This document shows positions 1 through 64,000 of a stretch of DNA of 64,000 nt, piece by piece. The stretch is from Bryobacterales bacterium F-183 (lineage in GTDB: Bacteria; Acidobacteriota; Terriglobia; Bryobacterales; Bryobacteraceae). The notes under the pieces were generated by a model. The model searched no databases, was not told the DNA's origin, and worked only from the letters and a program-made list of their open reading frames with translations. The stretch lies in the NCBI GenBank assembly GCA_016865505.2, contig AP025252.1:1116001-1180000 (forward strand). Reading direction: 5' to 3'. How positions within the stretch are numbered: the stretch's first letter is position 1; each line of letters opens with the position of its first letter. The translations under genes and the position numbers were made by a program.

Positions 1-1
1 G

Positions 2-460
2 CGTACGGTGCATACGGCGGAGCATGTGGCTTCGGCGATGTTTTATCTGGGGGTCCCGCAGCAGGCGATTCCGCGGGCGATTCTGCATGCGTCGACGCAG
101 CCGGAAACGGGCGGAGAGTACGCTGTGGTGCATCCGTTTGCGTCGGCGGCGCTGAAGACTTGGGCGGTCGAGAACTTTCTGCAGGCGATGTCCAAGATGG
201 AGCAGAGGCCTGTGGTGATTGCGGGTCCTGGCGATGATGTCGCGCCGTTTGCTGCAAAGTACCGCACGTATCAGAATCAGCCACTGTCGGTGATCAAAGG
301 ATTGATCCGGCATGCGTCGTACTTTTTGGGCAATGATTCCGGGCCTGCGCATATTGCGGCGGCGTTTGATATTCCGATGACGGTGGTGTTTGGTCCTACG
401 GATCCGGCGATCTGGGGACCGTGGCGCGCGAGCAACGCTAAGGTGGTGACGCAACAATGA
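2..460 (+). CDS. Glycosyltransferase family 9 (heptosyltransferase-like), C-terminal part
   Basis: The reading frame is open to the left edge of the window, so the true start lies outside. The visible ~150 residues are the C-terminal Rossmann half of a GT9 enzyme. The motif GNDSGPAHIAAA, followed by VVFGPTDP, is the nucleotide-sugar binding signature of ADP-heptose:LPS heptosyltransferases. Family members add heptose to the LPS inner core on the cytoplasmic side of the inner membrane. The stop codon overlaps the start of the downstream MsbA-like gene in an ATGA. Coupling to a lipid flippase supports a role in LPS assembly. The exact acceptor cannot be told from this fragment. Confidence 0.85.
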   Translation, partial: RTVHTAEHVASAMFYLGVPQQAIPRAILHASTQPETGGEYAVVHPFASAALKTWAVENFLQAMSKMEQRPVVIAGPGDDVAPFAAKYRTYQNQPLSVIKGLIRHASYFLGNDSGPAHIAAAFDIPMTVVFGPTDPAIWGPWRASNAKVVTQQ

Positions 461-2253
461 GGCGGCTCATTGCGTACTCGCGGCCTTACGCGGGGTCTTT
501 GTTTATCGCCATCGTGCTGATGTCTTTTGTGGGGCTGTCGCAGGCGTTGATGGCGCGGTTGATCGTGCCTCTGTTCGACTTGGTACTTCAGCCGCAGGCA
601 TCCAAGAAAGCTGTCGTGTTGTTTGAGTTCGGCGGGTTCCGGCTATTGCTGTCCGACTTGTTGCCGAGCGGCGTTGAAGATATTTGGACCGCCGTGGCCA
701 TCGGTATTGTGGGTGCGTTCCTGGTGAAAGGCTTGGCCGATTATGCGGCCAATTATCTGATCAACGACGCCGGGTACGGCGCGGTGACGGACATCCGGCA
801 GCAGGTGTACGACAAGGTGCTGCGGCAGGACAGCGCGTTCTTTCAAGAGAATTCCACGGGTACCTTGATGTCGTCCATAATGAGCGACATCGAAAAGATT
901 CAAGTGGCGGTGTCGCATCTGCTGGCGGATTGGTTCCGGCAGACGTTTACGGTGATCGCGCTGCTGGCTGTTGTGCTGCAGACGAATGCGAAGTTCGCGA
1001 TTGTGGCTTTGACAGTGTTGCCGTTTGTGCTGGTGCCGACGGCAAGGCTTGGGCGGCGCATCCGGCGTACGACGCGCAAGGGGCAGGATTACGCGGCGGA
1101 GCTGAACCAGATCCTGCAGGAGACCATCACCGGGCATCAGGTGGTGAAGACGTTTGGGACAGAAGAGATTGAGTCCAATCGTTTTCGCGAAGCGGCGAAG
1201 CGGCTGCGCAAGAACAATCTGAAGTACGTCGCGCAGCAGGCGATCGCGTCGCCGTTGATTGAGTTTTTCGCGGCGCTGACGATTGTGGGTCTGTTGACGT
1301 TTGCGCAGACGGAGATTCGCGCGGGCAAGATGACGGCTGGGGACTTTACGAGCTTTATCGTCGCGCTGCTGCTGCTGTACGAGCCGGTGAAACGGCTGAC
1401 GGGCATCCACAATATCTTTCAGCAGGCGCTGGGTGCGTCGCAAAAGGTGTTTGAGTATCTGGATCGCGAACAGGCCGTGCAGGATCGTCCTGGCGCGGTG
1501 AAGTTGGATCGTTTGAAAGAGGCCATCACGTTTGAGGACGTGACGTTTCGGTATCCATCGGAAACCGAGCGTGTGGCGTTGCAGGGTGTGAACCTCACGG
1601 TGCCTGCAGGCAAGGTGGCCGCACTGGTGGGTCCGAGCGGCGCAGGCAAGACGACCATCGCCAATCTAGTGCCGCGGTTTTATGACGTCAGCAGCGGGGC
1701 GATCCGCATCGACGGGCGCGACCTGCGCGATCTGCAGTTGGAATCGCTGCGAGCGAACATCGGCATCGTGCCGCAGGACACGTTTTTGTTCAACGATACG
1801 GTGGCGAACAACATCGGGTACGGCAAACCTGGCGTAACGATGCAGGAGATACGCGAGGCCGCCCGCATGGCGATGGCGGAAGAGTTCATCGAGAAGATGC
1901 CGGAAGGCTACGACACGATGATTGGCGAACGCGGGCAGAAGCTATCTGGCGGGCAAAGGCAGCGGATTGCGATTGCGCGTGCGCTGTTGAAGAATGCGCC
2001 GATTCTGATTCTGGACGAGGCGACGTCGCACCTGGATACGGAAAGCGAAGCGCTGGTGCAGGGCGCGTTGGCGAACCTGATGGAGAATCGCACGGTGATT
2101 GTGATCGCGCACCGGTTGTCGACGATTCGCCGCGCGGACCTGATCGTGGTGCTCGACTCCGGCCGCATCACGGAAACCGGTACGCATGACGAATTGGTGA
2201 ACGGCGGCGGCATTTACCAGCGCTTGCATGAACTCCAGTATTTGGAGTCCTGA
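457..2253 (+). CDS. msbA: MsbA-like lipid ABC exporter (fused permease and ATPase)
   Basis: A 598-residue half-transporter with an N-terminal six-helix membrane domain (about residues 1-320) and a C-terminal nucleotide-binding domain. The ATPase is complete: Walker A GPSGAGKT at residues 392-399, signature LSGGQ at 496-500, Walker B ending D520-E521 (ILILDEATS), and the H-loop in VIAHRLST. Length and order match MsbA/lipid A exporters, which flip core-lipid A across the inner membrane as homodimers. The start overlaps the stop of the upstream glycosyltransferase by ATGA. The symbol rests on family and context; other lipid or peptide exporters of the subfamily look alike. Confidence 0.85.
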   Translation: MRRLIAYSRPYAGSLFIAIVLMSFVGLSQALMARLIVPLFDLVLQPQASKKAVVLFEFGGFRLLLSDLLPSGVEDIWTAVAIGIVGAFLVKGLADYAANYLINDAGYGAVTDIRQQVYDKVLRQDSAFFQENSTGTLMSSIMSDIEKIQVAVSHLLADWFRQTFTVIALLAVVLQTNAKFAIVALTVLPFVLVPTARLGRRIRRTTRKGQDYAAELNQILQETITGHQVVKTFGTEEIESNRFREAAKRLRKNNLKYVAQQAIASPLIEFFAALTIVGLLTFAQTEIRAGKMTAGDFTSFIVALLLLYEPVKRLTGIHNIFQQALGASQKVFEYLDREQAVQDRPGAVKLDRLKEAITFEDVTFRYPSETERVALQGVNLTVPAGKVAALVGPSGAGKTTIANLVPRFYDVSSGAIRIDGRDLRDLQLESLRANIGIVPQDTFLFNDTVANNIGYGKPGVTMQEIREAARMAMAEEFIEKMPEGYDTMIGERGQKLSGGQRQRIAIARALLKNAPILILDEATSHLDTESEALVQGALANLMENRTVIVIAHRLSTIRRADLIVVLDSGRITETGTHDELVNGGGIYQRLHELQYLES

Positions 2254-2268
2254 GATAATCAGGGTACG

Positions 2269-3516
2269 GTGGCCGAGCAAATCCTGTACATGACCGAACT
2301 CATCGGTCTTGGGGTCTATGATCTCAAGGGCCGCCGTGTCGGCATTGTGCGCGATGCTGCGATCGTGCCGCTGGTGGATCCGGTGCGTGTGGATCGCTTT
2401 CTGGTGGGCGGTTCGACGATGTCGTGGCTCAGCGTACGGCATGATCAGATTGCGCGGATTTCGCTGGACGGCATCCACCTCAAAGACGAACAGCTCACGC
2501 CGTTTCACTCCGATGAGTACGTGCTGCGCGTGGGCCGTGATTTGCTCGATCAACAGATCATCGACGCGCAGGGCCGCAAGGTGGTGCGCATCAACGATGT
2601 GACGTTTGAAGTACGGCAGGAGAATGGCGCGGACCTGCTTTGGGTGCTCGAAGTGGACATCGGCATCCGCAGTATGTTCCGGCGTATTGTGCAGGGCGTG
2701 ATTCCGCGGCGCTGGGTACGCAGGATGCAGGGTCGCATTCCGCCGCATTCGATTCGTTGGGAATTCTGCAACATCCTGGAGCCTGATCCGCAGCGGCGCT
2801 TGCGTTTGAACATTTCGAACAAGCTGCTGGAAGACATGCATCCGGCGGATCTTGCGGAGATCGTCGAAGAGTTGAGCCCTGAGAATCGCGAGGCGATCTT
2901 TGAGACCATCGACAGCGAAGTAGCGGCGGAAACGCTATCGGAAGTCGATCCCGATATTCAGGCGAGCATCCTGGAATCGCTGGAGACGGAAAAGGCCGCG
3001 CAGATCGTGGAAGAGATGTCTCCCGATGAGGCCGCGGACGCGCTGGCTGAGCTGGAAGAAGAGACGTCGAACGAGATCCTGGAAGAGATGCACCAGGAAG
3101 AGAAAGAAGAGATCGAAGAGCTTCTGGAGTTCGACGAAGGTACGGCCGGTGCGTTGATGAACACCGAGTTCGTGTCGATGCACGAGGCGGCGACTGTGGC
3201 TGATGCCATCGGTACGTTGAAGCTGGAGAAGGACTGGATGCTCGAGTCTCTGCACGTGATCTTTTTGACTGGCGCGGATGGAAAGCTGAGCGGTACGGTG
3301 CCGATTGCGCGGTTGTTTTTAGCGCCGGGGTCGACGGAGTTGCGCAAGCTGGCTGCCGAGAAAACGACGCAATCGATCGTGACCGATAAGCAGGAGCGCG
3401 TGATTGCACGGTTTGACAAGTACAACGTGATCACCATGCCTGTGGTGGACTCAGATGGACGCCTCGCTGGTGTGATTACGGCGGACGACATCATCACCGT
3501 GCTGCGAAATAAATAG
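2269..3516 (+). CDS. MgtE N-domain and CBS-pair protein without membrane domain
   Basis: A 415-residue soluble protein. Residues ~1-170 contain segments that resemble PRC-barrel strands (GVYDLKGRRVG near the start). Residues ~190-290 are the acidic helical superhelix typical of the MgtE N-terminal domain, with repeated EEMSPDEAADAL-like helices and the signature EGTAGALMNTEF. Residues ~295-415 form a CBS pair ending in VVDSDGRLAGVITADDI. The C-terminal transmembrane channel of true MgtE magnesium transporters is absent and the frame closes cleanly, so this is a natural domain form. It may sense Mg2+ or nucleotides. The start is GTG; an ATG lies seven codons later at 2290. Confidence 0.8.
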   Translation: MAEQILYMTELIGLGVYDLKGRRVGIVRDAAIVPLVDPVRVDRFLVGGSTMSWLSVRHDQIARISLDGIHLKDEQLTPFHSDEYVLRVGRDLLDQQIIDAQGRKVVRINDVTFEVRQENGADLLWVLEVDIGIRSMFRRIVQGVIPRRWVRRMQGRIPPHSIRWEFCNILEPDPQRRLRLNISNKLLEDMHPADLAEIVEELSPENREAIFETIDSEVAAETLSEVDPDIQASILESLETEKAAQIVEEMSPDEAADALAELEEETSNEILEEMHQEEKEEIEELLEFDEGTAGALMNTEFVSMHEAATVADAIGTLKLEKDWMLESLHVIFLTGADGKLSGTVPIARLFLAPGSTELRKLAAEKTTQSIVTDKQERVIARFDKYNVITMPVVDSDGRLAGVITADDIITVLRNK

Positions 3517-3521
3517 CAGCA

Positions 3522-4130
3522 CTACAAGCGAATCAGAAAGACTGCGAACGAGACGACGCCGGATGCGATGGCGACCCATCCCCACGTGCGTACGCTGCCG
3601 GGTAAGGTCCACCACATGTAAAGGCCGGAGGCGATCCAAAGCAGGAAGCCGAGGCATACTAGATCCACCACGATGGACCACGAGACGGCAAAGAAGCGTG
3701 TGTCTTCAAAGCCTCCGCGTGCATGCATACCGGTGAGGATGTGGTCCCACCGGAAGCGTTTTTGCTCGCGTACGATGCGGTGTTCTTTGTGGAAGTAGCG
3801 GAATTGCGTGCTGTTCCAGAAGGTGTAGACGAACACCATGAGTTGATCCGCGTTGGGCTTGTAGGCGCCGACGCTTTGATCGGCCATCTGGAAGTCCTGC
3901 GCGACCTTGAGGGCGAGTGGACGCAGGGAGCCCTTTTCGGGAATCGGGCCGAGATCGTAGGGACCTTCGTAGGTCTTGTACCAATCGGGTTGGCCTTTGG
4001 CTTTGTCGAGCGCGTCGAAGTACTGCGAGTGCGAAAACGGAATCGAAGAGATGGCGTACAGCAGTACCCAGGGCGTCAAAAACAGGCCTAAATACAGGTG
4101 TGCGCGGCGATTGAGAATGTTAAAGCGCAT
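3522..4130 (-). CDS. PepSY-associated transmembrane protein (second of a pair)
   Basis: About 202 residues beginning MRFNILNRR. The frame is open further upstream, but the ATG at 4130 begins exactly at the conserved N-terminus shared with the neighbouring paralog (RRAHLYLGLFLTPW against RRSHLYLALFLSPW). It has one N-terminal membrane helix, a periplasmic central region and two C-terminal helices (WSIVVDLVCLGFLLWIASG and WVAIASGVVSFAVFLI). PepSY-TM proteins are found near iron-uptake and redox systems, but their exact role is poorly defined. It starts five bases after its paralog's stop, so the two are surely co-transcribed and arose by tandem duplication. Confidence 0.75.
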   Translation of the reverse strand: MRFNILNRRAHLYLGLFLTPWVLLYAISSIPFSHSQYFDALDKAKGQPDWYKTYEGPYDLGPIPEKGSLRPLALKVAQDFQMADQSVGAYKPNADQLMVFVYTFWNSTQFRYFHKEHRIVREQKRFRWDHILTGMHARGGFEDTRFFAVSWSIVVDLVCLGFLLWIASGLYMWWTLPGSVRTWGWVAIASGVVSFAVFLIRL

Positions 4131-4135
4131 GGTGG

Positions 4136-4732
4136 TTACATCACCGCCAAAAAGAGAGCGAACAAGCCGAAGCCGGCGGCGAGTGCGATGGCGCCCCAAC
4201 GGCGGGTAACGCGAAGTTCCCACCACATCCATATGCCGGTGAAGGCGAGTAGCAAAAGGCCGGCGATGGTGAGGTCGACGGCGGAGGCCCAGAGATCGTC
4301 GAGCAGGAAGTCATGCTGATAGCCGCGGCGGCGATGGATCTGTTCGAGGAAGCGAGTGCCGTCGAAGATCTGGCGTTCCACCACGATGTGCTTAGTGGCC
4401 GGAATGTACGTGATGCGGCGCGGCGCGGTGGCGTGCAGGCGGTTGATGACCAGGCGCTCGTCCGATAGCGGGCGCGCGATGTTGTAGGCGCCGTCGAGGT
4501 CAAGGCTGGACAAAAGCTGACGGGCGATTTGCTGCGGTGTCGCGCCTGGGGGGAGTTCGCCGCTGTACATGAAGTCCCTCTCCACTTGAAATACCGGCGG
4601 CTTGCGAGGCTCTTCCGGACCTCGAAAGAAGCGGCCATGGTTCATCACAAAAGTGGAGACGGTGTACATCAGAATCCACGGGGAAAGAAACAACGCCAAG
4701 TACAAATGACTGCGGCGTAATAAGCGAGACAT
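4136..4732 (-). CDS. PepSY-associated transmembrane protein (first of a pair)
   Basis: About 198 residues from the ATG at 4732 (MSRLLRRSHLYLALF). A longer upstream frame exists but would run into the divergent SPFH gene. Layout matches the downstream paralog: N-terminal membrane anchor, periplasmic segment with RITYIPATKHIVVERQ, then two C-terminal helices (AVDLTIAGLLLLAFTGIWMWW and AIALAAGFGLFALFLAVM). It leads a two-gene leftward operon, transcribed away from the SPFH pair across a very short divergent gap. Function is inferred only from the PepSY-TM resemblance; it could be a partner of a membrane reductase. Confidence 0.75.
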   Translation of the reverse strand: MSRLLRRSHLYLALFLSPWILMYTVSTFVMNHGRFFRGPEEPRKPPVFQVERDFMYSGELPPGATPQQIARQLLSSLDLDGAYNIARPLSDERLVINRLHATAPRRITYIPATKHIVVERQIFDGTRFLEQIHRRRGYQHDFLLDDLWASAVDLTIAGLLLLAFTGIWMWWELRVTRRWGAIALAAGFGLFALFLAVM

Positions 4733-4766
4733 CGCAATGAGTCTAACAGCCCTGTATCCTGAACCA

Positions 4767-5747
4767 ATGGATATCGCCGCTGGATTCTTCCTCGGGTTCC
4801 TGGCCTGGGTGTTTGTGCGCGTCATTGTGATGGGCATTTACACCGTGGATCAGAACGAACGAGCCGTGAAAACGATTTTTGGCCGGGCGGAGCGAATGCC
4901 CGGTGATAAGACAACGCTCGACGACCCGCTGTCGCAATACCTGCGCGAAGAGGAACGCGGCCGCTATGTGTATCCGCAAGTGGTGGTGATTCCGCCGGGC
5001 GGCCCGTACTTCAAGCTGCCGTGGGAGCGTATTCACAAGGTGTCGATCGCGACATCCACTGTGAATATGGCGCTTGATCCGGAACAGCCGACGGCCAATG
5101 AAGGCGGCACCAAGCTGGAGGCGGTGACCAAAGATCAGTTGAATACCGGCTTGACGGGGCAGATTCGGTATCGCATCGCCGAGCAGAATTTGTACGCCTA
5201 TATCTTTGGCATCAAGTATCCGTTTGCGCATGTGATGGGTTATTTCGTTTCGATTCTGCGGCAGCGCATCGCGAACTTTGAAGCTCGTCCCGCGGTGCAG
5301 CAGGAAGGGTTCCCGTCGGCCGAGATGACCGGTGTGTCCATCAATGATCTGCGCAAGAATCTGCGGGATCTGAACCATTACATGGAGATGGAATGCCGTT
5401 CGGCGGCGGCGCGGTATGGCGTGGTGTTTGAATCGTCGCTGATTACGGGCATTGATCCTCCGCAAGAAGTGGAGTCCGCGCTGGCGGCGATCAATACGGC
5501 GCATAACCAGGTGTCGAGCGACATCAGCTTGGCGCAGGCGGGAGCGGATCAGAAGATCGTGCAGTCCAAACGCGCGGTGGAGATCGAGACGCTGAAGGCA
5601 CAAGCTGAGGTAGAGCCGTTGAAGTTGCTGGCGGCAGAGTTGAACCGGTTGTATGAGTCCGGCGCGGATGTGCTGGAGGCGTATCTGAAAACGATACGGC
5701 TGCGGCTTTATGACAAGGCCAAGTCTGTGTATACGGAGGTTCGCTAA
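4767..5747 (+). CDS. SPFH/Band 7 membrane protein, first of a pair
   Basis: About 326 residues from the ATG at 4767 (MDIAAGFFLGFL). A possible in-frame ATG at 4737 would leave only four bases to the divergent gene, so the later start is preferred. One N-terminal membrane helix is followed directly by an SPFH core (YTVDQNERAVKTIFG, then KLPWERIHKVSI and RYRIAEQNLYAYIFG). A C-terminal helical region rich in AQAGADQKIVQSKRAVEIETLKAQAE is typical of flotillin/HflK coiled coils. HflK/HflC pairs scaffold the FtsH protease, but no protease gene is nearby. Five bases separate it from the second SPFH gene. Confidence 0.85.
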   Translation: MDIAAGFFLGFLAWVFVRVIVMGIYTVDQNERAVKTIFGRAERMPGDKTTLDDPLSQYLREEERGRYVYPQVVVIPPGGPYFKLPWERIHKVSIATSTVNMALDPEQPTANEGGTKLEAVTKDQLNTGLTGQIRYRIAEQNLYAYIFGIKYPFAHVMGYFVSILRQRIANFEARPAVQQEGFPSAEMTGVSINDLRKNLRDLNHYMEMECRSAAARYGVVFESSLITGIDPPQEVESALAAINTAHNQVSSDISLAQAGADQKIVQSKRAVEIETLKAQAEVEPLKLLAAELNRLYESGADVLEAYLKTIRLRLYDKAKSVYTEVR

Positions 5748-5752
5748 ACGCC

Positions 5753-6688
5753 ATGGGATTCTTTGCAACGTTTCTATTTACGTTTCTGTTCTTCACGTTC
5801 GGCGTGCCGATTGCGCTGATTGTGGCCAAGATCTTTGGCGTGTACACGATCGTCGAAGAGCGGACGTGCAAGGTGTATGTGCTGTTCGGAAAGGTTCTTG
5901 GTGTGATCCAGGAGCCGGGGCTGTACATTCTGCCCTTTAAAATTGGGCCTTCGGCGTTCATCATCAACTTCTTTGGCAAGGTCTATACGCTTGATATGCG
6001 GCTGGACCAGGAGTACCGCCGGAGCGAGGCTGTGAACTCTGAAGAAGGCGCGCCGATGGGCATCGGCATCTGGTACGAGATGTGGATCAGCGATCCTGTC
6101 GCGTACTTGTTTAAGAACACCGATCCCCGCGGGTCGCTGCGGGCGAATGTGTCGAACGCGACGGTGCGTTGCTTGAGCAATATGCCGCTGGCGGAGATGC
6201 TGGAGACGCGGCATACGATGAGCCAGGTGGTGCGGTCCGAAGTGTCGCCACAGTCGGAACAGTGGGGGTACAAGCTGGGGTCCGTGTACATCCGCAAGGT
6301 ACATTTCCGCGATGGCGGGATGATCCGGCAGATTGAAGAGAAGGTCGTCAATCGGCTGCGGCAGGTGACGTCGGCGATCCGGCAGGCGGGCGCGAATCAG
6401 GTGAGCGTGATCAGCAGTTCGGCCGAGCGCGAGGCTTCGATCGAGTTTGCAAAGGCAGCTGCGATTCGGCCGAATACGCTGGGGCGTGCGCTTGAGGAAA
6501 TCGCCCGTGTACCCGCGGTGTCGGCGGCGCTGTTTGAGATCCTGGAGCTGCAGAAGCTTTTGGAATCGCATGCCAAGCTGGTGCTGTTGCCTAAGAACGG
6601 CAGCGGCCTGATCGGCAACCTGCTGGCGTCGAGGGCAGAGCCTGGGTTTGATGGTGAGCCGCCAGACTTGCCACGGCAGCGGCGGTAA
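5753..6688 (+). CDS. SPFH/Band 7 membrane protein, second of a pair
   Basis: A 311-residue protein with a hydrophobic N-terminus (residues 2-28) followed by an SPFH domain: IVEERTCKVYVLFGKVLGVIQEPGLYILPF is replaced here by its key parts EERTCKVYVLFG and EPGLYILP. Later segments include VRSEVSPQSEQWGYKLGSV, which resembles the HflC/stomatin pattern where the chain re-enters the membrane face, and a helical ISSSAEREASIEFAKAAAIRP stretch. It lies five bases downstream of the first SPFH gene, and the two differ enough to be distinct subunits of a hetero-oligomer. The client of the complex is not evident. Confidence 0.83.
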   Translation: MGFFATFLFTFLFFTFGVPIALIVAKIFGVYTIVEERTCKVYVLFGKVLGVIQEPGLYILPFKIGPSAFIINFFGKVYTLDMRLDQEYRRSEAVNSEEGAPMGIGIWYEMWISDPVAYLFKNTDPRGSLRANVSNATVRCLSNMPLAEMLETRHTMSQVVRSEVSPQSEQWGYKLGSVYIRKVHFRDGGMIRQIEEKVVNRLRQVTSAIRQAGANQVSVISSSAEREASIEFAKAAAIRPNTLGRALEEIARVPAVSAALFEILELQKLLESHAKLVLLPKNGSGLIGNLLASRAEPGFDGEPPDLPRQRR

Positions 6689-6709
6689 ATCCGCTACGCT
6701 GAAAGTGGC

Positions 6710-7015
6710 GTGTTACCAGTAGCGGCATTGCAGAAGACCACACAGCGGCATATGGCCGTGCTGTTGGTGATTCTGTTGTCGTTTTTTGCGGTGGCGATTT
6801 ATTCGCCGCTGCACGTACACCAGAACGGCGATCCCAAAAAGTGCTCGTTGAACGACATCGAGCACCAGGTGGCGGATGCCATCGCGCTGGTTCTTGACCT
6901 ACCAAAACCCACCACCGAACAGGTGCGCGTGGAAGACGCGGGTACGCCTGTGCCTGCGGACGTAGCGGTGGCTGCGGCCACGTCGCGCGGACCTCCTGTA
7001 GCCTCCCTTTCCTAA
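6710..7015 (+). CDS. Small membrane-anchored protein with HVH motif, unknown
   Basis: A 101-residue frame from a GTG start; an ATG 14 codons later (6752) gives MAVLLVILLSFFAVAIYS, a clean signal anchor, and may be the real start. Right after the helix comes LHVHQNGDPKKCSLNDIEHQ, with two histidines and a cysteine that could bind metal, and a low-complexity Ala/Pro tail. This layout resembles short DUF2946-like proteins encoded beside TonB receptors in other bacteria. Here too it sits 50 bp upstream of a TonB-dependent receptor on the same strand. I do not recognise a defined family. Confidence 0.6.
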   Translation: MLPVAALQKTTQRHMAVLLVILLSFFAVAIYSPLHVHQNGDPKKCSLNDIEHQVADAIALVLDLPKPTTEQVRVEDAGTPVPADVAVAAATSRGPPVASLS

Positions 7016-7045
7016 GCGTTTCCACATCACATCATCACGACTACT

Positions 7046-7055
7046 GGAGGGAGGT
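7046..7055 (+). promoter_or_regulatory. Strong Shine-Dalgarno of the TonB receptor gene
   Basis: The purine-rich run GGAGGGAGGT lies ten bases before the ATG at 7066. It supports that start and suggests efficient initiation of the outer-membrane receptor. Confidence 0.7.
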
Positions 7056-7065
7056 CCGCATCTTC

Positions 7066-9453
7066 ATGCGGTTTCTTTTGTGTTTCCTTTCCGCCGTGTG
7101 CGTCTATGCACAAGCTACGGCGACGATTACGGGTACCGTTACGGACCCTGCTGGGGCGCTTGTGCCGGGTGCGCAGGTGACGGTCGCAAATGCGCTGAGT
7201 GGGTTGTCTTTGACCGCCACGACGAATAGCGACGGTGTCTATACGATCGCGAATCTGCCGTTCAATACGTACCGGCTCACGGTACGCCGCGAAGGCTTTG
7301 CAGAAGCCACGCAGCAGGTGGCGTTGCGCACGAATGTACCGTTTACGGCGGATGTGAGGCTGTCGCTAACGGGGAAGTCCGAAGTGGCGAATGTGACGGC
7401 GTCTGAGCAGACGGAGTTGATCAACACGGAGGCGACGGGCACGCGGACGGAGTTGAGCCAAACCATGATTGAGAAGCTGCCGATTCCGGCGGGCAATCGC
7501 GGCGTAGAAGCCGTACTGCTGACGTTTCCGGGGTTTGCGCAGAATGCCAATGGCGCCATTCATCCTCGCGGCGCGCACAACCAGATGACGTTTGTGGTGG
7601 ACGGGATGCCGATTACCGATCAATTGACGGGCGCGTTTGCGACGTCTCTTGATACGAGCATCGTGCAGAATATTGAGCTGTTCACGGGGGACACGCCGGC
7701 AGAGTACGGCTTGCGTACGGCGGCGGTGGCGAACATCACGACGCGCACGGGCCTCGATAGCGGACGGATGTTTCAGGGCAGCGTACAGGCGGCATATTCG
7801 CAGTTCGACAATTTGAACCAGTTGACGCAGTTCAGCGGCGGCAACGATAAGTTTGGGTACTTTGCGTCGTTCAGCGCGATGAAGTCCAACCGGTTTTTGG
7901 ATTCGGTGTCGATCGACAATTTGCATAACGGCGGCAATGCGCAGCGGGCGTTCAGCCGTATGGATTACCGGGCGTCTTCAAAGGACGTGCTGCGCTTTAA
8001 CCTGATGGCCGGGCGATCGTCGTTTGAGCTGGCGAACTTGCGGTCCCAACACGCGGCGGGGCAGGATCAGCGGCAGTTGTTCAAGGATTGGTCGGCGTCA
8101 CTTGGATGGCTGCGTACGGTGGACGCGCGTACGACGTTGGACTTTACGACGTCGTTCCGGACTTCGCAGGCGTGGTTGTTTGGGAGTCCATTCGATACGC
8201 CGGTGACGGCGGATCAGGCACGGCGGCTATCGACGTTCAACATCGGCGGACGGTACAACACGGTGCGCGGCATTCATACGCTGCGCATGGGTGCGGACTA
8301 TCAGTACTTTCCGGTGAGCGAGAACTTTTTCTTTGGGATCACGGGGCGGGAGTTCAACGATCCGGCATCGGAGGACTACAACGAGGGACTTGCGCCGCAT
8401 GACCTGACTCGCGGCGGACGCCGGTTTCAGTTCACGGGTAAAGACGCGGGGCATCTGCCGAGCTTCTTTATTCAGGACACGATCCGGTGGAACGCGTTTA
8501 CCTTTTCGCTAGGATTGCGGCACGATGTGTACCGGTTTTTGGTGAATGGCAATCAGCTGCAGCCGCGATTGGGGATGGCTTACGCGATTCGATCGACGGG
8601 AACGGTGTTCCGCATGTCGTACAACCGGACGTACCAGACGCCGCCGAATGAGAACCTGCTGCTATCGGCATCGCCACAGGCTGCGTTGCTGGCTCCGCCT
8701 CCGGTGCGCGAGGCGTTGAATGGCGCGACCACGGTGCTGATCAAGCCGGAGACGCAGAACTTTTATGAGGCAGGTGTACAGCAGGCGATTGGCAAGGTGG
8801 CGAGCATCAATGCGTCGTACTACTACAAGAATTCGCGCGATCAGCAGGATAACGACAACTTTCTGAACACCGGCATTATCTTTCCCATTACGCTGTCGCA
8901 GATTCGGGTGAATGGTGCGGAGCTTCGGTTGAATGTCCCGAATATTCGCGGGTTCAACGGTACGTTGAGCATGACGCATTACCGGGCGATTTCGACGCCG
9001 CCGTTTACCGGTGGCCTGTTCCTGGGCGCCGGTGCGATTGATGCGCTGACGGCGGGTCCGTTTGTGATTGATCACGATCAAAAACTGGGGTTGCAAGGGA
9101 ATGTACAGTACCGGTGGAAGCGTGGGATCTGGACGTCGGGCGCGGTGCGGTACGACAGCGGACTGGTGTCGAACCGGTCGGACCCCGAAGAGGTCGCTGC
9201 CGATCCGGACTATGCGGATTTGCTGCCGTACGTGAACTTGCTGTCGGACCCGCCGCGTGTACGGCCTCGCACGATTCTGGATTATGCGGTGGGATACGAG
9301 CGGGTGCGCGAAGGGCGGCGGCGCTGGGATGTGCAGTTTCAGGTGACGAATCTGACGAATCGTACGGCGCTGTTCAACTTTCAGTCCATCTTTGTGGGGA
9401 CGCGAGTGGTGCAGCCAAGGTCGGCGGGCTTGAAGCTGCGTTGGTTCTTCTAA
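7066..9453 (+). CDS. TonB-dependent receptor with carboxypeptidase-regulatory-like domain (compact Oar type)
   Basis: A 795-residue outer-membrane protein. A signal peptide (residues 1-16, ending VYAQ) precedes a carboxypeptidase-regulatory-like Ig fold (about 18-105: ITGTVTDPAGALVPGAQVTV ... SDGVYTIANLP). A plug domain follows (TFVVDGMPITDQL), then a long beta-barrel ending LKLRWFF with a C-terminal aromatic residue, as needed for BAM insertion. It is shorter than typical ~1000-residue acidobacterial Oar proteins. The substrate is unknown; family members import siderophores or oligosaccharides or act in surface export. The small HVH protein directly upstream may belong to the same transcript. 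The stop overlaps the convergent neighbour by four bases. Confidence 0.88.
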   Translation: MRFLLCFLSAVCVYAQATATITGTVTDPAGALVPGAQVTVANALSGLSLTATTNSDGVYTIANLPFNTYRLTVRREGFAEATQQVALRTNVPFTADVRLSLTGKSEVANVTASEQTELINTEATGTRTELSQTMIEKLPIPAGNRGVEAVLLTFPGFAQNANGAIHPRGAHNQMTFVVDGMPITDQLTGAFATSLDTSIVQNIELFTGDTPAEYGLRTAAVANITTRTGLDSGRMFQGSVQAAYSQFDNLNQLTQFSGGNDKFGYFASFSAMKSNRFLDSVSIDNLHNGGNAQRAFSRMDYRASSKDVLRFNLMAGRSSFELANLRSQHAAGQDQRQLFKDWSASLGWLRTVDARTTLDFTTSFRTSQAWLFGSPFDTPVTADQARRLSTFNIGGRYNTVRGIHTLRMGADYQYFPVSENFFFGITGREFNDPASEDYNEGLAPHDLTRGGRRFQFTGKDAGHLPSFFIQDTIRWNAFTFSLGLRHDVYRFLVNGNQLQPRLGMAYAIRSTGTVFRMSYNRTYQTPPNENLLLSASPQAALLAPPPVREALNGATTVLIKPETQNFYEAGVQQAIGKVASINASYYYKNSRDQQDNDNFLNTGIIFPITLSQIRVNGAELRLNVPNIRGFNGTLSMTHYRAISTPPFTGGLFLGAGAIDALTAGPFVIDHDQKLGLQGNVQYRWKRGIWTSGAVRYDSGLVSNRSDPEEVAADPDYADLLPYVNLLSDPPRVRPRTILDYAVGYERVREGRRRWDVQFQVTNLTNRTALFNFQSIFVGTRVVQPRSAGLKLRWFF

Positions 9454-10508
9454 CGCCGTTCCCAGGCTGCGACGTCGATTACGCCTAGCGTCTGTTTGCC
9501 GTGGTGCGTGTAGTTGAAGACGACGTAGCGGCCGGAGCGATCCCAGGACGGATGATTGTGGATCGCTTTCGGTTCGCGCAGGCCGGTGGCGAGTAACTTG
9601 GCGGCTCCGGTGGCGACGTCGATGATCCACAACTTGCCGTCGAAATCATCGGCGATGAGGCGCTTGCCGTCCATTGTCGATGCCGCGTGCCAGTACCAGC
9701 CTTTGGTGATGACGCGCCATTCGCCGGTGGGCTTGACGAGCAGGATGCCGAAGCGGTCCTGAATCATGGTCATGTCGCCGGTGGCGGGGACCCATGCCTC
9801 ATGGGTGATCCATTCTTTGAGCGGCGTGAGCCACTTGGATTGCTCGATGTTGGCGTAAAAGGGCCGGTTGCCGGTGCCGTCCGTATTCACGAGCCAGGTA
9901 CGCTGCGGGGCGTAGCCGCTGGTTTCCCAGGTGTAGAAGATCAACGGATCGACGGGGCTGTGCTGGACGTGGCCAATGCGGAAGCCTTGCTGGAGGACGC
10001 GGCGGTACTGGCCGGTGGCGATGTCCACGGTGCCGATCTCCCAGGTCTTTGGGTCAAGCTGGAAGCCGACGGCCATGGTCTTGCCGTCCTTGCTGAGGGT
10101 CGGTTGGGAGGAGACGCCTGGGAGGTCCGCGATCTTGCGCTGGGCAAGGGTTTCCACGTCGACGGCGTAGATCGCCTTGCCGCGTACGAAGTAGACACGG
10201 CGGGGGTTGGTCGGGTCGGGGCAGGCTGCTGCTGCGGCGACGCCAGGCTCTTTGGTGAGCTGCACGATGTCGCCACCGGGGATGGACGCGCGGTAGATTT
10301 GGGGCGACCCGGTACGGTCGTTCGAAAAGATCAGGTAGCGATTGTCGGCGGTGAAGCTGGAAAAGTGGAAGTAGAGATTGGAGCTAGCGCCGGCGTCCGC
10401 TGCGATTTCCATGATGACGGCTCCGGTGACTGGGTCGGTGTGTGTGTCGGCTGCTGGCAGCAGCAGGCCACACACGAGCAGTGTGGCCGAGAGTCTTGGA
10501 AATCGCAC
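9450..10508 (-). CDS. Oligogalacturonate-lyase-like beta-propeller protein (PL22-like), secreted
   Basis: A 352-residue protein from a GTG start, with a signal peptide (residues 1-20). The rest is a beta-propeller of TolB/WD40-like blades (FTADNRYLIFSNDRTGSPQIYRAS shortened to its core YLIFSNDRTGSPQIYR). Conserved His-rich spots GHVQHSP, THEAWVP and WYWHAASTMDG are those of polysaccharide lyase family 22, where His and Gln residues hold Mn2+. This suggests unsaturated digalacturonate cleavage in pectin breakdown, but no pectinase lies nearby. It starts nine bases after the antiporter stop, so it probably ends a three-gene leftward operon. Confidence 0.7.
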   Translation of the reverse strand: MRFPRLSATLLVCGLLLPAADTHTDPVTGAVIMEIAADAGASSNLYFHFSSFTADNRYLIFSNDRTGSPQIYRASIPGGDIVQLTKEPGVAAAAACPDPTNPRRVYFVRGKAIYAVDVETLAQRKIADLPGVSSQPTLSKDGKTMAVGFQLDPKTWEIGTVDIATGQYRRVLQQGFRIGHVQHSPVDPLIFYTWETSGYAPQRTWLVNTDGTGNRPFYANIEQSKWLTPLKEWITHEAWVPATGDMTMIQDRFGILLVKPTGEWRVITKGWYWHAASTMDGKRLIADDFDGKLWIIDVATGAAKLLATGLREPKAIHNHPSWDRSGRYVVFNYTHHGKQTLGVIDVAAWERR

Positions 10509-10517
10509 GTCACGATT

Positions 10518-11732
10518 CTAATCCAGGAGCACAGCGGGTTCGGATGATTGGGCTTGTGATTCGCCACTGCGGGCTAAGGCGAACTTGGCGGCCAGGGGTC
10601 CGATGAGTTCGAATACGGCGACGGCGGCGAGTACGATGGTGGCGATCTTGGGGCCGAGTTCCGGGAAGCGCTGGTTGGTGACGAGTACGAGACCGATGGC
10701 GAGTCCGGCCTGGGCGAGGGTAGTGAAGCCGAGGTACTTTTGCACGGTTTCACTCGCTCCGGCGTACTTGGCTCCGGTACGAGTGCCGATGAGCTTGCCT
10801 GCGGCGCGACCCACGACGTAGATGACGCCGAGCAGACCCAAGGTGGGCAGGGCGGCGATGTTCATGTCGGCTCCTGCGATGACGAAGAAGATGGCGTACA
10901 GTGGCGGGTCCGTACGGGAGAGGGCCTGGAAAAGCTGGCGGCTGTGCGCGGTGAGGTTCACCATGGTGGCGCCGACGGCGAGGCTGGCGATTAACGGCGA
11001 AAGTTCGAGCCAGTCTGCAAAGCCTACGCAGAGCAGTACGGCACCGGCCATGAGGATCAAGGTCTCGCCCTGTTCCTCGATGTGAGAGGACCAAAAGCTC
11101 AGGAGCACGCCGATCAGGAATCCAAGCGCGACGGAGCCGAACAGTTGCCACACCAGCGGGTACAGCGATTCGTATAGCGCCTGCGCGATGGCGGCATCGG
11201 GTGAACTGGCTTTGATGGAGAGGTCCACGACGGCGGCGACCAAGCTGAAGCCGATCAGGCAGCAGATGTTGTTGATGGCGATGAGACCTTTGAGCGTCTC
11301 GGTAAGTTCGCCGGCAGCGTTGCTTTCGCGCACCACCATCAGGGTTGTGGCGGCGGCGGTTTCCATGGAGATCGCGCCGAGGAGCAGAGAGATGGTCCAG
11401 GGTTGGCCGAGCGCGAGCATACCTGCGGCGACGATGCCGCCTGCGAGGAGGGATTCGACGAGCGTGATGAGTACCGCCTTGCGGGCCAAATGTCGGAAGG
11501 CCGTGAACTCGAAGACGGAGCCGATGGAGAACAGGATGAGTCCCAGGGCGACTTCACTGAAGACTTCCAGGCTCGAGAGGTTTTCATGCGTGATCCAGCC
11601 GAGGAACGAGGGTCCGACGGCGACGCCCGCGAGGATGTAGCCGGTGACCTCCGGGATGCGCACGATCTTGACCAGATGTCCGGCCAGCAGTGCGAAGAAA
11701 AGGATGATGCCAAGCGAGGCGAGTTCGTTCAT
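10518..11732 (-). CDS. Kef-type cation:proton antiporter (CPA2)
   Basis: A 404-residue polytopic protein from the ATG at 11732. The frame is open much further upstream, but that part lies inside the upstream gene. The beginning, MNELASLGIILFFALLAGHLVKIVRIPEVTGYILAGVAVGP, matches CPA2 antiporters in key parts: the VRIPEVTGYILAG loop and the SEVALGLILFSIG helix. Further helices include MAGAVLLCVGFADWLELSP and LAQAGLAIGLVL. There is no C-terminal RCK/TrkA-N domain, so it is a short Na+/H+ or K+/H+ exchanger of the inner membrane. The start overlaps the upstream stop by ATGA, which couples it to the HtrA-like protein. Confidence 0.83.
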   Translation of the reverse strand: MNELASLGIILFFALLAGHLVKIVRIPEVTGYILAGVAVGPSFLGWITHENLSSLEVFSEVALGLILFSIGSVFEFTAFRHLARKAVLITLVESLLAGGIVAAGMLALGQPWTISLLLGAISMETAAATTLMVVRESNAAGELTETLKGLIAINNICCLIGFSLVAAVVDLSIKASSPDAAIAQALYESLYPLVWQLFGSVALGFLIGVLLSFWSSHIEEQGETLILMAGAVLLCVGFADWLELSPLIASLAVGATMVNLTAHSRQLFQALSRTDPPLYAIFFVIAGADMNIAALPTLGLLGVIYVVGRAAGKLIGTRTGAKYAGASETVQKYLGFTTLAQAGLAIGLVLVTNQRFPELGPKIATIVLAAVAVFELIGPLAAKFALARSGESQAQSSEPAVLLD

Positions 11733-12787
11733 TGGGCTTTCGGCGCCTCCTGCAAAGGCTTGGCGAAGTGTACGCCGTTGCGTTCGTACACCACCATCGT
11801 TCTTCCGGCGGGACGTGCAATCAGGCGCTTGAGCACCGGTAGTGCGGGTTTGATAAGACGATCTCCGGTACGGAGGCCGAAGTCGTAGGCGGCGCTGCCG
11901 GGTTGGACGGTGAGTCTCGTACCGGTTGGGGGAGGGTCGACCGCCGTGAGGCCGTCCTGCTTGGGTTCGGATGGCGGGCGCTTTTCGATGTAGTCGAGCA
12001 GCGCGTCGATGGTGGTAACGTTTGCGGGAGCTTTGTCGCCTGCGCGGAGGCCTGCGAGGTAGCCGGTGCCGTTGGGGTTGACCTCTGCGATCCACAAGCC
12101 ATCTGCCTCTGAACGCTCGACGGCGATGCCGTGGCGGGTATGCAGGCGCTTGGCGGGGTCTGCAAAGCCGCTGAGCAGGGCCTTGAAGCTGGGGGCAGAT
12201 ACGACATGCATGGCGCCGTCGCACTGGGCGACCATGCCGATGAGGATGCCGTCCAGGTCGAAGACGGCGGCTCCGCGCATGGAGGGGGAAAGCGCCGTGC
12301 TGACGATGAGTTCGCGGTAGCTGACGCCGTCGCAGGTGGAGACGCGGCGACCGCCATCGATGCCCGCAGTCCATTCGAGTTGCTGCTGTTCGGCTTCGAT
12401 CCAGACGAGCAGGACCCAGCGTCCGCCTTCCGCTTCGACGAGCGCCTCTTCGGGCGGCGTGGGGGTGGCGCTGGTCTGGATGGTTTCGAGGGGCAGGTCG
12501 CGCCCGGCGGAGAGGATTTGTCCTAAGCGGCCCCAGTACACGCCGCTGGCGCCCGTTTCCGGCATGAAGCGGAGGTGTCCGGCGAGCGAGGTAGCTTTTT
12601 CGCCAAAGAATGACCCCATATTGCGGAGTTCCTCCCGGCGGACCATGCGCTGGAGGTTCGCGTTTTCAGAGGGTGATGGCGGTTTGGGAGTGGCTTTCTT
12701 AGGTCGTAGCCAGGCACCAATACCGAGGATGGCGAAGGCTGCGGCGCAGAGCACCGCCACGTACTTCCTGTTCAAAATGTCGGGCAT
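11729..12787 (-). CDS. Degenerate HtrA-like protein (trypsin fold and PDZ), probably inactive
   Basis: A 352-residue protein with an N-terminal membrane anchor (about residues 8-26). The middle resembles a trypsin-like domain: RGAAVFDLDGILIGMVA sits where active HtrA proteases have GNSGGPLVNLDGEVIGI, and the catalytic serine motif GNSGG is missing. Two PDZ-like modules follow (GLWIAEVNPNGTGYLAGLRAGD and a second ending AYDFGLRTGDRLI). The loss of the nucleophile suggests a scaffolding or ligand-binding pseudoprotease in the periplasm. It heads a leftward operon and is coupled by ATGA to the antiporter, so it may regulate that transporter. This link is an inference. Confidence 0.65.
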   Translation of the reverse strand: MPDILNRKYVAVLCAAAFAILGIGAWLRPKKATPKPPSPSENANLQRMVRREELRNMGSFFGEKATSLAGHLRFMPETGASGVYWGRLGQILSAGRDLPLETIQTSATPTPPEEALVEAEGGRWVLLVWIEAEQQQLEWTAGIDGGRRVSTCDGVSYRELIVSTALSPSMRGAAVFDLDGILIGMVAQCDGAMHVVSAPSFKALLSGFADPAKRLHTRHGIAVERSEADGLWIAEVNPNGTGYLAGLRAGDKAPANVTTIDALLDYIEKRPPSEPKQDGLTAVDPPPTGTRLTVQPGSAAYDFGLRTGDRLIKPALPVLKRLIARPAGRTMVVYERNGVHFAKPLQEAPKAQ

Positions 12788-12916
12788 TTGATGAAGTAAT
12801 CTTCATTCTTAGACCCTAGTGTGGCGAAACTGTTTCTGGACCGGTCACTAATAGAACGGTGCGACAAGTGTCAATCACTTGACCCTGTAAAGTCGCGCTG
12901 CCTAGCATAACCCTAT

Positions 12917-15900
12917 ATGAATATGAAGTTGCGTTCGGCTGCTCCCCTGGTTTGCGGACTGGCCTTTTTGGTTGGCAGCGACGCATTGCTGCAGGCTCAG
13001 ACCACATCCAGAAGCTTTTCGAGCGGGCGATTGGTGTCGCGCGAAGTACGTGTGTCGTCGTCTTGCACCACCAATGCTGCCGATCTGCCGCCGGTTGTGA
13101 CCTTGGGTCCGGGTTTGACGTTGCGTCCCCCGAAGCTGCCGCCTTGCAACTTTAATTTTCCAAGCGGCGCGTCGCGGTCTGTGACGTTGCGGTACGACAA
13201 CTTTCAAATCACCTCGCCGGAGACTACGCCGGCCGGGACGTTGGCGGTGAACGCCGCGACGTCCACTGCTACGGTGAACTTTGCTTCGCCGCTCACGGTG
13301 GGCGTGGGTACGGCGGCGAGTTGGAATATCAACCCGCCGGAGGGCGAGTCCGTCGGGACGCATCAGGGCAACTATGCGATCTCGGTGGAAGGCTTTGAGA
13401 CGGACCAGGGGTCCAGTTGCACCGGGCAATCCTCATCGCAGGCGCCTGCGGGATCTTTGGGGCTGGAGGGTACGTGCCCGATTGGACGCACGGGCGCGAC
13501 GTGGAGTGCTTCCAGCCAGACGGCGACTTTTACGGTGGTGAGCACGGTGGGGTTCCGGTACGGGAACTCGAATGGCGATTATGTGGTGACCGTACGGTCC
13601 CGCTATCAGGTGTCGCGACTGGATGTGGATCGCATTGAAGTACTGCAGACGAACCAGACTTCGGACAATCAGGTTCCGCTGGTGGCGGGCAAGCCGACAG
13701 TGGTGCGTGTGTTCCCCGCGGGGTCGGCAGGCGCGACGGGAGCGGCGCAGGTCCGGCTGAGCGTGTTCCGCAATGACGAGTTGATTTACACGCAGACGTC
13801 CGGCACGGTGCCGGTGGCGGGCGGCGATGCTCCGGCACGTGAGGATTTTTCGCGTACGGCGAACTTTGTTTTGCCCACGCAGGCGATTTCCGGCGGCGAG
13901 GTTCGCCTGGAGGCTGCGATTCAGCCGGCGGGGTCTGCTGCGGCAGGGTTCGCGGCGGCACCGTCGACGAGTTTGACGGCGAACTTCCGCAATGCTCCGA
14001 ACTGGCCGCAACCGTATCCGCTGTTCCATGCGCGGATTTGTGAATTGAACGGGCAGGGTACGCTCGATTGCGGTACGAGCAGTGCGGCCGCGACGGCGGG
14101 GTTCAAGCTGTTTGAACAAGTAGCGCCGCTGCCGCAGACCGGGCCGATCTATACGGCGACGTATCCGGCTGGCGATACGCGTGCGAACTTCCTGCGTCTG
14201 TTCCGGCTGCGGCATCTGGTGGAGGCGCAGTTGCCACCTTCCGCGTGGCCCGCACAGTATGTCGCGGTGGATGCGAATGCGAATCGGGATCCGCAGGTGA
14301 TTCTCGATCCGGTGTTTGCGGTGGGCAACCGGAAGCTTTCGTATGTGTCGGGTCCGAATGCGCTGCGGACGTTGATTCCGTGCGCGATTTCGTCGAACAT
14401 CGGCGCGGCGGGTACGAACCCGGCGTTGATCATTGGTGCGCCGGGGCTGCGTCCTACGCTGGACGGCCTGTTTGATGTGAATACGGCGAACCTGGTGCGC
14501 TGCAATACGGCGACGGCTGCCGAGTCCTGGGTGAGCCCGGAGGCGGCGGGCGCGTTGTTCCGTGCGTATACGAACGCCGCAGCGTTGCCGGAGCCTGGGG
14601 CGGAAGCTGTCGAGTACGTGGTGGTGTCGGGGATTTTGCGCACCGATGGCACGGTGGTGATCGATCCGATCTACCGTACGTGGACCGCGAATCCGAATCC
14701 GCCCAGCAGCGCGTCATCGAACTTCTGCTTCAAGTTCAATACGGGTACGGGACCGGCGGGGGCGGATTACTGCATCGCGGAGCCGCAGCCTGTGGCGGAA
14801 CTCGAGGGCGACGCACCGTTTGCGGTACGGCTGCTGTTGCCGCCGAACACGGCGCGGATCACCTTGGCGCGGGCGAACGGTACGCAGGAACTGGCGGCAA
14901 TCGTACGGTCTGCGAATGCGCCGACGCTGCGTTTGAATACACCGGCGGCGACGACGGAGCGCAACCTGCGCGTGTCCTGGTCGGCGGGCGATGCGGATAA
15001 CGACCGGTTGACATACCAGATTTGGGCGAGCCCGGATGAGGGTACAACCTGGGTTCCGGTGGCGGTGGATTTATCCGCGCCGGAGTACACGATTGACACG
15101 GCGCTGTTTCCCACGGCGACCACGCTGCAGGTGCAGGTACGGGCGAGTGACGGGGTGAACGATGCCGTGCAGATCAGCCCGTCGATCGCGTTGAATGCGG
15201 CTCCTGCGGCGGGTCCGCTGGGGACGGTGCGCGCGGGGGATCTGCGGACCGGTGAAGGTCGCGTGGCAAACATCACGTTGGAGAACATTGGCGCAGGTAC
15301 GCTGCGGGTGACGGGTGTCGAATCGACGGTGGCTGCTGTGCGGTACGCCGGGGCATCGCTGCCGGTGTCGATCGCGGCGGGACAGGCGGCGGACATCCCG
15401 GTGTTGATCTCCGGCGCGGAGGCGGGCGCGATTTCGACCACCGTGGTGCTGCGTACGAATGACCCGGCCAAGCCGTCCATCAGCGTTCCTGTGGAGGCTA
15501 CGGTGTACGCGCAGACAGGCGCTGTCGCAAGTTTGGCGGCGCGGTCTTTGGACTTTGGCGCGGTAGCCATTGGCGCGGGCGCCGAGCGTCCGTTGCAGAT
15601 CGTGAATCGTGGGACGCAGCCGCTATCGATCACGAACATTGCGGTGTCGAATACGGCTGGCATCCGGCTGACGAGCGCGACCAGCGTGTCCGGCATTGCG
15701 CCGGGTGCGTCGACGGAGATTGTGGTGCGGTGTTCGCCGTCGAGCGGACTGTATGTCGCGGGGTCTCTGACGTTCAACACCAACGACCCGACGCAGCCTG
15801 CGGTGACGGTGCCGCTGGCGTGCGAAGGTACGTCGCCGGTGCTGGAAGTGCCGGGTAGCATTGTGGAGTTTGGTACGGTGGCGAGCGGACAGACGCGGAG

Positions 15901-18700
15901 CCAGCAGATCACCATCCGCAACGTGTCGAGCGCGACGGTGACGGTGACCGGCGCGGTGTTCACGAACTCGCAGTTCCGGCTGTTGAATCCGCGTCCGCCG
16001 TTTACGGTGCCGGTGGGGTCGACGAGCACGTTGGACGTGATCTTTGCGCCGACGCTTGGCGGCATCGCGACGTCCACCTTGACGTTGACGACGGATCAAC
16101 CGAACGTCGCGCCGCAGATCAGCTTGCGCGGCACGGGTACGGGGTCGACGCAGACCAACGGACGCCTGACGGTGGACCCGGGTCAACTGGCGTTTGGCGA
16201 AGTGATCCTCAATCAATCGAAGACGTTGATCCTGAATCTGCGGAATACGGGGTCCGGACTGCTGACGATTACGTCGCTATCGCCCAATAATCCGGTGTTC
16301 CAGGTGCAGGGTGTGAGCCTGCCGCTGACGATTCCGGTGGGGTCGACCATAGAGGCGCAAGTGGTGTTCAGTCCGCCTGCGGCCACGGCGCACAACAGCA
16401 TCCTGACGATTTCGAGCGACAGTACGTCGGGCAGCGACATCCTGGTGCAGTTGTCCGGTGTCGGCCTGCCGATTCCTGCCACCAATGTGTCGAACTTCAA
16501 CGGCATGCTGCGCCAGGACTGGACGGCGCGGGGTACGTTTGTGAGCTACGGTCCGGACGAGGCGATCTTCCGGGTGGTGCGGTTCGACAACACGGGTCTG
16601 CAGTTGAGCGACACGGGGTTGACGATTCCTCCGGGGTCGCAACTGCTGCCGAGCCTGGATAGCGGATCCGGCTGGACACAGGTGCGCGTGAGCAAGGGTA
16701 CGGTGGATGGGTACATCCAGTTCCTGGGGCAGCAGAACCAGACGTTCGACATCGTGCCGCTGCGGAATACGCTGGCCACGCGCTATGTTGTGACGGGGCT
16801 GGAACGCGGGTCCGACATTCTGATCAACAACCTGGTTTCGGATGCCAATAACCTGGTGCTGGAGCTGCGCGCGAATGACGGGTCGATTATCGGCGGCAAT
16901 GCGCAGAATATCCGGCTGGCGTCGCGCGCGTCGCTGGTGCAGAAGGTAGAGCAGTTGTTTTCCGCCACGCCGCAAGGGTTCCAGGGGTACCTGACGATTA
17001 CGGCCAGCCAGCCGATTCAGGCCACGCGTACGAACCACGGGTTGAACTCGATGGAGGCATCGCCTGGGCAGCCGATGCCGCAGGTGGCCACGCGCCAGAC
17101 CAACATCCACATGCCGTACCTGCGGGCGGGCAATGGTTGGAATGCGCGGTTGCAGATTGTGAATCCGACCGATCGTGAAGCGCGCGTCGCGATTCGCGCC
17201 GCATCGTCGACGGGCCAGAGCGTGGGCGGTTCGCCGGTGGAAGTCACGATTCCGGCGGGGCAGGCGTACTGGCGCGAGTACACGCAGATCTTTGAGTTGG
17301 ATGGCAACATCACTTGGAATGCGACGTTGAGCGTCGAGTCCAACATCTCGGGGATTGTGGCGGAGGTGTCCTACGGCAGTTCGTTCGCGCGGGGTGCGTT
17401 TGCGATGACCGACCTGGCATCGCGGCGGCAGACGATCCCGTCCAATACAGCAGCGACGACGTTTTACATCGTGAATCCGAACTCGACGCCCGCTTCTGTG
17501 GATTTACGCAATCTGCAGGAGGACGGCAACTACGGCGCGGGACGGCGAGTGTCGATTCCGCCACGCGGGTACTTCGGCGCGATCTCGGGTTTGACGCAGG
17601 CTCCGGCGTTGCGCCTGGAGTCCGACTTGCCGGTGATCGCGTTTGCGACGGTGACGGGCGATAACATCTCGGACTTCGGCATCCTCCCGGGGTATTCGTT
17701 GGACGGCGGTTCCACGGTGACGCCGGGGACTTCGCCGCGGTTGCAGGTGGATCCGGTGTCCTTGAACTTTGGCACCGTGGTGATCAACGAAAGCCGCACG
17801 CAGACGCTGAGCATCCGCAACGGAGGTACGGCGCCGCTGACGGTGACGAGCATCACCAGCGATAGCCCGCGCTTTACGGTGGAGGCGACATTCCCGCTGA
17901 CGGTGGTGCCCGGAGGTACGCAGCAAGTGATCGTGCGGTACACGCCGGCGGGATCGGGCGGAACCACGCAGACGGGTACGCTGACGGTGACCAGCAATGA
18001 CTCGGTGACGGGTCCGGTAACGATTGGGTTGACGGGCCAAGGGTCGCTGGTGGAGTTGCCGAAGGTACGCATCGATGCGACGCCTGCGGCGCTGGAGTTC
18101 GGTGATGTGAATAGCGGCCAGACCAAAGACTTGTCGCTGACCATTCGCAACTCGGGTACGGATCCGCTGGTGGTGACGGGGATCACGATCAGCAATCCGA
18201 GGTTCCAACTGGTGTTTGCGTCGTTCCCGCTGACCGTGGCTCCTGCCGGGTTGACGTCGCTGCAGGTGCGGTTCCTGCCGACGGCGCCTGGGGTGCAGAC
18301 GGGCACGCTGTTGATTGCCAGCAACGATAGCGACAACCGTACGGCGAGCATCGCGCTTCGGGGCAATGGCGTGGGGTCTGCGTCGAGCCCGAAGATCGTG
18401 GTGAGCGCCGCGAACTTTGAGTTCGGGACGGTACAGGTGGGTGAGTCCGGCGAGCGTACGTTCTCGATTACCAATACGGGTACGGCGCCGCTGATCATCC
18501 AATCGCTGAATATCGACAATCCGAATTACACGGTGGGTCCGGCAGCGCCGTTTACCTTGGCTCCGGGTGCGATTGCGGATATGGCGGTATTGTTTGTGCC
18601 GAAGGTGCCGCAGTCGGCGCCGGCGTCGCTGCGGATTATCAGTAACGACCCGGTGAACGGTACGATCATCCTGCCGATTACAGGGGTGTCCGTGCAGTAA
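12917..18700 (+). CDS. Giant secreted choice-of-anchor-D (ASH repeat) protein
   Basis: A 1927-residue protein with a signal peptide (residues ~1-28, ending LLQAQT). The N-terminal ~640 residues are unassigned; about 660-760 form an FN3-like domain. At least six ASH/HYDIN-like beta domains are recognisable by the pattern xFGxVxxGxxxxxxxxIxNxGxxPLxI. They begin near residues 875, 980, 1085, 1611, 1721 and 1828, with a weaker one near 770. A ~450-residue insert (about 1190-1600) of another kind separates two blocks of repeats. Such proteins are common secreted or surface proteins of Acidobacteria; a role in adhesion or display is only inferred. The DNA is very rich in GGTACG. Confidence 0.8.
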   Translation: MNMKLRSAAPLVCGLAFLVGSDALLQAQTTSRSFSSGRLVSREVRVSSSCTTNAADLPPVVTLGPGLTLRPPKLPPCNFNFPSGASRSVTLRYDNFQITSPETTPAGTLAVNAATSTATVNFASPLTVGVGTAASWNINPPEGESVGTHQGNYAISVEGFETDQGSSCTGQSSSQAPAGSLGLEGTCPIGRTGATWSASSQTATFTVVSTVGFRYGNSNGDYVVTVRSRYQVSRLDVDRIEVLQTNQTSDNQVPLVAGKPTVVRVFPAGSAGATGAAQVRLSVFRNDELIYTQTSGTVPVAGGDAPAREDFSRTANFVLPTQAISGGEVRLEAAIQPAGSAAAGFAAAPSTSLTANFRNAPNWPQPYPLFHARICELNGQGTLDCGTSSAAATAGFKLFEQVAPLPQTGPIYTATYPAGDTRANFLRLFRLRHLVEAQLPPSAWPAQYVAVDANANRDPQVILDPVFAVGNRKLSYVSGPNALRTLIPCAISSNIGAAGTNPALIIGAPGLRPTLDGLFDVNTANLVRCNTATAAESWVSPEAAGALFRAYTNAAALPEPGAEAVEYVVVSGILRTDGTVVIDPIYRTWTANPNPPSSASSNFCFKFNTGTGPAGADYCIAEPQPVAELEGDAPFAVRLLLPPNTARITLARANGTQELAAIVRSANAPTLRLNTPAATTERNLRVSWSAGDADNDRLTYQIWASPDEGTTWVPVAVDLSAPEYTIDTALFPTATTLQVQVRASDGVNDAVQISPSIALNAAPAAGPLGTVRAGDLRTGEGRVANITLENIGAGTLRVTGVESTVAAVRYAGASLPVSIAAGQAADIPVLISGAEAGAISTTVVLRTNDPAKPSISVPVEATVYAQTGAVASLAARSLDFGAVAIGAGAERPLQIVNRGTQPLSITNIAVSNTAGIRLTSATSVSGIAPGASTEIVVRCSPSSGLYVAGSLTFNTNDPTQPAVTVPLACEGTSPVLEVPGSIVEFGTVASGQTRSQQITIRNVSSATVTVTGAVFTNSQFRLLNPRPPFTVPVGSTSTLDVIFAPTLGGIATSTLTLTTDQPNVAPQISLRGTGTGSTQTNGRLTVDPGQLAFGEVILNQSKTLILNLRNTGSGLLTITSLSPNNPVFQVQGVSLPLTIPVGSTIEAQVVFSPPAATAHNSILTISSDSTSGSDILVQLSGVGLPIPATNVSNFNGMLRQDWTARGTFVSYGPDEAIFRVVRFDNTGLQLSDTGLTIPPGSQLLPSLDSGSGWTQVRVSKGTVDGYIQFLGQQNQTFDIVPLRNTLATRYVVTGLERGSDILINNLVSDANNLVLELRANDGSIIGGNAQNIRLASRASLVQKVEQLFSATPQGFQGYLTITASQPIQATRTNHGLNSMEASPGQPMPQVATRQTNIHMPYLRAGNGWNARLQIVNPTDREARVAIRAASSTGQSVGGSPVEVTIPAGQAYWREYTQIFELDGNITWNATLSVESNISGIVAEVSYGSSFARGAFAMTDLASRRQTIPSNTAATTFYIVNPNSTPASVDLRNLQEDGNYGAGRRVSIPPRGYFGAISGLTQAPALRLESDLPVIAFATVTGDNISDFGILPGYSLDGGSTVTPGTSPRLQVDPVSLNFGTVVINESRTQTLSIRNGGTAPLTVTSITSDSPRFTVEATFPLTVVPGGTQQVIVRYTPAGSGGTTQTGTLTVTSNDSVTGPVTIGLTGQGSLVELPKVRIDATPAALEFGDVNSGQTKDLSLTIRNSGTDPLVVTGITISNPRFQLVFASFPLTVAPAGLTSLQVRFLPTAPGVQTGTLLIASNDSDNRTASIALRGNGVGSASSPKIVVSAANFEFGTVQVGESGERTFSITNTGTAPLIIQSLNIDNPNYTVGPAAPFTLAPGAIADMAVLFVPKVPQSAPASLRIISNDPVNGTIILPITGVSVQ

Positions 18701-18711
18701 GGCCGCATACT

Positions 18712-19767
18712 ATGAGCGCTCGGTTGTTGCGTTTGGTGCTCGTTGCATTCTTAACCGTCGCCGCGCCGGCAGTGATAGCGCAACCGGTGAGCTTTGACGT
18801 TGCGACGTTTGATCCGCCGGCGGGTTGGGAGCGCATCCCGAATGCGCAACCGCAGGACCCGCTGTCGTACAGGTCGGCGGATCAGACGTCGCAGGTGTTT
18901 TTGTTCCCCAGTCGTGGGGGCGGCGGCCGCCCGGAGGAGAACTTTCAAAGCGCGTGGGCTCGTCTGGTGAAGGGACCGTTTCCCAACGTCAGCGAGCCCA
19001 AGGTGAGCACCGAACAGCGTAGCGATGGCTGGACTGCGGTGGTGGGCGCGGCTGAGCTTCCGAATACCCGGCAGGCAATGCTGTTGCTGACGGCGACGAG
19101 CCCCAGCGGGCGTGTGTTCCACGTTGTCGGTATGGTTGCGGGCAATCCGAACCTCGCGGCGCTGGCTGCGTTTCTGAAGAGGTTGCGGCTGGCTTCTGCG
19201 GACGGCGGTGCAGCTGCTTCGTCTTCGTTGACCGGGCTGTACACGGCGACGCAGGTGAACGCGCTCGCCGGCGATCGGGTGGCGGCCAACACGCGGTACT
19301 TTCTGCCGGGCAATCGCATCGCACGTGTGTTCCCCTATGGGTCCGGCAATACGTTTGACCCTTCGCGATGTTCTGGCGACACCTGCGGGACCTATAGCAT
19401 CGCCGGCAATCGCATGACGATTCGTTGGGATAACGGACGTACGGATGAGATCGCGTACGAGGCAGTGCCGGAAGGCATCCGACTGGATGGGACACTGTTT
19501 CGTCCCGCACGTACGGTAGCGCCTGCGGTGCTGCCGGGCATGTGGCAATCAGCGGGCGGTAATGTGTACCGCTTCACTGCCGACGGTGCGTTTACCTTCG
19601 GTACAACAGCATCGGCGGGCCTTGGCGGACGCTTTCGCGTGGAAGGCCTGACGTTGGTGCTCACCTACTCTGATGGCGATGTACGGCGGCGCACACTACT
19701 GCCCGCAAGCCCCGCAGATCCGCCTGGGCTGATCTCAATCGAGGGAGAGGTCTTCGTACGTAAGTAG
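18712..19767 (+). CDS. Secreted protein of unknown function
   Basis: A 351-residue protein with a signal peptide (residues 1-23, ending VIAQP). The first part (FDPPAGWERI ... SYRSADQTSQVFLFPSR) resembles a small lipocalin- or Mog1-like single domain seen in secreted bacterial proteins. The second half (from about residue 165) has beta-rich repeats, GTYSIAGNRMTIRWDNGRTDEI and GRFRVEGLTLVLTYSDGDVRRR, as in lipocalin-like stress proteins. Two cysteines (CSGDTC) may form a disulfide. It starts only 11 bp after the giant ASH gene and is likely co-transcribed. I assign no function. Confidence 0.65.
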   Translation: MSARLLRLVLVAFLTVAAPAVIAQPVSFDVATFDPPAGWERIPNAQPQDPLSYRSADQTSQVFLFPSRGGGGRPEENFQSAWARLVKGPFPNVSEPKVSTEQRSDGWTAVVGAAELPNTRQAMLLLTATSPSGRVFHVVGMVAGNPNLAALAAFLKRLRLASADGGAAASSSLTGLYTATQVNALAGDRVAANTRYFLPGNRIARVFPYGSGNTFDPSRCSGDTCGTYSIAGNRMTIRWDNGRTDEIAYEAVPEGIRLDGTLFRPARTVAPAVLPGMWQSAGGNVYRFTADGAFTFGTTASAGLGGRFRVEGLTLVLTYSDGDVRRRTLLPASPADPPGLISIEGEVFVRK

Positions 19768-19873
19768 CGCGCTTTAGCGCGATTCGGGACCATTTCCGAT
19801 CATAAAAATCCTTTGATATTTCTTTGAGAGGTTCTTGAGGATTCTGTGCTCCACTGCGCTTTACAGTTCATAC
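19768..19873. other. Intergenic region with short hairpin and AT-rich leader
   Basis: The 106-bp gap contains a perfect CGCGCT-TT-AGCGCG hairpin at its start (19768-19781), immediately after the upstream stop. It lacks a following T-tract, so it is not a classical terminator. The rest (19797-19860) is clearly AT-richer than the coding DNA around it and probably carries the promoter of the next gene; I see no convincing -35/-10 pair. Confidence 0.4.
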
Positions 19874-20653
19874 ATGAACTTCACGCGCTTATTTGCTTCC
19901 GCCGCGTTTGCGGCTGTCACGTGCCTCGCTCAATCGGACCTGGCACTTCCTCACATCGCTGGTACGGTTTTTTCGGCCGCTGGCACAACGCCTGACGACA
20001 TTCGCAAGACGGTGGACGACTTTCGCCTGGTGACGGGGGCCGCCGTGAATCCTCCGGGATCGCCGGGGTCGCCGCTCAATCGCCGCGACATCAATTGGGA
20101 CGGTGTACCGGATGCGCTTTCCGCTCCCGGCGCATTGCCGCCGGACTTCTTCAACAAGAACTCGGCTCGCGGCGCGGTGTTTTCGAGCCAGGAAAAGGGT
20201 TGGGTGGGTTTTCAGGTGAGCGGCAAAGCCGGCATCACGGATGTTCGCTTTGACAACTTCCTGGCGGGCTATTCGGAAATCTTCAAGACGTTCTCGGCGG
20301 AGCGGCTGTTCTCTTCCACCGGGTCGCATGTGTACGACGTGGACTTCTTCATTCCCGGTACGCAGGATCGCGGATCGGTGCACTCGTTTGGCGCTGTGTT
20401 CACCAACGTTGCGATCCCGACCACGAGCTCGATGGAGTACTTCACGGCGGACGGCGTGTCGCTCGGCAAGTACTATGTGCGCGTCTCTCCCAAGGGGCTG
20501 TCGTTTCTGGGTGTGAGCTTTCCCGGCAGCGTGATCGCCAAGGTACGGATCACGCCGGGTACGGCTGCGCTGGGCACGGAAGATAAACCGGCCGAAGGCG
20601 TGAACATCGTGGTGCTGGACGACTTTTTGTACAGCGAACCGGTGAAGAAGTAG
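19874..20653 (+). CDS. Secreted protein of unknown function
   Basis: About 259 residues from the ATG at 19874 (MNFTRLFASAAFAAVTCLAQ), which gives a clean signal peptide; the frame is open slightly further upstream but without a plausible start. The mature part contains NWDGVPDALSAPGALPPDFFN, then VGFQVSGKAGITDVRFDNF and a C-terminal VVLDDFLYSEP. This pattern recalls short beta-sandwich proteins annotated only as hypothetical in Acidobacteria. No catalytic motif is visible. It ends two bases before the convergent stop of the PFCEEC gene. Confidence 0.65.
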   Translation: MNFTRLFASAAFAAVTCLAQSDLALPHIAGTVFSAAGTTPDDIRKTVDDFRLVTGAAVNPPGSPGSPLNRRDINWDGVPDALSAPGALPPDFFNKNSARGAVFSSQEKGWVGFQVSGKAGITDVRFDNFLAGYSEIFKTFSAERLFSSTGSHVYDVDFFIPGTQDRGSVHSFGAVFTNVAIPTTSSMEYFTADGVSLGKYYVRVSPKGLSFLGVSFPGSVIAKVRITPGTAALGTEDKPAEGVNIVVLDDFLYSEPVKK

Positions 20654-20655
20654 CG

Positions 20656-21603
20656 TTAGGCGGCCATCGGCTGCTGCTGCTGTTTGGCCTTTTCACACTC
20701 TTCGCAGAACGGTACGCCGGATTCGGCGGCCTTCTGTAAAGTGGCAGCCTGAGCGGCTTCGTCGTGCTCCTCCGGGAACCCTTCAATCACCGGAGCCGGC
20801 GGGGTCGCCTCAGGCTGTTTCGCTTCTGCGGCGGCGAGTTTTTCGCACTCTTCGCAGAACGGCACGCCGGATGAGGCGGCATCGGTGAGCGCGGCGGCTT
20901 GCTTGTCCTCGTCGCTGTTGGGCGGCAGTACGGCGGGTTCTGGAGGCGGCGGTGCTTCTTCTTCGCCGCTCGATGCAGCGGCGGCAGCAAGTTTGGCGCA
21001 CTCTTCGCAGAATGCCGCACCAGAGGAGGCGGCGTTGGCAAGGGCGGCGGCCTGCTGCTTTTGGTCGTTCTCTTCCAGGTCCGACGATTCGGTTTCGGCG
21101 GGAGGCTCCGGGGGCGGAGTGGCGGCGAGCCGTGACTTTTCGCACTCCTCGCAGAACGGTGTGGCATCCTGCGCGGCATTGGACAGCGTATTGGCCTGAC
21201 TGTCGGGGTCGTGATTTCCAGCGAACGTGTCGCTCTCGGTGGCGGGAGCGAACTCGATGGGCCGTCTGGGCGCGGCTGGGGTGGCCGCACTTTGCCCGCG
21301 GACACCACCTTCGGCGGGGGTCCAACGCTTGATCACCAGAAGGCGGCGCTTGACCAGCAGGTCCGCCATCTTGCCGGTGAGTTCGTCGAGGCGCCAGCGG
21401 TAGGTCTGCCCGGGAAAGCGCTGGCTGAGCAGCATGCGGAATTCGTGCGGTTCGTGGAAGGTACGCAGGAATTGCTGCGCCTGCTGCGGTGAACCGAAGC
21501 CCACCTGAGCTGTCTGGATCTGCCCGGCAAGGCGCGACGCTGGCGGCTTGCCACCATCGGCCCAATAAAATGCGTACTCGAAGTACTGCCGGGAAATGAT
21601 CAT
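20656..21603 (-). CDS. Protein with four PFCEEC repeats (CxxC), unknown
   Basis: About 315 residues from the ATG at 21603; a TTG four codons upstream is possible. The N-terminal ~95 residues form a compact domain (QYFEYAFYWADGGKPP ... FGSPQQAQQFLRTF ... LLVKRRLLVIKRW). The remainder is four tandem units of roughly 35-55 residues. Each has a short helix QAxxLxxAAxxGxPFCEEC(E/A)K followed by an acidic or Pro-rich linker. Each unit has one CEEC pair, so the protein could bind up to four metal ions or form redox pairs; two CxxC motifs might share one zinc. No signal peptide is seen. It lies 36 bp downstream of eutB on the same strand. I do not recognise the family. Confidence 0.75.
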   Translation of the reverse strand: MIISRQYFEYAFYWADGGKPPASRLAGQIQTAQVGFGSPQQAQQFLRTFHEPHEFRMLLSQRFPGQTYRWRLDELTGKMADLLVKRRLLVIKRWTPAEGGVRGQSAATPAAPRRPIEFAPATESDTFAGNHDPDSQANTLSNAAQDATPFCEECEKSRLAATPPPEPPAETESSDLEENDQKQQAAALANAASSGAAFCEECAKLAAAAASSGEEEAPPPPEPAVLPPNSDEDKQAAALTDAASSGVPFCEECEKLAAAEAKQPEATPPAPVIEGFPEEHDEAAQAATLQKAAESGVPFCEECEKAKQQQQPMAA

Positions 21604-21639
21604 CTCTAACGACAACTACCGTAACATTAGGCGACGTTT

Positions 21640-22950
21640 CTATGCGAAACCTGTCACCAATGCTGGAGTCGATTCGGAGAGTTTGCGCCTTTGGGCCGCG
21701 TCAAAGCCTTGCAGCCAGTTTTCAAACTCCGGCGCGGGACGCAGACCGAGCACCTGGCGGACGTACAGCGCATCGTGGAACGAAGTGCTCTGGTAGTGCA
21801 GCATGATGTCGTCCGCGCCGGGCACTCCCATGATGTAGTTGCAGCCGGCGACACCAAGGAGCGTCAGTAGAGCGTCCATGTCGTCCTGGTCCGCTTCGGC
21901 ATGGTTGGTGTAGCAGATGTCGCAGCCCAAGGGTACGCCCAGGAGCTTGCCGCAGAAGTGATCTTCAAGTCCGGCGCGGGTGATCTGCTTGCCGTCGTAG
22001 AGGTACTCGGGTCCGATGAAGCCGACTACGGTGTTGACAAGCAGTGGCTCATAGCGGCGGGCGACGGCGTAGGCGCGGGCTTCCAAGGTCTGCTGGTCTA
22101 CGTTGTGGTGCGCATTGGCCGATAGCGCGCTGCCCTGCCCGGTCTCAAAGTACATGACATTCTCGCCGCGGCCGAGGGATTTTGCGGCGGCCCAGGCTTC
22201 GTCCAGCAACTTGAGGTCGATGCCGAAGGACTTGTTGGCGGCCTCCGTACCGGCGATGGACTGGAACACCAGGTCGACGGGCGCACCTTTTGCGATGGCC
22301 TCCACCTGGGTGGTGACGTGCGCGAGGACGCAGCTTTGGGTGGGAATCGAAAAGCGCTGGCGGACGCGATCGACCATTTGCAGCAGGCCGATGACGGTTT
22401 TGACGTTGTCGGTCGCAGGGTTGATGCCGATGCAGGCGTCGCCGCTTGAAAGCAAAAGGCCATCGACGATGGAGGCGGCGATGCCTTCGGGGTCGTCGGT
22501 AGGGTCATTGGGTTGGAGGCGGGTGGACATGCGCCCCGGCAGGCCAATGGTGGTGCGGAAGCGGGTGACGACGCGGCATTTGGAGGCGACGGCGACGAGG
22601 TCCTGCAGGCGCATGATCTTAGATACGGCAGCGGCCATTTCGGGCGTCACGCCTTTGGCGATGGAGGTTACGGCATCGGCGGGAGCGGCCAGCAGCCAGT
22701 TGCGGAAGTCGCCAACGGTGAGGTGCGCGATGGGCGCGAAGGCTGCGGGGTCGTGCGAGTCCAGGATCAGGCGGGTCACCTCGTCTGATTCATACGGGAT
22801 CACCGGTTCGTTGAGAAAGCGTGTCAGTGGTACGTCGGCCAACTGCATTTGCGCACGTACACGCTCTTCCGCAGAAGACGCGGCGAGGCCAGCCAGCTGA
22901 TCTCCAGAGCGGAGGGGCGTGGCTTTGGCTAATACTTCGCGAAGCTCCAT
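21640..22950 (-). CDS. eutB: Ethanolamine ammonia-lyase large subunit
   Basis: A 436-residue TIM-barrel subunit from the ATG at 22950. It cleaves ethanolamine to acetaldehyde and ammonia with adenosylcobalamin. Active-site positions known from the E. coli enzyme appear kept: R144 and Q146 in STRLQPN, N177 in GINPATD, E269 in FETGQGS and the Asp residues of NHAEADQDD near 354-357. Length is close to the usual ~450. The small subunit gene eutC, normally directly downstream, is absent; the next gene downstream encodes the PFCEEC repeat protein instead. No other eut or microcompartment gene is visible in the window. Confidence 0.92.
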   Translation of the reverse strand: MELREVLAKATPLRSGDQLAGLAASSAEERVRAQMQLADVPLTRFLNEPVIPYESDEVTRLILDSHDPAAFAPIAHLTVGDFRNWLLAAPADAVTSIAKGVTPEMAAAVSKIMRLQDLVAVASKCRVVTRFRTTIGLPGRMSTRLQPNDPTDDPEGIAASIVDGLLLSSGDACIGINPATDNVKTVIGLLQMVDRVRQRFSIPTQSCVLAHVTTQVEAIAKGAPVDLVFQSIAGTEAANKSFGIDLKLLDEAWAAAKSLGRGENVMYFETGQGSALSANAHHNVDQQTLEARAYAVARRYEPLLVNTVVGFIGPEYLYDGKQITRAGLEDHFCGKLLGVPLGCDICYTNHAEADQDDMDALLTLLGVAGCNYIMGVPGADDIMLHYQSTSFHDALYVRQVLGLRPAPEFENWLQGFDAAQRRKLSESTPALVTGFA

Positions 22951-22975
22951 CAAAGTAAGTATGCCTACAATGGAG

Positions 22976-23004
22976 ACAACTGCGTTAGTCCCGCGTACAG
23001 TTGT
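22976..23004. repeat. Inverted repeat in the leader of the Oar receptor gene
   Basis: ACAACTG at 22976-22982 is matched by CAGTTGT at 22998-23004, a perfect 7-bp inverted repeat with a 15-base spacer. It lies between the divergent eutB and Oar genes, so it could be an operator acting on either. The 144-bp gap also holds AAGGAG ten bases before the ATG at 23095. The pairing may be chance. Confidence 0.3.
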
Positions 23005-23094
23005 TACGCACTTCCCTCCTCACTGTTTGAGGCTCTGGCACCACGCTCGGCCGGACGGAAAGTCTCGACACACAATCTTCAAGGAGTTCCCCAG

Positions 23095-26085
23095 ATGCAC
23101 AACCATCTCCGATGGCTGCTGGCGCTAACGCTTACCGCTAACCTGCTTTTCGGGCAGGCCGCGGTGGGACGCATCAGCGGGCAGATATTCGATTCTTCGC
23201 AGGCGGCGATCCCGAATGCGAAGGTCACTACAGAGAATACAGGTACGGGGCTTCGCCGTACGACACAGGCCGACGATCAAGGACGATTTTCCTTCCCCGA
23301 TCTTCCGACTGGCGAATACAAAGTGACGGTAGAAGCCGCCGGCTTCCAGACCCAGGTCCGCAACCAGATTGCGTTGTCGGTGGCCGCCAATTTGCCCCTA
23401 ACGTTTTCCCTCTCCGCCGGCACGGTGAGCGAGGTGGTGGAAGTTACCGCCACGGGTACGCCGGTGGAAGCGAATGCTTCGCAAGGCGCGTACTTCAACA
23501 ACAAGCAGTTGATTGAGCTGCCTATCAACGGGCGCGATTACGGTCGTTTTTCACTGCTGAGCCCGGGTGCTGTGGCGCGCAGCAACTTCATCGCGGACAT
23601 GGGCTTTAACGGCATGCATACGATTGCCAACAACTTCTCGATCGACGGTGTGGATGGCTCGCGCGTCGATCAGCCGTACATGGCCAATGGCTTTGAGCGC
23701 GGGGCGCGCCTGCTGACGGGAAGCCTGGAGACGATTGGTGAAGTTCGTGTGCAGTCCGGCAATTACAAGGCGGAATACGGGCGTAGCGCAGGCAGTTCGA
23801 TCGCGATTGTGACACGTAGCGGCACCAATGATCTGCACGGATCGGTGTTCAACTTCTTCCGCAACGACTTTTTGGATGCCCGCAACTTCTTCAACACCAA
23901 GCCGAATCGCATGGCGCCGTTCCGCTACAACAATCCAGGCGGCAACATTGCGGGCGCGTTTGTGAAGAACAAGCTGTTCTACATGCTGTCGTACGAAGGG
24001 TCGCGGCAAGGCGTGGGCATCACGGGCAGCGGTACGGTGCCGAGCGCGCTGATGCGCCAGCAAGTGCTGACGACGTCTCCGGCGCTGCGTCCGCTGATTG
24101 AGCAGTATCCGATTGGGCAGACAGCGACCGCGAATCCGCTGGTGGACAGCTACACGACCACGGGTGTGTCGCGGGTCCGCGAAGATACGGGCAGCGTGCG
24201 TGTCGATTACAACATCAGCGACAAGGACAAGATGTTTGCGCGCTTCAACCTGAACGATTCGGAGACGCGCGGTCCGCTGTTTGGCGTAACGCCATCGGCG
24301 CTGGGCCTGACGGACTTTCAGCAGGTGCCGGTGACCACCACCAACGGGACGTTATCGTACTCGCGCGTGTGGAGCCCGTATGTGGTGATGGAGCTGAACG
24401 CCGGCATCCAGCGTTGGGGCAGCCAGATCAATTCGGAAACCGACATCCCGCAGGTGAACATCACCGGCATCGGTACAGTGATCGGGTCGCGACGCTTTAC
24501 GCGTACGAATTCACAGGTGAATCAGTACGGCGGGTCGGTATCGTTGGTGAAGGGGTCGCATACGATCAAAACCGGCGGTACGTGGTGGCATAGCGGTGTG
24601 AATCCGTACAACCGCGGGCTGACGACGTTGACCTACACGTCGATTGACGACTTCATCAACAACCGTCTCAATCAGGTCACGCTGATCAACGGCGACCCTG
24701 GTAGCGGACGCCGTCAGGATCATGTGGGTGTGTACGTCCAGGACACTTGGCAGGCTCGTCCGGGCCTGACCATCGATATGGGCCTGCGCTGGGACATTGG
24801 TACGCCGAACAAGGGCGAAGTGGATCGCTATCGCGCCTTTGATACGCGTACGATGACCCTGGGTACGGTGGGCGACGACTGGTACAAGATGAACAAGAAG
24901 AACTTCGGTCCGCGCTTTGCGCTGAGCTACCAGCCGTACAAGAAGCTGGTGATCCGGACCGGGTACGGCATCTTCTATCAGCAGTATCCTCCGGGCAACG
25001 GCTACAGCATCGCGGCGAACACCATTCCGGGTAACACCACAATTTTGCGGTCCGATATCCCGACCCTGGCCTATCCGTTTGTGCCTTCGTCCGGTGTTGG
25101 CAGTGTCGCGTTGCCGAACGTGGAAGGTTTCAATTGGGATAAGCCTGAGCTGTACGCCCAGCAGTGGAACTTTACTCTGATCCATGAGCTGCCGGGACAG
25201 ATGTCGCTGCAGGCGGCGTACGTCGGCAATCATGCGCTGAACATGCGTCGCGCCCGCAACATCAACTTCTTTGACCCGGCCTTGGGACGCCGTCCGATTG
25301 CCGGTTTTGCCAACGTCGCGATTGAGTTCAACGATGCGCAGAGCGTGTACCACGGCCTGCAGATCAACCTGACACGGCGGTATTCGTCAGGCGTGACGGG
25401 CACCTTCAACTACACATACGCGAAGGTGATCGACAACGTGCAGGACTACGGCTTGTATTCCACCCAGCCGCAGGACAACCGCTGTTTGAGCGGCTGCGAA
25501 CGCGGTCTCGGGTCGGGCGATGTACGCCACAACGTGACGTACAACATGCTGTACGATCTGCCGTTTGGCAAGGGCAAGCGGTTCATGAGCGGTGCGTCGG
25601 GTGCCGTGGACAAGATCCTCGGCGGCTGGCAGATTTCGAGCCTCGCGCTGATGCGTAGCGGCATTGCGAATAACGTGTCGATCGGCGTGAATACGTTCGG
25701 CAATTCGAACCTGACCAATCAGCGTCCGAATGTCGTGGCGGGGCAGGATGTGTTTGCGGCGAACCAGACGATCAACAACTGGTACAACACCGCGGCGTTT
25801 TCGCTTCCCACGGCGGGTACGTTCGGCAATGCGGCGCGCAATGTCGGCCGTGGTCCGGACTTCTTCAACTTCGATGCTTCGGTCACCAAGAACACCAAGC
25901 TGACGGAGCGCTTTAACCTGCGCTTCCGCGGCGAAGTGTTCAACGTGTTCAACCGCCCGAACTTCGACTTTGCCAACGGCGTGTACAACACCGTCAACTT
26001 CGGCCGTATCTTCAACACCTTTGGACGTACGATCGGATTTGGCACGTCGCGGCAGATCCAGCTGTCGATGCGCCTGATGTTTTAA
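23095..26085 (+). CDS. Oar-type TonB-dependent receptor with carboxypeptidase-regulatory-like domain
   Basis: A 996-residue outer-membrane protein of the size usual for acidobacterial Oar receptors. Signal peptide ~1-22 (ending LLFGQA), carboxypeptidase-regulatory-like domain ~24-110 (GRISGQIFDSSQAAIPNAKV ... GEYKVTVEAAGF), plug ~120-240 (ELPINGRDYGRF, FSIDGVDGSR, YKAEYGRSAGSSI), then a barrel ending LSMRLMF. AAGGAG precedes the ATG at a good distance. It lies divergent from eutB. Substrate unknown. A strong terminator follows the stop. The barrel includes the usual NFGPRFALSYQPYK-like strand and the late FRGEVFNVFNRPNF motif seen across the family. Confidence 0.93.
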   Translation: MHNHLRWLLALTLTANLLFGQAAVGRISGQIFDSSQAAIPNAKVTTENTGTGLRRTTQADDQGRFSFPDLPTGEYKVTVEAAGFQTQVRNQIALSVAANLPLTFSLSAGTVSEVVEVTATGTPVEANASQGAYFNNKQLIELPINGRDYGRFSLLSPGAVARSNFIADMGFNGMHTIANNFSIDGVDGSRVDQPYMANGFERGARLLTGSLETIGEVRVQSGNYKAEYGRSAGSSIAIVTRSGTNDLHGSVFNFFRNDFLDARNFFNTKPNRMAPFRYNNPGGNIAGAFVKNKLFYMLSYEGSRQGVGITGSGTVPSALMRQQVLTTSPALRPLIEQYPIGQTATANPLVDSYTTTGVSRVREDTGSVRVDYNISDKDKMFARFNLNDSETRGPLFGVTPSALGLTDFQQVPVTTTNGTLSYSRVWSPYVVMELNAGIQRWGSQINSETDIPQVNITGIGTVIGSRRFTRTNSQVNQYGGSVSLVKGSHTIKTGGTWWHSGVNPYNRGLTTLTYTSIDDFINNRLNQVTLINGDPGSGRRQDHVGVYVQDTWQARPGLTIDMGLRWDIGTPNKGEVDRYRAFDTRTMTLGTVGDDWYKMNKKNFGPRFALSYQPYKKLVIRTGYGIFYQQYPPGNGYSIAANTIPGNTTILRSDIPTLAYPFVPSSGVGSVALPNVEGFNWDKPELYAQQWNFTLIHELPGQMSLQAAYVGNHALNMRRARNINFFDPALGRRPIAGFANVAIEFNDAQSVYHGLQINLTRRYSSGVTGTFNYTYAKVIDNVQDYGLYSTQPQDNRCLSGCERGLGSGDVRHNVTYNMLYDLPFGKGKRFMSGASGAVDKILGGWQISSLALMRSGIANNVSIGVNTFGNSNLTNQRPNVVAGQDVFAANQTINNWYNTAAFSLPTAGTFGNAARNVGRGPDFFNFDASVTKNTKLTERFNLRFRGEVFNVFNRPNFDFANGVYNTVNFGRIFNTFGRTIGFGTSRQIQLSMRLMF

Positions 26086-26090
26086 AGGTC

Positions 26091-26126
26091 AACAGGGGGA
26101 GGCTTCTCCGGCCTCCCCTGTTTTCT
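26091..26126 (+). terminator. Rho-independent terminator after the Oar gene
   Basis: AACAGGGGGAGGC pairs with GCCTCCCCTGTT across the loop TTCTCCG with one bulged G, followed by TTCTTATTT. It lies between convergent genes and has A residues on its left side, so it may also act weakly on the leftward LamG gene. Confidence 0.85.
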
Positions 26127-26953
26127 TATTTGGACTGGCTGCTCTTGTAGATGGAGCCGATTTCGTCTTCCGTGAGGACGCGATCGAACGCTGCCAGTTC
26201 GTCCATCTTTCCTGTGTAGTTCAAGCCGAGGCGAATCGCCAGGCGATCATCCTTCCACACAAACGTATCGGGTACGCTGGCGGGCGCGGGTACGAGCTTG
26301 CCGTTGACGTACAGCGACGCGGTGCCCTTGGCGGTGCCGAGGCTCGACCATGTGATGGCGACGTGGGTCCAGGCCTCGCGGCTGAAGGGCGGGTTCTTGA
26401 CGACAATCAGACGGTTGTTGAAGGCGGGGTTCTTGTCGGGTTCGGGGTGCGAGCCGTTCCAGGCCTTGAGCATACCGAAGACGCCGAGGCGGAACCAGCG
26501 GGGACGTTCGTCTTTAGAAAAATCCACCCAGAGAGCACGGTCGTTGTAGTCGCCGTCGGTGAGTTGCAGCGGGTCCGAGTAGTTGGGCCAGAGGTCGCGC
26601 GCGGGGTCCAGGCGAAGCCAGAAGGAGAAGGTCCCGCCGGTGAGCGCGAGGTGCTTGGCGCCGCGGAAGAAGAGCGCCTGTTTGTTGGTGGAGCGGAAGG
26701 TCAAGGCGCTGCCGCCGTTGAGGCCGGCGCCCTTCTCGACGGCGACATCGAGCTTGCCGAACCCCGGTGTGGCCTCGCCAAAACGTTTGCCGTAGTCTGG
26801 GGCGTTGTAGATCTTGTTGTCGCCGCGTGCGAGGTCGGCTTCCTGGCCGGTGCCTTGGTCAAAGCTGGCGTGGAAGGTCAGATTCTTGCGAAGAGTTTCG
26901 GGTACGGGGGCGGCCAGCAAGGTGGCGGCAAAAAACAAAGTGGTGGTGATCAT
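26126..26953 (-). CDS. Secreted LamG/concanavalin A-like domain protein
   Basis: About 275 residues from the ATG at 26953, which overlaps the upstream stop by ATGA. Signal peptide 1-16 (MITTTLFFAATLLAA). The rest is a LamG-type jellyroll: LTFHASFDQGTG, GGTFSFWLRLDP, WTHVAITWS, ASLYVNGKLV and GKMDELAAFDRVLTEDEI. These are the classical strands of the LamG-like fold used for carbohydrate or protein binding. The C-terminal DELAAFDRVLTEDEI motif is shared with many planctomycete and acidobacterial secreted proteins. Binding partner unknown. Confidence 0.82.
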   Translation of the reverse strand: MITTTLFFAATLLAAPVPETLRKNLTFHASFDQGTGQEADLARGDNKIYNAPDYGKRFGEATPGFGKLDVAVEKGAGLNGGSALTFRSTNKQALFFRGAKHLALTGGTFSFWLRLDPARDLWPNYSDPLQLTDGDYNDRALWVDFSKDERPRWFRLGVFGMLKAWNGSHPEPDKNPAFNNRLIVVKNPPFSREAWTHVAITWSSLGTAKGTASLYVNGKLVPAPASVPDTFVWKDDRLAIRLGLNYTGKMDELAAFDRVLTEDEIGSIYKSSQSK

Positions 26954-27327
26954 TCGATACAAGTCGATTCCAGCACGATATCGCGGCCTGCGTATTTGCC
27001 GTTCTGCGCCTTGGCGTAGACATAGGCGACGCCGGCCTCATTGGTGTCGGTCGTGCTCTGTACAGTGACCTTGGTTCCGGCCTCCAAGGTGAAGGCCTTG
27101 CCTTCGACGACGTAGAGCCGCATGGCTTCGCGGCGCGTGGAATGGTCCATGGCCTTGCTGGGGTCGGCTTGCGCGGCTCCCCAGCGGTCTCCGGCAAGGG
27201 CCATCATCACTTCCATGGATTCGGCGGCGATGCAGCCCTTTACGGCTTTGGTGACAGGCGCGGGTCGCGGCGGACCGTCGCAGGAGGCGATGGCGAAGCA
27301 GGCCAGAAGAAGGCAAATAATGCGCAA
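26950..27327 (-). CDS. Small lipoprotein, unknown function
   Basis: A 125-residue protein with a TTG start; a stop codon lies four codons upstream, and no ATG or GTG before the signal peptide is available, so TTG is forced. The N-terminus LRIICLLLACFAIASC is a lipoprotein signal with a lipobox ending at Cys16. The mature part holds VKGCIAAESMEVMMALAGDRWG and a C-terminal ETNEAGVAYVYAKAQ-like beta segment, plus three more cysteines in all. It is coupled by ATGA to the LamG gene and lies divergent from the cyclophilin lipoprotein gene. I do not recognise a family. Confidence 0.65.
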   Translation of the reverse strand: MRIICLLLACFAIASCDGPPRPAPVTKAVKGCIAAESMEVMMALAGDRWGAAQADPSKAMDHSTRREAMRLYVVEGKAFTLEAGTKVTVQSTTDTNEAGVAYVYAKAQNGKYAGRDIVLESTCIE

Positions 27328-27362
27328 GTACGAATTTTACTAGAGCAGACGATAATCGAGGG

Positions 27363-28022
27363 ATGAAGTTCGCTGCCGCCCTAACCGTGGTGTTGTGTCT
27401 GTTTGCCGTTGGCTGCTCGTCCTCCTCCGCGCCGGAAGCTTCGAAGAACGCTGCCGCTTCGATGCCTGCTGGTCCGCCGGAGACAATGCCCGACACGTAC
27501 CGGGTACGCTTTGAGACCACCAAGGGCAACTTTACGGTGGAGGTAACGAAGGAGTGGGCGCCGCTGGGAGCCGAGCGCTTCTACCGGCTGTGCCGCGAGG
27601 GCTACTACAACGAGGCGGTGTTCTTTCGGGTGGTGCGCAAGTTTGTCGCGCAGTTTGGCATCAACAAGGACCCGGACGTGAACTCGCTGTGGAACATGAA
27701 GGCACCGCTGCAGGACGACAAGCGGGTGCTCGAGAACAAGCGGGGTACGCTGAGCTTTGCCAAGCTGGGTCCGAACACGCGGCGTACGCAGGTGTTTATC
27801 AACTTGTCGGACAACAAGGCGTTGGATCGCGAAGAGTTTGTACCGTTCGGCAAGATTGTGGACGGGTTGCCAGTGGTAGATGAGCTGTATGCGAAGTACG
27901 GCGAGACCGCGAATCGCGGCGGCGGAGGTCCTGACCCGAGGCTCGCGGAGCAGCAGGGGAATGCGTACTTCACGCGGCTGTTCGGGAGCTTGGATTCGAT
28001 CAAGAAGGCTGTGATCGAGTAG
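27363..28022 (+). CDS. Peptidyl-prolyl cis-trans isomerase, cyclophilin type, lipoprotein
   Basis: A 219-residue protein with a lipobox (LFAVGC, Cys18) that should anchor it to a membrane in the periplasm. A Ser/Ala/Pro-rich linker leads to a cyclophilin domain (about residues 45-205): FETTKGNFTVEV, AERFYRLCREGYYNEAVFFRVV, and QVFINLSDNKALD. The motif FFRVVRKFVAQFG replaces the canonical FHRVIPGFMIQGG, keeping the catalytic Arg region in altered form. It probably helps fold exported proteins. The ATG start has no competitor. It stands alone between divergent and convergent neighbours. Confidence 0.88.
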   Translation: MKFAAALTVVLCLFAVGCSSSSAPEASKNAAASMPAGPPETMPDTYRVRFETTKGNFTVEVTKEWAPLGAERFYRLCREGYYNEAVFFRVVRKFVAQFGINKDPDVNSLWNMKAPLQDDKRVLENKRGTLSFAKLGPNTRRTQVFINLSDNKALDREEFVPFGKIVDGLPVVDELYAKYGETANRGGGGPDPRLAEQQGNAYFTRLFGSLDSIKKAVIE

Positions 28023-28026
28023 CTGG

Positions 28027-29217
28027 TTACGTAATCTGCGTGAGCAGGTGTTCGGCGATGGCGAGGGACGCGGTCGCGCCGGGGCTGGGGGCGTTCACCA
28101 CGTGCATTGCACCCTCGCTGCGTACGATCTCAAAGTCCTGCACCATGGTTCCGTCCACGGCGATGGCTTGGGCGCGAACTCCCGCGCCGCCGGTTCCCAG
28201 GTGCGACTCCTGTACGGCGGGCACGAGCTTCTGCAAGGACCGGGTGAACTCGGCGCGGCTGAAGGATCGCTTCAATTCATACGCGGTCATCGACGGATAC
28301 TTGGCCATGAACTTCCAGAAGCCGGGGAAGCTGAAGGTGTCCCAAACGTCGCCGAGCGAGAACGCGGTCTTGGTGTAGCCCTCGCGCTTGGTGGCCAGCA
28401 CCGCGTTGGGACCTGCCTCCACGCCGCCGTGGATCATGCGCGTGTAGTGTACGCCGAGGAACGGGAACGCGGGATTGGGGACCGGGTAGATCAGATTGCG
28501 GACCAGCTTTGCGCCTTCGGCGTTCAGTGAGTAGTATTCGCCGCGTACAGGAACGATGCGGGTTTGGCGCGCGAGGCCAGACATGCCGAGGATACGGTCA
28601 CAATGCAGGCCGCCACAGTTGATGAGGTAACGGGCCTGGAACTGTCCTTGCGGGGTGCCGATGGTCCACGCCTGGTTGGTGCGATCGAGCGCGTCGACGC
28701 GATGTCCAGTGCGCACTTGGCCTCCGTGAGCTTCAATGTGGCGCTGCAGAGCGTCACATACCGCCGGGTAGTCGACAATGCCTTCCTCGGGCACGTGTAC
28801 GGCAGCGACACCTGCGACGTTGGGCTCAATCTGACGCATCTCGTCGGGCGACATCCAGCGCAGGCCGGATAAACCGTTCTTCTGGCCGCGGCTGAGGAGT
28901 TCTTTGAGGCGCTCGACCTCTTCGTCCGAAGTGGCCACCACCAGCTTGCCGCAGATTTCGTGCGGGATGCTGTTGTCGATGCAGAACTGCGTCATCTTGC
29001 GGATGCCCGACACCGCCAGACGAGCCTTCAATGACCCGGGTTTGTAATACAGACCTGCGTGTAGGACGCCGCTGTTGTGGCCGCTTTGATGTTGTCCGAC
29101 TTTGGCCTCCTTCTCAAAGACAATTACTCCCGCCGTGGGGTATTGTTCGAGGAGCTTGTAGGCTGTGGCGAGGCCGATTATGCCGCCGCCAACGACAGCA
29201 TAGTCAAAAGTGGTCAT
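28027..29217 (-). CDS. lhgO: L-2-hydroxyglutarate oxidase (FAD)
   Basis: A 396-residue FAD enzyme of the DAO family. The dinucleotide-binding motif is VVGGGIIGLATA at residues 8-19, followed by KEAKVGQHQSGHNSGVLHAGLYY, whose core HQSGHNSGVLHAG is diagnostic for LhgO/YgaF. The C-terminal HLGTGGAGVRAQ and the MVQDF region are also characteristic. It oxidises L-2-hydroxyglutarate to 2-oxoglutarate and passes electrons to the quinone pool or to O2. The ATG overlaps the stop of the upstream thioesterase gene by ATGA, so both are one unit, perhaps dealing with side products of metabolism. Confidence 0.9.
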   Translation of the reverse strand: MTTFDYAVVGGGIIGLATAYKLLEQYPTAGVIVFEKEAKVGQHQSGHNSGVLHAGLYYKPGSLKARLAVSGIRKMTQFCIDNSIPHEICGKLVVATSDEEVERLKELLSRGQKNGLSGLRWMSPDEMRQIEPNVAGVAAVHVPEEGIVDYPAVCDALQRHIEAHGGQVRTGHRVDALDRTNQAWTIGTPQGQFQARYLINCGGLHCDRILGMSGLARQTRIVPVRGEYYSLNAEGAKLVRNLIYPVPNPAFPFLGVHYTRMIHGGVEAGPNAVLATKREGYTKTAFSLGDVWDTFSFPGFWKFMAKYPSMTAYELKRSFSRAEFTRSLQKLVPAVQESHLGTGGAGVRAQAIAVDGTMVQDFEIVRSEGAMHVVNAPSPGATASLAIAEHLLTQIT

Positions 29218-29639
29218 TGTTCAGGGGTGGTAACGGTCCGGGTATCCAGCAGTATGTAGGTGGCGATGGCGACAGCGGCCAGATTGCGCTTGGCATCGCG
29301 GATTTCCACTTGGCCGATGGATAGCGTACTGCCGGTCCTGAGCAGGCGGGCACGCGCGTATACAACGCCTTTAGGAGGAATCGGCCGGAAATAGTTGATC
29401 TTTAGCTCAACTGTCGCCACCGGACGTCCTTTGTAATGGCGTACGGTGGCGATGCCCACGGCGGAGTCGGCGAGGCTGGCGGTAACGCCGCCGTGTACGA
29501 CACCAGCGGCGTTCAGTAGCTCGGGCCGAATGTCACACGAAATGGTGACGCCGTCTTTGTGTTCCCGATGGATTTGGATGCCCAACAGACGGTTGAAGGG
29601 CATCGAAGGCAGCTCGTGCGCTGCGATGGATTTGGGCAC
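29214..29639 (-). CDS. PaaI-like hotdog thioesterase
   Basis: A 141-residue single hotdog domain from a GTG start; ATG at codon 13 is an alternative but would trim the first strand. The helix motif AAGVVHGGVTASLADSAVG carries the HGG and the catalytic Asp typical of PaaI-type acyl-CoA thioesterases, and the later strand VELKINYFRPIPPKGVV is conserved. It should hydrolyse aromatic or medium-chain acyl-CoA in the cytoplasm. It precedes lhgO in the same leftward operon with an ATGA overlap. Confidence 0.88.
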   Translation of the reverse strand: MPKSIAAHELPSMPFNRLLGIQIHREHKDGVTISCDIRPELLNAAGVVHGGVTASLADSAVGIATVRHYKGRPVATVELKINYFRPIPPKGVVYARARLLRTGSTLSIGQVEIRDAKRNLAAVAIATYILLDTRTVTTPEQ

Positions 29640-29653
29640 TCTCCGATTGTGAC

Positions 29654-30157
29654 TTACTTGTCCACAACCAGGTTGTTCTTCACCGAAAAGACGCCCGCAA
29701 CGCCGTTGGCGGCGATGTTGGCGATGTTCTTGTCGCCTTCGTTGGCCACCGCGCCTTCGAGTGTCACGTTGCCGTTTTTGACGATGATGTGGATGGGCGG
29801 TACGGCGCGGATGGAGTAGCGCTGCAACTGCTGTTGCGAGTAGATCGCGCGGTAGAGGGCCATCCGAAGGCGATCGTCGTTGGGCGACACCGGGAGCACT
29901 TCAATTTCGTTTTGGACGGAGGTGACGCCTTCCACCTCTTTGACGACGTTTTCGGCTTGGCTCTTGAGGGTGGGCCGGACCACCTGACCGAACAGCGTGA
30001 CTTTGCCGCCGTCCACGCGGAAGGCGAGATTATCGAACACGTCGTAGAACGGGAGGGTCACCAGCTCTTTGCGAATCTGCTTGATGAGTTTTGGATTGTT
30101 GTTTGCAGTTTGTGCTGTGAGTGCAACCGTCAGCAACAGGGCGGAGAGTAATTTCAC
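29654..30157 (-). CDS. Secreted protein with two BON domains
   Basis: About 167 residues from the GTG at 30157. The frame extends 18 codons further, but AGGAGG nine bases before this GTG and the immediate signal peptide (VKLLSALLLTVALTAQ) fix the start. Two BON domains follow: one around GKVTLFGQVVRPTLKSQAENV and a second around GNVTLEGAVANEGDKNIANI. OsmY-like BON proteins sit in the periplasm and help keep the envelope stable under stress. It lies 14 bp after the thioesterase start on the same strand side, i.e. upstream in the same direction, and may head that operon. Confidence 0.82.
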   Translation of the reverse strand: MKLLSALLLTVALTAQTANNNPKLIKQIRKELVTLPFYDVFDNLAFRVDGGKVTLFGQVVRPTLKSQAENVVKEVEGVTSVQNEIEVLPVSPNDDRLRMALYRAIYSQQQLQRYSIRAVPPIHIIVKNGNVTLEGAVANEGDKNIANIAANGVAGVFSVKNNLVVDK

Positions 30158-30166
30158 TGTGTCGGG

Positions 30167-30172
30167 CCTCCT
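30167..30172 (-). promoter_or_regulatory. Shine-Dalgarno that fixes the BON gene start
   Basis: On the minus strand AGGAGG stands nine bases before GTG 30157. It rules out the longer frame, whose N-terminus would not form a signal peptide. Confidence 0.75.
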
Positions 30173-30375
30173 AAGTGATGATGTGTGATTCTCGCACCTC
30201 ATTAGAATCATTTCAATGGCGAATGTTTCTCAACCGGTTGACTCTCACCAGACGGCAGACGTTGCATCATCGTCTGCGACGCGGCAACCGCCGAGCTGAA
30301 ACGCTGATTTCCTTATCCTATGCCAGGGTTCTCCTAGATCCTGGGTGCACCAGGTTCGTATGCCGTCCGCCTGGG

Positions 30376-30407
30376 GGTGCCTGGCACCGTGTCTGGCACC
30401 GTGCCAG
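30376..30407. repeat. REP-like cluster of TGGCACC palindromes
   Basis: GGTGCC-T-GGCACC (30376-30388) and CTGGCAC-C-GTGCCAG (30393-30407) are two perfect palindromes. TGGCACCGTG occurs twice as a direct repeat with a 12-bp period (30382 and 30394). They lie in the 295-bp gap between divergent genes (30158-30452), the longest non-coding stretch of the window. Apart from this cluster the gap shows no gene-like feature. The arrangement looks like a dispersed extragenic palindrome; a tandem regulator site is the alternative. Confidence 0.6.
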
Positions 30408-30452
30408 GTACATCATGCTGCTGCTTACAGTGCATCGTGATGTAATGCCACT

Positions 30453-31523
30453 ATGCCGCTTCGCCGCCGGGATTTTCTGTTCGCATCCGCCCTGTCTGCG
30501 TTCGCCCAGAACTGGCCTTCGCGTACGCCGCTGGGCTTGAATACGTACTGTCTGCGGGCACTGCGGTGGCACGACATTCCACTGCTGGACTATACGGCGA
30601 GCCTGAAGCTGGATGCGGTGTTCCTGCAGGATTCGCTCGACCCTGGGGTGATGGATCCGGCGCACTGGCGCAAGGTCCGCGAACATGCGGCGAAGTTGGG
30701 GTTCGTGAAGCTGGAGACCGGCGGCGGCGCGATTCTGCCTCGGTCGGCGGAGGAGTTTGAGTCCCGAGTCGCCACGCTTGAAAAGAACATCGAGCGAGCC
30801 AAGGGCTTGGGGTCGCCGATTGTGCGGGCTCTGCTGGCGTCCGACCGGGCGAGCATGCCGCCGGGTCCGGTGGAACAGCACATGGAGATGACGATCAGGC
30901 TGCTGAAGCGGGTTCGCAGCCGTACGCTCGCTGCCGGGGTGAAGATCGCGATCGAGAATCATAAAGATCTGCAGGCGTGGGAGACGCGGATCGTGATCGA
31001 GGAAGCGGGCAAGGACTTTGTCGGCTCGTACCTGGACACGGGCAATCCGGTGTTTGTGTTTGAGAATCCGATGACGACCTTGGAACACCTGGGTCCTTAT
31101 GCGGTGTGCATCCATCTGCGCGATTCGGTGGTGTACGAGCATCCGCAGGGCATCGCGATTCAGTGGGTGCCGCTGGGCGAAGGTGTTGTGGATTTCCGTG
31201 CGTTTCTGGCGCGGGCCCGGCAGGTGGCGCCGCCGGTTGCGGTTTACGTCAAGCCGATTACCGGGCGTCCCGCAGCGATTGTGCCGTACCTCGAAGACAG
31301 CTTCTGGAAGGCGTATCCCAAGGCCAGAGCGGCTGAGTTGGCGAGCTTTCTGGCGATGGCGAAGCGCGGCAAGCCGTATGAGAAGCCGATGGTGGTGGAA
31401 GATCTGCCGGGCCGCAAGACGCCGGAGGCGTTTATCCCGGCGATTCAACATCAGCAGAAGGAACACATGGAACGTAGCGTCGCTTACGCCAAACAGGCGC
31501 TGGGTTTGGGACTGCAAAGCTGA
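30453..31523 (+). CDS. Sugar phosphate isomerase/epimerase-like TIM barrel, TAT-exported
   Basis: A 356-residue protein. The N-terminus MPLRRRDFLFASALSAFA is a twin-arginine-type signal. The rest is a xylose-isomerase/AP-endonuclease-2-like TIM barrel with metal-site pieces: FVKLETGGG, KIAIENHKDLQ (Glu and His), VGSYLDTGNP (Asp) and CIHLRDSVVY (His). Such proteins isomerise or epimerise sugars or inositol derivatives, and TAT-exported members are frequent in Acidobacteria and Planctomycetes. The natural substrate is unknown. It ends 29 bp before the TldD-like gene on the same strand, but no functional link is obvious. Confidence 0.8.
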   Translation: MPLRRRDFLFASALSAFAQNWPSRTPLGLNTYCLRALRWHDIPLLDYTASLKLDAVFLQDSLDPGVMDPAHWRKVREHAAKLGFVKLETGGGAILPRSAEEFESRVATLEKNIERAKGLGSPIVRALLASDRASMPPGPVEQHMEMTIRLLKRVRSRTLAAGVKIAIENHKDLQAWETRIVIEEAGKDFVGSYLDTGNPVFVFENPMTTLEHLGPYAVCIHLRDSVVYEHPQGIAIQWVPLGEGVVDFRAFLARARQVAPPVAVYVKPITGRPAAIVPYLEDSFWKAYPKARAAELASFLAMAKRGKPYEKPMVVEDLPGRKTPEAFIPAIQHQQKEHMERSVAYAKQALGLGLQS

Positions 31524-31552
31524 ACGGCAGCGATGCCGTATGCTGAAAGTGC

Positions 31553-33235
31553 GTGTATAAAACGTTGTTCGCCGCGCTGTTTGGCGCTTGTCTCTTTGCC
31601 CAACCGGCCACTGATTCCAGCCTGATCCCCATCCTTTCTGAGGAACTGGATCGCAATTTTCAGATCCTCAAAACCAAGGGTGATCCGCCGCCGTACTTCC
31701 TGTCCTACGGGGTTGTCGAAGAGAACAATCACGTGATCAACGCGGTGCTTGGGGCGCTCACCACCAACAACAAAGCGCACACCCGCGCGGTGGATGTCAG
31801 TGTTCGGGTCGGTTCTCCGAAGCTGGACAACTACCGCCGCATTCGTGGCGACTGGCCGCAGTTTGCGTCGCCCGGCATCATCCCGGTGGACGACCAGCCC
31901 GGCGCGATCCGGCGCCGCTTGTGGGTGGATACGGACCGTACGTACAAGGCTGCCGCGCAGCGGTATCTGCGCATCAAGACGGACGAACAGGTAAAGGCTG
32001 CGCAGGACAAGTCCGTGGACGATTTCAGCGTGGAAGAGCCGGCGAACTACAACAACGTACCAGCGCCATTGCAGTACAAGGACGACGACTGGGCGCTGCG
32101 GCTGCGTAAGCTTTCCTTCCGGTTCAACAAGTTTCCCGGCATCCTCAATTCCAATGTCTCGATGCAGGTGCAGCGCGAGATTCGCACGTATGTGAATACC
32201 GAGGGGACCAAGATCCGGCAGGGCCGCAACTCGATCCGCATCTTCATCCTGGCGCGTGCCAAGGCGGCGGATGGCATGGACCTGGTCGCGACGGAGAGCT
32301 TTGAAGCGCACGACTTTTCGCGCCTTGCCAAAGAGAAAGAAATGGAAGAGGCTGTCGACCGCGTGGGCCGCGAACTGGTGGCGATGTTGAAGGCGCCGGT
32401 GGTGGATCCGTTTGTGGGGCCTGCGATTTTGTCGGGCCGTGCGTCGGGGGTGTTCTTCCACGAGATCTTTGGGCATCGCATTGAAGGTCACCGCCAGAAG
32501 GATGATGCCGAAGGCCAGACCTTTACCAAGAGCGTCGGCAAACCGGTGCTGCCGGACTTCTTATCTGTCGTGTTTGATCCGACCATCGATAAGACGGCAG
32601 GCGTCGATTTGAACGGCGCGTACGCGTACGATGACGAGGGCGTGAAGGGCCGCCGCATGGTGCTGGTGGAGAACGGAATCCTGAAGACGTTCTTGTTGTC
32701 GCGGTCGCCGGTGGAGGGATTTGCGAAGTCCAACGGACATGGGCGGAAGCAGTTGGGTGGTGAGGCGTCGTCACGACAGTCGAACCTGATTGTGGAGTCT
32801 AGCAAGGCAGTGTCGGAAGACAAGCTGCGGGACATGTTGAAGGATGAGTTGAAGCGGCAGAACAAGCCGTACGGGCTGTACTTCCGCGAGGTGACCGGCG
32901 GCTATACGACAACGGGACGTCGCGGATTGCAGGCGTACACGGTGATTCCGCTGGTGGTGTTCCGCGTGTACGCCGATGGGCGTCCGGATGAGATGGTGCG
33001 CGGTGCGGACATTGTGGGTACGCCGCTGACGAGCTTTAGCAAGATCCTGGCGACGTCGGACAAGATGGGTGTGTTCAATGGCATTTGCGGAGCGGAAAGC
33101 GGCAGCGTGCCGGTGTCCGCGATTTCACCGTCGATCCTGATTTCGGAGATCGAGGTACAGCGCAAGGAGCAATCGCGAGACAGGCCACCGCTGTTGTCGG
33201 CGCCTTCGTCGTTCACTGCGGGAGGTGCCCGCTAA
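31553..33235 (+). CDS. Exported TldD-like metalloprotease subunit
   Basis: A 560-residue TldD/PmbA-family protein from a GTG start. It carries a signal peptide (residues 1-17, ending CLFAQ), which cytoplasmic TldD lacks. The zinc motif HEIFGH (H303, E304, H308) in SGVFFHEIFGHRIEGHR is intact, and the late GRRMVLVENGILKTFLLSR strand is typical of the family. Known TldD/TldE heterodimers cut unfolded peptides, for example microcin or CcdA precursors, inside a closed chamber. Its stop overlaps the next gene's start in TAATG, so the two subunits are translationally coupled. Substrate in the periplasm unknown. Confidence 0.85.
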   Translation: MYKTLFAALFGACLFAQPATDSSLIPILSEELDRNFQILKTKGDPPPYFLSYGVVEENNHVINAVLGALTTNNKAHTRAVDVSVRVGSPKLDNYRRIRGDWPQFASPGIIPVDDQPGAIRRRLWVDTDRTYKAAAQRYLRIKTDEQVKAAQDKSVDDFSVEEPANYNNVPAPLQYKDDDWALRLRKLSFRFNKFPGILNSNVSMQVQREIRTYVNTEGTKIRQGRNSIRIFILARAKAADGMDLVATESFEAHDFSRLAKEKEMEEAVDRVGRELVAMLKAPVVDPFVGPAILSGRASGVFFHEIFGHRIEGHRQKDDAEGQTFTKSVGKPVLPDFLSVVFDPTIDKTAGVDLNGAYAYDDEGVKGRRMVLVENGILKTFLLSRSPVEGFAKSNGHGRKQLGGEASSRQSNLIVESSKAVSEDKLRDMLKDELKRQNKPYGLYFREVTGGYTTTGRRGLQAYTVIPLVVFRVYADGRPDEMVRGADIVGTPLTSFSKILATSDKMGVFNGICGAESGSVPVSAISPSILISEIEVQRKEQSRDRPPLLSAPSSFTAGGAR

Positions 33236-34989
33236 TGGTACGCAAAGCGATCATCTCCTCTTTGCTGTGTTACGCGCTCTTGGCGCAGCAACAACAGGTT
33301 ACAGACCCGATCTTGAAGGCCATGCAGGCCGAAATGGCGCGGTCGAAGACGCTGCAACTGATGGGACTGCAGCCGTACTTTATTGAGTACAGCGCGGAGG
33401 ATCAGGAACAGACGGTGGTGAGCGCCACGTTAGGCGGCATCACCAATGCGCGGCAGGTGCGGAATCGCATGCCGTTTGTGACGGTTCGTGTGGGCAGCTA
33501 TGAGATGGACCAGACGAACCAGATCTATTCGAATATCTATTCGGGTTCGCGGTACGACAACGACTTTCTGCCGCTCGACGAAAACATCGATCTGATGCGG
33601 CAGAACTTCTGGCTGGCGACGGATCGTGCGTATAAGTCGGCTGTGGAATCGATGTCGGCCAAGCAGCAGATCCTGAAAAGCATCAACGTCACAGAGAAGT
33701 TGCTGCCGGACAATCAGCCGATGCCGGGCGTTGTCAAGATTGTCCCGGGGGCTCGCAACAAGGTGGACTTTGACGCCTGGAAGGCCCGCACCAGCAAGCT
33801 GTCGGCGGTGTTTGGCGATTACCCCCAGGTGCTGGCTTCGGCCGCTGAGTTTGAGGCGCTATCGAGCATTTCTTATCATCTGAACACCGAAGGTACGATG
33901 ATGCGCAATCCGGATTACCTGACCACAATGCGTATTCGCGCGGTGGGTCAGGCAGCGGATGGCTCGGTGGTTCGCGATGCTGCGGCGTTCCTGTCGTTTG
34001 AGGATACGAAGATGGCGCCGGAAGCCGCTATGCAGGCGGCGGCGAAGCAGGTGGGCGAAAACATCAAGGCGCTGGTGGACGCTCCGGTTGGTGAATCGTA
34101 CTCGGGTCCGGTGTTGTTTGAGCCGATGGCCGCTGCGCAGTTGTTCGGGCAGATGTTGGGCGATAACCTGCGCAATCCGCGGCGCCCGTTGTCGGAACCG
34201 GGGCGCAATGTACCGTTCCAGCCCAGCGAACTCGATGGCAAGGTAGGGTCGCGGATTTTGCCGGACTGGTTTGATGTCACGGACGATCCGACGCTTGCGA
34301 CGCATCAGGGACATGCGCTGATGGGGCACTATCTGATCGATACGGAAGCGGTGCCACCGAAGGCTGTCAAGCTGGTGGAAAAGGGCGTTTTGAAGGAGTT
34401 TTTGCGTACCCGGCAGCCGATCAAGGGCTTCACCGGCAGCACAGGGCATGCGCGTCTGGCGGGGAATTTTGGACATCGTTCAGCGGCGATCGCGAACCTG
34501 TTTGTCACGGCGTCGGCGCAGACCAAGCCGCTGGCGGATCTCAAGAAAGAGCTGATTGAGATGTGCAAGCAGCGCAGCAAGCCGTACGGCATTCTGGTTC
34601 GCAAGATGGACTATCCGAGTACGGCATCGGTGGGCGAGTTGCAGGCGATGTTCCAGAGCATGGCGCAGTCGGGCAGTACGACACGGCCGGTGGCTCCGCT
34701 GACGTTGGTGTATCGCGTGTACACAGATGGCCGCGAAGAGCTGATCCGCAATGTACGGCTGAAGAATGTGTCCACAAGGTCGCTGCGGGACATCCTGTCG
34801 GCGACGACCGAAGTGGCGATGTACGACTACGTGAACAACAATGCACCGTTCGCGTTGATGGGCATCCCGGGGTACTTGGCGTCGACGACGGTAGCGGCCC
34901 CGGGCGTGTTGTTTGATGAGTTGGAGATCGACCGGATTCGCGACGATACGGCAAAGCCGCCGGTGGTGCCTCCGCCGGCGCTACGGTAA
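33235..34989 (+). CDS. Exported TldE/PmbA-like partner subunit (no zinc motif)
   Basis: A 584-residue protein from the ATG at 33235, with a GGAGGTG run just upstream; the frame is open far into the previous gene, which is not coding here. Signal peptide ~1-19 (MVRKAIISSLLCYALLAQ). It aligns in layout with the preceding TldD-like protein, but the HExxxH site is replaced by FEPMAAAQLFGQM, as in TldE subunits, which lack zinc. The core KLVEKGVLKEFLRTRQPIKG is kept. With its neighbour it likely forms a secreted TldD/TldE heterodimer. A bidirectional terminator follows. Confidence 0.83.
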   Translation: MVRKAIISSLLCYALLAQQQQVTDPILKAMQAEMARSKTLQLMGLQPYFIEYSAEDQEQTVVSATLGGITNARQVRNRMPFVTVRVGSYEMDQTNQIYSNIYSGSRYDNDFLPLDENIDLMRQNFWLATDRAYKSAVESMSAKQQILKSINVTEKLLPDNQPMPGVVKIVPGARNKVDFDAWKARTSKLSAVFGDYPQVLASAAEFEALSSISYHLNTEGTMMRNPDYLTTMRIRAVGQAADGSVVRDAAAFLSFEDTKMAPEAAMQAAAKQVGENIKALVDAPVGESYSGPVLFEPMAAAQLFGQMLGDNLRNPRRPLSEPGRNVPFQPSELDGKVGSRILPDWFDVTDDPTLATHQGHALMGHYLIDTEAVPPKAVKLVEKGVLKEFLRTRQPIKGFTGSTGHARLAGNFGHRSAAIANLFVTASAQTKPLADLKKELIEMCKQRSKPYGILVRKMDYPSTASVGELQAMFQSMAQSGSTTRPVAPLTLVYRVYTDGREELIRNVRLKNVSTRSLRDILSATTEVAMYDYVNNNAPFALMGIPGYLASTTVAAPGVLFDELEIDRIRDDTAKPPVVPPPALR

Positions 34990-34992
34990 ATG

Positions 34993-35025
34993 AAAAAGCC
35001 TCGGCGAAGATGCCGAGGCTTTTTT
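34993..35025. terminator. Bidirectional rho-independent terminator
   Basis: AAAAAGCCTCGGC pairs perfectly with GCCGAGGCTTTTT across the loop GAAGAT. A-tract and T-tract on the two sides make it work in both directions, ending the TldD/TldE unit and the convergent purL transcript. Confidence 0.92.
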
Positions 35026-35039
35026 GTTATCTATTGCTT

Positions 35040-37253
35040 CTAGCTGGCTAGAGTGGTCTCGAGCGACGTCGACCAGGGGCCTTTCAATTCCGCGATCGAG
35101 GCATCCACCAAGGTGGACGCACCATTGCGAATTTGTAGACGTTCGCGCATTGTTTCGCCGAGCCGCAGGCATTCGACGCCGTGCTTCTGTGCGATCGCTT
35201 GTACGGCCGCTGCGTCCGCGGTTGCCACGATCACTCGCGACGGGCTTTCGCCGAACAGCAGCAGGTCCGGACGAACTTGGGTCGCGTCCAACTCCACCTT
35301 GGCGCCTACGCCACCGAACGAGCATTCGGCGAGCGCGACACCGAGGCCGCCGTCGCCGAGGTCGTGCGATGCGGCTGCGAGGCCTGCTCGTGCAATCTCT
35401 CGTACGGCCGACTGTACGCGCTTTTCGTAATCCATGTCGAGCGCCGGCGGGAGTCCCCAGATGGTGTTGAGGATGTTCTTGGCGTACTGCGTACCGCCGA
35501 AGCGCTGCAGGTTGGTGTCGACGCGCAGGCCACCGATGAGCAGTACCTGCAAGCCCGCTTTGGGGAACTCCATGGGCACCGGAACCGCCGTCGGCAGCAG
35601 ACCTACGATGCCCATTACCGGCGACGGATAGATGCCCTCGCCCAGGGTCTCGTTGTACAGGCTGACATTGCCGCCGGTGATGGGCGTCTCAAAGAACGTA
35701 CATGCTTCGGACATGCCTTCGATGGCTTCCACCAATTGGGCCATGATCTCAGGCCGTTCCGGATTGCCGAAGTTCAGATTGTTGGTCGCAGCCACGGGAT
35801 CCGCGCCGACCACCGACAAGTTCCGGCAGCATTCGGCGATGATCAGCTTTACGCCTTCGCGCGGATCGAGCAGGCAGTAACGCCCGTTGCCGTCGAGCGA
35901 CATTGCGACCGACGTACCCGTTTCCTTAATGCGAACGATAGCGGCATCGGAACCGGGACCCTGCACGGTGTTGGTGCGAACCGTGTAGTCGTACTGTTCC
36001 CAAATCCAGCGCTTGGAACAGAGGTCCGGCGAGGCGAGCATGCGGATCAGGTCCGCGTGTACATCCGTCGAAACTGCGAACTCCGGAGCGTCAAACGGCG
36101 CGTTGGCACGGTACGGCTTGGCGTTGTGCGGACGGTCGTAAATCGGCGCCTCATCGGCCAACGCGCGATTGGAAAGCTCGGCCATCACTTCGCCGTTATG
36201 TTTGACGCGGAGAAGGCCGTCGTCCGTCACCGTACCGATGGTGACCGCATCCAGACCCCACTTCTTGAAGACTGCGAAAACTTCTTCTTCGCGGCCTTTT
36301 TCGGCGACGAGCAACATGCGTTCCTGCGACTCCGACAGCATCATTTCGTACGCTGTCATGCCGGTTTCGCGCTGCGGGACGTACTTCAGGTCAATCTCAA
36401 CACCGGTTTCCGCACGGCTGCCCATTTCGCAGGTGGAACAGGTCAAGCCCGCGGCGCCCATGTCCTGGATGCCGACGATCGCGCCGGTCTTCATCGCTTC
36501 GAGACACGCTTCGAGCAGGAGCTTTTCCATGAACGGATCGCCGACCTGCACGTTGGGACGCTTGGCGGCGGACTCCGCGCTGAACTCTTCAGACGCCATG
36601 GAAGCGCCCTGGATACCGTCGCGGCCCGTCTTGGCGCCGACGTAGATCACCGGATTGCCGATGCCAGTGGCGCGGCCGTAGAAGATGTCGGTGTGCTTGG
36701 CGACGCCGAGCGCAAATACGTTCACCAGCGGATTGCCGTTATAGCAAGGCTCGAACACGGTTTCGCCGCCGATGGTGGGTACGCCGAAGCAGTTGCCGTA
36801 GTGCGAAATGCCGGACACCACGCCCTTCACGATGGACTTGGTACGCGGGGCATCGAGAGAGCCGAAGCGCAGTGCATCCATCACGGCGATGGGACGCGCG
36901 CCCATGGTGAAGATGTCGCGCAGGATGCCGCCAACGCCCGTCGCCGCGCCCTGAAAGGGCTCGATGAAGCTCGGGTGGTTGTGCGATTCGATCTTGAACG
37001 CGATGCAGTATCCACCGCCGATGTCGATGATGCCGGCGTTTTCGCCGGGGCCCTGCAGCACCAGCTTGGACCGCGTGGGCAGCTTCTTCAAATGGATCTT
37101 CGAGCTTTTGTAGGAGCAGTGCTCGCTCCACATCACGCCGAAAATGCCGAGTTCTGTGGGGGAAGGTTCGCGTCCCAGCAAAGACACGATCTTTTCGTAC
37201 TCCGATTGCGTCAGGCGATTACGCGCAATCAGGTCGGGTGTGATGGAGCTCAT
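35040..37253 (-). CDS. purL: Phosphoribosylformylglycinamidine synthase, PurL subunit
   Basis: A 737-residue small-type PurL from the ATG at 37253 ([22 protein letters not shown]); the longer open frame overlaps purQ and is rejected. Hallmarks are [15 protein letters not shown] near residue 40, then [34 protein letters not shown] and the late [15 protein letters not shown]. It makes FGAM from FGAR, ATP and ammonia in purine synthesis, with PurQ and PurS as partners. Start and purQ stop share TAATG, so synthesis is coupled. PurS is not visible in the window. The gene ends at a bidirectional terminator. Confidence 0.96.
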
Positions 37254-37945
37254 TATTTCGAGGAGGAAGAGGAGGAAAGTGCGGGTACGGACGCGATCAG
37301 GGATTGGAACAGAGCCAAGCCTTCGACAGAACCCATCAGCGGATCGCAAACGCGTTCCGGATGGGGCATCATGCCGAGGACATTGCGGCCTTCACTCAGG
37401 ATGCCGGCGATGTTGCGGGCGGAGCCGTTGGGGTTGTCGATATAGCGGAAGGCGATGCGGTCTTCGGCTTCGAGGAGGTCGAGGGTGCGGTCGTCTGCGG
37501 TGTAACAGCCTTCGCCATGGGCGACGGGGAACGTCACAATGGAGCCCTTCACCATCTCGCAGGTGAACGGCGAGTTGGTGGTTGCCACTTCCAGGCGGAC
37601 CTTTTTACACACAAACGAGAGTTGCGTGTTGCGCAGCAGCGCGCCAGGCAACAGGCCGCTTTCGGTAAGGATCTGAAAGCCATTGCAGACGCCCAGGACA
37701 GGTCCACCAGCGGCGGCGAACTTCTTGATCGCCGACATGACCGGAGAGAACTTTGCGATGGCGCCGCAACGGAGATAGTCCCCGTAGGAAAAACCGCCGG
37801 GGACGATCACGCAATCGATGTCGTTGGCGATCGATGACGAATCATGCCAGATGTACTCCGCCTGCTGACCGGCGTTGGCCGAAGCGGCGTAAAACGCGTC
37901 ATGGTCGCAATTGGAACCGGGGAAAACGACAACGCCGAATTTCAT
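37253..37945 (-). CDS. purQ: Phosphoribosylformylglycinamidine synthase, PurQ glutaminase subunit
   Basis: A 230-residue class I glutamine amidotransferase. The start [15 protein letters not shown] is typical; the nucleophile Cys lies in [21 protein letters not shown], and the His-Glu pair in the C-terminal PHPERV region ([15 protein letters not shown]). It supplies ammonia to PurL. It is followed by purL with a TAATG overlap and preceded, eight bases away, by the small Tudor-domain gene. All three run leftward as one operon. Confidence 0.96.
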
Positions 37946-37953
37946 GGGGAAGG

Positions 37954-38214
37954 TTATTCCGCGGCAGCCTCAGCGGTGGCAGCGGCAGCAGCGGCAGCAG
38001 CGGCCTTTTTGGTGGTCTTGCGCTTCTTCTCGGAAGGCGGCGTACGGTCGCTCTTCTTGAGGTTGGGCAGCACGATGCTCAATACGAACTTCTTTTCGCC
38101 CTGTTCGTCGAACTTGATGACGATGTGCTCTTCGGTGCAGGACGATACAGATCCCAAACCAAATTTGGGGTGCTCGACCTGAGCGCCAGCGGCAAAGGGC
38201 GGTTTAAAAGCCAT
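37954..38214 (-). CDS. Stand-alone PcrA/UvrD-type Tudor-like domain protein
   Basis: An 86-residue protein. Residues ~8-55 (GAQVEHPKFGLGSVSSC ... IVIKFDEQGEKKFVLSI) match the small Tudor/SH3-like domain found at the C-terminus of PcrA/UvrD helicases, which contacts RNA polymerase. The tail is Lys-rich, then almost all Ala (low complexity). No helicase is encoded nearby. It heads the purQ-purL operon, only eight bases from purQ. It is not PurS: that family is a ferredoxin-like fold without this pattern. It could bind RNA polymerase or nucleic acid on its own. Confidence 0.7.
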   Translation of the reverse strand: MAFKPPFAAGAQVEHPKFGLGSVSSCTEEHIVIKFDEQGEKKFVLSIVLPNLKKSDRTPPSEKKRKTTKKAAAAAAAAATAEAAAE

Positions 38215-38236
38215 TTAGGGGTTATCCTCTGCTCCT

Positions 38237-38242
38237 ATTATA
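38237..38242 (-). promoter_or_regulatory. Possible -10 box of the purQL operon
   Basis: On the minus strand TATAAT stands 22 bases before the start of the Tudor-domain gene. The -35 region at the usual distance (TTATTA or TTTCAT) is weak, so this is a tentative call. Confidence 0.35.
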
Positions 38243-38280
38243 GCGCCTTGAGGTTTCAGTAATAATGAAATACTCCCGCT

Positions 38281-39558
38281 ATGGAACGACGCCAGCTTTT
38301 CCAAACCGCATTTGCCGCCGCCTTTGCTTGGAACGCAGTGGAACGGGTGCAGGCCGCTGATCAGAAGTCGAAGGGCCGTTCGGCTGTGGAAATCGCCTCC
38401 GATGAAGACTTCTGGTTTGAAGTCCGGCATGCGTTTTCGATTGACCGCAACATCATCAATCTGAACAACGGCAGTGTATGTCCGTCGCCGCGCAACGTGC
38501 AGGAGGCGGAGGCGCAATACATGCGCGTGACGCAGATGCAGCCGTCGCATTATGTCGATGAGTTTTTGATTCCCGCGAATGAGATCGTACGGCGCCGTTT
38601 GGCGGCCTCATTCGGGTGCGATCCGGAAGAAATGGCGATCACGCGCAACGCCACTGAGGCGCTGGAGATCGTGCAGTTCGGATTGCCGCTGAAGGCAGGC
38701 GATGAGGTACTGACGACGGATCAGGACTATCCGTCGATGCTTACGGCCTGGCGCCAGCGCGAGCAGCGCGACGGCATCGTGCTGAAGACGTTCTCGTACC
38801 CGACGCCGCCTGCGAGTCCGGCAGAGTTGGTGAAGCTGTTTGAGAAGAACATCACGCCGCGGACAAAGGTGATTCTGGTGAGTTTTGTTACGTTCACTAC
38901 GGGGCAGATCTTTCCAGTACGCGATATCTGCCGGATGGCACGCGCGCGTGGTATTGAGACGATCGTCGATGGCGCGCATGCCTTTGCGCAGTTTCCGTTC
39001 AACGGGTCTGAGTTGGAGTGCGATTACCTGGGCGCGGCGGGTCACAAATGGTTGTTGGCGCCGGTGGGGACGGGGTTTTTGTACGTCCGTCGCGACAAGA
39101 TCTCGCGCGTGTGGCCGCTGTTTGCGTCGGCCGCGAAGGCGGATAACATCCGGAAGTTTGAGTCGATCGGCACGAGTCCTGTGGCGCATCGCAACGCGAT
39201 TTCTGAGGCTTTGTCATTCCACGAATCGATTGGTGTGGAGCGCAAAGCGGCGCGTCTGCGTTACCTGCGGGACCGCTGGATGAACCGGCTGGCGAACGTC
39301 AAAGGTGTGACGATGCGGAATTCACAGGATCCGGCGCAGTCCTGCGGGATCGCGGCGCTGAGTCTTGCGGGTTGGGATGCGGGGGATTTGACGAAGTACC
39401 TGATTGAGAAGCACAGCATCCATGTACGGCCTCGCTGGGTGACTGGCGATTATCCGTTCAACTGCATCCGCGTGACTCCGAATGTGTATACGACGACGGA
39501 AGAGATCGACCTGTTCTGCAAGGGTGTTGAGACGGCTTCAGTGTTGAAGAAGGGATGA
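38281..39558 (+). CDS. PLP-dependent class V aminotransferase-like enzyme, exported
   Basis: A 425-residue protein. MERRQLFQTAFAAAFAW is a TAT-like N-terminus. The class V fold is clear: ITRNATEALEIVQFGL binds the cofactor phosphate, IVDGAHAFAQFPF contains the PLP-ring Asp (D230) and AAGHKWLLAPVGTGFLY has the Schiff-base Lys (K256). It resembles isopenicillin-N epimerase and cysteine desulfurase-like enzymes of this family. The reaction cannot be assigned. The stop overlaps the start of the decayed PIN gene by ATGA. Confidence 0.85.
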   Translation: MERRQLFQTAFAAAFAWNAVERVQAADQKSKGRSAVEIASDEDFWFEVRHAFSIDRNIINLNNGSVCPSPRNVQEAEAQYMRVTQMQPSHYVDEFLIPANEIVRRRLAASFGCDPEEMAITRNATEALEIVQFGLPLKAGDEVLTTDQDYPSMLTAWRQREQRDGIVLKTFSYPTPPASPAELVKLFEKNITPRTKVILVSFVTFTTGQIFPVRDICRMARARGIETIVDGAHAFAQFPFNGSELECDYLGAAGHKWLLAPVGTGFLYVRRDKISRVWPLFASAAKADNIRKFESIGTSPVAHRNAISEALSFHESIGVERKAARLRYLRDRWMNRLANVKGVTMRNSQDPAQSCGIAALSLAGWDAGDLTKYLIEKHSIHVRPRWVTGDYPFNCIRVTPNVYTTTEEIDLFCKGVETASVLKKG

Positions 39559-39752
39559 AGCGCAAGGTCTACATCGAAACGAGCATCGTCAGCTACCTGG
39601 CAGCGAGGCCGAGTTCCGATCCCTTTGTTCGGATGCGCCAACTGCTGACGCAGGAGTGGTGGGCTAGCCGAAGCGACGGGCGCTTTGATCTGTTCGTTTC
39701 ATGGCCCGTTTTTGCCGGTTTTTTGCTCCCCGAACAGTTGATGACACACTGA
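39555..39752 (+). pseudogene. PIN-domain (VapC-like) toxin, internally deleted remnant
   Basis: A 65-codon frame. Its beginning KVYIETSIVSYLAARPSSD is the classical PIN start with the first acidic residue, and its end PEQLMTH resembles the last residues of the same family. The ~150-residue toxin is reduced to less than half: the centre with the other catalytic acids is missing, as if an in-frame deletion joined FDLFVS to the C-terminal tip. RNase activity should be lost. It starts by ATGA on the PLP enzyme's stop. The small partner gene follows six bases later. Confidence 0.7.
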
Positions 39753-39757
39753 GAGCG

Positions 39758-39982
39758 ATGGAAGACAACGAAATTCTGCGAGAACTGCGGCAGATTCGTG
39801 ACGATCACGCCGCCAAGTTCAATTACAACCTGAAGGCGATCTATGGCGACATCAAGCGTATCGAAAAGGAAAGCGGCCGAAAGTTCGTTTCCTTTCGGCC
39901 GCGTACGATTGAATCTATGCAGACGGAGAGCGACTCACTACTGCAAGTAGAACGAGTACAACGCATCCCCAGCCGCGACTAG
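39758..39982 (+). CDS. Small partner of a PIN toxin (putative antitoxin-like protein)
   Basis: 74 residues from the ATG at 39758. MEDNEILRELRQIRDDHAAKFNYNLKAIYGDI is shown by its key parts: EILRELRQIRDDHAAKFNYN and ESGRKFVSFRPR. This matches short helical proteins found beside PIN-domain genes; those end soon after SxxPR, whereas this one runs about 24 residues further and overlaps the end of the convergent PQQ dehydrogenase gene by 45 bp. The original stop may therefore have been lost. Next to a deleted PIN toxin it is probably a relic without a target. Confidence 0.6.
   Translation: MEDNEILRELRQIRDDHAAKFNYNLKAIYGDIKRIEKESGRKFVSFRPRTIESMQTESDSLLQVERVQRIPSRD
39873..39902 (-). terminator. Probable terminator of the cytochrome/PQQ operon
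   Basis: GCGGCCGAAAG pairs perfectly with CTTTCGGCCGC across an 8-base loop. Read leftward it is followed by TTTCCTTTTC, so it can end the minus-strand transcript about 35 bp after its stop. It lies inside the small plus-strand antitoxin-like gene. Confidence 0.6.
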
Positions 39983-41608
39983 CACGTACTGCTTCCCATC
40001 CAGCGTGTACGTCTGCGGGGCGTTCGACACATTCCCCAACCGCGCGTGCCACAGGATCTTACCCTTGGCCGCCTCGTACGCGATCAGGTTGCCGCTCACA
40101 TCCCCAGCAAACACAAGACCACCGGCAGTCGTAAGAACACCGTTACCCGCGCCGAACCCACCGAGCGACGCGTGCTTGTGCCGCCAGGCGATCTTGCCCG
40201 TCTTGTAGTCAATCGCCGTCAGGTACGTACCCATCGACGCCACAAACTGCTCGTCCTTGCCGCCCAAACCCATGGCCCCGCGAGGATCGGTTTCGGTCAG
40301 GTAGTACATCGCGTACGTGTCGCTCTGCGGGACATAGAACAGCCCGGTATCCGGCGAATATGCTGCCGGAGGCCAGTTGGTCGCACCATAATTGTTCGGC
40401 GACACCAACGACCCCGGCACCAGCGAATCCTTCTTGGGATCGCGAATCGTCTGGCCCTTGGCGTTGATCTCCTTCACCCAGTTGACGGTGTCCGAAAACT
40501 TGCTGGTGAGCAGATGTTCGCCGGTGATGCGATCAACCACGTAGAAGTACCCGTTGCGATCCGCATGCAGCGCCATCTTGCGAGGCTTGCCTTTGAATTC
40601 GCCGTCCACCAGGATCGGAGTTTCGCTGGAATCCCAATCATGCGTATCGTGCGGATTCATCTGGAAGTACCACGCCATCTTGCCGGTTTCGACATTCAAC
40701 GCCACCAGCGAGCAGGTGTACAGATTGTCGCCATCGCGCGACTTCGGGTTCGTGTACGATGGCGACGGATTGCCCGTACCAAAGATGTACAGCTTGGTTT
40801 CCGGATCGTACGAGCCAGGGATCCAGACGTTGCCGGCACCCAAACGCGCGCCTTCCAATGTGCCCCAGGTTTCCAGGCCCGGGTCGCCTTTCTTCTGCGG
40901 CACGGTGTACCACGTCCACTGGACATCGCCCGTTTCCGGATCGCGCGCCTGCACGTAGCCGGGTGCGTCGAGATCGTTGCCGGTGCCGATGATGATGTGG
41001 TTGCCGATCACGATCGGCGCCATGGTGGAGAAGTACTGGCGATCAAAGTCGGCAATCTGTTTGTGCCACTTCTCTTTGCCGGTCTCGGAATCGATGCACA
41101 CCAGATAGTCGTCCGGCGTTTCCATGTAGAGCCACTTGCCCCACATGCCAAGGCCACGATTGCCGATGTGTGTGCCGCCTTTGGTCTTCCAGTAGTAATG
41201 CCAGAGGACGCGGCCGTCGCGCGCATCCACGGCCCATGCGTTGTCTGGCGTGGAGAAGTACAGCTTGCCTTCCACCTGCAGGATCGAGGCACGTATGTTG
41301 GCGGGTCCTGTGCCGCCCAACTCGCCCGAGCCTTCGCCGCCGATGATGGTGGGAATGGGCGGAGGTCCACCAAAGCGGCCGCCGCCGGGTCCACCGCCGC
41401 CGGGCGCGCCGGGACCTGTGGTGACGCGCGTGGTCCACGCCAGCGACAGACCCTTCACGTTCGACGTGTTGATCTGCTTCAGGCGGCTGTAACGCTGTCC
41501 CGAGTAATCGCCGGAATACGTCGGCCAGGAATCCGCCAACGGCTTGGTTAAGGTCACTGGATCAAGCGCCTGCGCCTGCAGGAAAGCAGCAAATAGTAAC
41601 GATGTCAT
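39938..41608 (-). CDS. PQQ-dependent dehydrogenase (quinoprotein), secreted
   Basis: A 556-residue eight-bladed propeller with a signal peptide (residues 1-14, AAFLQAQA). W-motif repeats are seen, such as AVDARDGRVLWHY, CIDSETGKEKWHKQ, ARDPETGDVQW and AIDYKTGKIAWRH. NPHDTHDWDSSETP carries the catalytic Asp region. A Gly/Pro-rich insert occupies about residues 66-85. The adjacent Cys-Cys ring of classical methanol/ethanol dehydrogenases is not seen. It should oxidise an alcohol or sugar in the periplasm and pass electrons to the di-haem cytochrome encoded just upstream (ATGA overlap). PQQ biosynthesis genes are not in the window. Confidence 0.88.
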   Translation of the reverse strand: MTSLLFAAFLQAQALDPVTLTKPLADSWPTYSGDYSGQRYSRLKQINTSNVKGLSLAWTTRVTTGPGAPGGGGPGGGRFGGPPPIPTIIGGEGSGELGGTGPANIRASILQVEGKLYFSTPDNAWAVDARDGRVLWHYYWKTKGGTHIGNRGLGMWGKWLYMETPDDYLVCIDSETGKEKWHKQIADFDRQYFSTMAPIVIGNHIIIGTGNDLDAPGYVQARDPETGDVQWTWYTVPQKKGDPGLETWGTLEGARLGAGNVWIPGSYDPETKLYIFGTGNPSPSYTNPKSRDGDNLYTCSLVALNVETGKMAWYFQMNPHDTHDWDSSETPILVDGEFKGKPRKMALHADRNGYFYVVDRITGEHLLTSKFSDTVNWVKEINAKGQTIRDPKKDSLVPGSLVSPNNYGATNWPPAAYSPDTGLFYVPQSDTYAMYYLTETDPRGAMGLGGKDEQFVASMGTYLTAIDYKTGKIAWRHKHASLGGFGAGNGVLTTAGGLVFAGDVSGNLIAYEAAKGKILWHARLGNVSNAPQTYTLDGKQYVLVAAGDALYSFYLQ

Positions 41609-42423
41609 TTCACAGTCACCAGGTAAGCAGTCAGGTTGTGGATGTCTTCGTCGCGATACGTGCTGAGCAGCGCCTTGTGCGGGGCCAGCGGCTCGTTGAT
41701 CACCACTTTGGGATTGTCACCGTCACGCGTCAGCGTGTGGCGTACGTTCTTCGAATCGAACCAGGACACCAGAAAGTCGTCGACGCGCTCGAGACGCCCG
41801 CCCAGCTTCTTACCGTCTGCCGTCGTGATGTCCACGGTCACCGGCGGAATCTTCAACCCTAGCGATGCCGCACGTGCGCCACCAGTACCCGGCATCAGCC
41901 ACGTCTGCTGCAGTAACTTCGCATCATCAATGCGGGACCCGATCGCCTTCAGGTCTCCCGTCACCGAATGGCACTTGGCGCAGGTCTTTTGGAAGTACGC
42001 TTCGCCTTGTTTTGCATCGCCCGTAACGATGGAAGGCGGCGTCATGCGCGAAATGTCGTACCCGCCCACTTTAAAGCTGTGGATAAACGCTGCGATATCG
42101 GATGCCTGCTCCGCAGTGAAGTTGAACTTCGGCATCCCTTCGCGGCCTTCTTTAAGGACAGTATGGATGAGTTCGCCATCGCGGTCACTCATCACAATGG
42201 AGGCGCGGATGAGATTGGTTCCGCCAGACCCGCCACGCGCATCGGCACCGTGGCAGAACGTACAGTTGACGCCATAGATCGCCTTGCCGCGATCCACCTT
42301 TGCGGGGTCTGCGGGCGGACGTTCTGGAAACGCACTCGGACGCCGCACCACTGGTTTTGCAGGCGCCGGAGGCTGCTGGGCCAATACGGTCAGGCCGCAG
42401 GCGAAGAGCAGGAAGTACTTCAT
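41605..42423 (-). CDS. Cytochrome c with two haem sites, partner of the PQQ dehydrogenase
   Basis: A 272-residue exported protein (signal peptide ~1-15, ACGLTVLAQQ). Two haem c attachment sites are visible: CTFCH (YGVNCTFCHGADARGG) and CAKCH (FQKTCAKCHSVTGD). Met ligands probably lie in the following loops, for example EGMPKFNF. The C-terminal ~90 residues (ITTADGKKLGGRLERVDDFLVSWFD in short form) form a beta domain with no haem that is common in acidobacterial cytochromes of this kind. Electron transfer from the coupled PQQ enzyme is the likely role; the stop overlaps its start by ATGA. Confidence 0.88.
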   Translation of the reverse strand: MKYFLLFACGLTVLAQQPPAPAKPVVRRPSAFPERPPADPAKVDRGKAIYGVNCTFCHGADARGGSGGTNLIRASIVMSDRDGELIHTVLKEGREGMPKFNFTAEQASDIAAFIHSFKVGGYDISRMTPPSIVTGDAKQGEAYFQKTCAKCHSVTGDLKAIGSRIDDAKLLQQTWLMPGTGGARAASLGLKIPPVTVDITTADGKKLGGRLERVDDFLVSWFDSKNVRHTLTRDGDNPKVVINEPLAPHKALLSTYRDEDIHNLTAYLVTVK

Positions 42424-42472
42424 CGGATAAACACGCTATCACATTCCAATCGCGTGCTATCGTCGTTTCCAT

Positions 42473-43747
42473 ATGTTGACCAGGATCGCTCTGCCGCTGC
42501 TTGCCAGCCTCGCCTTGCAGGCCCAGCAGCCAGCGCCGAACGCTACAGAAAAGAAGGTTTCCGCCGCAGCCAAGGCGCTTGAGGCCGCTTTGATCGAAAC
42601 CCGTCGCGAGTTCCACATGAACCCGGAACTGTCGAATCGCGAGGTAAAAACCGGGCAGGCCATTGCGGCGCGTTTGAAGGCGCTTGGCTTTGACGAAGTG
42701 AAGACGGGCATCGCGCGCACTGGTGTGATCGGCATCCTCAAAGGCGGCAAGCCGGGTCCTGTGGTGGCATGGCGCGCGGACATCGATGCGCTGCCGGTGA
42801 TTTCAGAACTGAAGGTTCCGTATAAGTCGAAGAACCCCGGCGTACATCACGCGTGTGGGCACGATGCGCACATCACCATTGCGCTGGGGGCTGCGGAAAT
42901 CCTGAGCAAAATGCGCGCGGACATCCCCGGTACGATCAAGTTCATCTTCCAGCCGGCGGAAGAGGGCGCGCCCAAGGGTGAAGAGGGCGGAGCGTCGCTG
43001 ATGATCAAAGAGGGCGCGTTACAGAACCCGCGCCCGGCCGCGATCTTCGGCCTCCACATCACCACCTGGCTGCCCTCGGGCAAGTTCGGCGTCGCCAACG
43101 GACCTTTGATGGCCGCGGCCGACACCTTCGACATCACACTCAAAGGTAAGCAGGTGCACGGCGCGACCCCGCACCTGGGCACGGACACCACCGTTGTCGC
43201 AGCGGAATGCATCACCGCGCTGCAAACCATCCGCAGCCGCCGCATCGATCCGCTGGAACCCATGGTGCTCACAATCGGCTCCATCCACGGCGGCAATCGC
43301 CACAACATCATCACGGGTGAGATCAAAATGCAGGGCACCCTCCGTACCTTCAACGAAGGCGTGCGCGAATCCGTCCGTACGATGATGAAGCAGACATTGC
43401 AGGGCTGCACGTCAACCAATGGCGCATCCTACACGTTGGAGTTCCAGGAGCCCTCATACCCCGTCACCACCAACCCCGCGGGCCTCTATGAAGAGACCAT
43501 TCCCGTGATGAAGCGCCTCGAAGGCGACAACGTCATCGTCACCAAGCCCGTGGCTGGCGCGGAGGATTTTTCGTACTTCCAGCGCGAAATTCCGGGCTTT
43601 TTCTGGTTTCTCGGTTCGTCCAACGAGGCCAAGGGCATCACCGCCGCGCACCACACGCCGGACTTCAACATCGATGAAGACGTACTGGTGCCGGGCGTAC
43701 GTATGGCCGTCAGCCAGTTGCTGGACTATCTGGAACGCCACAAGTGA
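42473..43747 (+). CDS. M20 family amidohydrolase (hippurate hydrolase-like), secreted
   Basis: A 424-residue enzyme with a signal peptide (residues 1-18, SLALQAQ). The M20D core is intact: RADIDALPV near residue 102, ACGHDAHITIALGAA with metal ligands Cys/His/Asp, QPAEEGAPKGEEGG with the catalytic Glu pair and GAEDFSYFQREIPGFFW near the end. Enzymes of this group remove acyl groups from amino acids or cleave IAA-amino acid conjugates. Here it is probably periplasmic. Its 3' end overlaps the convergent glycosyltransferase gene by 38 bp. Confidence 0.9.
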   Translation: MLTRIALPLLASLALQAQQPAPNATEKKVSAAAKALEAALIETRREFHMNPELSNREVKTGQAIAARLKALGFDEVKTGIARTGVIGILKGGKPGPVVAWRADIDALPVISELKVPYKSKNPGVHHACGHDAHITIALGAAEILSKMRADIPGTIKFIFQPAEEGAPKGEEGGASLMIKEGALQNPRPAAIFGLHITTWLPSGKFGVANGPLMAAADTFDITLKGKQVHGATPHLGTDTTVVAAECITALQTIRSRRIDPLEPMVLTIGSIHGGNRHNIITGEIKMQGTLRTFNEGVRESVRTMMKQTLQGCTSTNGASYTLEFQEPSYPVTTNPAGLYEETIPVMKRLEGDNVIVTKPVAGAEDFSYFQREIPGFFWFLGSSNEAKGITAAHHTPDFNIDEDVLVPGVRMAVSQLLDYLERHK

Positions 43748-44939
43748 GAATCAGTTCGGCGATCCTCGTGGCGGCTTGTTCAAACGGATGAGCCGCCGCA
43801 AACTGTTTACCGGCTGTACTCATACGGCACCGCAACGGCTCGTCGCGGAGTAGCGTTCGAATCGTGCCGGCTAGATCCTCGGCTCGTACGATGCGGCCAA
43901 AGTCATCGTGCAGGATCTCGCTGGCTCCGGCGTGATCCAGACATACGGCAGGCAGGCCCGCGGCGAGAGCTTCCATCAACGTCAGGCCGTAGCTTTCATG
44001 CCGCGACGGAAACACATACAGGTCGGCCAGCGCAAAGAACGCCAGCTTGCGATCCCCCGTGACATGGCCTGGAAAGCGTACCTTCACATGCGGCGGCACT
44101 TGCGACGCTAACTTGCGGAGCTTTGCCATATGCGCTTGGCCCTGCATGAACGCAGGGTCGCCGCAGATGAAGACCGTGAGCGGATCGGGATAATCGCGCA
44201 GGGCGGCCAACAGCTGATCCTGCCCTTTCTCAGGCGAAATCCGGCTCAATGTCAGAATCACCGGCGACGTCACGTTGTACTCTTCGCGTAACGCTGCCGT
44301 GTCCGGCGCGACGGCCGTAGAGTCCGCAATGGAGCCCCACGGGATGACCTCCACAAAATCGTCCGGACGTTGCGGATAGCAGCCGCGCAGGACATCCTTC
44401 ACGCGCTGCGACGGCACGATGCACTTTTGCGAATAGAGTACGGAATGCTTCTGCTTTTCAAACACCAGCTTGGCCATGTCGGGCACAGCCCAATGCAGAT
44501 ACTCGTACGCGCGGGCCAGTCCACGAGGCGAAATCAGGCCCTTGGCATAGATGTCCGCAACGTACGCCACGACATCCACGTGATAGATGGTGAACACGCG
44601 GAAGCCACGCTCGGCAAGCTTGCGAAAGTCCGGACCCTCGGAAATGTCATTGACTAGTACCGCCGTGTCGCGCGGATCACGCTTCAACACTTCGCTTGTG
44701 GAATAGCGTTCAAACTCGCGGCAAAAGCGTGCGTACTGCGATTCGGAATAGCCAACAAGTTCCTTGCCGGTCACCGACTGCGGTGTTACACATGCAATGG
44801 AATCGAATGGCTGCAAGCGTTTCCACGCCTGCAACAGGTGGTCGCAAACAGCGCCGCCACCGCCCAACGGAGCCTTTTGTTGGGCGAATCCGCCGTGCGC
44901 GGCGGTGTAAATCAGATGCCTGGGTACTATACCTGCCAT
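43710..44939 (-). CDS. Glycosyltransferase family 4-like
   Basis: A 409-residue GT-B enzyme. N-terminal half with GGFAQQKAPLGGGGAVCDHLL (glycine-rich acceptor loop). C-terminal donor domain has VILTLSRISPEKGQDQLL and the EX7E motif in SRHESYGLTLMEALAAGLPAV. It should transfer a sugar from a nucleotide donor to a lipid or glycan. Start ATG is clear; only ~37-57 bp separate it from the divergent BY-kinase-like gene, which suggests shared control and a role in a surface polysaccharide. Donor and acceptor unknown. Confidence 0.85.
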   Translation of the reverse strand: MAGIVPRHLIYTAAHGGFAQQKAPLGGGGAVCDHLLQAWKRLQPFDSIACVTPQSVTGKELVGYSESQYARFCREFERYSTSEVLKRDPRDTAVLVNDISEGPDFRKLAERGFRVFTIYHVDVVAYVADIYAKGLISPRGLARAYEYLHWAVPDMAKLVFEKQKHSVLYSQKCIVPSQRVKDVLRGCYPQRPDDFVEVIPWGSIADSTAVAPDTAALREEYNVTSPVILTLSRISPEKGQDQLLAALRDYPDPLTVFICGDPAFMQGQAHMAKLRKLASQVPPHVKVRFPGHVTGDRKLAFFALADLYVFPSRHESYGLTLMEALAAGLPAVCLDHAGASEILHDDFGRIVRAEDLAGTIRTLLRDEPLRCRMSTAGKQFAAAHPFEQAATRIAELILTCGVPDSPATG

Positions 44940-44996
44940 AGTACTCGCTGGGCTGGTTTGCTAGGACGTTCCGTGGTGTACTTGAAAACGAAAGTT

Positions 44997-45563
44997 ATGG
45001 ATCTTGTCCGGCGACTTGGAACCGATGACGCGCCTACAAAGCGCGGCTGCTTCACTGCGGGCGTGTGTCCCGTGGAAAGCGGTCCGCACGCGGCGCGCAT
45101 GACGGCGGAACTCGCGATTCTGGCGGCGCGCCAAACATCCGCGCGCATCCTGATGATTGAGACCAACCCGGTGCATCGCATCTCGGACAGTGTGTTTCAC
45201 CTGGGTCCCAACGCGCCGGGACTTGCGGAAATGCTCGCGCCGCCGCCGCACAATCGCTTTGACACGATCCATCCCACGCAGATCCCCAATTTGTTTGTGA
45301 TGCCTGCGGGACACCTGCGCCGGCCGCCAACGGAAGAGCAGATGCGCTGGGTGCATTCCGTGCTTTCCACGCACTTTCAAGGCATGGTGATTGAGCTTCC
45401 GCCGATGGGCGAACTGCGCGCTCGCGAGTTCTGCAGCCGCATTCCGAACGCTGTGGTGCTTGTCTCGCACGCAGGGGCCAGCACTTGGGCGGTCAAGCGT
45501 GCGGTACGGCGTCTGCACGCGGCGGACCTGCCGATCGCCGCCACCACTCTAGTTGGGCCGTAA
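44997..45563 (+). CDS. Degenerate CpsD/BY-kinase-like P-loop protein
   Basis: 188 residues from the ATG at 44997; GTG codons at 44973 and 44976 are alternatives, and longer starts would overlap the divergent gene. The pattern follows CpsD/Wzc-type ATPases: FTAGVCPVESGPHAARMTAELAILAA sits where VTSxxPGEGKSTxAxNLA is expected, then ILMIETN for the Walker A' DAD, FVMPAGHL, and GMVIELPPMGELRA for the Walker B DSPP. The P-loop Lys is replaced and the Walker A' Asp is Glu or absent, so ATP hydrolysis is unlikely. No Tyr-rich tail is seen. It may be a regulatory pseudo-enzyme for the adjacent glycosyltransferase pathway. Confidence 0.65.
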   Translation: MDLVRRLGTDDAPTKRGCFTAGVCPVESGPHAARMTAELAILAARQTSARILMIETNPVHRISDSVFHLGPNAPGLAEMLAPPPHNRFDTIHPTQIPNLFVMPAGHLRRPPTEEQMRWVHSVLSTHFQGMVIELPPMGELRAREFCSRIPNAVVLVSHAGASTWAVKRAVRRLHAADLPIAATTLVGP

Positions 45564-46577
45564 GGTTTCAAAGACGATCTTTTCGTACGCTGACCGGTCC
45601 CCGCGTTCGTACAACACGCCAACTTCGCCTTTGCGCAACTCCACCAGCGACGAGTAGGCCGCCGGACCTTCGTGCAGCACCCTGGACCAGCCCCAGGTCT
45701 TGCCGCCGTCATCACTGCGGCGTACGGTCAGGCGTTCGCGCTTCGTGGATGCGGGGTTCGAAAACACCAGCCACTTCTTGCGGTACGCGATGAGGCTCGC
45801 CTGGCATACTGGCTCAATCAGCGCCTCGTCCAAGGTGAGCGGCGTCAAGGTGAGACCGGCGTCGTTGCTGCGCTGTACGGCGCGGCGGTTCTTGCCGTGA
45901 TAGCTGCGCATGTTGAACATCAGTTCCCCGCTGGGTAGCTCCGCGACCGCGGATTCATTGGTCTTTTCCTCCGCAATCGCGCCGATCTTCCATGTCGCGC
46001 CATGGTCGTCGCTATAGATCAGATGCGAGTGGCGAGCTTTGGTGCCGGCACGCGTATGGTCGCAAGGGATCACCAAACGGCCTGTTTTGCGAAGCTGTAT
46101 GCCGTTGCCAGGCCCTGTGGCGTACCAGGTCCAGTCCGGCTTACGAACCTGGCTCGAAATCTCTACCGGCGTGGACCACGTCACGCCGTCGTCCTTGCTG
46201 CGCGTGATCCATACGGTACGGATGCCTTGCCCGTCCTCAATCATGCGCTCGGTGATCTTGCCGCCGTTGCGGGTCATCAACAGGATGATGTCGCCGGTGG
46301 ATTGATCCACGACAGGTGCTGGATTGCCGATGGTGTCGTCGCCGAGGTCGGCCACGGTCTGTATGGGCTGCCAGGTCTTGCCGTTGTCCAAGCTGCGGCG
46401 TAGCAACAGGTCAATGTCGCCCGCATCGCCTTGGCCACCGCGACGTCCTTCCGCAAATGCGAGCAGCGTACTTTTCTTGGTAGCGATGATCGCCGGGATG
46501 CGAAAAGTGTGATAGCCGCCTTCGCCCGAAACGTACACGTCTGTGGAAAGCGCCAGCAGCAAAGGTAGGAGCAGCAC
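45549..46577 (-). CDS. GH33 exo-sialidase, secreted
   Basis: A 342-residue six-bladed propeller from a GTG start with a short signal peptide (VLLLPLLLALS). Arg26 lies in the FRIP motif. Four Asp-boxes are clear: SLDNGKTW (62-69), SKDDGVTW (127-134), SDDHGATW (189-196) and SDDGGKTW (288-295). Further active-site pieces are ATGPGNGI, the likely nucleophile Tyr in AAYSSLVEL (about 308) and the Glu in VLYERGD. The full set suggests an active enzyme that removes sialic acid or related nonulosonates. No sialate uptake or catabolic gene is nearby. The 3' end overlaps the convergent gene by 15 bp. Confidence 0.9.
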   Translation of the reverse strand: MLLLPLLLALSTDVYVSGEGGYHTFRIPAIIATKKSTLLAFAEGRRGGQGDAGDIDLLLRRSLDNGKTWQPIQTVADLGDDTIGNPAPVVDQSTGDIILLMTRNGGKITERMIEDGQGIRTVWITRSKDDGVTWSTPVEISSQVRKPDWTWYATGPGNGIQLRKTGRLVIPCDHTRAGTKARHSHLIYSDDHGATWKIGAIAEEKTNESAVAELPSGELMFNMRSYHGKNRRAVQRSNDAGLTLTPLTLDEALIEPVCQASLIAYRKKWLVFSNPASTKRERLTVRRSDDGGKTWGWSRVLHEGPAAYSSLVELRKGEVGVLYERGDRSAYEKIVFETLRPN

Positions 46578-46597
46578 CTTTTTAAGATAATGGACCC

Positions 46598-48274
46598 ATG
46601 CTGGCGCTATGGCTGTACCTTGCCGCGGATGCGGACCTGATCTTGCACAACGGGAAAATTCTCACGGCGGACGCAAAGTTCAGCATCGTGCAGGCTGTGG
46701 CCGTGAAGAATGGGCGCATCGTACGGCTGGGCGCATCTGCGGATGTACTGAAGGCGGAGCGCGGCGCGAATACCAAGGTGACCGATCTGGCCGGCAAGAC
46801 CGTCGTACCGGGCTTGATCGACGCGCACGTTCATACGCTCAGCGCAGCGCTCAGTGAGTTCCGCGAGCCGATGCCGCACTTCGAATCGATCGCTGATATT
46901 CAGGCGTTTTTGCGCAAGCGCGCGGCGGTCGTCCCCAAGGGCAAGTGGATCTTCGTGCCTCGCACGTTTGCCACGCGATTGAAGGAAATGCGCGTCCCCA
47001 ATCGTCATGATCTGGACGTTGTGCCCGATCATCCGGTGTTTCTGGATTCGAGCTACGTCACGGTGTTGAACACGCGCGGACTCAAGGAATGCGGCATTGA
47101 TCGCAACACGCCCAATCCTCCTGCTGGTGAGGTGGTGAAGGACGAGAAGGGCGAGCCGAACGGGATTCTGCGCAATGGTCCGACGTTGACCAAAGCGGCG
47201 CAGAATATCGAAGTTTTCACGCAAGACGAAAAGCTGCAGGCCATGCGCGACCAGTTGAAGCGCTACCGCGCGGCGGGGCTTACGGCCGTTGGGGATCGCG
47301 CCGTGACGGGCGAGGATGTCGCGCTGTACAAGGAACTCGAAAAGCGCGGCGAGATCCCATTGCGCGTGGTGATGACCTGGCGTCTGAATGCGGCGCAGCC
47401 CGTGGATGAGGCGGTGAAAGAGATCCAAAGTCACAAGGATTGGACCACCAACGCATCCACCAGCGACATGCTGAAGTTCGGCACCTTCAAAGTGACGCTC
47501 GACGGCGGCATGATTCAAGGTACGGCGTATCAACGCATGCCGTACGGCCCGTTTGGCCGCATTTTGCACGCGCAGAGCAACCCCGATAGCCGAGGTCAGT
47601 TGTTTATTGAGCCGCCCAAGCTGTTGTCGATCCTGGACGCCGCGTACGCGCAGGGCTGGCAGTTGACGGCGCATAGCCAGGGTGGTGGCGCGGTCGACAA
47701 TCTGCTGGATGCGTTTGAAAAGCTGAACGCCAAGAAGCCGATCGCGCCTACAAGGTCGCACTTGATGCACGCGTCGTTTCAAAGTGTGGACGCCATCCGG
47801 CGTTGCGCCAAGCTCGGCGTGATGGCCGACGTACAGCCGGCGTGGTTGAATTACGATGCGCCTGCGCTGTCGAAGGTTTTCCCCAACAAACCCGGCCCGA
47901 TGCGCTACTTCATTCCGCTCAAGACGTACTTGAACGAGGGCGTCAAGATCGCCGGCGGTAGCGACCACATGATCGGCTGGGACAAGAACTCCGCGATCAA
48001 TCCGTACAACCCATTTCACGGCATCTGGACGGCAGTGAGCCGCAAGACGACATTTGGAGAAGTGGTGGGTCCCGAAGAAAAGCTGACTCGCGAAGAGGCG
48101 CTGCGGCTGTACACCAACGGTCCTGCGTACTTACAGTTTGCCGAGAAGGAGCGCGGGTCATTGGAAGTGGGAAAGTACGCAGATATGGTCGTTTTGGACC
48201 GTGACTACATGACCTGCCCCGAGGATGAGATCAAGAAGATTGAGCCGGTGACGGTGCTGGTCGGCGGTAAGTAG
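46598..48274 (+). CDS. YtcJ-like metal-dependent amidohydrolase, secreted
   Basis: A 558-residue protein of the amidohydrolase superfamily, YtcJ branch. Hydrophobic start (MLALWLYLAA) then ADLILHNGKILTAD. The metal site HxH is in VPGLIDAHVHT; further ligands lie in QLTAHSQGGGA and the C-terminal AGGSDHMIGWD. VLDRDYMTCPEDEIKKIEPV closes the small beta domain, typical for this branch. Substrates of YtcJ-like enzymes are largely unknown and may be N-acyl or formyl compounds. It begins 21 bp from the divergent sialidase gene. Its 3' end overlaps the convergent DUF2238 gene by 44 bp. Confidence 0.86.
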   Translation: MLALWLYLAADADLILHNGKILTADAKFSIVQAVAVKNGRIVRLGASADVLKAERGANTKVTDLAGKTVVPGLIDAHVHTLSAALSEFREPMPHFESIADIQAFLRKRAAVVPKGKWIFVPRTFATRLKEMRVPNRHDLDVVPDHPVFLDSSYVTVLNTRGLKECGIDRNTPNPPAGEVVKDEKGEPNGILRNGPTLTKAAQNIEVFTQDEKLQAMRDQLKRYRAAGLTAVGDRAVTGEDVALYKELEKRGEIPLRVVMTWRLNAAQPVDEAVKEIQSHKDWTTNASTSDMLKFGTFKVTLDGGMIQGTAYQRMPYGPFGRILHAQSNPDSRGQLFIEPPKLLSILDAAYAQGWQLTAHSQGGGAVDNLLDAFEKLNAKKPIAPTRSHLMHASFQSVDAIRRCAKLGVMADVQPAWLNYDAPALSKVFPNKPGPMRYFIPLKTYLNEGVKIAGGSDHMIGWDKNSAINPYNPFHGIWTAVSRKTTFGEVVGPEEKLTREEALRLYTNGPAYLQFAEKERGSLEVGKYADMVVLDRDYMTCPEDEIKKIEPVTVLVGGK

Positions 48275-48809
48275 CGGCCATCGTGAAAAGCGCTCCGGCA
48301 AAGGCTAGCGCCATGTCTTTGGCCGCATCGAAATCGTCGCCCTGTACACCGACGAACTCCGCGCCAAGCTGAGGGCTTACCGCAGCCGTGACTAACCATT
48401 CGAGCATTTCGTAGATCGCGCTAGTGGCGAGAACCCAATTGACGGCCTGCAAGCGTGAGCCGCCCGAAAGCTCACGAAACGCCGGGAACGATAGAACCCC
48501 GTACATGCAATGGACGAAGCGGTCGTAATGATTCCGTTCCGCACCCCAATAGGGACGCATCCACTCACCAAACGGCGTCCCATATGCGTACGCGGCTCCG
48601 TACTCGTGCAGACAAAGCAGTAGAAACAGCAGCCACATGGACGAAGTTGAGAATGGCATCTTCGTCCATTTCCATGCGATCACGGCGAAAAAGATCGCAA
48701 TCACAAGGTTCTCCAGCCACCAGTCCGCGTGGGACCGCGCAAAAAAGCCCGAAATGGCGATGATGAAGGCGCACGACGCCGCTGCCAAAGCTGGAAACGC
48801 AGGCTTCAC
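48231..48809 (-). CDS. DUF2238 (YjdF-like) inner-membrane protein
   Basis: About 192 residues from the GTG at 48809, which overlaps the aguA stop by GTGA; longer starts would lie fully inside aguA. Five to six membrane helices are predicted. Family signatures are HEYGAAYAYGTPFGEW, the NHYDRFVHCMYG segment and AIYEMLEWLV near the C-terminus. E. coli YjdF has no established function; the conserved His, Tyr and Asp residues facing one membrane side suggest a transporter or enzyme. Coupling to the putrescine genes aguB-aguA hints at a link with polyamine handling, but this is inference. Confidence 0.78.
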   Translation of the reverse strand: MKPAFPALAAASCAFIIAISGFFARSHADWWLENLVIAIFFAVIAWKWTKMPFSTSSMWLLFLLLCLHEYGAAYAYGTPFGEWMRPYWGAERNHYDRFVHCMYGVLSFPAFRELSGGSRLQAVNWVLATSAIYEMLEWLVTAAVSPQLGAEFVGVQGDDFDAAKDMALAFAGALFTMAATYRRPAPSPAQSS

Positions 48810-49831
48810 AAGGCGGCAGGTTGCTGCTGCGTCATGCAGTGCAGCGTACCCAGGCCTAGCACCAAATCCGTACACGCGATCCCCACCACATCGCGACCCG
48901 GAAATAGCTCGGCAATCGTATTCAACGCCATGCGATCATTCTTGTCCTGGAACGTCGGCACCAGCACCAGCTTGTTCGCGATGTAGAAATTCGCATAACT
49001 CGCTGGCAGCCGCTGACCATCGAAGTACACCGGCGACGGCATCGGCAAGGTCACGATCCGCAGATCCTTGCGATCCTGCAGCAGACCCAGGTTCTCGTGT
49101 GTAGGCTCGTAGTTGTAGTCGCTCTTGTCGGGCTCCAGCACCGTTACGATCGTGTGCGCATCGGTGAACCGCGTGATGTCGTCGACGTGGCCGTGCGTAT
49201 CGTCGCCCGCAATCCCATTGCGTAGCCAGATCACATCGTCGATGCCCAGATAATCGCTGAACTTCTGCTCAATCTGCGCACGCGACCATCCCGGATTCCG
49301 CGCCTGCACGTCGGACAGCAGGCACTCCTCCGTTGTGATCAACGACCCGCGGCCGTTGACGTCGATGCTGCCGCCTTCCAGCACCATGCCGGGCTCAAAG
49401 TTGTGCATCCCCAACTGCCGCGACACGAACATCGGCACCGCGTTGTCATCCAGCCAGTTGTCGTACTTCGCCCAGCCGTTGAAGATCCAGTCTGTTACCG
49501 CCACCTTCTCCGAATTCTTCACAAAAATGGGGCAAAAATCGCGAGTCCAACTGCGATTGGTCTGATAGACGTAGAAGTCCACGGCATTCAAATCCGCGTG
49601 GACCTTCTGCAAAATCTCACGTACCGATTCGCGATGATCCTCATCCTTCACCAGGATGCGGACCCGCTCCACGCGTGCCAATCGCGCGACGATCTCGCCA
49701 TACAGCCACGGGATCGGCTCAAACTTTCCGGGCCAATCCGACTCTTCATGCGGCCATGCCAGCCACGTCGCTTCATGTGGCTCCCACTCGGCTGGCATAC
49801 GAAAACCTAAGGAACGCGGGGTCGAAATCAT
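48806..49831 (-). CDS. aguA: Agmatine deiminase
   Basis: A 341-residue PAD-family enzyme. MPAEWEPHEATWLAWPHEESDWPG at the start is typical (key part EWEPHEATWLAWP). NRSWTRDFCPIFV, GMVLEGGSIDVNGRG and GDDTHGHVDDITRF hold substrate-binding Asp/Glu/His, and the nucleophile is Cys332 in GTLHCMTQQ. It converts agmatine to N-carbamoylputrescine and ammonia. The start overlaps the aguB stop by ATGA and the stop overlaps the DUF2238 start. With aguB it forms the agmatine route to putrescine. An arginine decarboxylase to feed it is not seen in the window. Confidence 0.94.
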   Translation of the reverse strand: MISTPRSLGFRMPAEWEPHEATWLAWPHEESDWPGKFEPIPWLYGEIVARLARVERVRILVKDEDHRESVREILQKVHADLNAVDFYVYQTNRSWTRDFCPIFVKNSEKVAVTDWIFNGWAKYDNWLDDNAVPMFVSRQLGMHNFEPGMVLEGGSIDVNGRGSLITTEECLLSDVQARNPGWSRAQIEQKFSDYLGIDDVIWLRNGIAGDDTHGHVDDITRFTDAHTIVTVLEPDKSDYNYEPTHENLGLLQDRKDLRIVTLPMPSPVYFDGQRLPASYANFYIANKLVLVPTFQDKNDRMALNTIAELFPGRDVVGIACTDLVLGLGTLHCMTQQQPAAL

Positions 49832-50712
49832 GATGCCCAGCGCTTGGTGATGCCGTCGTACGCATCAATGCGGCGATCTCGGAAGAAAGGCCAGTTGCGG
49901 CGGACTTCGTCCTGCAGAGCTGGGTCGATCTCGCCAACCAAAATCTCTTCTTTATCCGACGACGCCTGCTGCAAGATGCGGCCAAACGGATCGGCGAGGA
50001 ACGAATTGCCCCAGAACTCCAGGCCATTGTCCGGCGTACCTTCAAAGCCGATGCGATTCACAGCCGCGACGTAGATGCCGTTGGCAATCGCATGCGACCG
50101 CTGAATGGTCCGCCAGGCGTCCAACTGCGCCTCGCCGTACTGCTCCTTCTCATGCGGATGCCAGCCGATGGCCGTCGGATAGAACAGAATCGACGCGCCC
50201 TGCATCGCGGTGAGACGGGCGCCTTCGGGGTACCACTGATCCCAACACACCAGCACGCCGATGCGGCCAAACGGCGTATCAAAGTTCTTGAACCCGATGT
50301 CGCCGGGCGTAAAGTAAAACTTTTCGAAGTACAGCGGGTCGTCCGGGATGTGCATCTTACGGTAGATGCCCTGCAATTCGCCGTCGGCATTCAGGATCGC
50401 GGCGGTGTTGTGATAGAGGCCCTGCGCGCGCTTTTCAAACAGCGATGAGACCACGACTACCTTCAGCTCTTTGGCCAGCTTGCCGATGGCATCCGTAGAT
50501 TCGCCGGGGATCGGCTCGGCGAGGTCGAACAACTCTGCGCTTTCGATGCGGCAGAAGTACTGAGACCGGAACAGCTCCTGCAAACAGATGACCTGCGCGC
50601 CCATGGCGGCGGCCTCCCGGATCTTGACAAGGGCCTTTTCCAGGTTCTCCTTGGCGTCGGTGGAACAGCTCATCTGCACGAGCCCGACGCGACATTTAGC
50701 GTTCTGCTGCAT
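49828..50712 (-). CDS. aguB: N-carbamoylputrescine amidase
   Basis: 294 residues from the ATG at 50712; the frame is open 12 codons further but would run into the divergent M14 gene's start. A carbon-nitrogen hydrolase with the complete catalytic triad: E46 in CLQELF, K119 in IYRKMH and C156 in VLVCWDQWYPE. FYFTPGDIGFKNF and QRSHAIANGIYVAAVNRIG are typical for the plant/bacterial AguB group. It releases putrescine, CO2 and ammonia. First gene of a leftward operon with aguA and the DUF2238 gene, all coupled by 4-base overlaps. Confidence 0.93.
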   Translation of the reverse strand: MQQNAKCRVGLVQMSCSTDAKENLEKALVKIREAAAMGAQVICLQELFRSQYFCRIESAELFDLAEPIPGESTDAIGKLAKELKVVVVSSLFEKRAQGLYHNTAAILNADGELQGIYRKMHIPDDPLYFEKFYFTPGDIGFKNFDTPFGRIGVLVCWDQWYPEGARLTAMQGASILFYPTAIGWHPHEKEQYGEAQLDAWRTIQRSHAIANGIYVAAVNRIGFEGTPDNGLEFWGNSFLADPFGRILQQASSDKEEILVGEIDPALQDEVRRNWPFFRDRRIDAYDGITKRWAS

Positions 50713-50729
50713 AGTACTATTGTCCTCTA

Positions 50730-53222
50730 ATGACGTACCGTGCTTCATTGCTCGCAGTCACGCTGGCGAGCGCTATTTTCGCGGCCGTCCCCACTCCGAA
50801 AGAGCATTTCGGATTCACCCCGGGTGACGAACGCAAGATGGTCAACTACGCCGAGACTGTTGCGTATTTCCAAAAGCTCGAAAAATCGACGGACCGCCTG
50901 AAGCTTGAGCGGTTCGGTACCTCCACCGATGGCCGCCCCATGTACGTCGCGATCATCTCGTCAGCCGACAATATCAAAAAGCTGGCGCAATACAAAGAAA
51001 TGAACCGCAAGCTGGCGTTGGGCCTCGCATCGCCCGCAGAAGCCAAGACCCTTGCCAAGCAGAGCAAGGCCATTGTCTGGATCGACGCCGGCATCCATAG
51101 CTCTGAGGTCGCGCCCGTGCAGCACATGCCGGACCTCGCGTATAAGCTCCTTGCCGATGAGTCCGACGAGGTCAAGCGCATCCGTGAAAATGTCATCACG
51201 CTGCAGGTGTTGAGCATCAACCCCGACGGTACGGATTGGCTGAACGAGTGGTATCGCGCCAATGCCGGTTCGCCCTATGAAAACGCGCCGATGGTGAAGC
51301 TTTATCACAAGTACGCGGGGCATGATAACAACCGCGACTGGTACATGATGAACCTGGTGGAGACACGCCATGTCACCAAACTGCTGTTCCACGAATGGTT
51401 CCCGCAGATCGTGTACAACCAGCATCAAACCGCGCCGTATCCTGCGCGGATTTTCATCCCGCCGTATGGCGAACCGCTGAATCCCAACATCCCGGCCACG
51501 ATCATGGAAGGCATCAACGGATTGGGGTCGGTGATGAAAGAGCGCCTTGCGCGCGAAGGCAAAACCGGCGCGATTTCGTACGTCGGCTTCGACGCCTGGT
51601 GGAATGGCGGCTTGCGGTCCGTACCTGCATTCCACAATATGCACGGCATTTTGACGGAAACCGCTGGCTGGGGCTACGCGCAGTCGCGCACCGTCAATCC
51701 CAAAGACTTTCCAGAACGCTTCGCCAACGGCATCCCCACTCGCGAACCTTCGGTGTTCTATCCGATGCCGTGGATGGGCGGCAAGTGGGATCTGCGGGAC
51801 GCGATTGAGTACAACCTCACCGTCGACTTCGCGATCCTCGATCACGCGGCTGTACGTAGCGACCACTTCCTCACCAAAGCCTGGGAAGTGGCGCGCAACA
51901 ACATCGAATCGAAGCAGGGCGCGGTGGCGTACGCCGTGTCGCCCGAGCAGTGGGACCCATCGAGCGCCAAAGAGATGCTGTCCCGTCTGGCGATGGGCGG
52001 CGTGGCTATCAAGCGTGCCAACGCTCCGTTTGAAGCAGACGGCAAGAAGTTCCCTGAGGGTACGGCGGTGATGCTGACCTCGCAACCCTTCCGCGGTTAT
52101 CTTGTCGACCTCATGGAGCCGCACAAGTATCCGGAGCTGAAGGTGGGTACGACAGGTCCAACCAAGCGGCCGTACGATTCCGCGGGTTGGACGTTGAACA
52201 TGCTGATGGGCGTGAAGGTAGACCGCATCAATACGCCGTTCAACGCCAAGTTGGAGGACATGCCGGCGGAGATCCCACTGGGTCCCGCCTCGAAGGACCA
52301 CAAGGAGAATTCGTCGTTCCTGTTCACCGCGCAGCAACTCAGCGCGGGCAAGAAGGTACGTTGGGCGAAGGACGGCACGATCCTCACGGAAGGCGACGCC
52401 GGCTTCAACAATGCGGCTTGGGAACTCGCCCCGCCTCGGGTTGGTATCTACGAACCGCATTCCACCAACATGGACGCGGGCTGGACCGACTGGACGCTCG
52501 ACTATTACAAGATTCCGCACACGATGTTGAAGGATGCGGACTTCAAGAAGGGCGACCTCAAAGCGAAGTACGACACCATCATCCTGGCGTCGCAAGCGAT
52601 GAACTCCATCCTGCACGGCATTCGCGATGGTGAAGGTCGCGGCGGACGCGCGGGTGGTGAGGAGGGCGGCTCACGCCAACGTCCCGAGTTCACCGGAGGT
52701 CTGGAAGTGGAGGGCGTCGCAAACCTGCAGAAGTTTGTACGCGACGGCGGTACGCTTCTTGCGTTCGACCAGGCCACGGAACTTCCCGCTTCCTTGTTCC
52801 CGCTTCCGGTTCGCTTGAACCTTCGTACAGGTGAAGGCGGCGGAGAGGGCGGCTACTATTGCCCGGGTTCGCTGATCCGCATCACGGTGGACCCCAAGAA
52901 TCCGCTGGCCTTTGGCATGCAGGAAGAGGCCATCGCGTACTCGCAAGGTGGCCAGGCGTTCGACATCACCTTGATGCGCGAATTCAACACTGGCGATCGC
53001 GAAACCAAGACTGTTGCGTCTTATGCCCGCAAGGATCTGTTGGCCTCCGGATGGATCTCCGGCGAACGGCAGGTGCTGGGCAAGGGCATCATGATGGAAG
53101 CGACCCATGGCAAAGGCAAGGTGGTTTTGTACGGCTTCCGTCCGCAGTTCCGCGGCCAGTCGTTTGGTACGTTTAAGCTGGTCTTGAACGCTATCTATCT
53201 GGCTTCCGCGAAAACTCTGTGA
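50730..53222 (+). CDS. M14 zinc carboxypeptidase with C-terminal amidotransferase-like domain, secreted
   Basis: An 830-residue protein with a signal peptide (residues ~1-19, ASAIFAAVP). The M14 domain (about 35-400) shows zinc ligands H123 and E126 in GIHSSEV, the NRD segment at 201-203 and a further His in YNQHQT (232). From about residue 570 a GATase1/ThuA-like fold appears: DTIILASQAMNSIL, then LQKFVRDGGTLLAFDQAT and GKVVLYGFRPQFRG. This two-domain form is common in Acidobacteria and Bacteroidetes and should trim peptides outside the inner membrane. Its stop overlaps the next start by GTGA. Divergent from aguB with a 17-bp gap. Confidence 0.87.
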   Translation: MTYRASLLAVTLASAIFAAVPTPKEHFGFTPGDERKMVNYAETVAYFQKLEKSTDRLKLERFGTSTDGRPMYVAIISSADNIKKLAQYKEMNRKLALGLASPAEAKTLAKQSKAIVWIDAGIHSSEVAPVQHMPDLAYKLLADESDEVKRIRENVITLQVLSINPDGTDWLNEWYRANAGSPYENAPMVKLYHKYAGHDNNRDWYMMNLVETRHVTKLLFHEWFPQIVYNQHQTAPYPARIFIPPYGEPLNPNIPATIMEGINGLGSVMKERLAREGKTGAISYVGFDAWWNGGLRSVPAFHNMHGILTETAGWGYAQSRTVNPKDFPERFANGIPTREPSVFYPMPWMGGKWDLRDAIEYNLTVDFAILDHAAVRSDHFLTKAWEVARNNIESKQGAVAYAVSPEQWDPSSAKEMLSRLAMGGVAIKRANAPFEADGKKFPEGTAVMLTSQPFRGYLVDLMEPHKYPELKVGTTGPTKRPYDSAGWTLNMLMGVKVDRINTPFNAKLEDMPAEIPLGPASKDHKENSSFLFTAQQLSAGKKVRWAKDGTILTEGDAGFNNAAWELAPPRVGIYEPHSTNMDAGWTDWTLDYYKIPHTMLKDADFKKGDLKAKYDTIILASQAMNSILHGIRDGEGRGGRAGGEEGGSRQRPEFTGGLEVEGVANLQKFVRDGGTLLAFDQATELPASLFPLPVRLNLRTGEGGGEGGYYCPGSLIRITVDPKNPLAFGMQEEAIAYSQGGQAFDITLMREFNTGDRETKTVASYARKDLLASGWISGERQVLGKGIMMEATHGKGKVVLYGFRPQFRGQSFGTFKLVLNAIYLASAKTL

Positions 53223-54127
53223 GACGTTTCCTTATCTTTACGCTGCTGATCACCACGGCAGCTTGTTCGATCCGCAAGACGGCGGTGCGGTCCATGGCGA
53301 CCGCACTGTCCGGTGCGGCCGACGAGTTCGCCAAAGACGAAGACCCCGAACTCATCAAAGGTGCGCTTCCCTTCAGTCTCAAGCTGATGGAGACGGTTCT
53401 TCGCGAAGACCCCAAAAATACTGAGATTCTGGTCTCGCTCTGCAAGGGCTTTTCACAGTATGCCTACGGCTTTGTGCTGCAGGACGCGGAAGAGATCGAG
53501 GACAAAGATCGTGTGGCGGCGCAGGCTGGCAAGGCTCGCGCCGTCAAGCTGTTTTTGCGTGGACGGAACTACGGTCTGCGCTATCTCGAACAGAAGCGCC
53601 CCACGTTCTCCGCGGACCTGAAGGCAGACCCCAAAAAGGCTGTACAGTCGCTCACCAAGGCGGATGTCGATGTCGTGTTCTGGACGGCCGTAGGCTGGGC
53701 GGGCGCGATCTCTGTGTCCAAAGACATGTTCATGCTGCCGCAGTTGACCCAGATTGAAGCACTTATCAATCGCGCCTTGGAATTGGACGAAACATACGAC
53801 AAGGGCGCCCTGCACGGCTTTCTGATGACGTACGAAATGGCGCGTCCTTTTGCTCCAGTGGACCGCGCCGCGGCGTTAGCCAAGACGCACTACGAACGCG
53901 CTTTGGCGTTGAGCAACGGCAAGCTTGCGGGACTGCATGTCGCGTATGCTGAGTCCGCCATGGTGGCGCTGAAGAATCGCGCGGAGTTTGACCGCTTGTT
54001 GAACCTCGCGCTTAAGATCGACCCCAACGAAGCGCCGGAAAATCGCGTGATCAACCTGATCTTCCAGCGCCGCGCCAAGTTCCTGCAATCCCGCGCCAAT
54101 CGCCTGTTCCCCGCTCCCCGGCCCTAA
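53219..54127 (+). CDS. TatT-like lipoprotein (TRAP-associated T component family)
   Basis: A 302-residue lipoprotein from a GTG start (lipobox LLITTAAC, Cys16). The body is all-helical and repeated, as in the TatT (Tp0956-like) family: KGALPFSLKLMETVLRED, LVSLCKGFSQYAYGFV and, near the end, FDRLLNLALKIDPNEAPENRVINLI in short form. The known protein forms a trimer with TPR-like pores and pairs with a periplasmic ligand-binding TRAP protein. No TRAP permease or binding protein gene is in the window, so the name marks a family, not a role. Coupled to the M14 peptidase by GTGA. Confidence 0.75.
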   Translation: MRRFLIFTLLITTAACSIRKTAVRSMATALSGAADEFAKDEDPELIKGALPFSLKLMETVLREDPKNTEILVSLCKGFSQYAYGFVLQDAEEIEDKDRVAAQAGKARAVKLFLRGRNYGLRYLEQKRPTFSADLKADPKKAVQSLTKADVDVVFWTAVGWAGAISVSKDMFMLPQLTQIEALINRALELDETYDKGALHGFLMTYEMARPFAPVDRAAALAKTHYERALALSNGKLAGLHVAYAESAMVALKNRAEFDRLLNLALKIDPNEAPENRVINLIFQRRAKFLQSRANRLFPAPRP

Positions 54128-54630
54128 AACGCCTCGTCTGCCGACGGACCATACATACCCGGAATCGCGACGTCGTTCAGGCGAAGGTACAGCCCGAGTT
54201 GCGCGCGATGGTGCACCATGTGGTTAATCGTGCTGCGAACCACATCCGGCCGCGCGCCGGACGACGAGTAGTCTTTATACCGGAAGGTCCACGTCTTCTT
54301 CATATCCTCATCCGTAGCGTTGGCAATCGCCTTACGCCCGCGCTCCACACACGCCTCAAACTTCTCCATTAGTGCTCGGCTGCTGGCGCTCACCTCCGGT
54401 TGGAAGTTCTCCGGCAGCACAAACTCTTCGCTTTCGAGCATGAACGCGGGCCATCCCGGCAGGTCCGCGATGTGGGTCGCCAGCCGGTTCAACGTCATCG
54501 ACTTCGGGTGCGGACGATAGTCCGAAAGGCCCGGCGTCTCCAGGTTCACGCGCTCCAACATACGGCGCGTCTGTTCCACTTCCCGTTCGTAATCGAAGCA
54601 AATCGTCTGGCAGAGTGTTTTGTTTTCCAT
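54124..54630 (-). CDS. DinB-family four-helix protein
   Basis: A 168-residue DinB/YfiT-like bundle. The metal-binding His set is recognisable: RLATHIADLPGW in helix 2 and MVHHRAQLGLYLRL in helix 4 (NHMVHHRAQ). Family members act as thiol transferases (bacillithiol, mycothiol) or have unknown roles. It is divergent from a YafY-type regulator with 64 bp between, a pairing seen often in bacteria. The regulator is therefore a likely controller. Stop overlaps the convergent TatT-like gene by four bases. Confidence 0.85.
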   Translation of the reverse strand: MENKTLCQTICFDYEREVEQTRRMLERVNLETPGLSDYRPHPKSMTLNRLATHIADLPGWPAFMLESEEFVLPENFQPEVSASSRALMEKFEACVERGRKAIANATDEDMKKTWTFRYKDYSSSGARPDVVRSTINHMVHHRAQLGLYLRLNDVAIPGMYGPSADEAF

Positions 54631-54694
54631 GACCTGAGCGTACAGGCCATTGCGGACACTTTCTGTCCTCGATGTGTGCGACTCTGAAATCGCA

Positions 54695-55663
54695 ATGCTC
54701 GAAACGTCAGCGCGTTTACTTCGCCTGCTCGGTCTGTTTCAGGGCCGCCGTTATTGGTCCGGAGCGGACCTTGCCAGTCGCCTGGAAGTCACCCCGCGCA
54801 CACTTCGACGCGATGTCGATAAGCTGCGGTCTTTGGGGTACCCGATTCATTCCACGTCTGGCGTGGAGGGTGGCTATCAGATGGGCGCGGGTAGCGACAT
54901 GCCGCCTCTATTGCTCGAAGACGATGAAGCGGTGGCCGTTGTTGTTGGACTGAGGTCCAACACTTTGGGCGGGATTCAGGGCGTGGAAGAATCGAGCCTC
55001 CGAGCGCTGTCGAAGATGGAACAGCTTCTTCCGCCCAGGCTGGCAACTCGTGTTGCAGCGTTGCAGTCCATGGTGGTGAGAGCGCCCCGTCAAACGAAGT
55101 ACGCGCCACCGGTGAGCGCCAACCTCATCTCGTACATCGCGGGCGCCTGCCGCGACCTGCAGCAACTCCACTTCGACTATGCAGACCACAAGGGCGCGCC
55201 CTCGCGGCGCACTGTGGAACCCCATCGCCTGGTACACTTCGGCCGCCGTTGGTACCTCGTCGCCTGGGACACCGCCCGCAAAGACTGGCGTACCTTCCGC
55301 GCCGATCGAATCGCTGCCAAGAACACCCAAACCGGCCCCAAATTCACCCCGCGAACGCCGCCCGCGCAGGATCTTGCCGAGTACGTCTCACGCGGACTTT
55401 GGCAGGCCCCGGCACGCAAAGCCAGGGTGAAGCTGCTGGCCGCTGCGGAAGCGATGTCGCAACGCATACCCGCACAGTTCGGTATCATCGAGCCCATCGA
55501 CAAGCATTCCTGTTGGTTTGAAACCAGCGGGCAAAGTTACGAAAGTCTGGCGATGCATCTTGTCTTGATCGGAACCGATTTCGAAGTCCAGCAACCTGCT
55601 GAGCTGGTGGAACACGTCCGCGCCATCGCCCAGCGTTACGCCAAGGCATGCTCCGCCGCCTGA
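54695..55663 (+). CDS. HTH/WYL transcription regulator (YafY family)
   Basis: About 322 residues from the ATG at 54695 (MLETSARLLRLLGLF); a frame open 15 codons upstream adds nothing conserved. HTH_11 domain at residues ~1-60 (WSGADLASRLEVTPRTLRRDVDKLRSLGYPI: key RTLRRDVDKL). Then a WYL domain (about 135-225) with HRLVHFGRRWYLVAWD in place of the WYL signature, and a C-terminal WCX part. It should bind DNA as a dimer and sense a ligand or nucleic acid through WYL. It may control the divergent dinB-like gene. The end overlaps the next gene's start by 16 bp. Confidence 0.87.
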   Translation: MLETSARLLRLLGLFQGRRYWSGADLASRLEVTPRTLRRDVDKLRSLGYPIHSTSGVEGGYQMGAGSDMPPLLLEDDEAVAVVVGLRSNTLGGIQGVEESSLRALSKMEQLLPPRLATRVAALQSMVVRAPRQTKYAPPVSANLISYIAGACRDLQQLHFDYADHKGAPSRRTVEPHRLVHFGRRWYLVAWDTARKDWRTFRADRIAAKNTQTGPKFTPRTPPAQDLAEYVSRGLWQAPARKARVKLLAAAEAMSQRIPAQFGIIEPIDKHSCWFETSGQSYESLAMHLVLIGTDFEVQQPAELVEHVRAIAQRYAKACSAA

Positions 55664-57189
55664 ACCCATCGTGGCTCGTCGCTCTCATCCCGCTGTGGAT
55701 GATCTGGCAGTTTGGATCGCCTCTGCCGGTGTTCGACGACTGGGATTTCCTCTTCCAACTACATAGCGCGGCGGAGCGAGGCGAGCTTCTCAAGCTGCTG
55801 CCCCTTCAGGCCAACGAAAGCCGCCCGCTCTTTCCGCGACTGATTGCGCTACCTCTCGACCGTGCCTTTGGCGGCGACCTGCGGGCACGCATGGTCGTGA
55901 CGTGGCTGCTGATGTGTGTCACCGCATGGCTGTTGTCGAGACTCGGCAACAGCTTGTCTCCTGCGCCCAGGCGCGGCGCTATCCTTCTGCTTACCAATGC
56001 CCTTTTGTTCGCGCCAATCCAGCTCGAAAACTGGCTTTGGGGAAATCAGCTGATGTTTGTGATGCCGCTGCCCTGTCTGGCCGGCATCCTGTATCTTCTC
56101 TGTCATCCGCCGCGTGTTCATGCCGCTCACGTCGCTGGCGCGTGCGTACTGGCCGGTATCGCGACATGGTCCTTTGCGAATGGCCTTCTTTGCTGGGTGG
56201 CTGTGCTGGCTTGCCTCGCGCTGCGGCGAGCCGGGCTGTTAAGCCTGCTGGTCGCTCTAGCTGCATTTGGAATCAATGCCGCTTTGTATTTTTCAGATCT
56301 CTATGTGGCTCGCCGGGACGCTTGGTATGCCGTCCGGCATCCGCTCGAGGCGATCCGCTTCCTGCTGTCGCTGATCGGATCGCCGTTTGCGCTGGGGCAC
56401 GATCTCATCGCGCCATTGATCGGTGCCGTCGCTGTTTTCGCGCTGGCGGCAGCCACGTGGCGGCAACGCCGCAATGCGACGGCGTACCCATTCCTGGTGC
56501 TGGCCGCTTACGCGCTCGTCTCGCTCGCGGTGGTTACCTCTGGGCGTTTGGAAATGGGCGCATCGCAGGCCTTTGCCTCGCGCTACACCACAGTGGCGGT
56601 GCTTGTGTATGTCGCGCTCGCATGGCTGCTGTCCGCTACCTTGCCGGCGAACCGATGGGCTGTGCTGGCATGGTGTGTCGTGTTCGCGATGCATACCGGA
56701 CATTCTTACTTTGCGATACGCGCGGCGGGAATCAATGCTCGAGCCAGCAGGTTTGCGCACCTCTGCCTCTCGCTGCCGCGACCCACGGAAGGCGACTGAG
56801 CCGTCTATCAGACATATCCAAACGCCCAGCATCCGCTGCAGGTGGCGCCGGTGCTCGAAGGTTTTGGCGTGCTGCACCGCATTCCTGTCGACGTCCCGCG
56901 CAGCGATGCCCAGCCGGATCCGTCGGTCGCGCTGGTGAACATGCAGACGAATACGATGGCGGATCATCGTTGGCGCATCAGCGGCACGGTTCATACACCA
57001 ACAACGCCGGACGCGGTCTTGTTTGTCGCGGATGGCCAGGTATGGGCCGCTGCATTCCCGCATCCGGCAGAAAAGGCAGAGGGCGCCTATACCTTCAGCG
57101 CCACTCTGCCTTCTGCAATCCGTCAGGTTCGTGTGTACACCTTCCGGCAAGGCGCCCCATGGACCTTCGCCGCCGCCGCAAAGCCCTAG
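55648..57189 (+). pseudogene. Multi-pass membrane protein gene interrupted by an in-frame TGA
   Basis: The first part (383 codons, to the TGA at 56797-56799) encodes about ten membrane helices, beginning MLRRLNPSWLVALIPLW, with FDDWDF (acidic, as in GT-C glycosyltransferases) in the first loop. After TGA the same frame stays open for 129 codons: AVYQTYPNAQHPLQVAPVLEGFGVLHR and a soluble beta-like tail ending AAAAKP, with TAG at 57187. Related membrane proteins end with such a YP...LxxLGV segment followed by a soluble domain. A nonsense change (for example TGG or CGA to TGA) is the simplest reading; two separate genes or readthrough are alternatives. The gene overlaps the regulator by 16 bp. 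Confidence 0.65.
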
Positions 57190-58472
57190 ACCTTTTCCGG
57201 CACCACATACGGCGCGCGATACTTGCGCGTCCAGAATGCATTTGCCTCCGCATCGCCCACGTACTTCATCGTCGCCGGATCAAACTTCAACTCACGCTGC
57301 AGCCGGTACGACGCGTTGCCCTGGTGGCACATGGCCGTCGAGATCGCGGTCTCTTCGATCTCGGCATGCAACAGTTTGCGATCCCGCGCGCGCACGGCTT
57401 CGGCAAAGTTGGCGAAATGGTCGATGTTCGCCGGGATGTCTGTGATGTCGGGCTCGGGCTTCTTATTGCGGCCCAGAGTGACGGTCATCTTGCCATTCGC
57501 CGCGATGTGCATTTGGCCTTTGGATCCCCAAAAATCCCACTGCATCGGCTCCGGCGTGTACAGCCCACGCAACTGCCCGACGATCTGCGCGCCGTCGTCG
57601 TAGGTCCACACCACGTTCTGCGTATTCGGCGTCTGCCCCTGGTCTTTGTACCCAAAGCGACCGCCCGTCGAATAGACCTTGCTGGGCATTTTGCGATTCA
57701 TCGCCCACCGCACGATGTCGATCATGTGGATGCCGTTGTTGCCCAACTCGCCGTTACCAAAATCCCAGAACCAGTGCCAGTTATAGTGGACAAGATTTTC
57801 ATGATACGGCTGCATGGGTGCGGGTCCGAGCCAGAGGTCCCAATTGAGCCAACCGGGTACGGGCGCATTGGGCTTGAAGCCGATCGAGTCGCGATTCCCC
57901 GGAAAGATAAAGTTGCCTTGGTAGATGTCGCCGATCAACCCGCCGTGCAGGAGTTCGACAGCCTTGCGCCAAGGTCCCCAAAAGCGCCGCTGCGTGCCGC
58001 CTTGCGCGATGCGATTGTACTTGCGGGCGGTTTCCACCAGCTTGATGCCTTCATAGATGTTGTGGGACACCGGCTTTTCGACGTACACATCCTTGCCGGC
58101 CTGCATCGCCCAGATCGCCGTCAGCGCGTGCCAGTGGTTGGTGGTGGCGATGGTCACCGCGTCGATGTTTTTGTCGTCAAACACCCGGCGCATGTCGGAT
58201 TCGACGCGCGGACCCTTGCCCGTCCGCGCCTTGATCTCCGAAGCAGCCTTTTCGGCGCGATTGGTATCGGGGTCGACGACGGCGGCCACTTCGATGCCGG
58301 CGACTGGCGCCATCTCTTTGATGTGAGCGGTCCCGCGGGATCCCACGCCGATCACAGCCACCCGAACGCGGTCATTCGCCTGAGCCCAGCCAGTAGTGGC
58401 GGAAGCGGCAGCGGCAACGGCGCCCGCCGTCATCAGGAATTGGCGCCGCGAGGATGCGGAGATTGGTCTCAT
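57186..58472 (-). CDS. Gfo/Idh/MocA-family oxidoreductase, TAT-exported
   Basis: 428 residues from the ATG at 58472. SSRRQFLMTAGAVAAAA is a twin-arginine signal. The Rossmann motif RVAVIGVGSRGTAH begins near residue 38, the family EKP motif is in KDVYVEKPVSHN and the catalytic-side His/Asp region in NNGIHMIDIVRWA. GNRDSIGFKPNAPVPGWLNWDLW-type segments (key PVPGWLNWDLWLGPA) mark the secreted branch common in Acidobacteria and Planctomycetes. It likely oxidises or epimerises a sugar with a tightly bound NAD(P). The longer frame toward the tRNA is not used. Stop overlaps the interrupted membrane gene by two to three bases. Confidence 0.88.
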   Translation of the reverse strand: MRPISASSRRQFLMTAGAVAAAASATTGWAQANDRVRVAVIGVGSRGTAHIKEMAPVAGIEVAAVVDPDTNRAEKAASEIKARTGKGPRVESDMRRVFDDKNIDAVTIATTNHWHALTAIWAMQAGKDVYVEKPVSHNIYEGIKLVETARKYNRIAQGGTQRRFWGPWRKAVELLHGGLIGDIYQGNFIFPGNRDSIGFKPNAPVPGWLNWDLWLGPAPMQPYHENLVHYNWHWFWDFGNGELGNNGIHMIDIVRWAMNRKMPSKVYSTGGRFGYKDQGQTPNTQNVVWTYDDGAQIVGQLRGLYTPEPMQWDFWGSKGQMHIAANGKMTVTLGRNKKPEPDITDIPANIDHFANFAEAVRARDRKLLHAEIEETAISTAMCHQGNASYRLQRELKFDPATMKYVGDAEANAFWTRKYRAPYVVPEKV

Positions 58473-58559
58473 ATTTTCTAAGCCTACACTGCCCGGCGGC
58501 GTCGCCACCAAGGTTGGAAAACGGAGTTCCGCAATGTTAAACTCAAGTGGAGCCAAAGT

Positions 58560-58635
58560 GGGCGGCTAGCTCAGCTGGGAGAGCACCACGTTCGCAACGT
58601 GGGGGTCGTGGGTTCGAATCCCATGCCGTCCACCA
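58560..58635 (+). tRNA. tRNA-Ala (anticodon CGC)
   Basis: A 76-base cloverleaf. The acceptor stem GGGCGGC pairs with GCCGTCC (one G-U), discriminator A, and CCA is encoded. The anticodon stem CCACG/CGTGG closes the loop TTCGCAA, giving anticodon CGC, which reads GCG (Ala). The T-arm has TTCGAAT and the D-arm TAGCTCAGCTGGGAGAGC. The SIR2-NACHT gene begins 158 bp downstream, a typical position for acquired genes at tRNA loci, but no repeat of the tRNA 3' end was found after that gene. Confidence 0.97.
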
Positions 58636-58715
58636 AACACCTCAAATTCCCTCAACACACCTCGCGCTTCGTTCTTTTTCCACACCCTGCGCAGGCACCT
58701 CAGACAAATAACTAG

Positions 58716-58730
58716 TTTGTTTACAACAAA
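58716..58730. promoter_or_regulatory. Palindrome in the SIR2-NACHT upstream region
   Basis: TTTGTT-TAC-AACAAA is a perfect 6-bp inverted repeat in an AT-rich stretch (58700-58735) that also contains TTTACA. It could be an operator or part of the promoter. Confidence 0.4.
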
Positions 58731-58749
58731 GTTCCCATAGGTCGTGTCG

Positions 58750-58786
58750 TACCCATAAAGGGTATTTGAGTACCCAAAATGGGTAC
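58750..58786. promoter_or_regulatory. Two phased palindromes just before the SIR2-NACHT gene
   Basis: TACCCATAAAGGGTA (58750-58764) and TACCCAAAATGGGTA (58771-58785) are two 15-bp near-identical palindromes; the second extends to GTACCCA-AAA-TGGGTAC. Their centres are 21 bp apart, two turns of B-DNA, so two dimers could bind on the same face. They end nine bases before the GTG and 30 before the ATG, where a repressor would block initiation. No T-tract follows, which argues against a terminator. Confidence 0.65.
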
Positions 58787-58793
58787 GTAAGCT

Positions 58794-61460
58794 GTGCGTT
58801 ACGATAGCTGCTCAATGGCTTTTGTTGACGACGCGCTTCAGATTCTTGGCAATATTGCCGACAATCAGAAGAATCTGCGGGAATTAGAACTGCAACGATC
58901 CAGCATTGTTCCCTTTGTCGGTGCTGGACTTTCGATTCCCTTCGGCTATCCCAATTGGAAAGACCTGCTGTTGGGCCTTGCTCCCAACGACGCCGTTCGT
59001 GGGGAGGTGCGAACTTTCGTCGATTCAAGCCTGTTCGAGGAAGCAGCCGAGCGCGTTGCAAGAAAAGTCGCGCCGGACACCTTTGCGGAAGCGATTCGCG
59101 AAGCCTTCAAACGGCGTCCGCTGGAACCGAATACGGAGGCTGTTTTTGAACTGGCGCGGATGGCCCCAAACCTTGTTCTCACAACGAATTTGGACACGGT
59201 CTTGGAGGACGTTTTTGAAAGCGCTGGCAAGAAGTTCCAGTGGTTGCTTAAGGGCAACGATCTGCATGAAGCGTCCGGTGCTATGCAGCAGGGCAAGTCC
59301 ATGCTGCTCAAGCTGCATGGCAATGTCGAGGGCAACGAGGACGACTGGATCCTGACGCGGGCGCAGTATCAGAGAGCGTACGGCGACCCCGACCAGCCAA
59401 ATCCTGATCTGGCTTTGCCCAAGTTGTTGGAAGCCGCAATCGTTAGCAAGACCATCTTGTTCCTCGGCTGCAGCCTGGAAACGGATCGAACTGTAAGAGT
59501 GCTGAGAGCCGCAGTGAAGGGACGTGGCCTGAAGCACTTTGCACTGCTGCAGGAACCCGCCGACCTTGGCGCTCGGCTGAAGCAACTCCAGCAGTGGAAC
59601 GTGCTGCCGCTGTTTTTCCGTAGGAAGGACTATGCCAGCATCGCCAAGTTCCTTGCTTGTCTCGCGGCGCAAGGCGGGCCGGATGTAGCCCCCGGCGCGG
59701 CGGTCTCAATTGATGTGCTCGTGCGCAATGCCCGCGCGGCGGTGTCGCAATCGATTTCCACTCGGTGCGGCACGATGAAGGTCGTGTACCGAACACAGCC
59801 TGTGGAGGCCGATGCGATTTATACCGACGTCGAGATTATGGAAAAGCTGAGCGAAGACGCCATCTGCGACCTCGACGAACTGCAGAAAAAGGCGCGAAGT
59901 GCTCCGTTTGAACGCTTTGGCTTGCCACGCGCGCTGGAACGCGCAGAAGGTTTGGCGACTGCAGCCAAGCACAAGCGCCTGATGATCTACGGTGCGCCCG
60001 GTGCAGGCAAGACGACATTCTTGTATCGTCTGGCGATGCAGTGCCGCCGCGGAGAGTTCCAGCCTGGCTGCGTGCCGGTGTTCTGCCCTCTGCTCGAACT
60101 ATCCAAGTCCAAGCTGACCATCGAACAATGGGTTGCCAACGAGCATCCGAACGTGGACTGGGCACCTCTGCTCGCCGAAGGACGCGTGCTCTTCCTGTTG
60201 GATGGCCTCGACGAAACCGAAGCGGACCGTTTTGATGCGATCCGCCGAGATGTGGAGCGCCTTGCGCGCAACACTTCATGCCCCATACTGATGACTTGCC
60301 GGGTGGTGGCTAAAGATTACCGCTTCCCCAACTTTGTCGACGTCGAAATGGCGGACTTCAACACCACGCAGATCCGTGTGTTCGTCAATCGTTGGTTTCG
60401 CCGCAACGCCATGCAGCACATGGCTGATGCGTTCCTAAGCAAACTGGCTAGCAATCCGAAACTTGCAGAACTCGCCACCAAACCATTGCTGCTAACCTTG
60501 CTGTGCCTTATATTTGAGGACCGTGGGGACCTCGATGGCTCGCGCGCTTCGCTGTATAAAGCCGGGCTGGAGGTAATGCTGCGGAAGTGGGACAATCTGC
60601 GCGCGATTGAAGGACGCTTTGCGCTCAGCGTTGATGTTTTGGAGCAGACCTTGGAGGAGATCGCCTTCACACGCTTTGAAAAGCACGAGTACTTCTTTGA
60701 GGCGGAAGACCTACGAAAGCAGGCAAACACTCTTCTGTCCGCCAAGGGCATTGACGTTCACAAAGAGGATTTCTTACGCATCGCGGCGGCTGGAGTGGGA
60801 CTGCTCGCACCTCGGGCCAAGGATATCTATTCGTTCTCCCATCTCACTTTCCAAGAATACCTGTCCGCGCGTAGAGTGATCGCGAATCCAGCTCTACTTT
60901 CCGAAATGGGAACCGTTATTGGAGACTCTCGTTGGCGAGAAGTCTGGCTTCTGTTAGCCAATCTGACCGACGGCGACTACCTGATTCCAAGGATGCACCG
61001 CATGGTGGATCCTACGCTGAACAACAATCAGCGTGTCACCGAGCTGCTCCGTTGGTGCGCCGTCCAAGTGTCAACTGGGATCCCGGTTTTTCAAAAGGTA
61101 CCTGCGCGACGACGTTATCTGATGTGGGCGGTGGTCACTTTAGCGCGAGGTCGCGCACTGGATCCCGACCTAGCCCGCACCCTCGACCGCGCCCTCTTCA
61201 GCGCAGGTGCTCTTGCTGACTCCCGTGATCTCGTCCGTGATCGCATCCTCGCTGCCGTCATCGCTCGCGACGGTGAGCACGTAATGACGCAGGCCATTGC
61301 TCGTGCGCGTGCTCTCAATCTACAGGACGCGGATTGTCTGAACAAGTACCTCACGGCCAACTTGCACCTTGTCCAATGCATGAAGGAGTCTCGCGGCCTG
61401 AGCCAAGCGACGCGACACGAGATCGAAGAGTCGATCCTGTTGCCGCCGACTCTCGATTAG
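58794..61460 (+). CDS. SIR2-NACHT (STAND) protein, putative anti-phage defence
   Basis: An 888-residue protein from GTG 58794; ATG 58815 (MAFVDDALQIL) is an equally good start. Residues ~35-290 form a SIR2-like NADase: FVGAGLS (41-47), TTNLD (130-134), LKLHGN with catalytic His175 and ILFLGCSLETDRT (221-233). A linker leads to a NACHT ATPase with Walker A GAPGAGKT (400-407) and Walker B LFLLDGLDE (466-474). FSHLTFQEYLSA at 681-692 is the usual helix-bundle signature, followed by a ~190-residue C-terminal part that may sense the trigger. Known SIR2-STAND proteins deplete NAD+ on phage infection. It stands alone, next to a tRNA, with fewer GTAC words than neighbours. Confidence 0.88.
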   Translation: MRYDSCSMAFVDDALQILGNIADNQKNLRELELQRSSIVPFVGAGLSIPFGYPNWKDLLLGLAPNDAVRGEVRTFVDSSLFEEAAERVARKVAPDTFAEAIREAFKRRPLEPNTEAVFELARMAPNLVLTTNLDTVLEDVFESAGKKFQWLLKGNDLHEASGAMQQGKSMLLKLHGNVEGNEDDWILTRAQYQRAYGDPDQPNPDLALPKLLEAAIVSKTILFLGCSLETDRTVRVLRAAVKGRGLKHFALLQEPADLGARLKQLQQWNVLPLFFRRKDYASIAKFLACLAAQGGPDVAPGAAVSIDVLVRNARAAVSQSISTRCGTMKVVYRTQPVEADAIYTDVEIMEKLSEDAICDLDELQKKARSAPFERFGLPRALERAEGLATAAKHKRLMIYGAPGAGKTTFLYRLAMQCRRGEFQPGCVPVFCPLLELSKSKLTIEQWVANEHPNVDWAPLLAEGRVLFLLDGLDETEADRFDAIRRDVERLARNTSCPILMTCRVVAKDYRFPNFVDVEMADFNTTQIRVFVNRWFRRNAMQHMADAFLSKLASNPKLAELATKPLLLTLLCLIFEDRGDLDGSRASLYKAGLEVMLRKWDNLRAIEGRFALSVDVLEQTLEEIAFTRFEKHEYFFEAEDLRKQANTLLSAKGIDVHKEDFLRIAAAGVGLLAPRAKDIYSFSHLTFQEYLSARRVIANPALLSEMGTVIGDSRWREVWLLLANLTDGDYLIPRMHRMVDPTLNNNQRVTELLRWCAVQVSTGIPVFQKVPARRRYLMWAVVTLARGRALDPDLARTLDRALFSAGALADSRDLVRDRILAAVIARDGEHVMTQAIARARALNLQDADCLNKYLTANLHLVQCMKESRGLSQATRHEIEESILLPPTLD

Positions 61461-61468
61461 CTTAGTCC

Positions 61469-62755
61469 TTATTTGGTGTACTTTTCGCGAACCAGGATGG
61501 CGTACGCGCCCATGCCGGTGAGCAAAAAGCCCCAAATCGCGTACATCGGAGCCTCATAGTTGCCGGTGGCGGTCATCAACCAGCCGGTAAACAAAGGAGC
61601 TGTAGCGCCTGCCAGATTCGATGCCGTATTCTGCGCCCCGGCGATGGAACCGACCGCCGCGCCGGGCAGCAGAGTCTGCGTCAAGGCCCAGTAATTGGCC
61701 GTCGCAAGTCCGAGTCCACTGAGCGACACGATCGCCATTGTCAGCGCGAACTCGTTCGAGTTGGACAGTGCCCCAAAGATCTCCAAAGACGCGACGGCAA
61801 AGCCCGCCAGCGTGAAGCCGCGGCGCACGGCTACCGCGTTCCAGCCGCGTTCGATCAGCTTGTCTGCGGCCCACCCGGCGAGGATCGCTACGGTCGCCAT
61901 GCCGCCAAAGCTGAATGCGGTGTAGGCACCCGAGTCCTTTAGCGACAGGTCCCGCCGCTCGGCGAAGTACGCGGGCAGCCAGGTCATCGAAAAGAAGACG
62001 AAGTAGTTGTAGCAGTACGTGCCGATCAGCACGCCCCAGATGGCCGGTTTGCGCATCACGGTGAGGAAAGGCATTTTCTGCGTCGCGTTCGCTTTGGCGC
62101 TTGCGGCTTCGAGTTCGCGATCGTTATTGCGGACAAGCAATGCCCATGGGATAAGCCAAAAAAGGCCGCCGAGGCCAAGGACGACGAACATGGTCCGCCA
62201 GCCGTACGCGCCGATGAAGTGCGCTGCAAGCCACGCGCCCGCTGCAGGACCGTACTTGGTGCCTGCCATAAAGATGCCGGTGGCGAGGCCGCGTGAGCGG
62301 TCCGGGGTGTTGTAGCGGATCCAGCGGAAACTGGCTGGGGTTACCAAGGCTTCAAACACGCCCAGCAGCATGCGGATGAAGATCAGCATGGTGACGGTTT
62401 GCACCATTCCTGTCGCGGCTGAGATACAACACCACAGCACGAAGAAGATCGTGTACGGGCTTTTGACGCCGAAGCGATCGACGAGCATCCCGGCGGGGAT
62501 CTGTAGCAGCGCGTACGACCAGAAAAACGCTGAGTTCAGGGCTCCGCGGTCACTGTTGGTGAGCTGAAAGAACTGCGTGAACTCTTTTTGCGCCAGTGCC
62601 ACCGAGAGGTTGGCGCGATCGATGTAGGCGATGATGACGCCCAGGCAAAGCAGCCATACGGTGGCCCATCGCTGCCAGTTCGGCAAAGGGGCGATGGCGG
62701 CGGAACCTTCGGCGCTCACAGAAGTTGTGGATGCAGTGGCCGGCAAGTCACCCAC
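61469..62755 (-). CDS. MFS transporter, anion:cation symporter type
   Basis: A 428-residue protein of 12 membrane helices from a GTG start. The loop after helix 1 reads AYIDRANLSVALAQ and the 2-3 loop contains GMLVDRFGVKSPY, both typical for the ACS family (GudP, hexuronate and phthalate carriers). FRMLLG-type segment appears as FIRMLLGVFEALVTPASFRWI. Substrates are usually organic acids such as glucarate or galactonate taken up with H+ or Na+. It starts four bases after the rluD stop and so is likely the last gene of that leftward operon. Its 3' end is eight bases from the convergent SIR2-NACHT stop. Confidence 0.87.
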   Translation of the reverse strand: MGDLPATASTTSVSAEGSAAIAPLPNWQRWATVWLLCLGVIIAYIDRANLSVALAQKEFTQFFQLTNSDRGALNSAFFWSYALLQIPAGMLVDRFGVKSPYTIFFVLWCCISAATGMVQTVTMLIFIRMLLGVFEALVTPASFRWIRYNTPDRSRGLATGIFMAGTKYGPAAGAWLAAHFIGAYGWRTMFVVLGLGGLFWLIPWALLVRNNDRELEAASAKANATQKMPFLTVMRKPAIWGVLIGTYCYNYFVFFSMTWLPAYFAERRDLSLKDSGAYTAFSFGGMATVAILAGWAADKLIERGWNAVAVRRGFTLAGFAVASLEIFGALSNSNEFALTMAIVSLSGLGLATANYWALTQTLLPGAAVGSIAGAQNTASNLAGATAPLFTGWLMTATGNYEAPMYAIWGFLLTGMGAYAILVREKYTK

Positions 62756-62759
62756 GATA

Positions 62760-63671
62760 TCACGATAAGGACTTCAAAAACGCAGCAAGATCGTCCGGCA
62801 AAGGCGCCTCTACTGTGATGCGCTCACCTGTGGTCGGACTGTCGAAGCGGATGCGGTGGGCGTGTAGGAAAAAGCGGTCCTTCAGGCCCATTCGCGTACT
62901 TCCGCCGTAGAGTCCGTCGCCGACGATGGGGTGTCCGATGGTGGACATGTGTACGCGGATTTGGTGGGTGCGGCCGGTGCCGATGCGGATGCGCAGGTAC
63001 GTGCACTTGGCGGCGGCAAAACGCTCCTGCACTTTGTACTCGGTGAGCGCGGTGCGGCCGACGTCTTCGCGGGCGGACATACGGACGCGGCGCTGTGGAT
63101 CGCGCGAGATCTTGAGCGTGATCTTATCGGCGTCCGGCTTTACCAGCCCCTGTACCAGGGCCAGGTAGATCTTTTCCGTCGTGCGTGATGAAAACTGTTC
63201 GGCCAGAGCCCGATGTGCTGCGTCATTCTTGGCCACCAGGATCACTCCGCTGGTGTCTTTATCGAGCCGGTGTACGATGCCGGGACGAGCGTCGCCGCCG
63301 ACCGACGACAACGTCTCAAAGCGGTGTACCAGGCGGTTCACCAGCGTACCTTTGTGATTGCCTGCGCCGGCGTGAACGACGATGCCTGCTGGTTTGTTGA
63401 CCGCTACGACATCGGCGTCTTCGTACAGCACCTCCACCGGCAAGTCTTCCGCGACGGCGTGCAAAGGCGGTGGTGCGGCGGGTTCGACAGTGATCGCCTC
63501 GGTGCCTTTGAGCACTAGCGAGGTCTTGGTCACGGCCTTGGCGTTTACCAGCACGCGGCCGTCTTTGATCCATTCCTGGAGACGAGAGCGGCTGAACTGC
63601 GGCAGGCTGGCTTGCAGGAAGTGATCGAGGCGCCGGCCTGCGTCGGATGTGGTGACAGGAACCGAGATCAT
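62760..63671 (-). CDS. rluD: RluD-type pseudouridine synthase
   Basis: 303 residues from the ATG at 63671; a longer frame overlaps the TolC-family gene. An S4 RNA-binding domain (about 10-65: RRLDHFLQASLPQFSRSRLQEWI in short, GRVLVN) precedes the RluA/RluD catalytic domain with the nucleophile D137 in HRLDKDTSG, plus VNKPAGIVVH and GRTHQIRVHM. It should convert uridines of 23S rRNA helix 69 (the RluD role) or another rRNA site; RluA-type specificity cannot be fully excluded. Start and upstream stop share TAATG. Confidence 0.88.
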   Translation of the reverse strand: MISVPVTTSDAGRRLDHFLQASLPQFSRSRLQEWIKDGRVLVNAKAVTKTSLVLKGTEAITVEPAAPPPLHAVAEDLPVEVLYEDADVVAVNKPAGIVVHAGAGNHKGTLVNRLVHRFETLSSVGGDARPGIVHRLDKDTSGVILVAKNDAAHRALAEQFSSRTTEKIYLALVQGLVKPDADKITLKISRDPQRRVRMSAREDVGRTALTEYKVQERFAAAKCTYLRIRIGTGRTHQIRVHMSTIGHPIVGDGLYGGSTRMGLKDRFFLHAHRIRFDSPTTGERITVEAPLPDDLAAFLKSLS

Positions 63672-64000
63672 TACTGGAGGGCCGCCATCAAGCTTCCGGA
63701 ATGACGCAACAGTTCCAACCGCGCACGTTCCACGGCGTTCTGCGACGCGAAGTACAGCACCCACTTTTCGTCCTCGGCGACGCGCGCTTCTTCGAGGTCC
63801 TTCAGCAATGCGCGACCTTCTTCGTAGCGGGCCATGACCACGCCTACCTGATCGCGCGTGACGTCCAGATCGAGCTTGGCCACGTCGCGCGCGGACTCCG
63901 CTTTGCGAATGCCGATGTACGCCTCGCGAATGTCGGCGCTCACCTTGCTGCGTACCTGATTGACCTGGTTGCGCAGCTTGGCAACGTCGGTCTCCGCCTG
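63671..64000 (-). CDS. TolC-family outer-membrane efflux protein, C-terminal part
   Basis: The frame is open to the right edge, so only the last 109 residues are seen. They are an alpha-helical coiled coil: VRSKVSADIREAYIGIRKAESARD, then TRDQVGVVMARYEEGRALLKDLEEARVAEDEK and ALNA-like SQNAVERARLELLRHSGSL. This is the pattern of TolC-like channel proteins (YxxGxxxxxxLxxAxxxxxxA with AxxAxxRARLxLLRxxGxL). Such proteins form the exit duct of efflux pumps. The stop overlaps the rluD start in TAATG. Confidence 0.8.
   Translation of the reverse strand, partial: QAETDVAKLRNQVNQVRSKVSADIREAYIGIRKAESARDVAKLDLDVTRDQVGVVMARYEEGRALLKDLEEARVAEDEKWVLYFASQNAVERARLELLRHSGSLMAALQ

What the first reader, a model, noticed from the sequence alone, without database searches (positions are those of the whole stretch)
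20656..21603. Four-repeat PFCEEC protein of unknown family
Four units share QAxxLxxAAxxGxPFCEEC(E/A)K with variable acidic/Pro linkers. Eight cysteines in CEEC pairs suggest metal or redox binding along a flexible tail attached to a ~95-residue folded head. Linkers vary while the helix-CEEC block is strictly kept, a sign of functional selection on each unit.
Basis: partly seen in the sequence, partly recalled or inferred. Interest (0 to 1): 0.62.

Follow-up and report, generated by a model that had tools for sequence, protein, structure and literature searches.

The report
Four-tag type VI secretion loading scaffold
This bacterial protein carries four copies of a short tag that, elsewhere in bacteria, sits on parts of a toxin-injecting nanomachine right beside an adaptor gene, so it is probably a multi-slot platform for loading toxins onto that machine rather than a metal-storage or redox protein.

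Summary
In detail: a 315-aa minus-strand gene (ATG 21603, stop 20656) has a ~97-residue head and four PFCEEC units. The unit is not confined to this protein. In 43 loci found by a genome scan it sits on VgrG, PAAR, PAAR-toxin and Rhs proteins and on small head proteins. A DUF4123 gene (type VI secretion, T6SS, adaptor) is the next gene in 37 of 43 and lies nearby in 42. In 297 genomes of the window's phylum, all 9 with the tag have DUF4123, which only 12 have. [quoted passage not shown] the unit is predicted, at low confidence, to be one. I read it as an adaptor-docking tag (about 0.8).

The window gene has no adaptor beside it. Its genome and the one same-genus genome searched both hold an orphan short, one-lobe DUF4123, plus stand-alone C-lobe genes beside candidate effectors. 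This suggests a four-slot scaffold in a split adaptor system (about 0.5). Metal or redox function is untested. Single-cysteine tags and adaptors lacking the cysteine pair argue against a simple CxxC redox or zinc-hook role. No binding was measured.

The parts
20656..21603 (-). Whole gene, 315 aa: head, acidic/Pro linkers, four docking tags
21313..21603 (-). Head domain, residues 1-97; predicted b-b-b-a-a-a-b, no Foldseek match at E<=0.001; distant relatives head other tag proteins
21130..21207 (-). Tag 1 PDSQANTLSNAAQDATPFCEECEKSR
20986..21063 (-). Tag 2 QKQQAAALANAASSGAAFCEECAKLA
20833..20910 (-). Tag 3 EDKQAAALTDAASSGVPFCEECEKLA
20683..20760 (-). Tag 4 EAAQAATLQKAAESGVPFCEECEKAK

Best explanation
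[quoted passage not shown] VgrG, PAAR, Rhs and small head proteins mostly carry one tag and recruit the adaptor encoded next door, which in turn brings an effector. The window protein is a stand-alone version with four tags. Its likely partner is the orphan short DUF4123 protein encoded elsewhere in the same genome (C1:1358770). Effector choice would come from separate C-lobe proteins encoded beside scattered effector genes. Shown by computation: the repeats, their occurrence on T6SS parts, the DUF4123 linkage and co-occurrence, the one-lobe fold of a short adaptor, and the stand-alone C-lobe family. Inferred: that tag binds N-lobe, that four tags load several complexes, that partners work in trans, that the large neighbours are effectors, and what the head does.
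For: (1) Scan with the window protein: 43 loci from several phyla. Bearers by profile: 7 VgrG, 9 PAAR, 8 head family, 19 other. Pfam on chosen examples confirms VgrG (L042), PAAR (L032; L039 with an Ntox46 toxin) and Rhs (L040). (2) An ORF holding DUF4123 is the next gene in 37 of 43, within 2 kb downstream in 4 more, on the opposite strand in 1, and absent only from L009, the orthologue of the window gene. Pfam confirms DUF4123 in 31 of 31 of these proteins that I gave it. (3) 297 genomes of the phylum: tag in 9, DUF4123 in 12, TssB in 51; all 9 have both (Fisher 5e-15 and 7e-8). 101 relatives: tag in 9, DUF4123 in 18, the 9 included (2e-8). (4) A short tag-adjacent DUF4123 (L010) folds confidently (pLDDT 93.5) and matches Tap3, chain 9r8g_B, at residues 13-185 of 290, Z 12.9, 3.4 A over 147: the N-terminal part only. 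(5) The tag is predicted as helix-turn-helix; [quoted passage not shown] (6) The genome has an orphan short DUF4123; 165 of its first 175 residues match that of G001, a draft genome in which the only tag hits are those of the four-tag gene. G033, with three tags, likewise has an orphan short DUF4123. (7) L011, four tags, is followed by a protein with two DUF4123 domains. (8) Stand-alone C-lobe family: a profile made only from 12 stand-alone proteins hits the part after DUF4123 in 18 unique ORFs, 17 at E<0.001; one such gene lies directly upstream of the four-tag gene in G001.
Against: No binding data and no complex model. My VgrG, PAAR, DUF4123 and C-lobe profiles find nothing else in the 64-kb window, and the C-lobe gene present at this spot in G001 is missing here (36 bp between eutB and the ATG), so the locus could be decaying, although dN/dS argues against that. 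The tag helix-turn-helix is low confidence. The VgrG6 tail sequence was not seen, because the primary paper is not held. Some DUF4123 loci have no recognisable tag (for example L088 and L094; L157, L163 and L169).
Confidence: 0.6

Rival explanations
1. The tag is a metal site: CEEC plus two adaptor cysteines (xCL[YF]xG and LPTC) form an intermolecular Cys4 zinc clamp that locks adaptor to spike.
For: Of 54 unique DUF4123 domains with a CxxC tag within 460 nt upstream, 41 have both cysteines; of 21 with the tag 0.46-4 kb upstream, 0 have both; of 28 with no CxxC tag found, 8 have both. Of those 8, four stand beside one-cysteine VgrG tails and one beside an LLEVC tag that the CxxC pattern misses. 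Some one-cysteine tags end the chain about where the second cysteine would be (PFCEI, PFCDI, PFCDM, AFCDI).
Against: PAAR-tag-toxin proteins keep CEEC while their DUF4123 lacks both cysteines; Pseudomonas CAVC and other variant tags sit beside adaptors without the pair. L158 has no cysteine in its tag core; L094 has the pair but no tag. The tag call used a loose pattern and relatedness is not corrected for. The distance between the two adaptor cysteines could not be measured because no coordinates were available.
Confidence: 0.3
2. Homotypic zinc hook, as recalled for Rad50 (no call): two CxxC tags from different chains share a metal and join spike parts; DUF4123 is only co-encoded.
For: Helix-CxxC-helix shape and multi-tag proteins.
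Against: One-cysteine tags recur, and tag presence tracks DUF4123 more tightly than T6SS (9 of the 12 DUF4123 genomes against 9 of the 51 TssB genomes).
Confidence: 0.1
3. The four-tag protein is a sponge or brake: it ties up adaptors and lowers effector loading.
For: Free-standing, no VgrG or PAAR part, and no adaptor gene beside it.
Against: In L010 and L011 multi-tag genes keep an adjacent adaptor, as one-tag genes do; the head is as conserved as the tags, which a mere sponge does not require.
Confidence: 0.15
4. The protein is a general metal or redox protein with no link to secretion.
For: Eight cysteines in CxxC pairs; the DNA neighbours examined are eutB and two genes with no or only weak family matches.
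Against: Same unit on VgrG, PAAR and Rhs proteins, with DUF4123 in 42 of 43 loci.
Confidence: 0.04

Closest known systems
C-terminal helix-turn-helix of VgrG6/VgrG14 bound by Tap6/Tap14 N-lobe (Colautti 2024; not read, known only through passages of PMC12909789 and PMC13133936)
   Same: Position at VgrG C-terminus, predicted helix-turn-helix, DUF4123 next door
   Different: Here it is portable to PAAR, Rhs and small head proteins, has an FCExC core, and is repeated up to four times; whether the VgrG6 element has that core was not seen
DUF4123 (PF13503) adaptors such as Tap3 (9r8g_B)
   Same: The tag-adjacent gene is a clear family member by Pfam (31 of 31) and by fold for the one modelled
   Different: Many here are short, covering only the N-terminal part of Tap3, with the C-lobe encoded as a separate protein or not seen
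VgrG4a C-terminal extension contacting Tla1 and Tle1 (PMC13133936, passages)
   Same: Last ~20 residues of VgrG recruit the DUF4123 adaptor
   Different: No helix-turn-helix there, by that paper
MIX, DUF2345, LysM and other modules found stand-alone or fused in vgrG loci (PMC10673891, abstract and section 7)
   Same: Same mobile logic: stand-alone or fused module aiding effector recruitment
   Different: The six families named there do not include this tag or this head
Rad50 zinc hook (recalled, no call)
   Same: CxxC between helices
   Different: One-cysteine tags and adaptor linkage

Membership tests
T6SS VgrG-type adaptor-docking element | Encoded beside a DUF4123 adaptor gene | tested here: met
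   Met for the unit as a class, 42 of 43 loci; not met for the window gene itself and its orthologue L009, whose DUF4123 genes are elsewhere in the genome
T6SS VgrG-type adaptor-docking element | Present at the C-terminus of VgrG | tested here: met
   7 of 43 bearers are VgrG; in 6 the tag lies within 61 residues of the end, in L047 177 residues follow it
T6SS VgrG-type adaptor-docking element | Helix-turn-helix shape | tested here: inconclusive
   Predicted H137-149 and H156-164 but at low pLDDT, 49-59 per block of ten
T6SS VgrG-type adaptor-docking element | Physical binding to DUF4123 N-lobe | not testable with these tools
   Needs a complex model or an assay
DUF4123 adaptor (orphan partner, C1:1358770) | PF13503 above its cut-off | tested here: met
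   91.1 bits against 25.8
DUF4123 adaptor (Tap, two lobes) | C-lobe in the same chain | tested here: not met
   A tag-adjacent adaptor of 175 aa matches Tap3 13-185 of 290 only; the orphan is 182 aa, and the C-lobe profile hits neither among its DUF4123 matches
VgrG | Phage_GPD / gp5 domains | tested here: not met
   No such Pfam match in the window protein at E<=10
Zinc ribbon or LIM-type metal domain | Pfam match above curated cut-off | tested here: not met
   Weak hits of 20.3 and 14.1 bits, below cut-offs 27 and 29.1
Zinc hook | CxxC pairs joined by a shared metal | not testable with these tools
   One-cysteine variants argue against it

The most novel reading that the evidence does not exclude
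A hub-and-spoke T6SS loading system: one scaffold with four docking tags, one shared N-lobe adaptor encoded alone, and several interchangeable C-lobe proteins each encoded with a distant effector, so that one spike accessory can carry up to four different toxins. Both genomes of the genus show four C-lobe places away from any tag gene, matching the four tags, which may be coincidence (one genome is a draft); the three-tag genome G033 shows two C-lobe matches.
Probability: 0.3. Interest if true: 0.8.

Novelty: new variant of a known kind. Interest (0 to 1): 0.63.

Why it matters
How one T6SS shot selects and carries several effectors is, to my knowledge, an open question. A short, mobile, countable tag that marks proteins an adaptor can dock on would let effector-loading hubs be found by sequence across phyla, and a four-tag scaffold with separate adaptor lobes would be a direct test case for multi-effector loading.

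Tried and rejected
Curated family libraries gave no defining match for the window protein. Solved structures: no match to the tag profile (best E 0.88) and no sequence match to the DUF4123 protein (only one chance hit, E 0.27). Head fold: no Foldseek match at E<=0.001 (best 0.29); VIA-align best Z 3.9 to HutZ, in the range of common arrangements; this shows neither a new fold nor an unrelated one. The idea that adaptor cysteines follow the tag failed as a general rule. A supposed head-VgrG fusion in L130 was rejected: the upstream part of that open frame does not read as VgrG, by eye. The L093 VgrG tail first looked truncated; three more VgrG tails that end in the same way (L063, L064, L066) show a recurring variant. 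My VgrG profile also matches the window gene, only because VgrG tails carry the tag; VgrG bearers were therefore counted only where the match spans at least 150 residues. EutB next to the gene is taken as an unrelated neighbour. Literature: the string PFCEEC (0 papers) and FCEEC, FCEIC, CEECEK (27 papers, 15 listed, none of the listed titles on secretion) gave nothing relevant; T6SS with Acidobacteria, adaptor and VgrG gave 4 papers, of which passages of PMC3482391 were seen and hold no DUF4123 in the part held. Passages of PMC13373197, PMC11883445 and PMC13340143 were also seen. Only an open-licence library was searched, so absence from print is not shown.

Full report
What is there. The minus-strand ORF at 20656-21615 is genuine. 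The same-genus orthologue begins at the ATG equivalent to position 21603, which gives 315 aa. It has a head of about 97 residues and four units, at residues 133-158, 181-206, 232-257 and 282-307. A tag profile made without this genome's rows finds the four units with i-Evalues from 4.2e-9 to 2.8e-16; the next of 676 window ORFs scores 0.39. Compared with the orthologue, units (82 of 104 identical) and head (74 of 97) are more conserved than linkers (62 of 107 and 7 gapped columns); dN/dS is 0.17, 0.14 and 0.27, only rough because dS is 1.0-1.5.

Where the unit occurs. One genome scan found 43 loci. In them the unit is carried by VgrG (7), PAAR proteins (9, six of them with more than 200 residues after the tag), proteins of the same head family (8) and others (19), including an Rhs protein. 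Over 44 rows the unit reads xxxDxxAQAxxLxxAAxxGTPFCEECEKA, with the C, E and C of the CExC core invariant in that set. That set was found with FCEEC-type peptides among others, so invariance is partly built in; later loci show FCAIC, FCNPC, VCAVC, one-cysteine and no-cysteine forms.

The adaptor link. In 37 of 43 loci the ORF that holds DUF4123 starts within 60 nt of the tag gene's stop or overlaps it, on the same strand. In 4 (L030, L035, L040, L047) it follows within 2 kb, in L050 it is on the opposite strand, and in L009, with 1473 bases held downstream, there is none. ORF starts are mechanical; counted by the start of the domain instead, 31 of 43 lie within 250 nt and 10 lie 422-1989 nt after the tag gene. 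L046's match is cut by the contig end. DUF4123 was called by my own profile; Pfam confirms 31 of 31 proteins given to it. In 297 genomes of the phylum the tag profile hits 9, DUF4123 12 and the sheath protein TssB 51; all 9 tag genomes have both. In 7 of the 8 tag hits outside this genome the tag lies about 11-17 kb from TssB on the same contig. Among 101 relatives, 9 have the tag and 18 have DUF4123 (17 over the cut-off), the 9 included. Fisher values are 5e-15, 7e-8 and 2e-8; they ignore relatedness between genomes. The tag therefore follows DUF4123 more closely than it follows T6SS as such. Against this, 3 of the 12 and 9 of the 18 DUF4123 genomes had no tag hit at E<=0.001; on inspection some of those have variant tags (L093, L154, L160, L167) and others none that I recognise (L088, L094, L157, L163, L169).

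What the partner is. A tag-adjacent short DUF4123 protein (L010) was folded with 31 sequences: pLDDT 93.5. Its only Foldseek match at E<=0.001 among solved structures is Tap3 in the Tke5-Tap3 complex, at Tap3 residues 13-185 of 290, so it covers the N-terminal part. [quoted passage not shown] The primary paper (Colautti 2024) is not held. The window tag is predicted as helix 137-149, a turn around PFCEEC, helix 156-164 (numbered from the TTG start), at low pLDDT. This is why I read the unit as the adaptor-docking tag.

The missing lobe. A small gene family recurs in these loci. Its iterated profile also hits the C-terminal part of 21 longer DUF4123 ORFs, some fetched twice. A profile made only from 12 stand-alone members, not iterated, hits the part after DUF4123 in 18 unique ORFs, 17 of them at E<0.001. 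It is thus a stand-alone version of the adaptor's C-lobe. In G001 one such gene lies directly upstream of the four-tag gene; in the window only 36 bp separate eutB from the ATG, so it is absent here. This genome has C-lobe matches at five places. One is beside the one-tag paralogue (L002). Each of the other four stands directly upstream of a gene series with a large ORF that could be an effector; two of these are 748-750 aa with HEIGHH motifs, one with a weak M12 peptidase match below cut-off. G001 also has four such places away from its tag gene: in three the C-lobe is upstream of the large ORF, in L204 downstream of it. C-lobe matches occurred in 8 of 9 tag genomes searched (not G059) and in 3 of 11 genomes that I picked for lacking tag and DUF4123. 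That these large ORFs are effectors is inference; most have no Pfam match.

Why the window gene stands alone. Multi-tag proteins seen: this one (4), G001 (4), G033 (3), L010 (2), L011 (4, one FCEAC) and a Pseudomonas protein in L130 (2). The first three have no adjacent adaptor. Each of those three genomes has a short orphan DUF4123 with both cysteines elsewhere (L081, L168, L162). This genome's orphan and that of G001 share 165 of the first 175 residues, while no one-tag paralogue was found in the G001 draft, so the orphan is the natural candidate partner. L011 pairs four tags with a protein holding two DUF4123 domains. The T6SS cluster of this genome (TssB at C1:4443853) has a VgrG and a PAAR with long Q/A-rich tails and an FHA-like DUF4123 protein (FHA by eye), and the tag profile finds nothing there even at E<=10.

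The cysteines. Of 103 unique DUF4123 domains examined, 54 have a CxxC tag within 460 nt upstream: both cysteines in 41, second only in 4, first only in 1, neither in 8. With the tag 0.46-4 kb upstream (21): both 0, second only 3, neither 18. Without a CxxC tag found (28, one with little upstream DNA): both 8, second only 4, neither 16. The pattern used is loose; a few calls (L120, L151) look spurious. A Cys4 zinc clamp is possible in the split class but cannot be general, because PAAR-tag-toxin proteins keep CEEC beside cysteine-free adaptors. One-cysteine tags, mostly at the very end of the chain (L063, L064, L066, L093, L154, L155, L167), speak against a redox pair or a zinc hook. I leave the cysteines' role open.

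How it most likely works. Shown: repeats, bearers, linkage, partial adaptor fold. Inferred: each tag binds one DUF4123 N-lobe; an effector-specific C-lobe joins that N-lobe and its effector; the head docks the scaffold to the spike. I give 0.8 to the tag being an adaptor-docking element, 0.5 to the window protein being a multi-slot scaffold in trans, and 0.6 to the explanation as a whole.

Noticed in passing
L054:1165-1545, L080:191-841, L159:1972-2712 and others: A family without a Pfam match is the stand-alone form of the DUF4123 C-terminal lobe; split adaptors recur in these loci.
   Followed up: partly
L197:6267-10433, L199:6233-10425 (own genome): Two parallel cassettes: double C-lobe gene, a ~367-aa protein, then a ~750-aa protein with a HEIGHH motif; possible T6SS metallopeptidase effectors.
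   Followed up: partly
L198:7023-7910 (own genome): C-lobe module fused to a GNAT acetyltransferase domain (PF13302, 2.2e-21).
   Followed up: no
L074:15739-19998, L075:696-1931 (own genome): T6SS cluster with a VgrG of 1112 aa and a PAAR protein with long Q/A-rich tails, and an FHA-like DUF4123 fusion, no tag found.
   Followed up: no
L039, L048, L049, L051 (Nannocystis): PAAR-tag proteins with long C-terminal parts (Ntox46 in L039), followed by DUF4123 proteins with an N-terminal extension.
   Followed up: no
L063, L064, L066, L093: VgrG tails that end at PFC(E/D)(I/M) or AFCDI, so the chain terminus falls about where the second tag cysteine would be.
   Followed up: partly
alignment A3 (DUF4123 proteins of the loci): 2 of 31 DUF4123 proteins also match Pfam Tsi6 (PF18660, best 1.9e-8), a possible link between an adaptor part and an immunity-protein fold.
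   Followed up: no
window 21640-22953 (-): EutB, ethanolamine ammonia-lyase large subunit (PF06751, 1.8e-213); a eutB-like gene also lies near the tag gene in G001, with the C-lobe gene between them.
   Followed up: no
L016, L017, L019, L020, L022: In tubeworm-symbiont genomes and one other the tag ends a ~290-310-aa protein whose start has ...IPGPIG or KPGPIG; function unknown.
   Followed up: no
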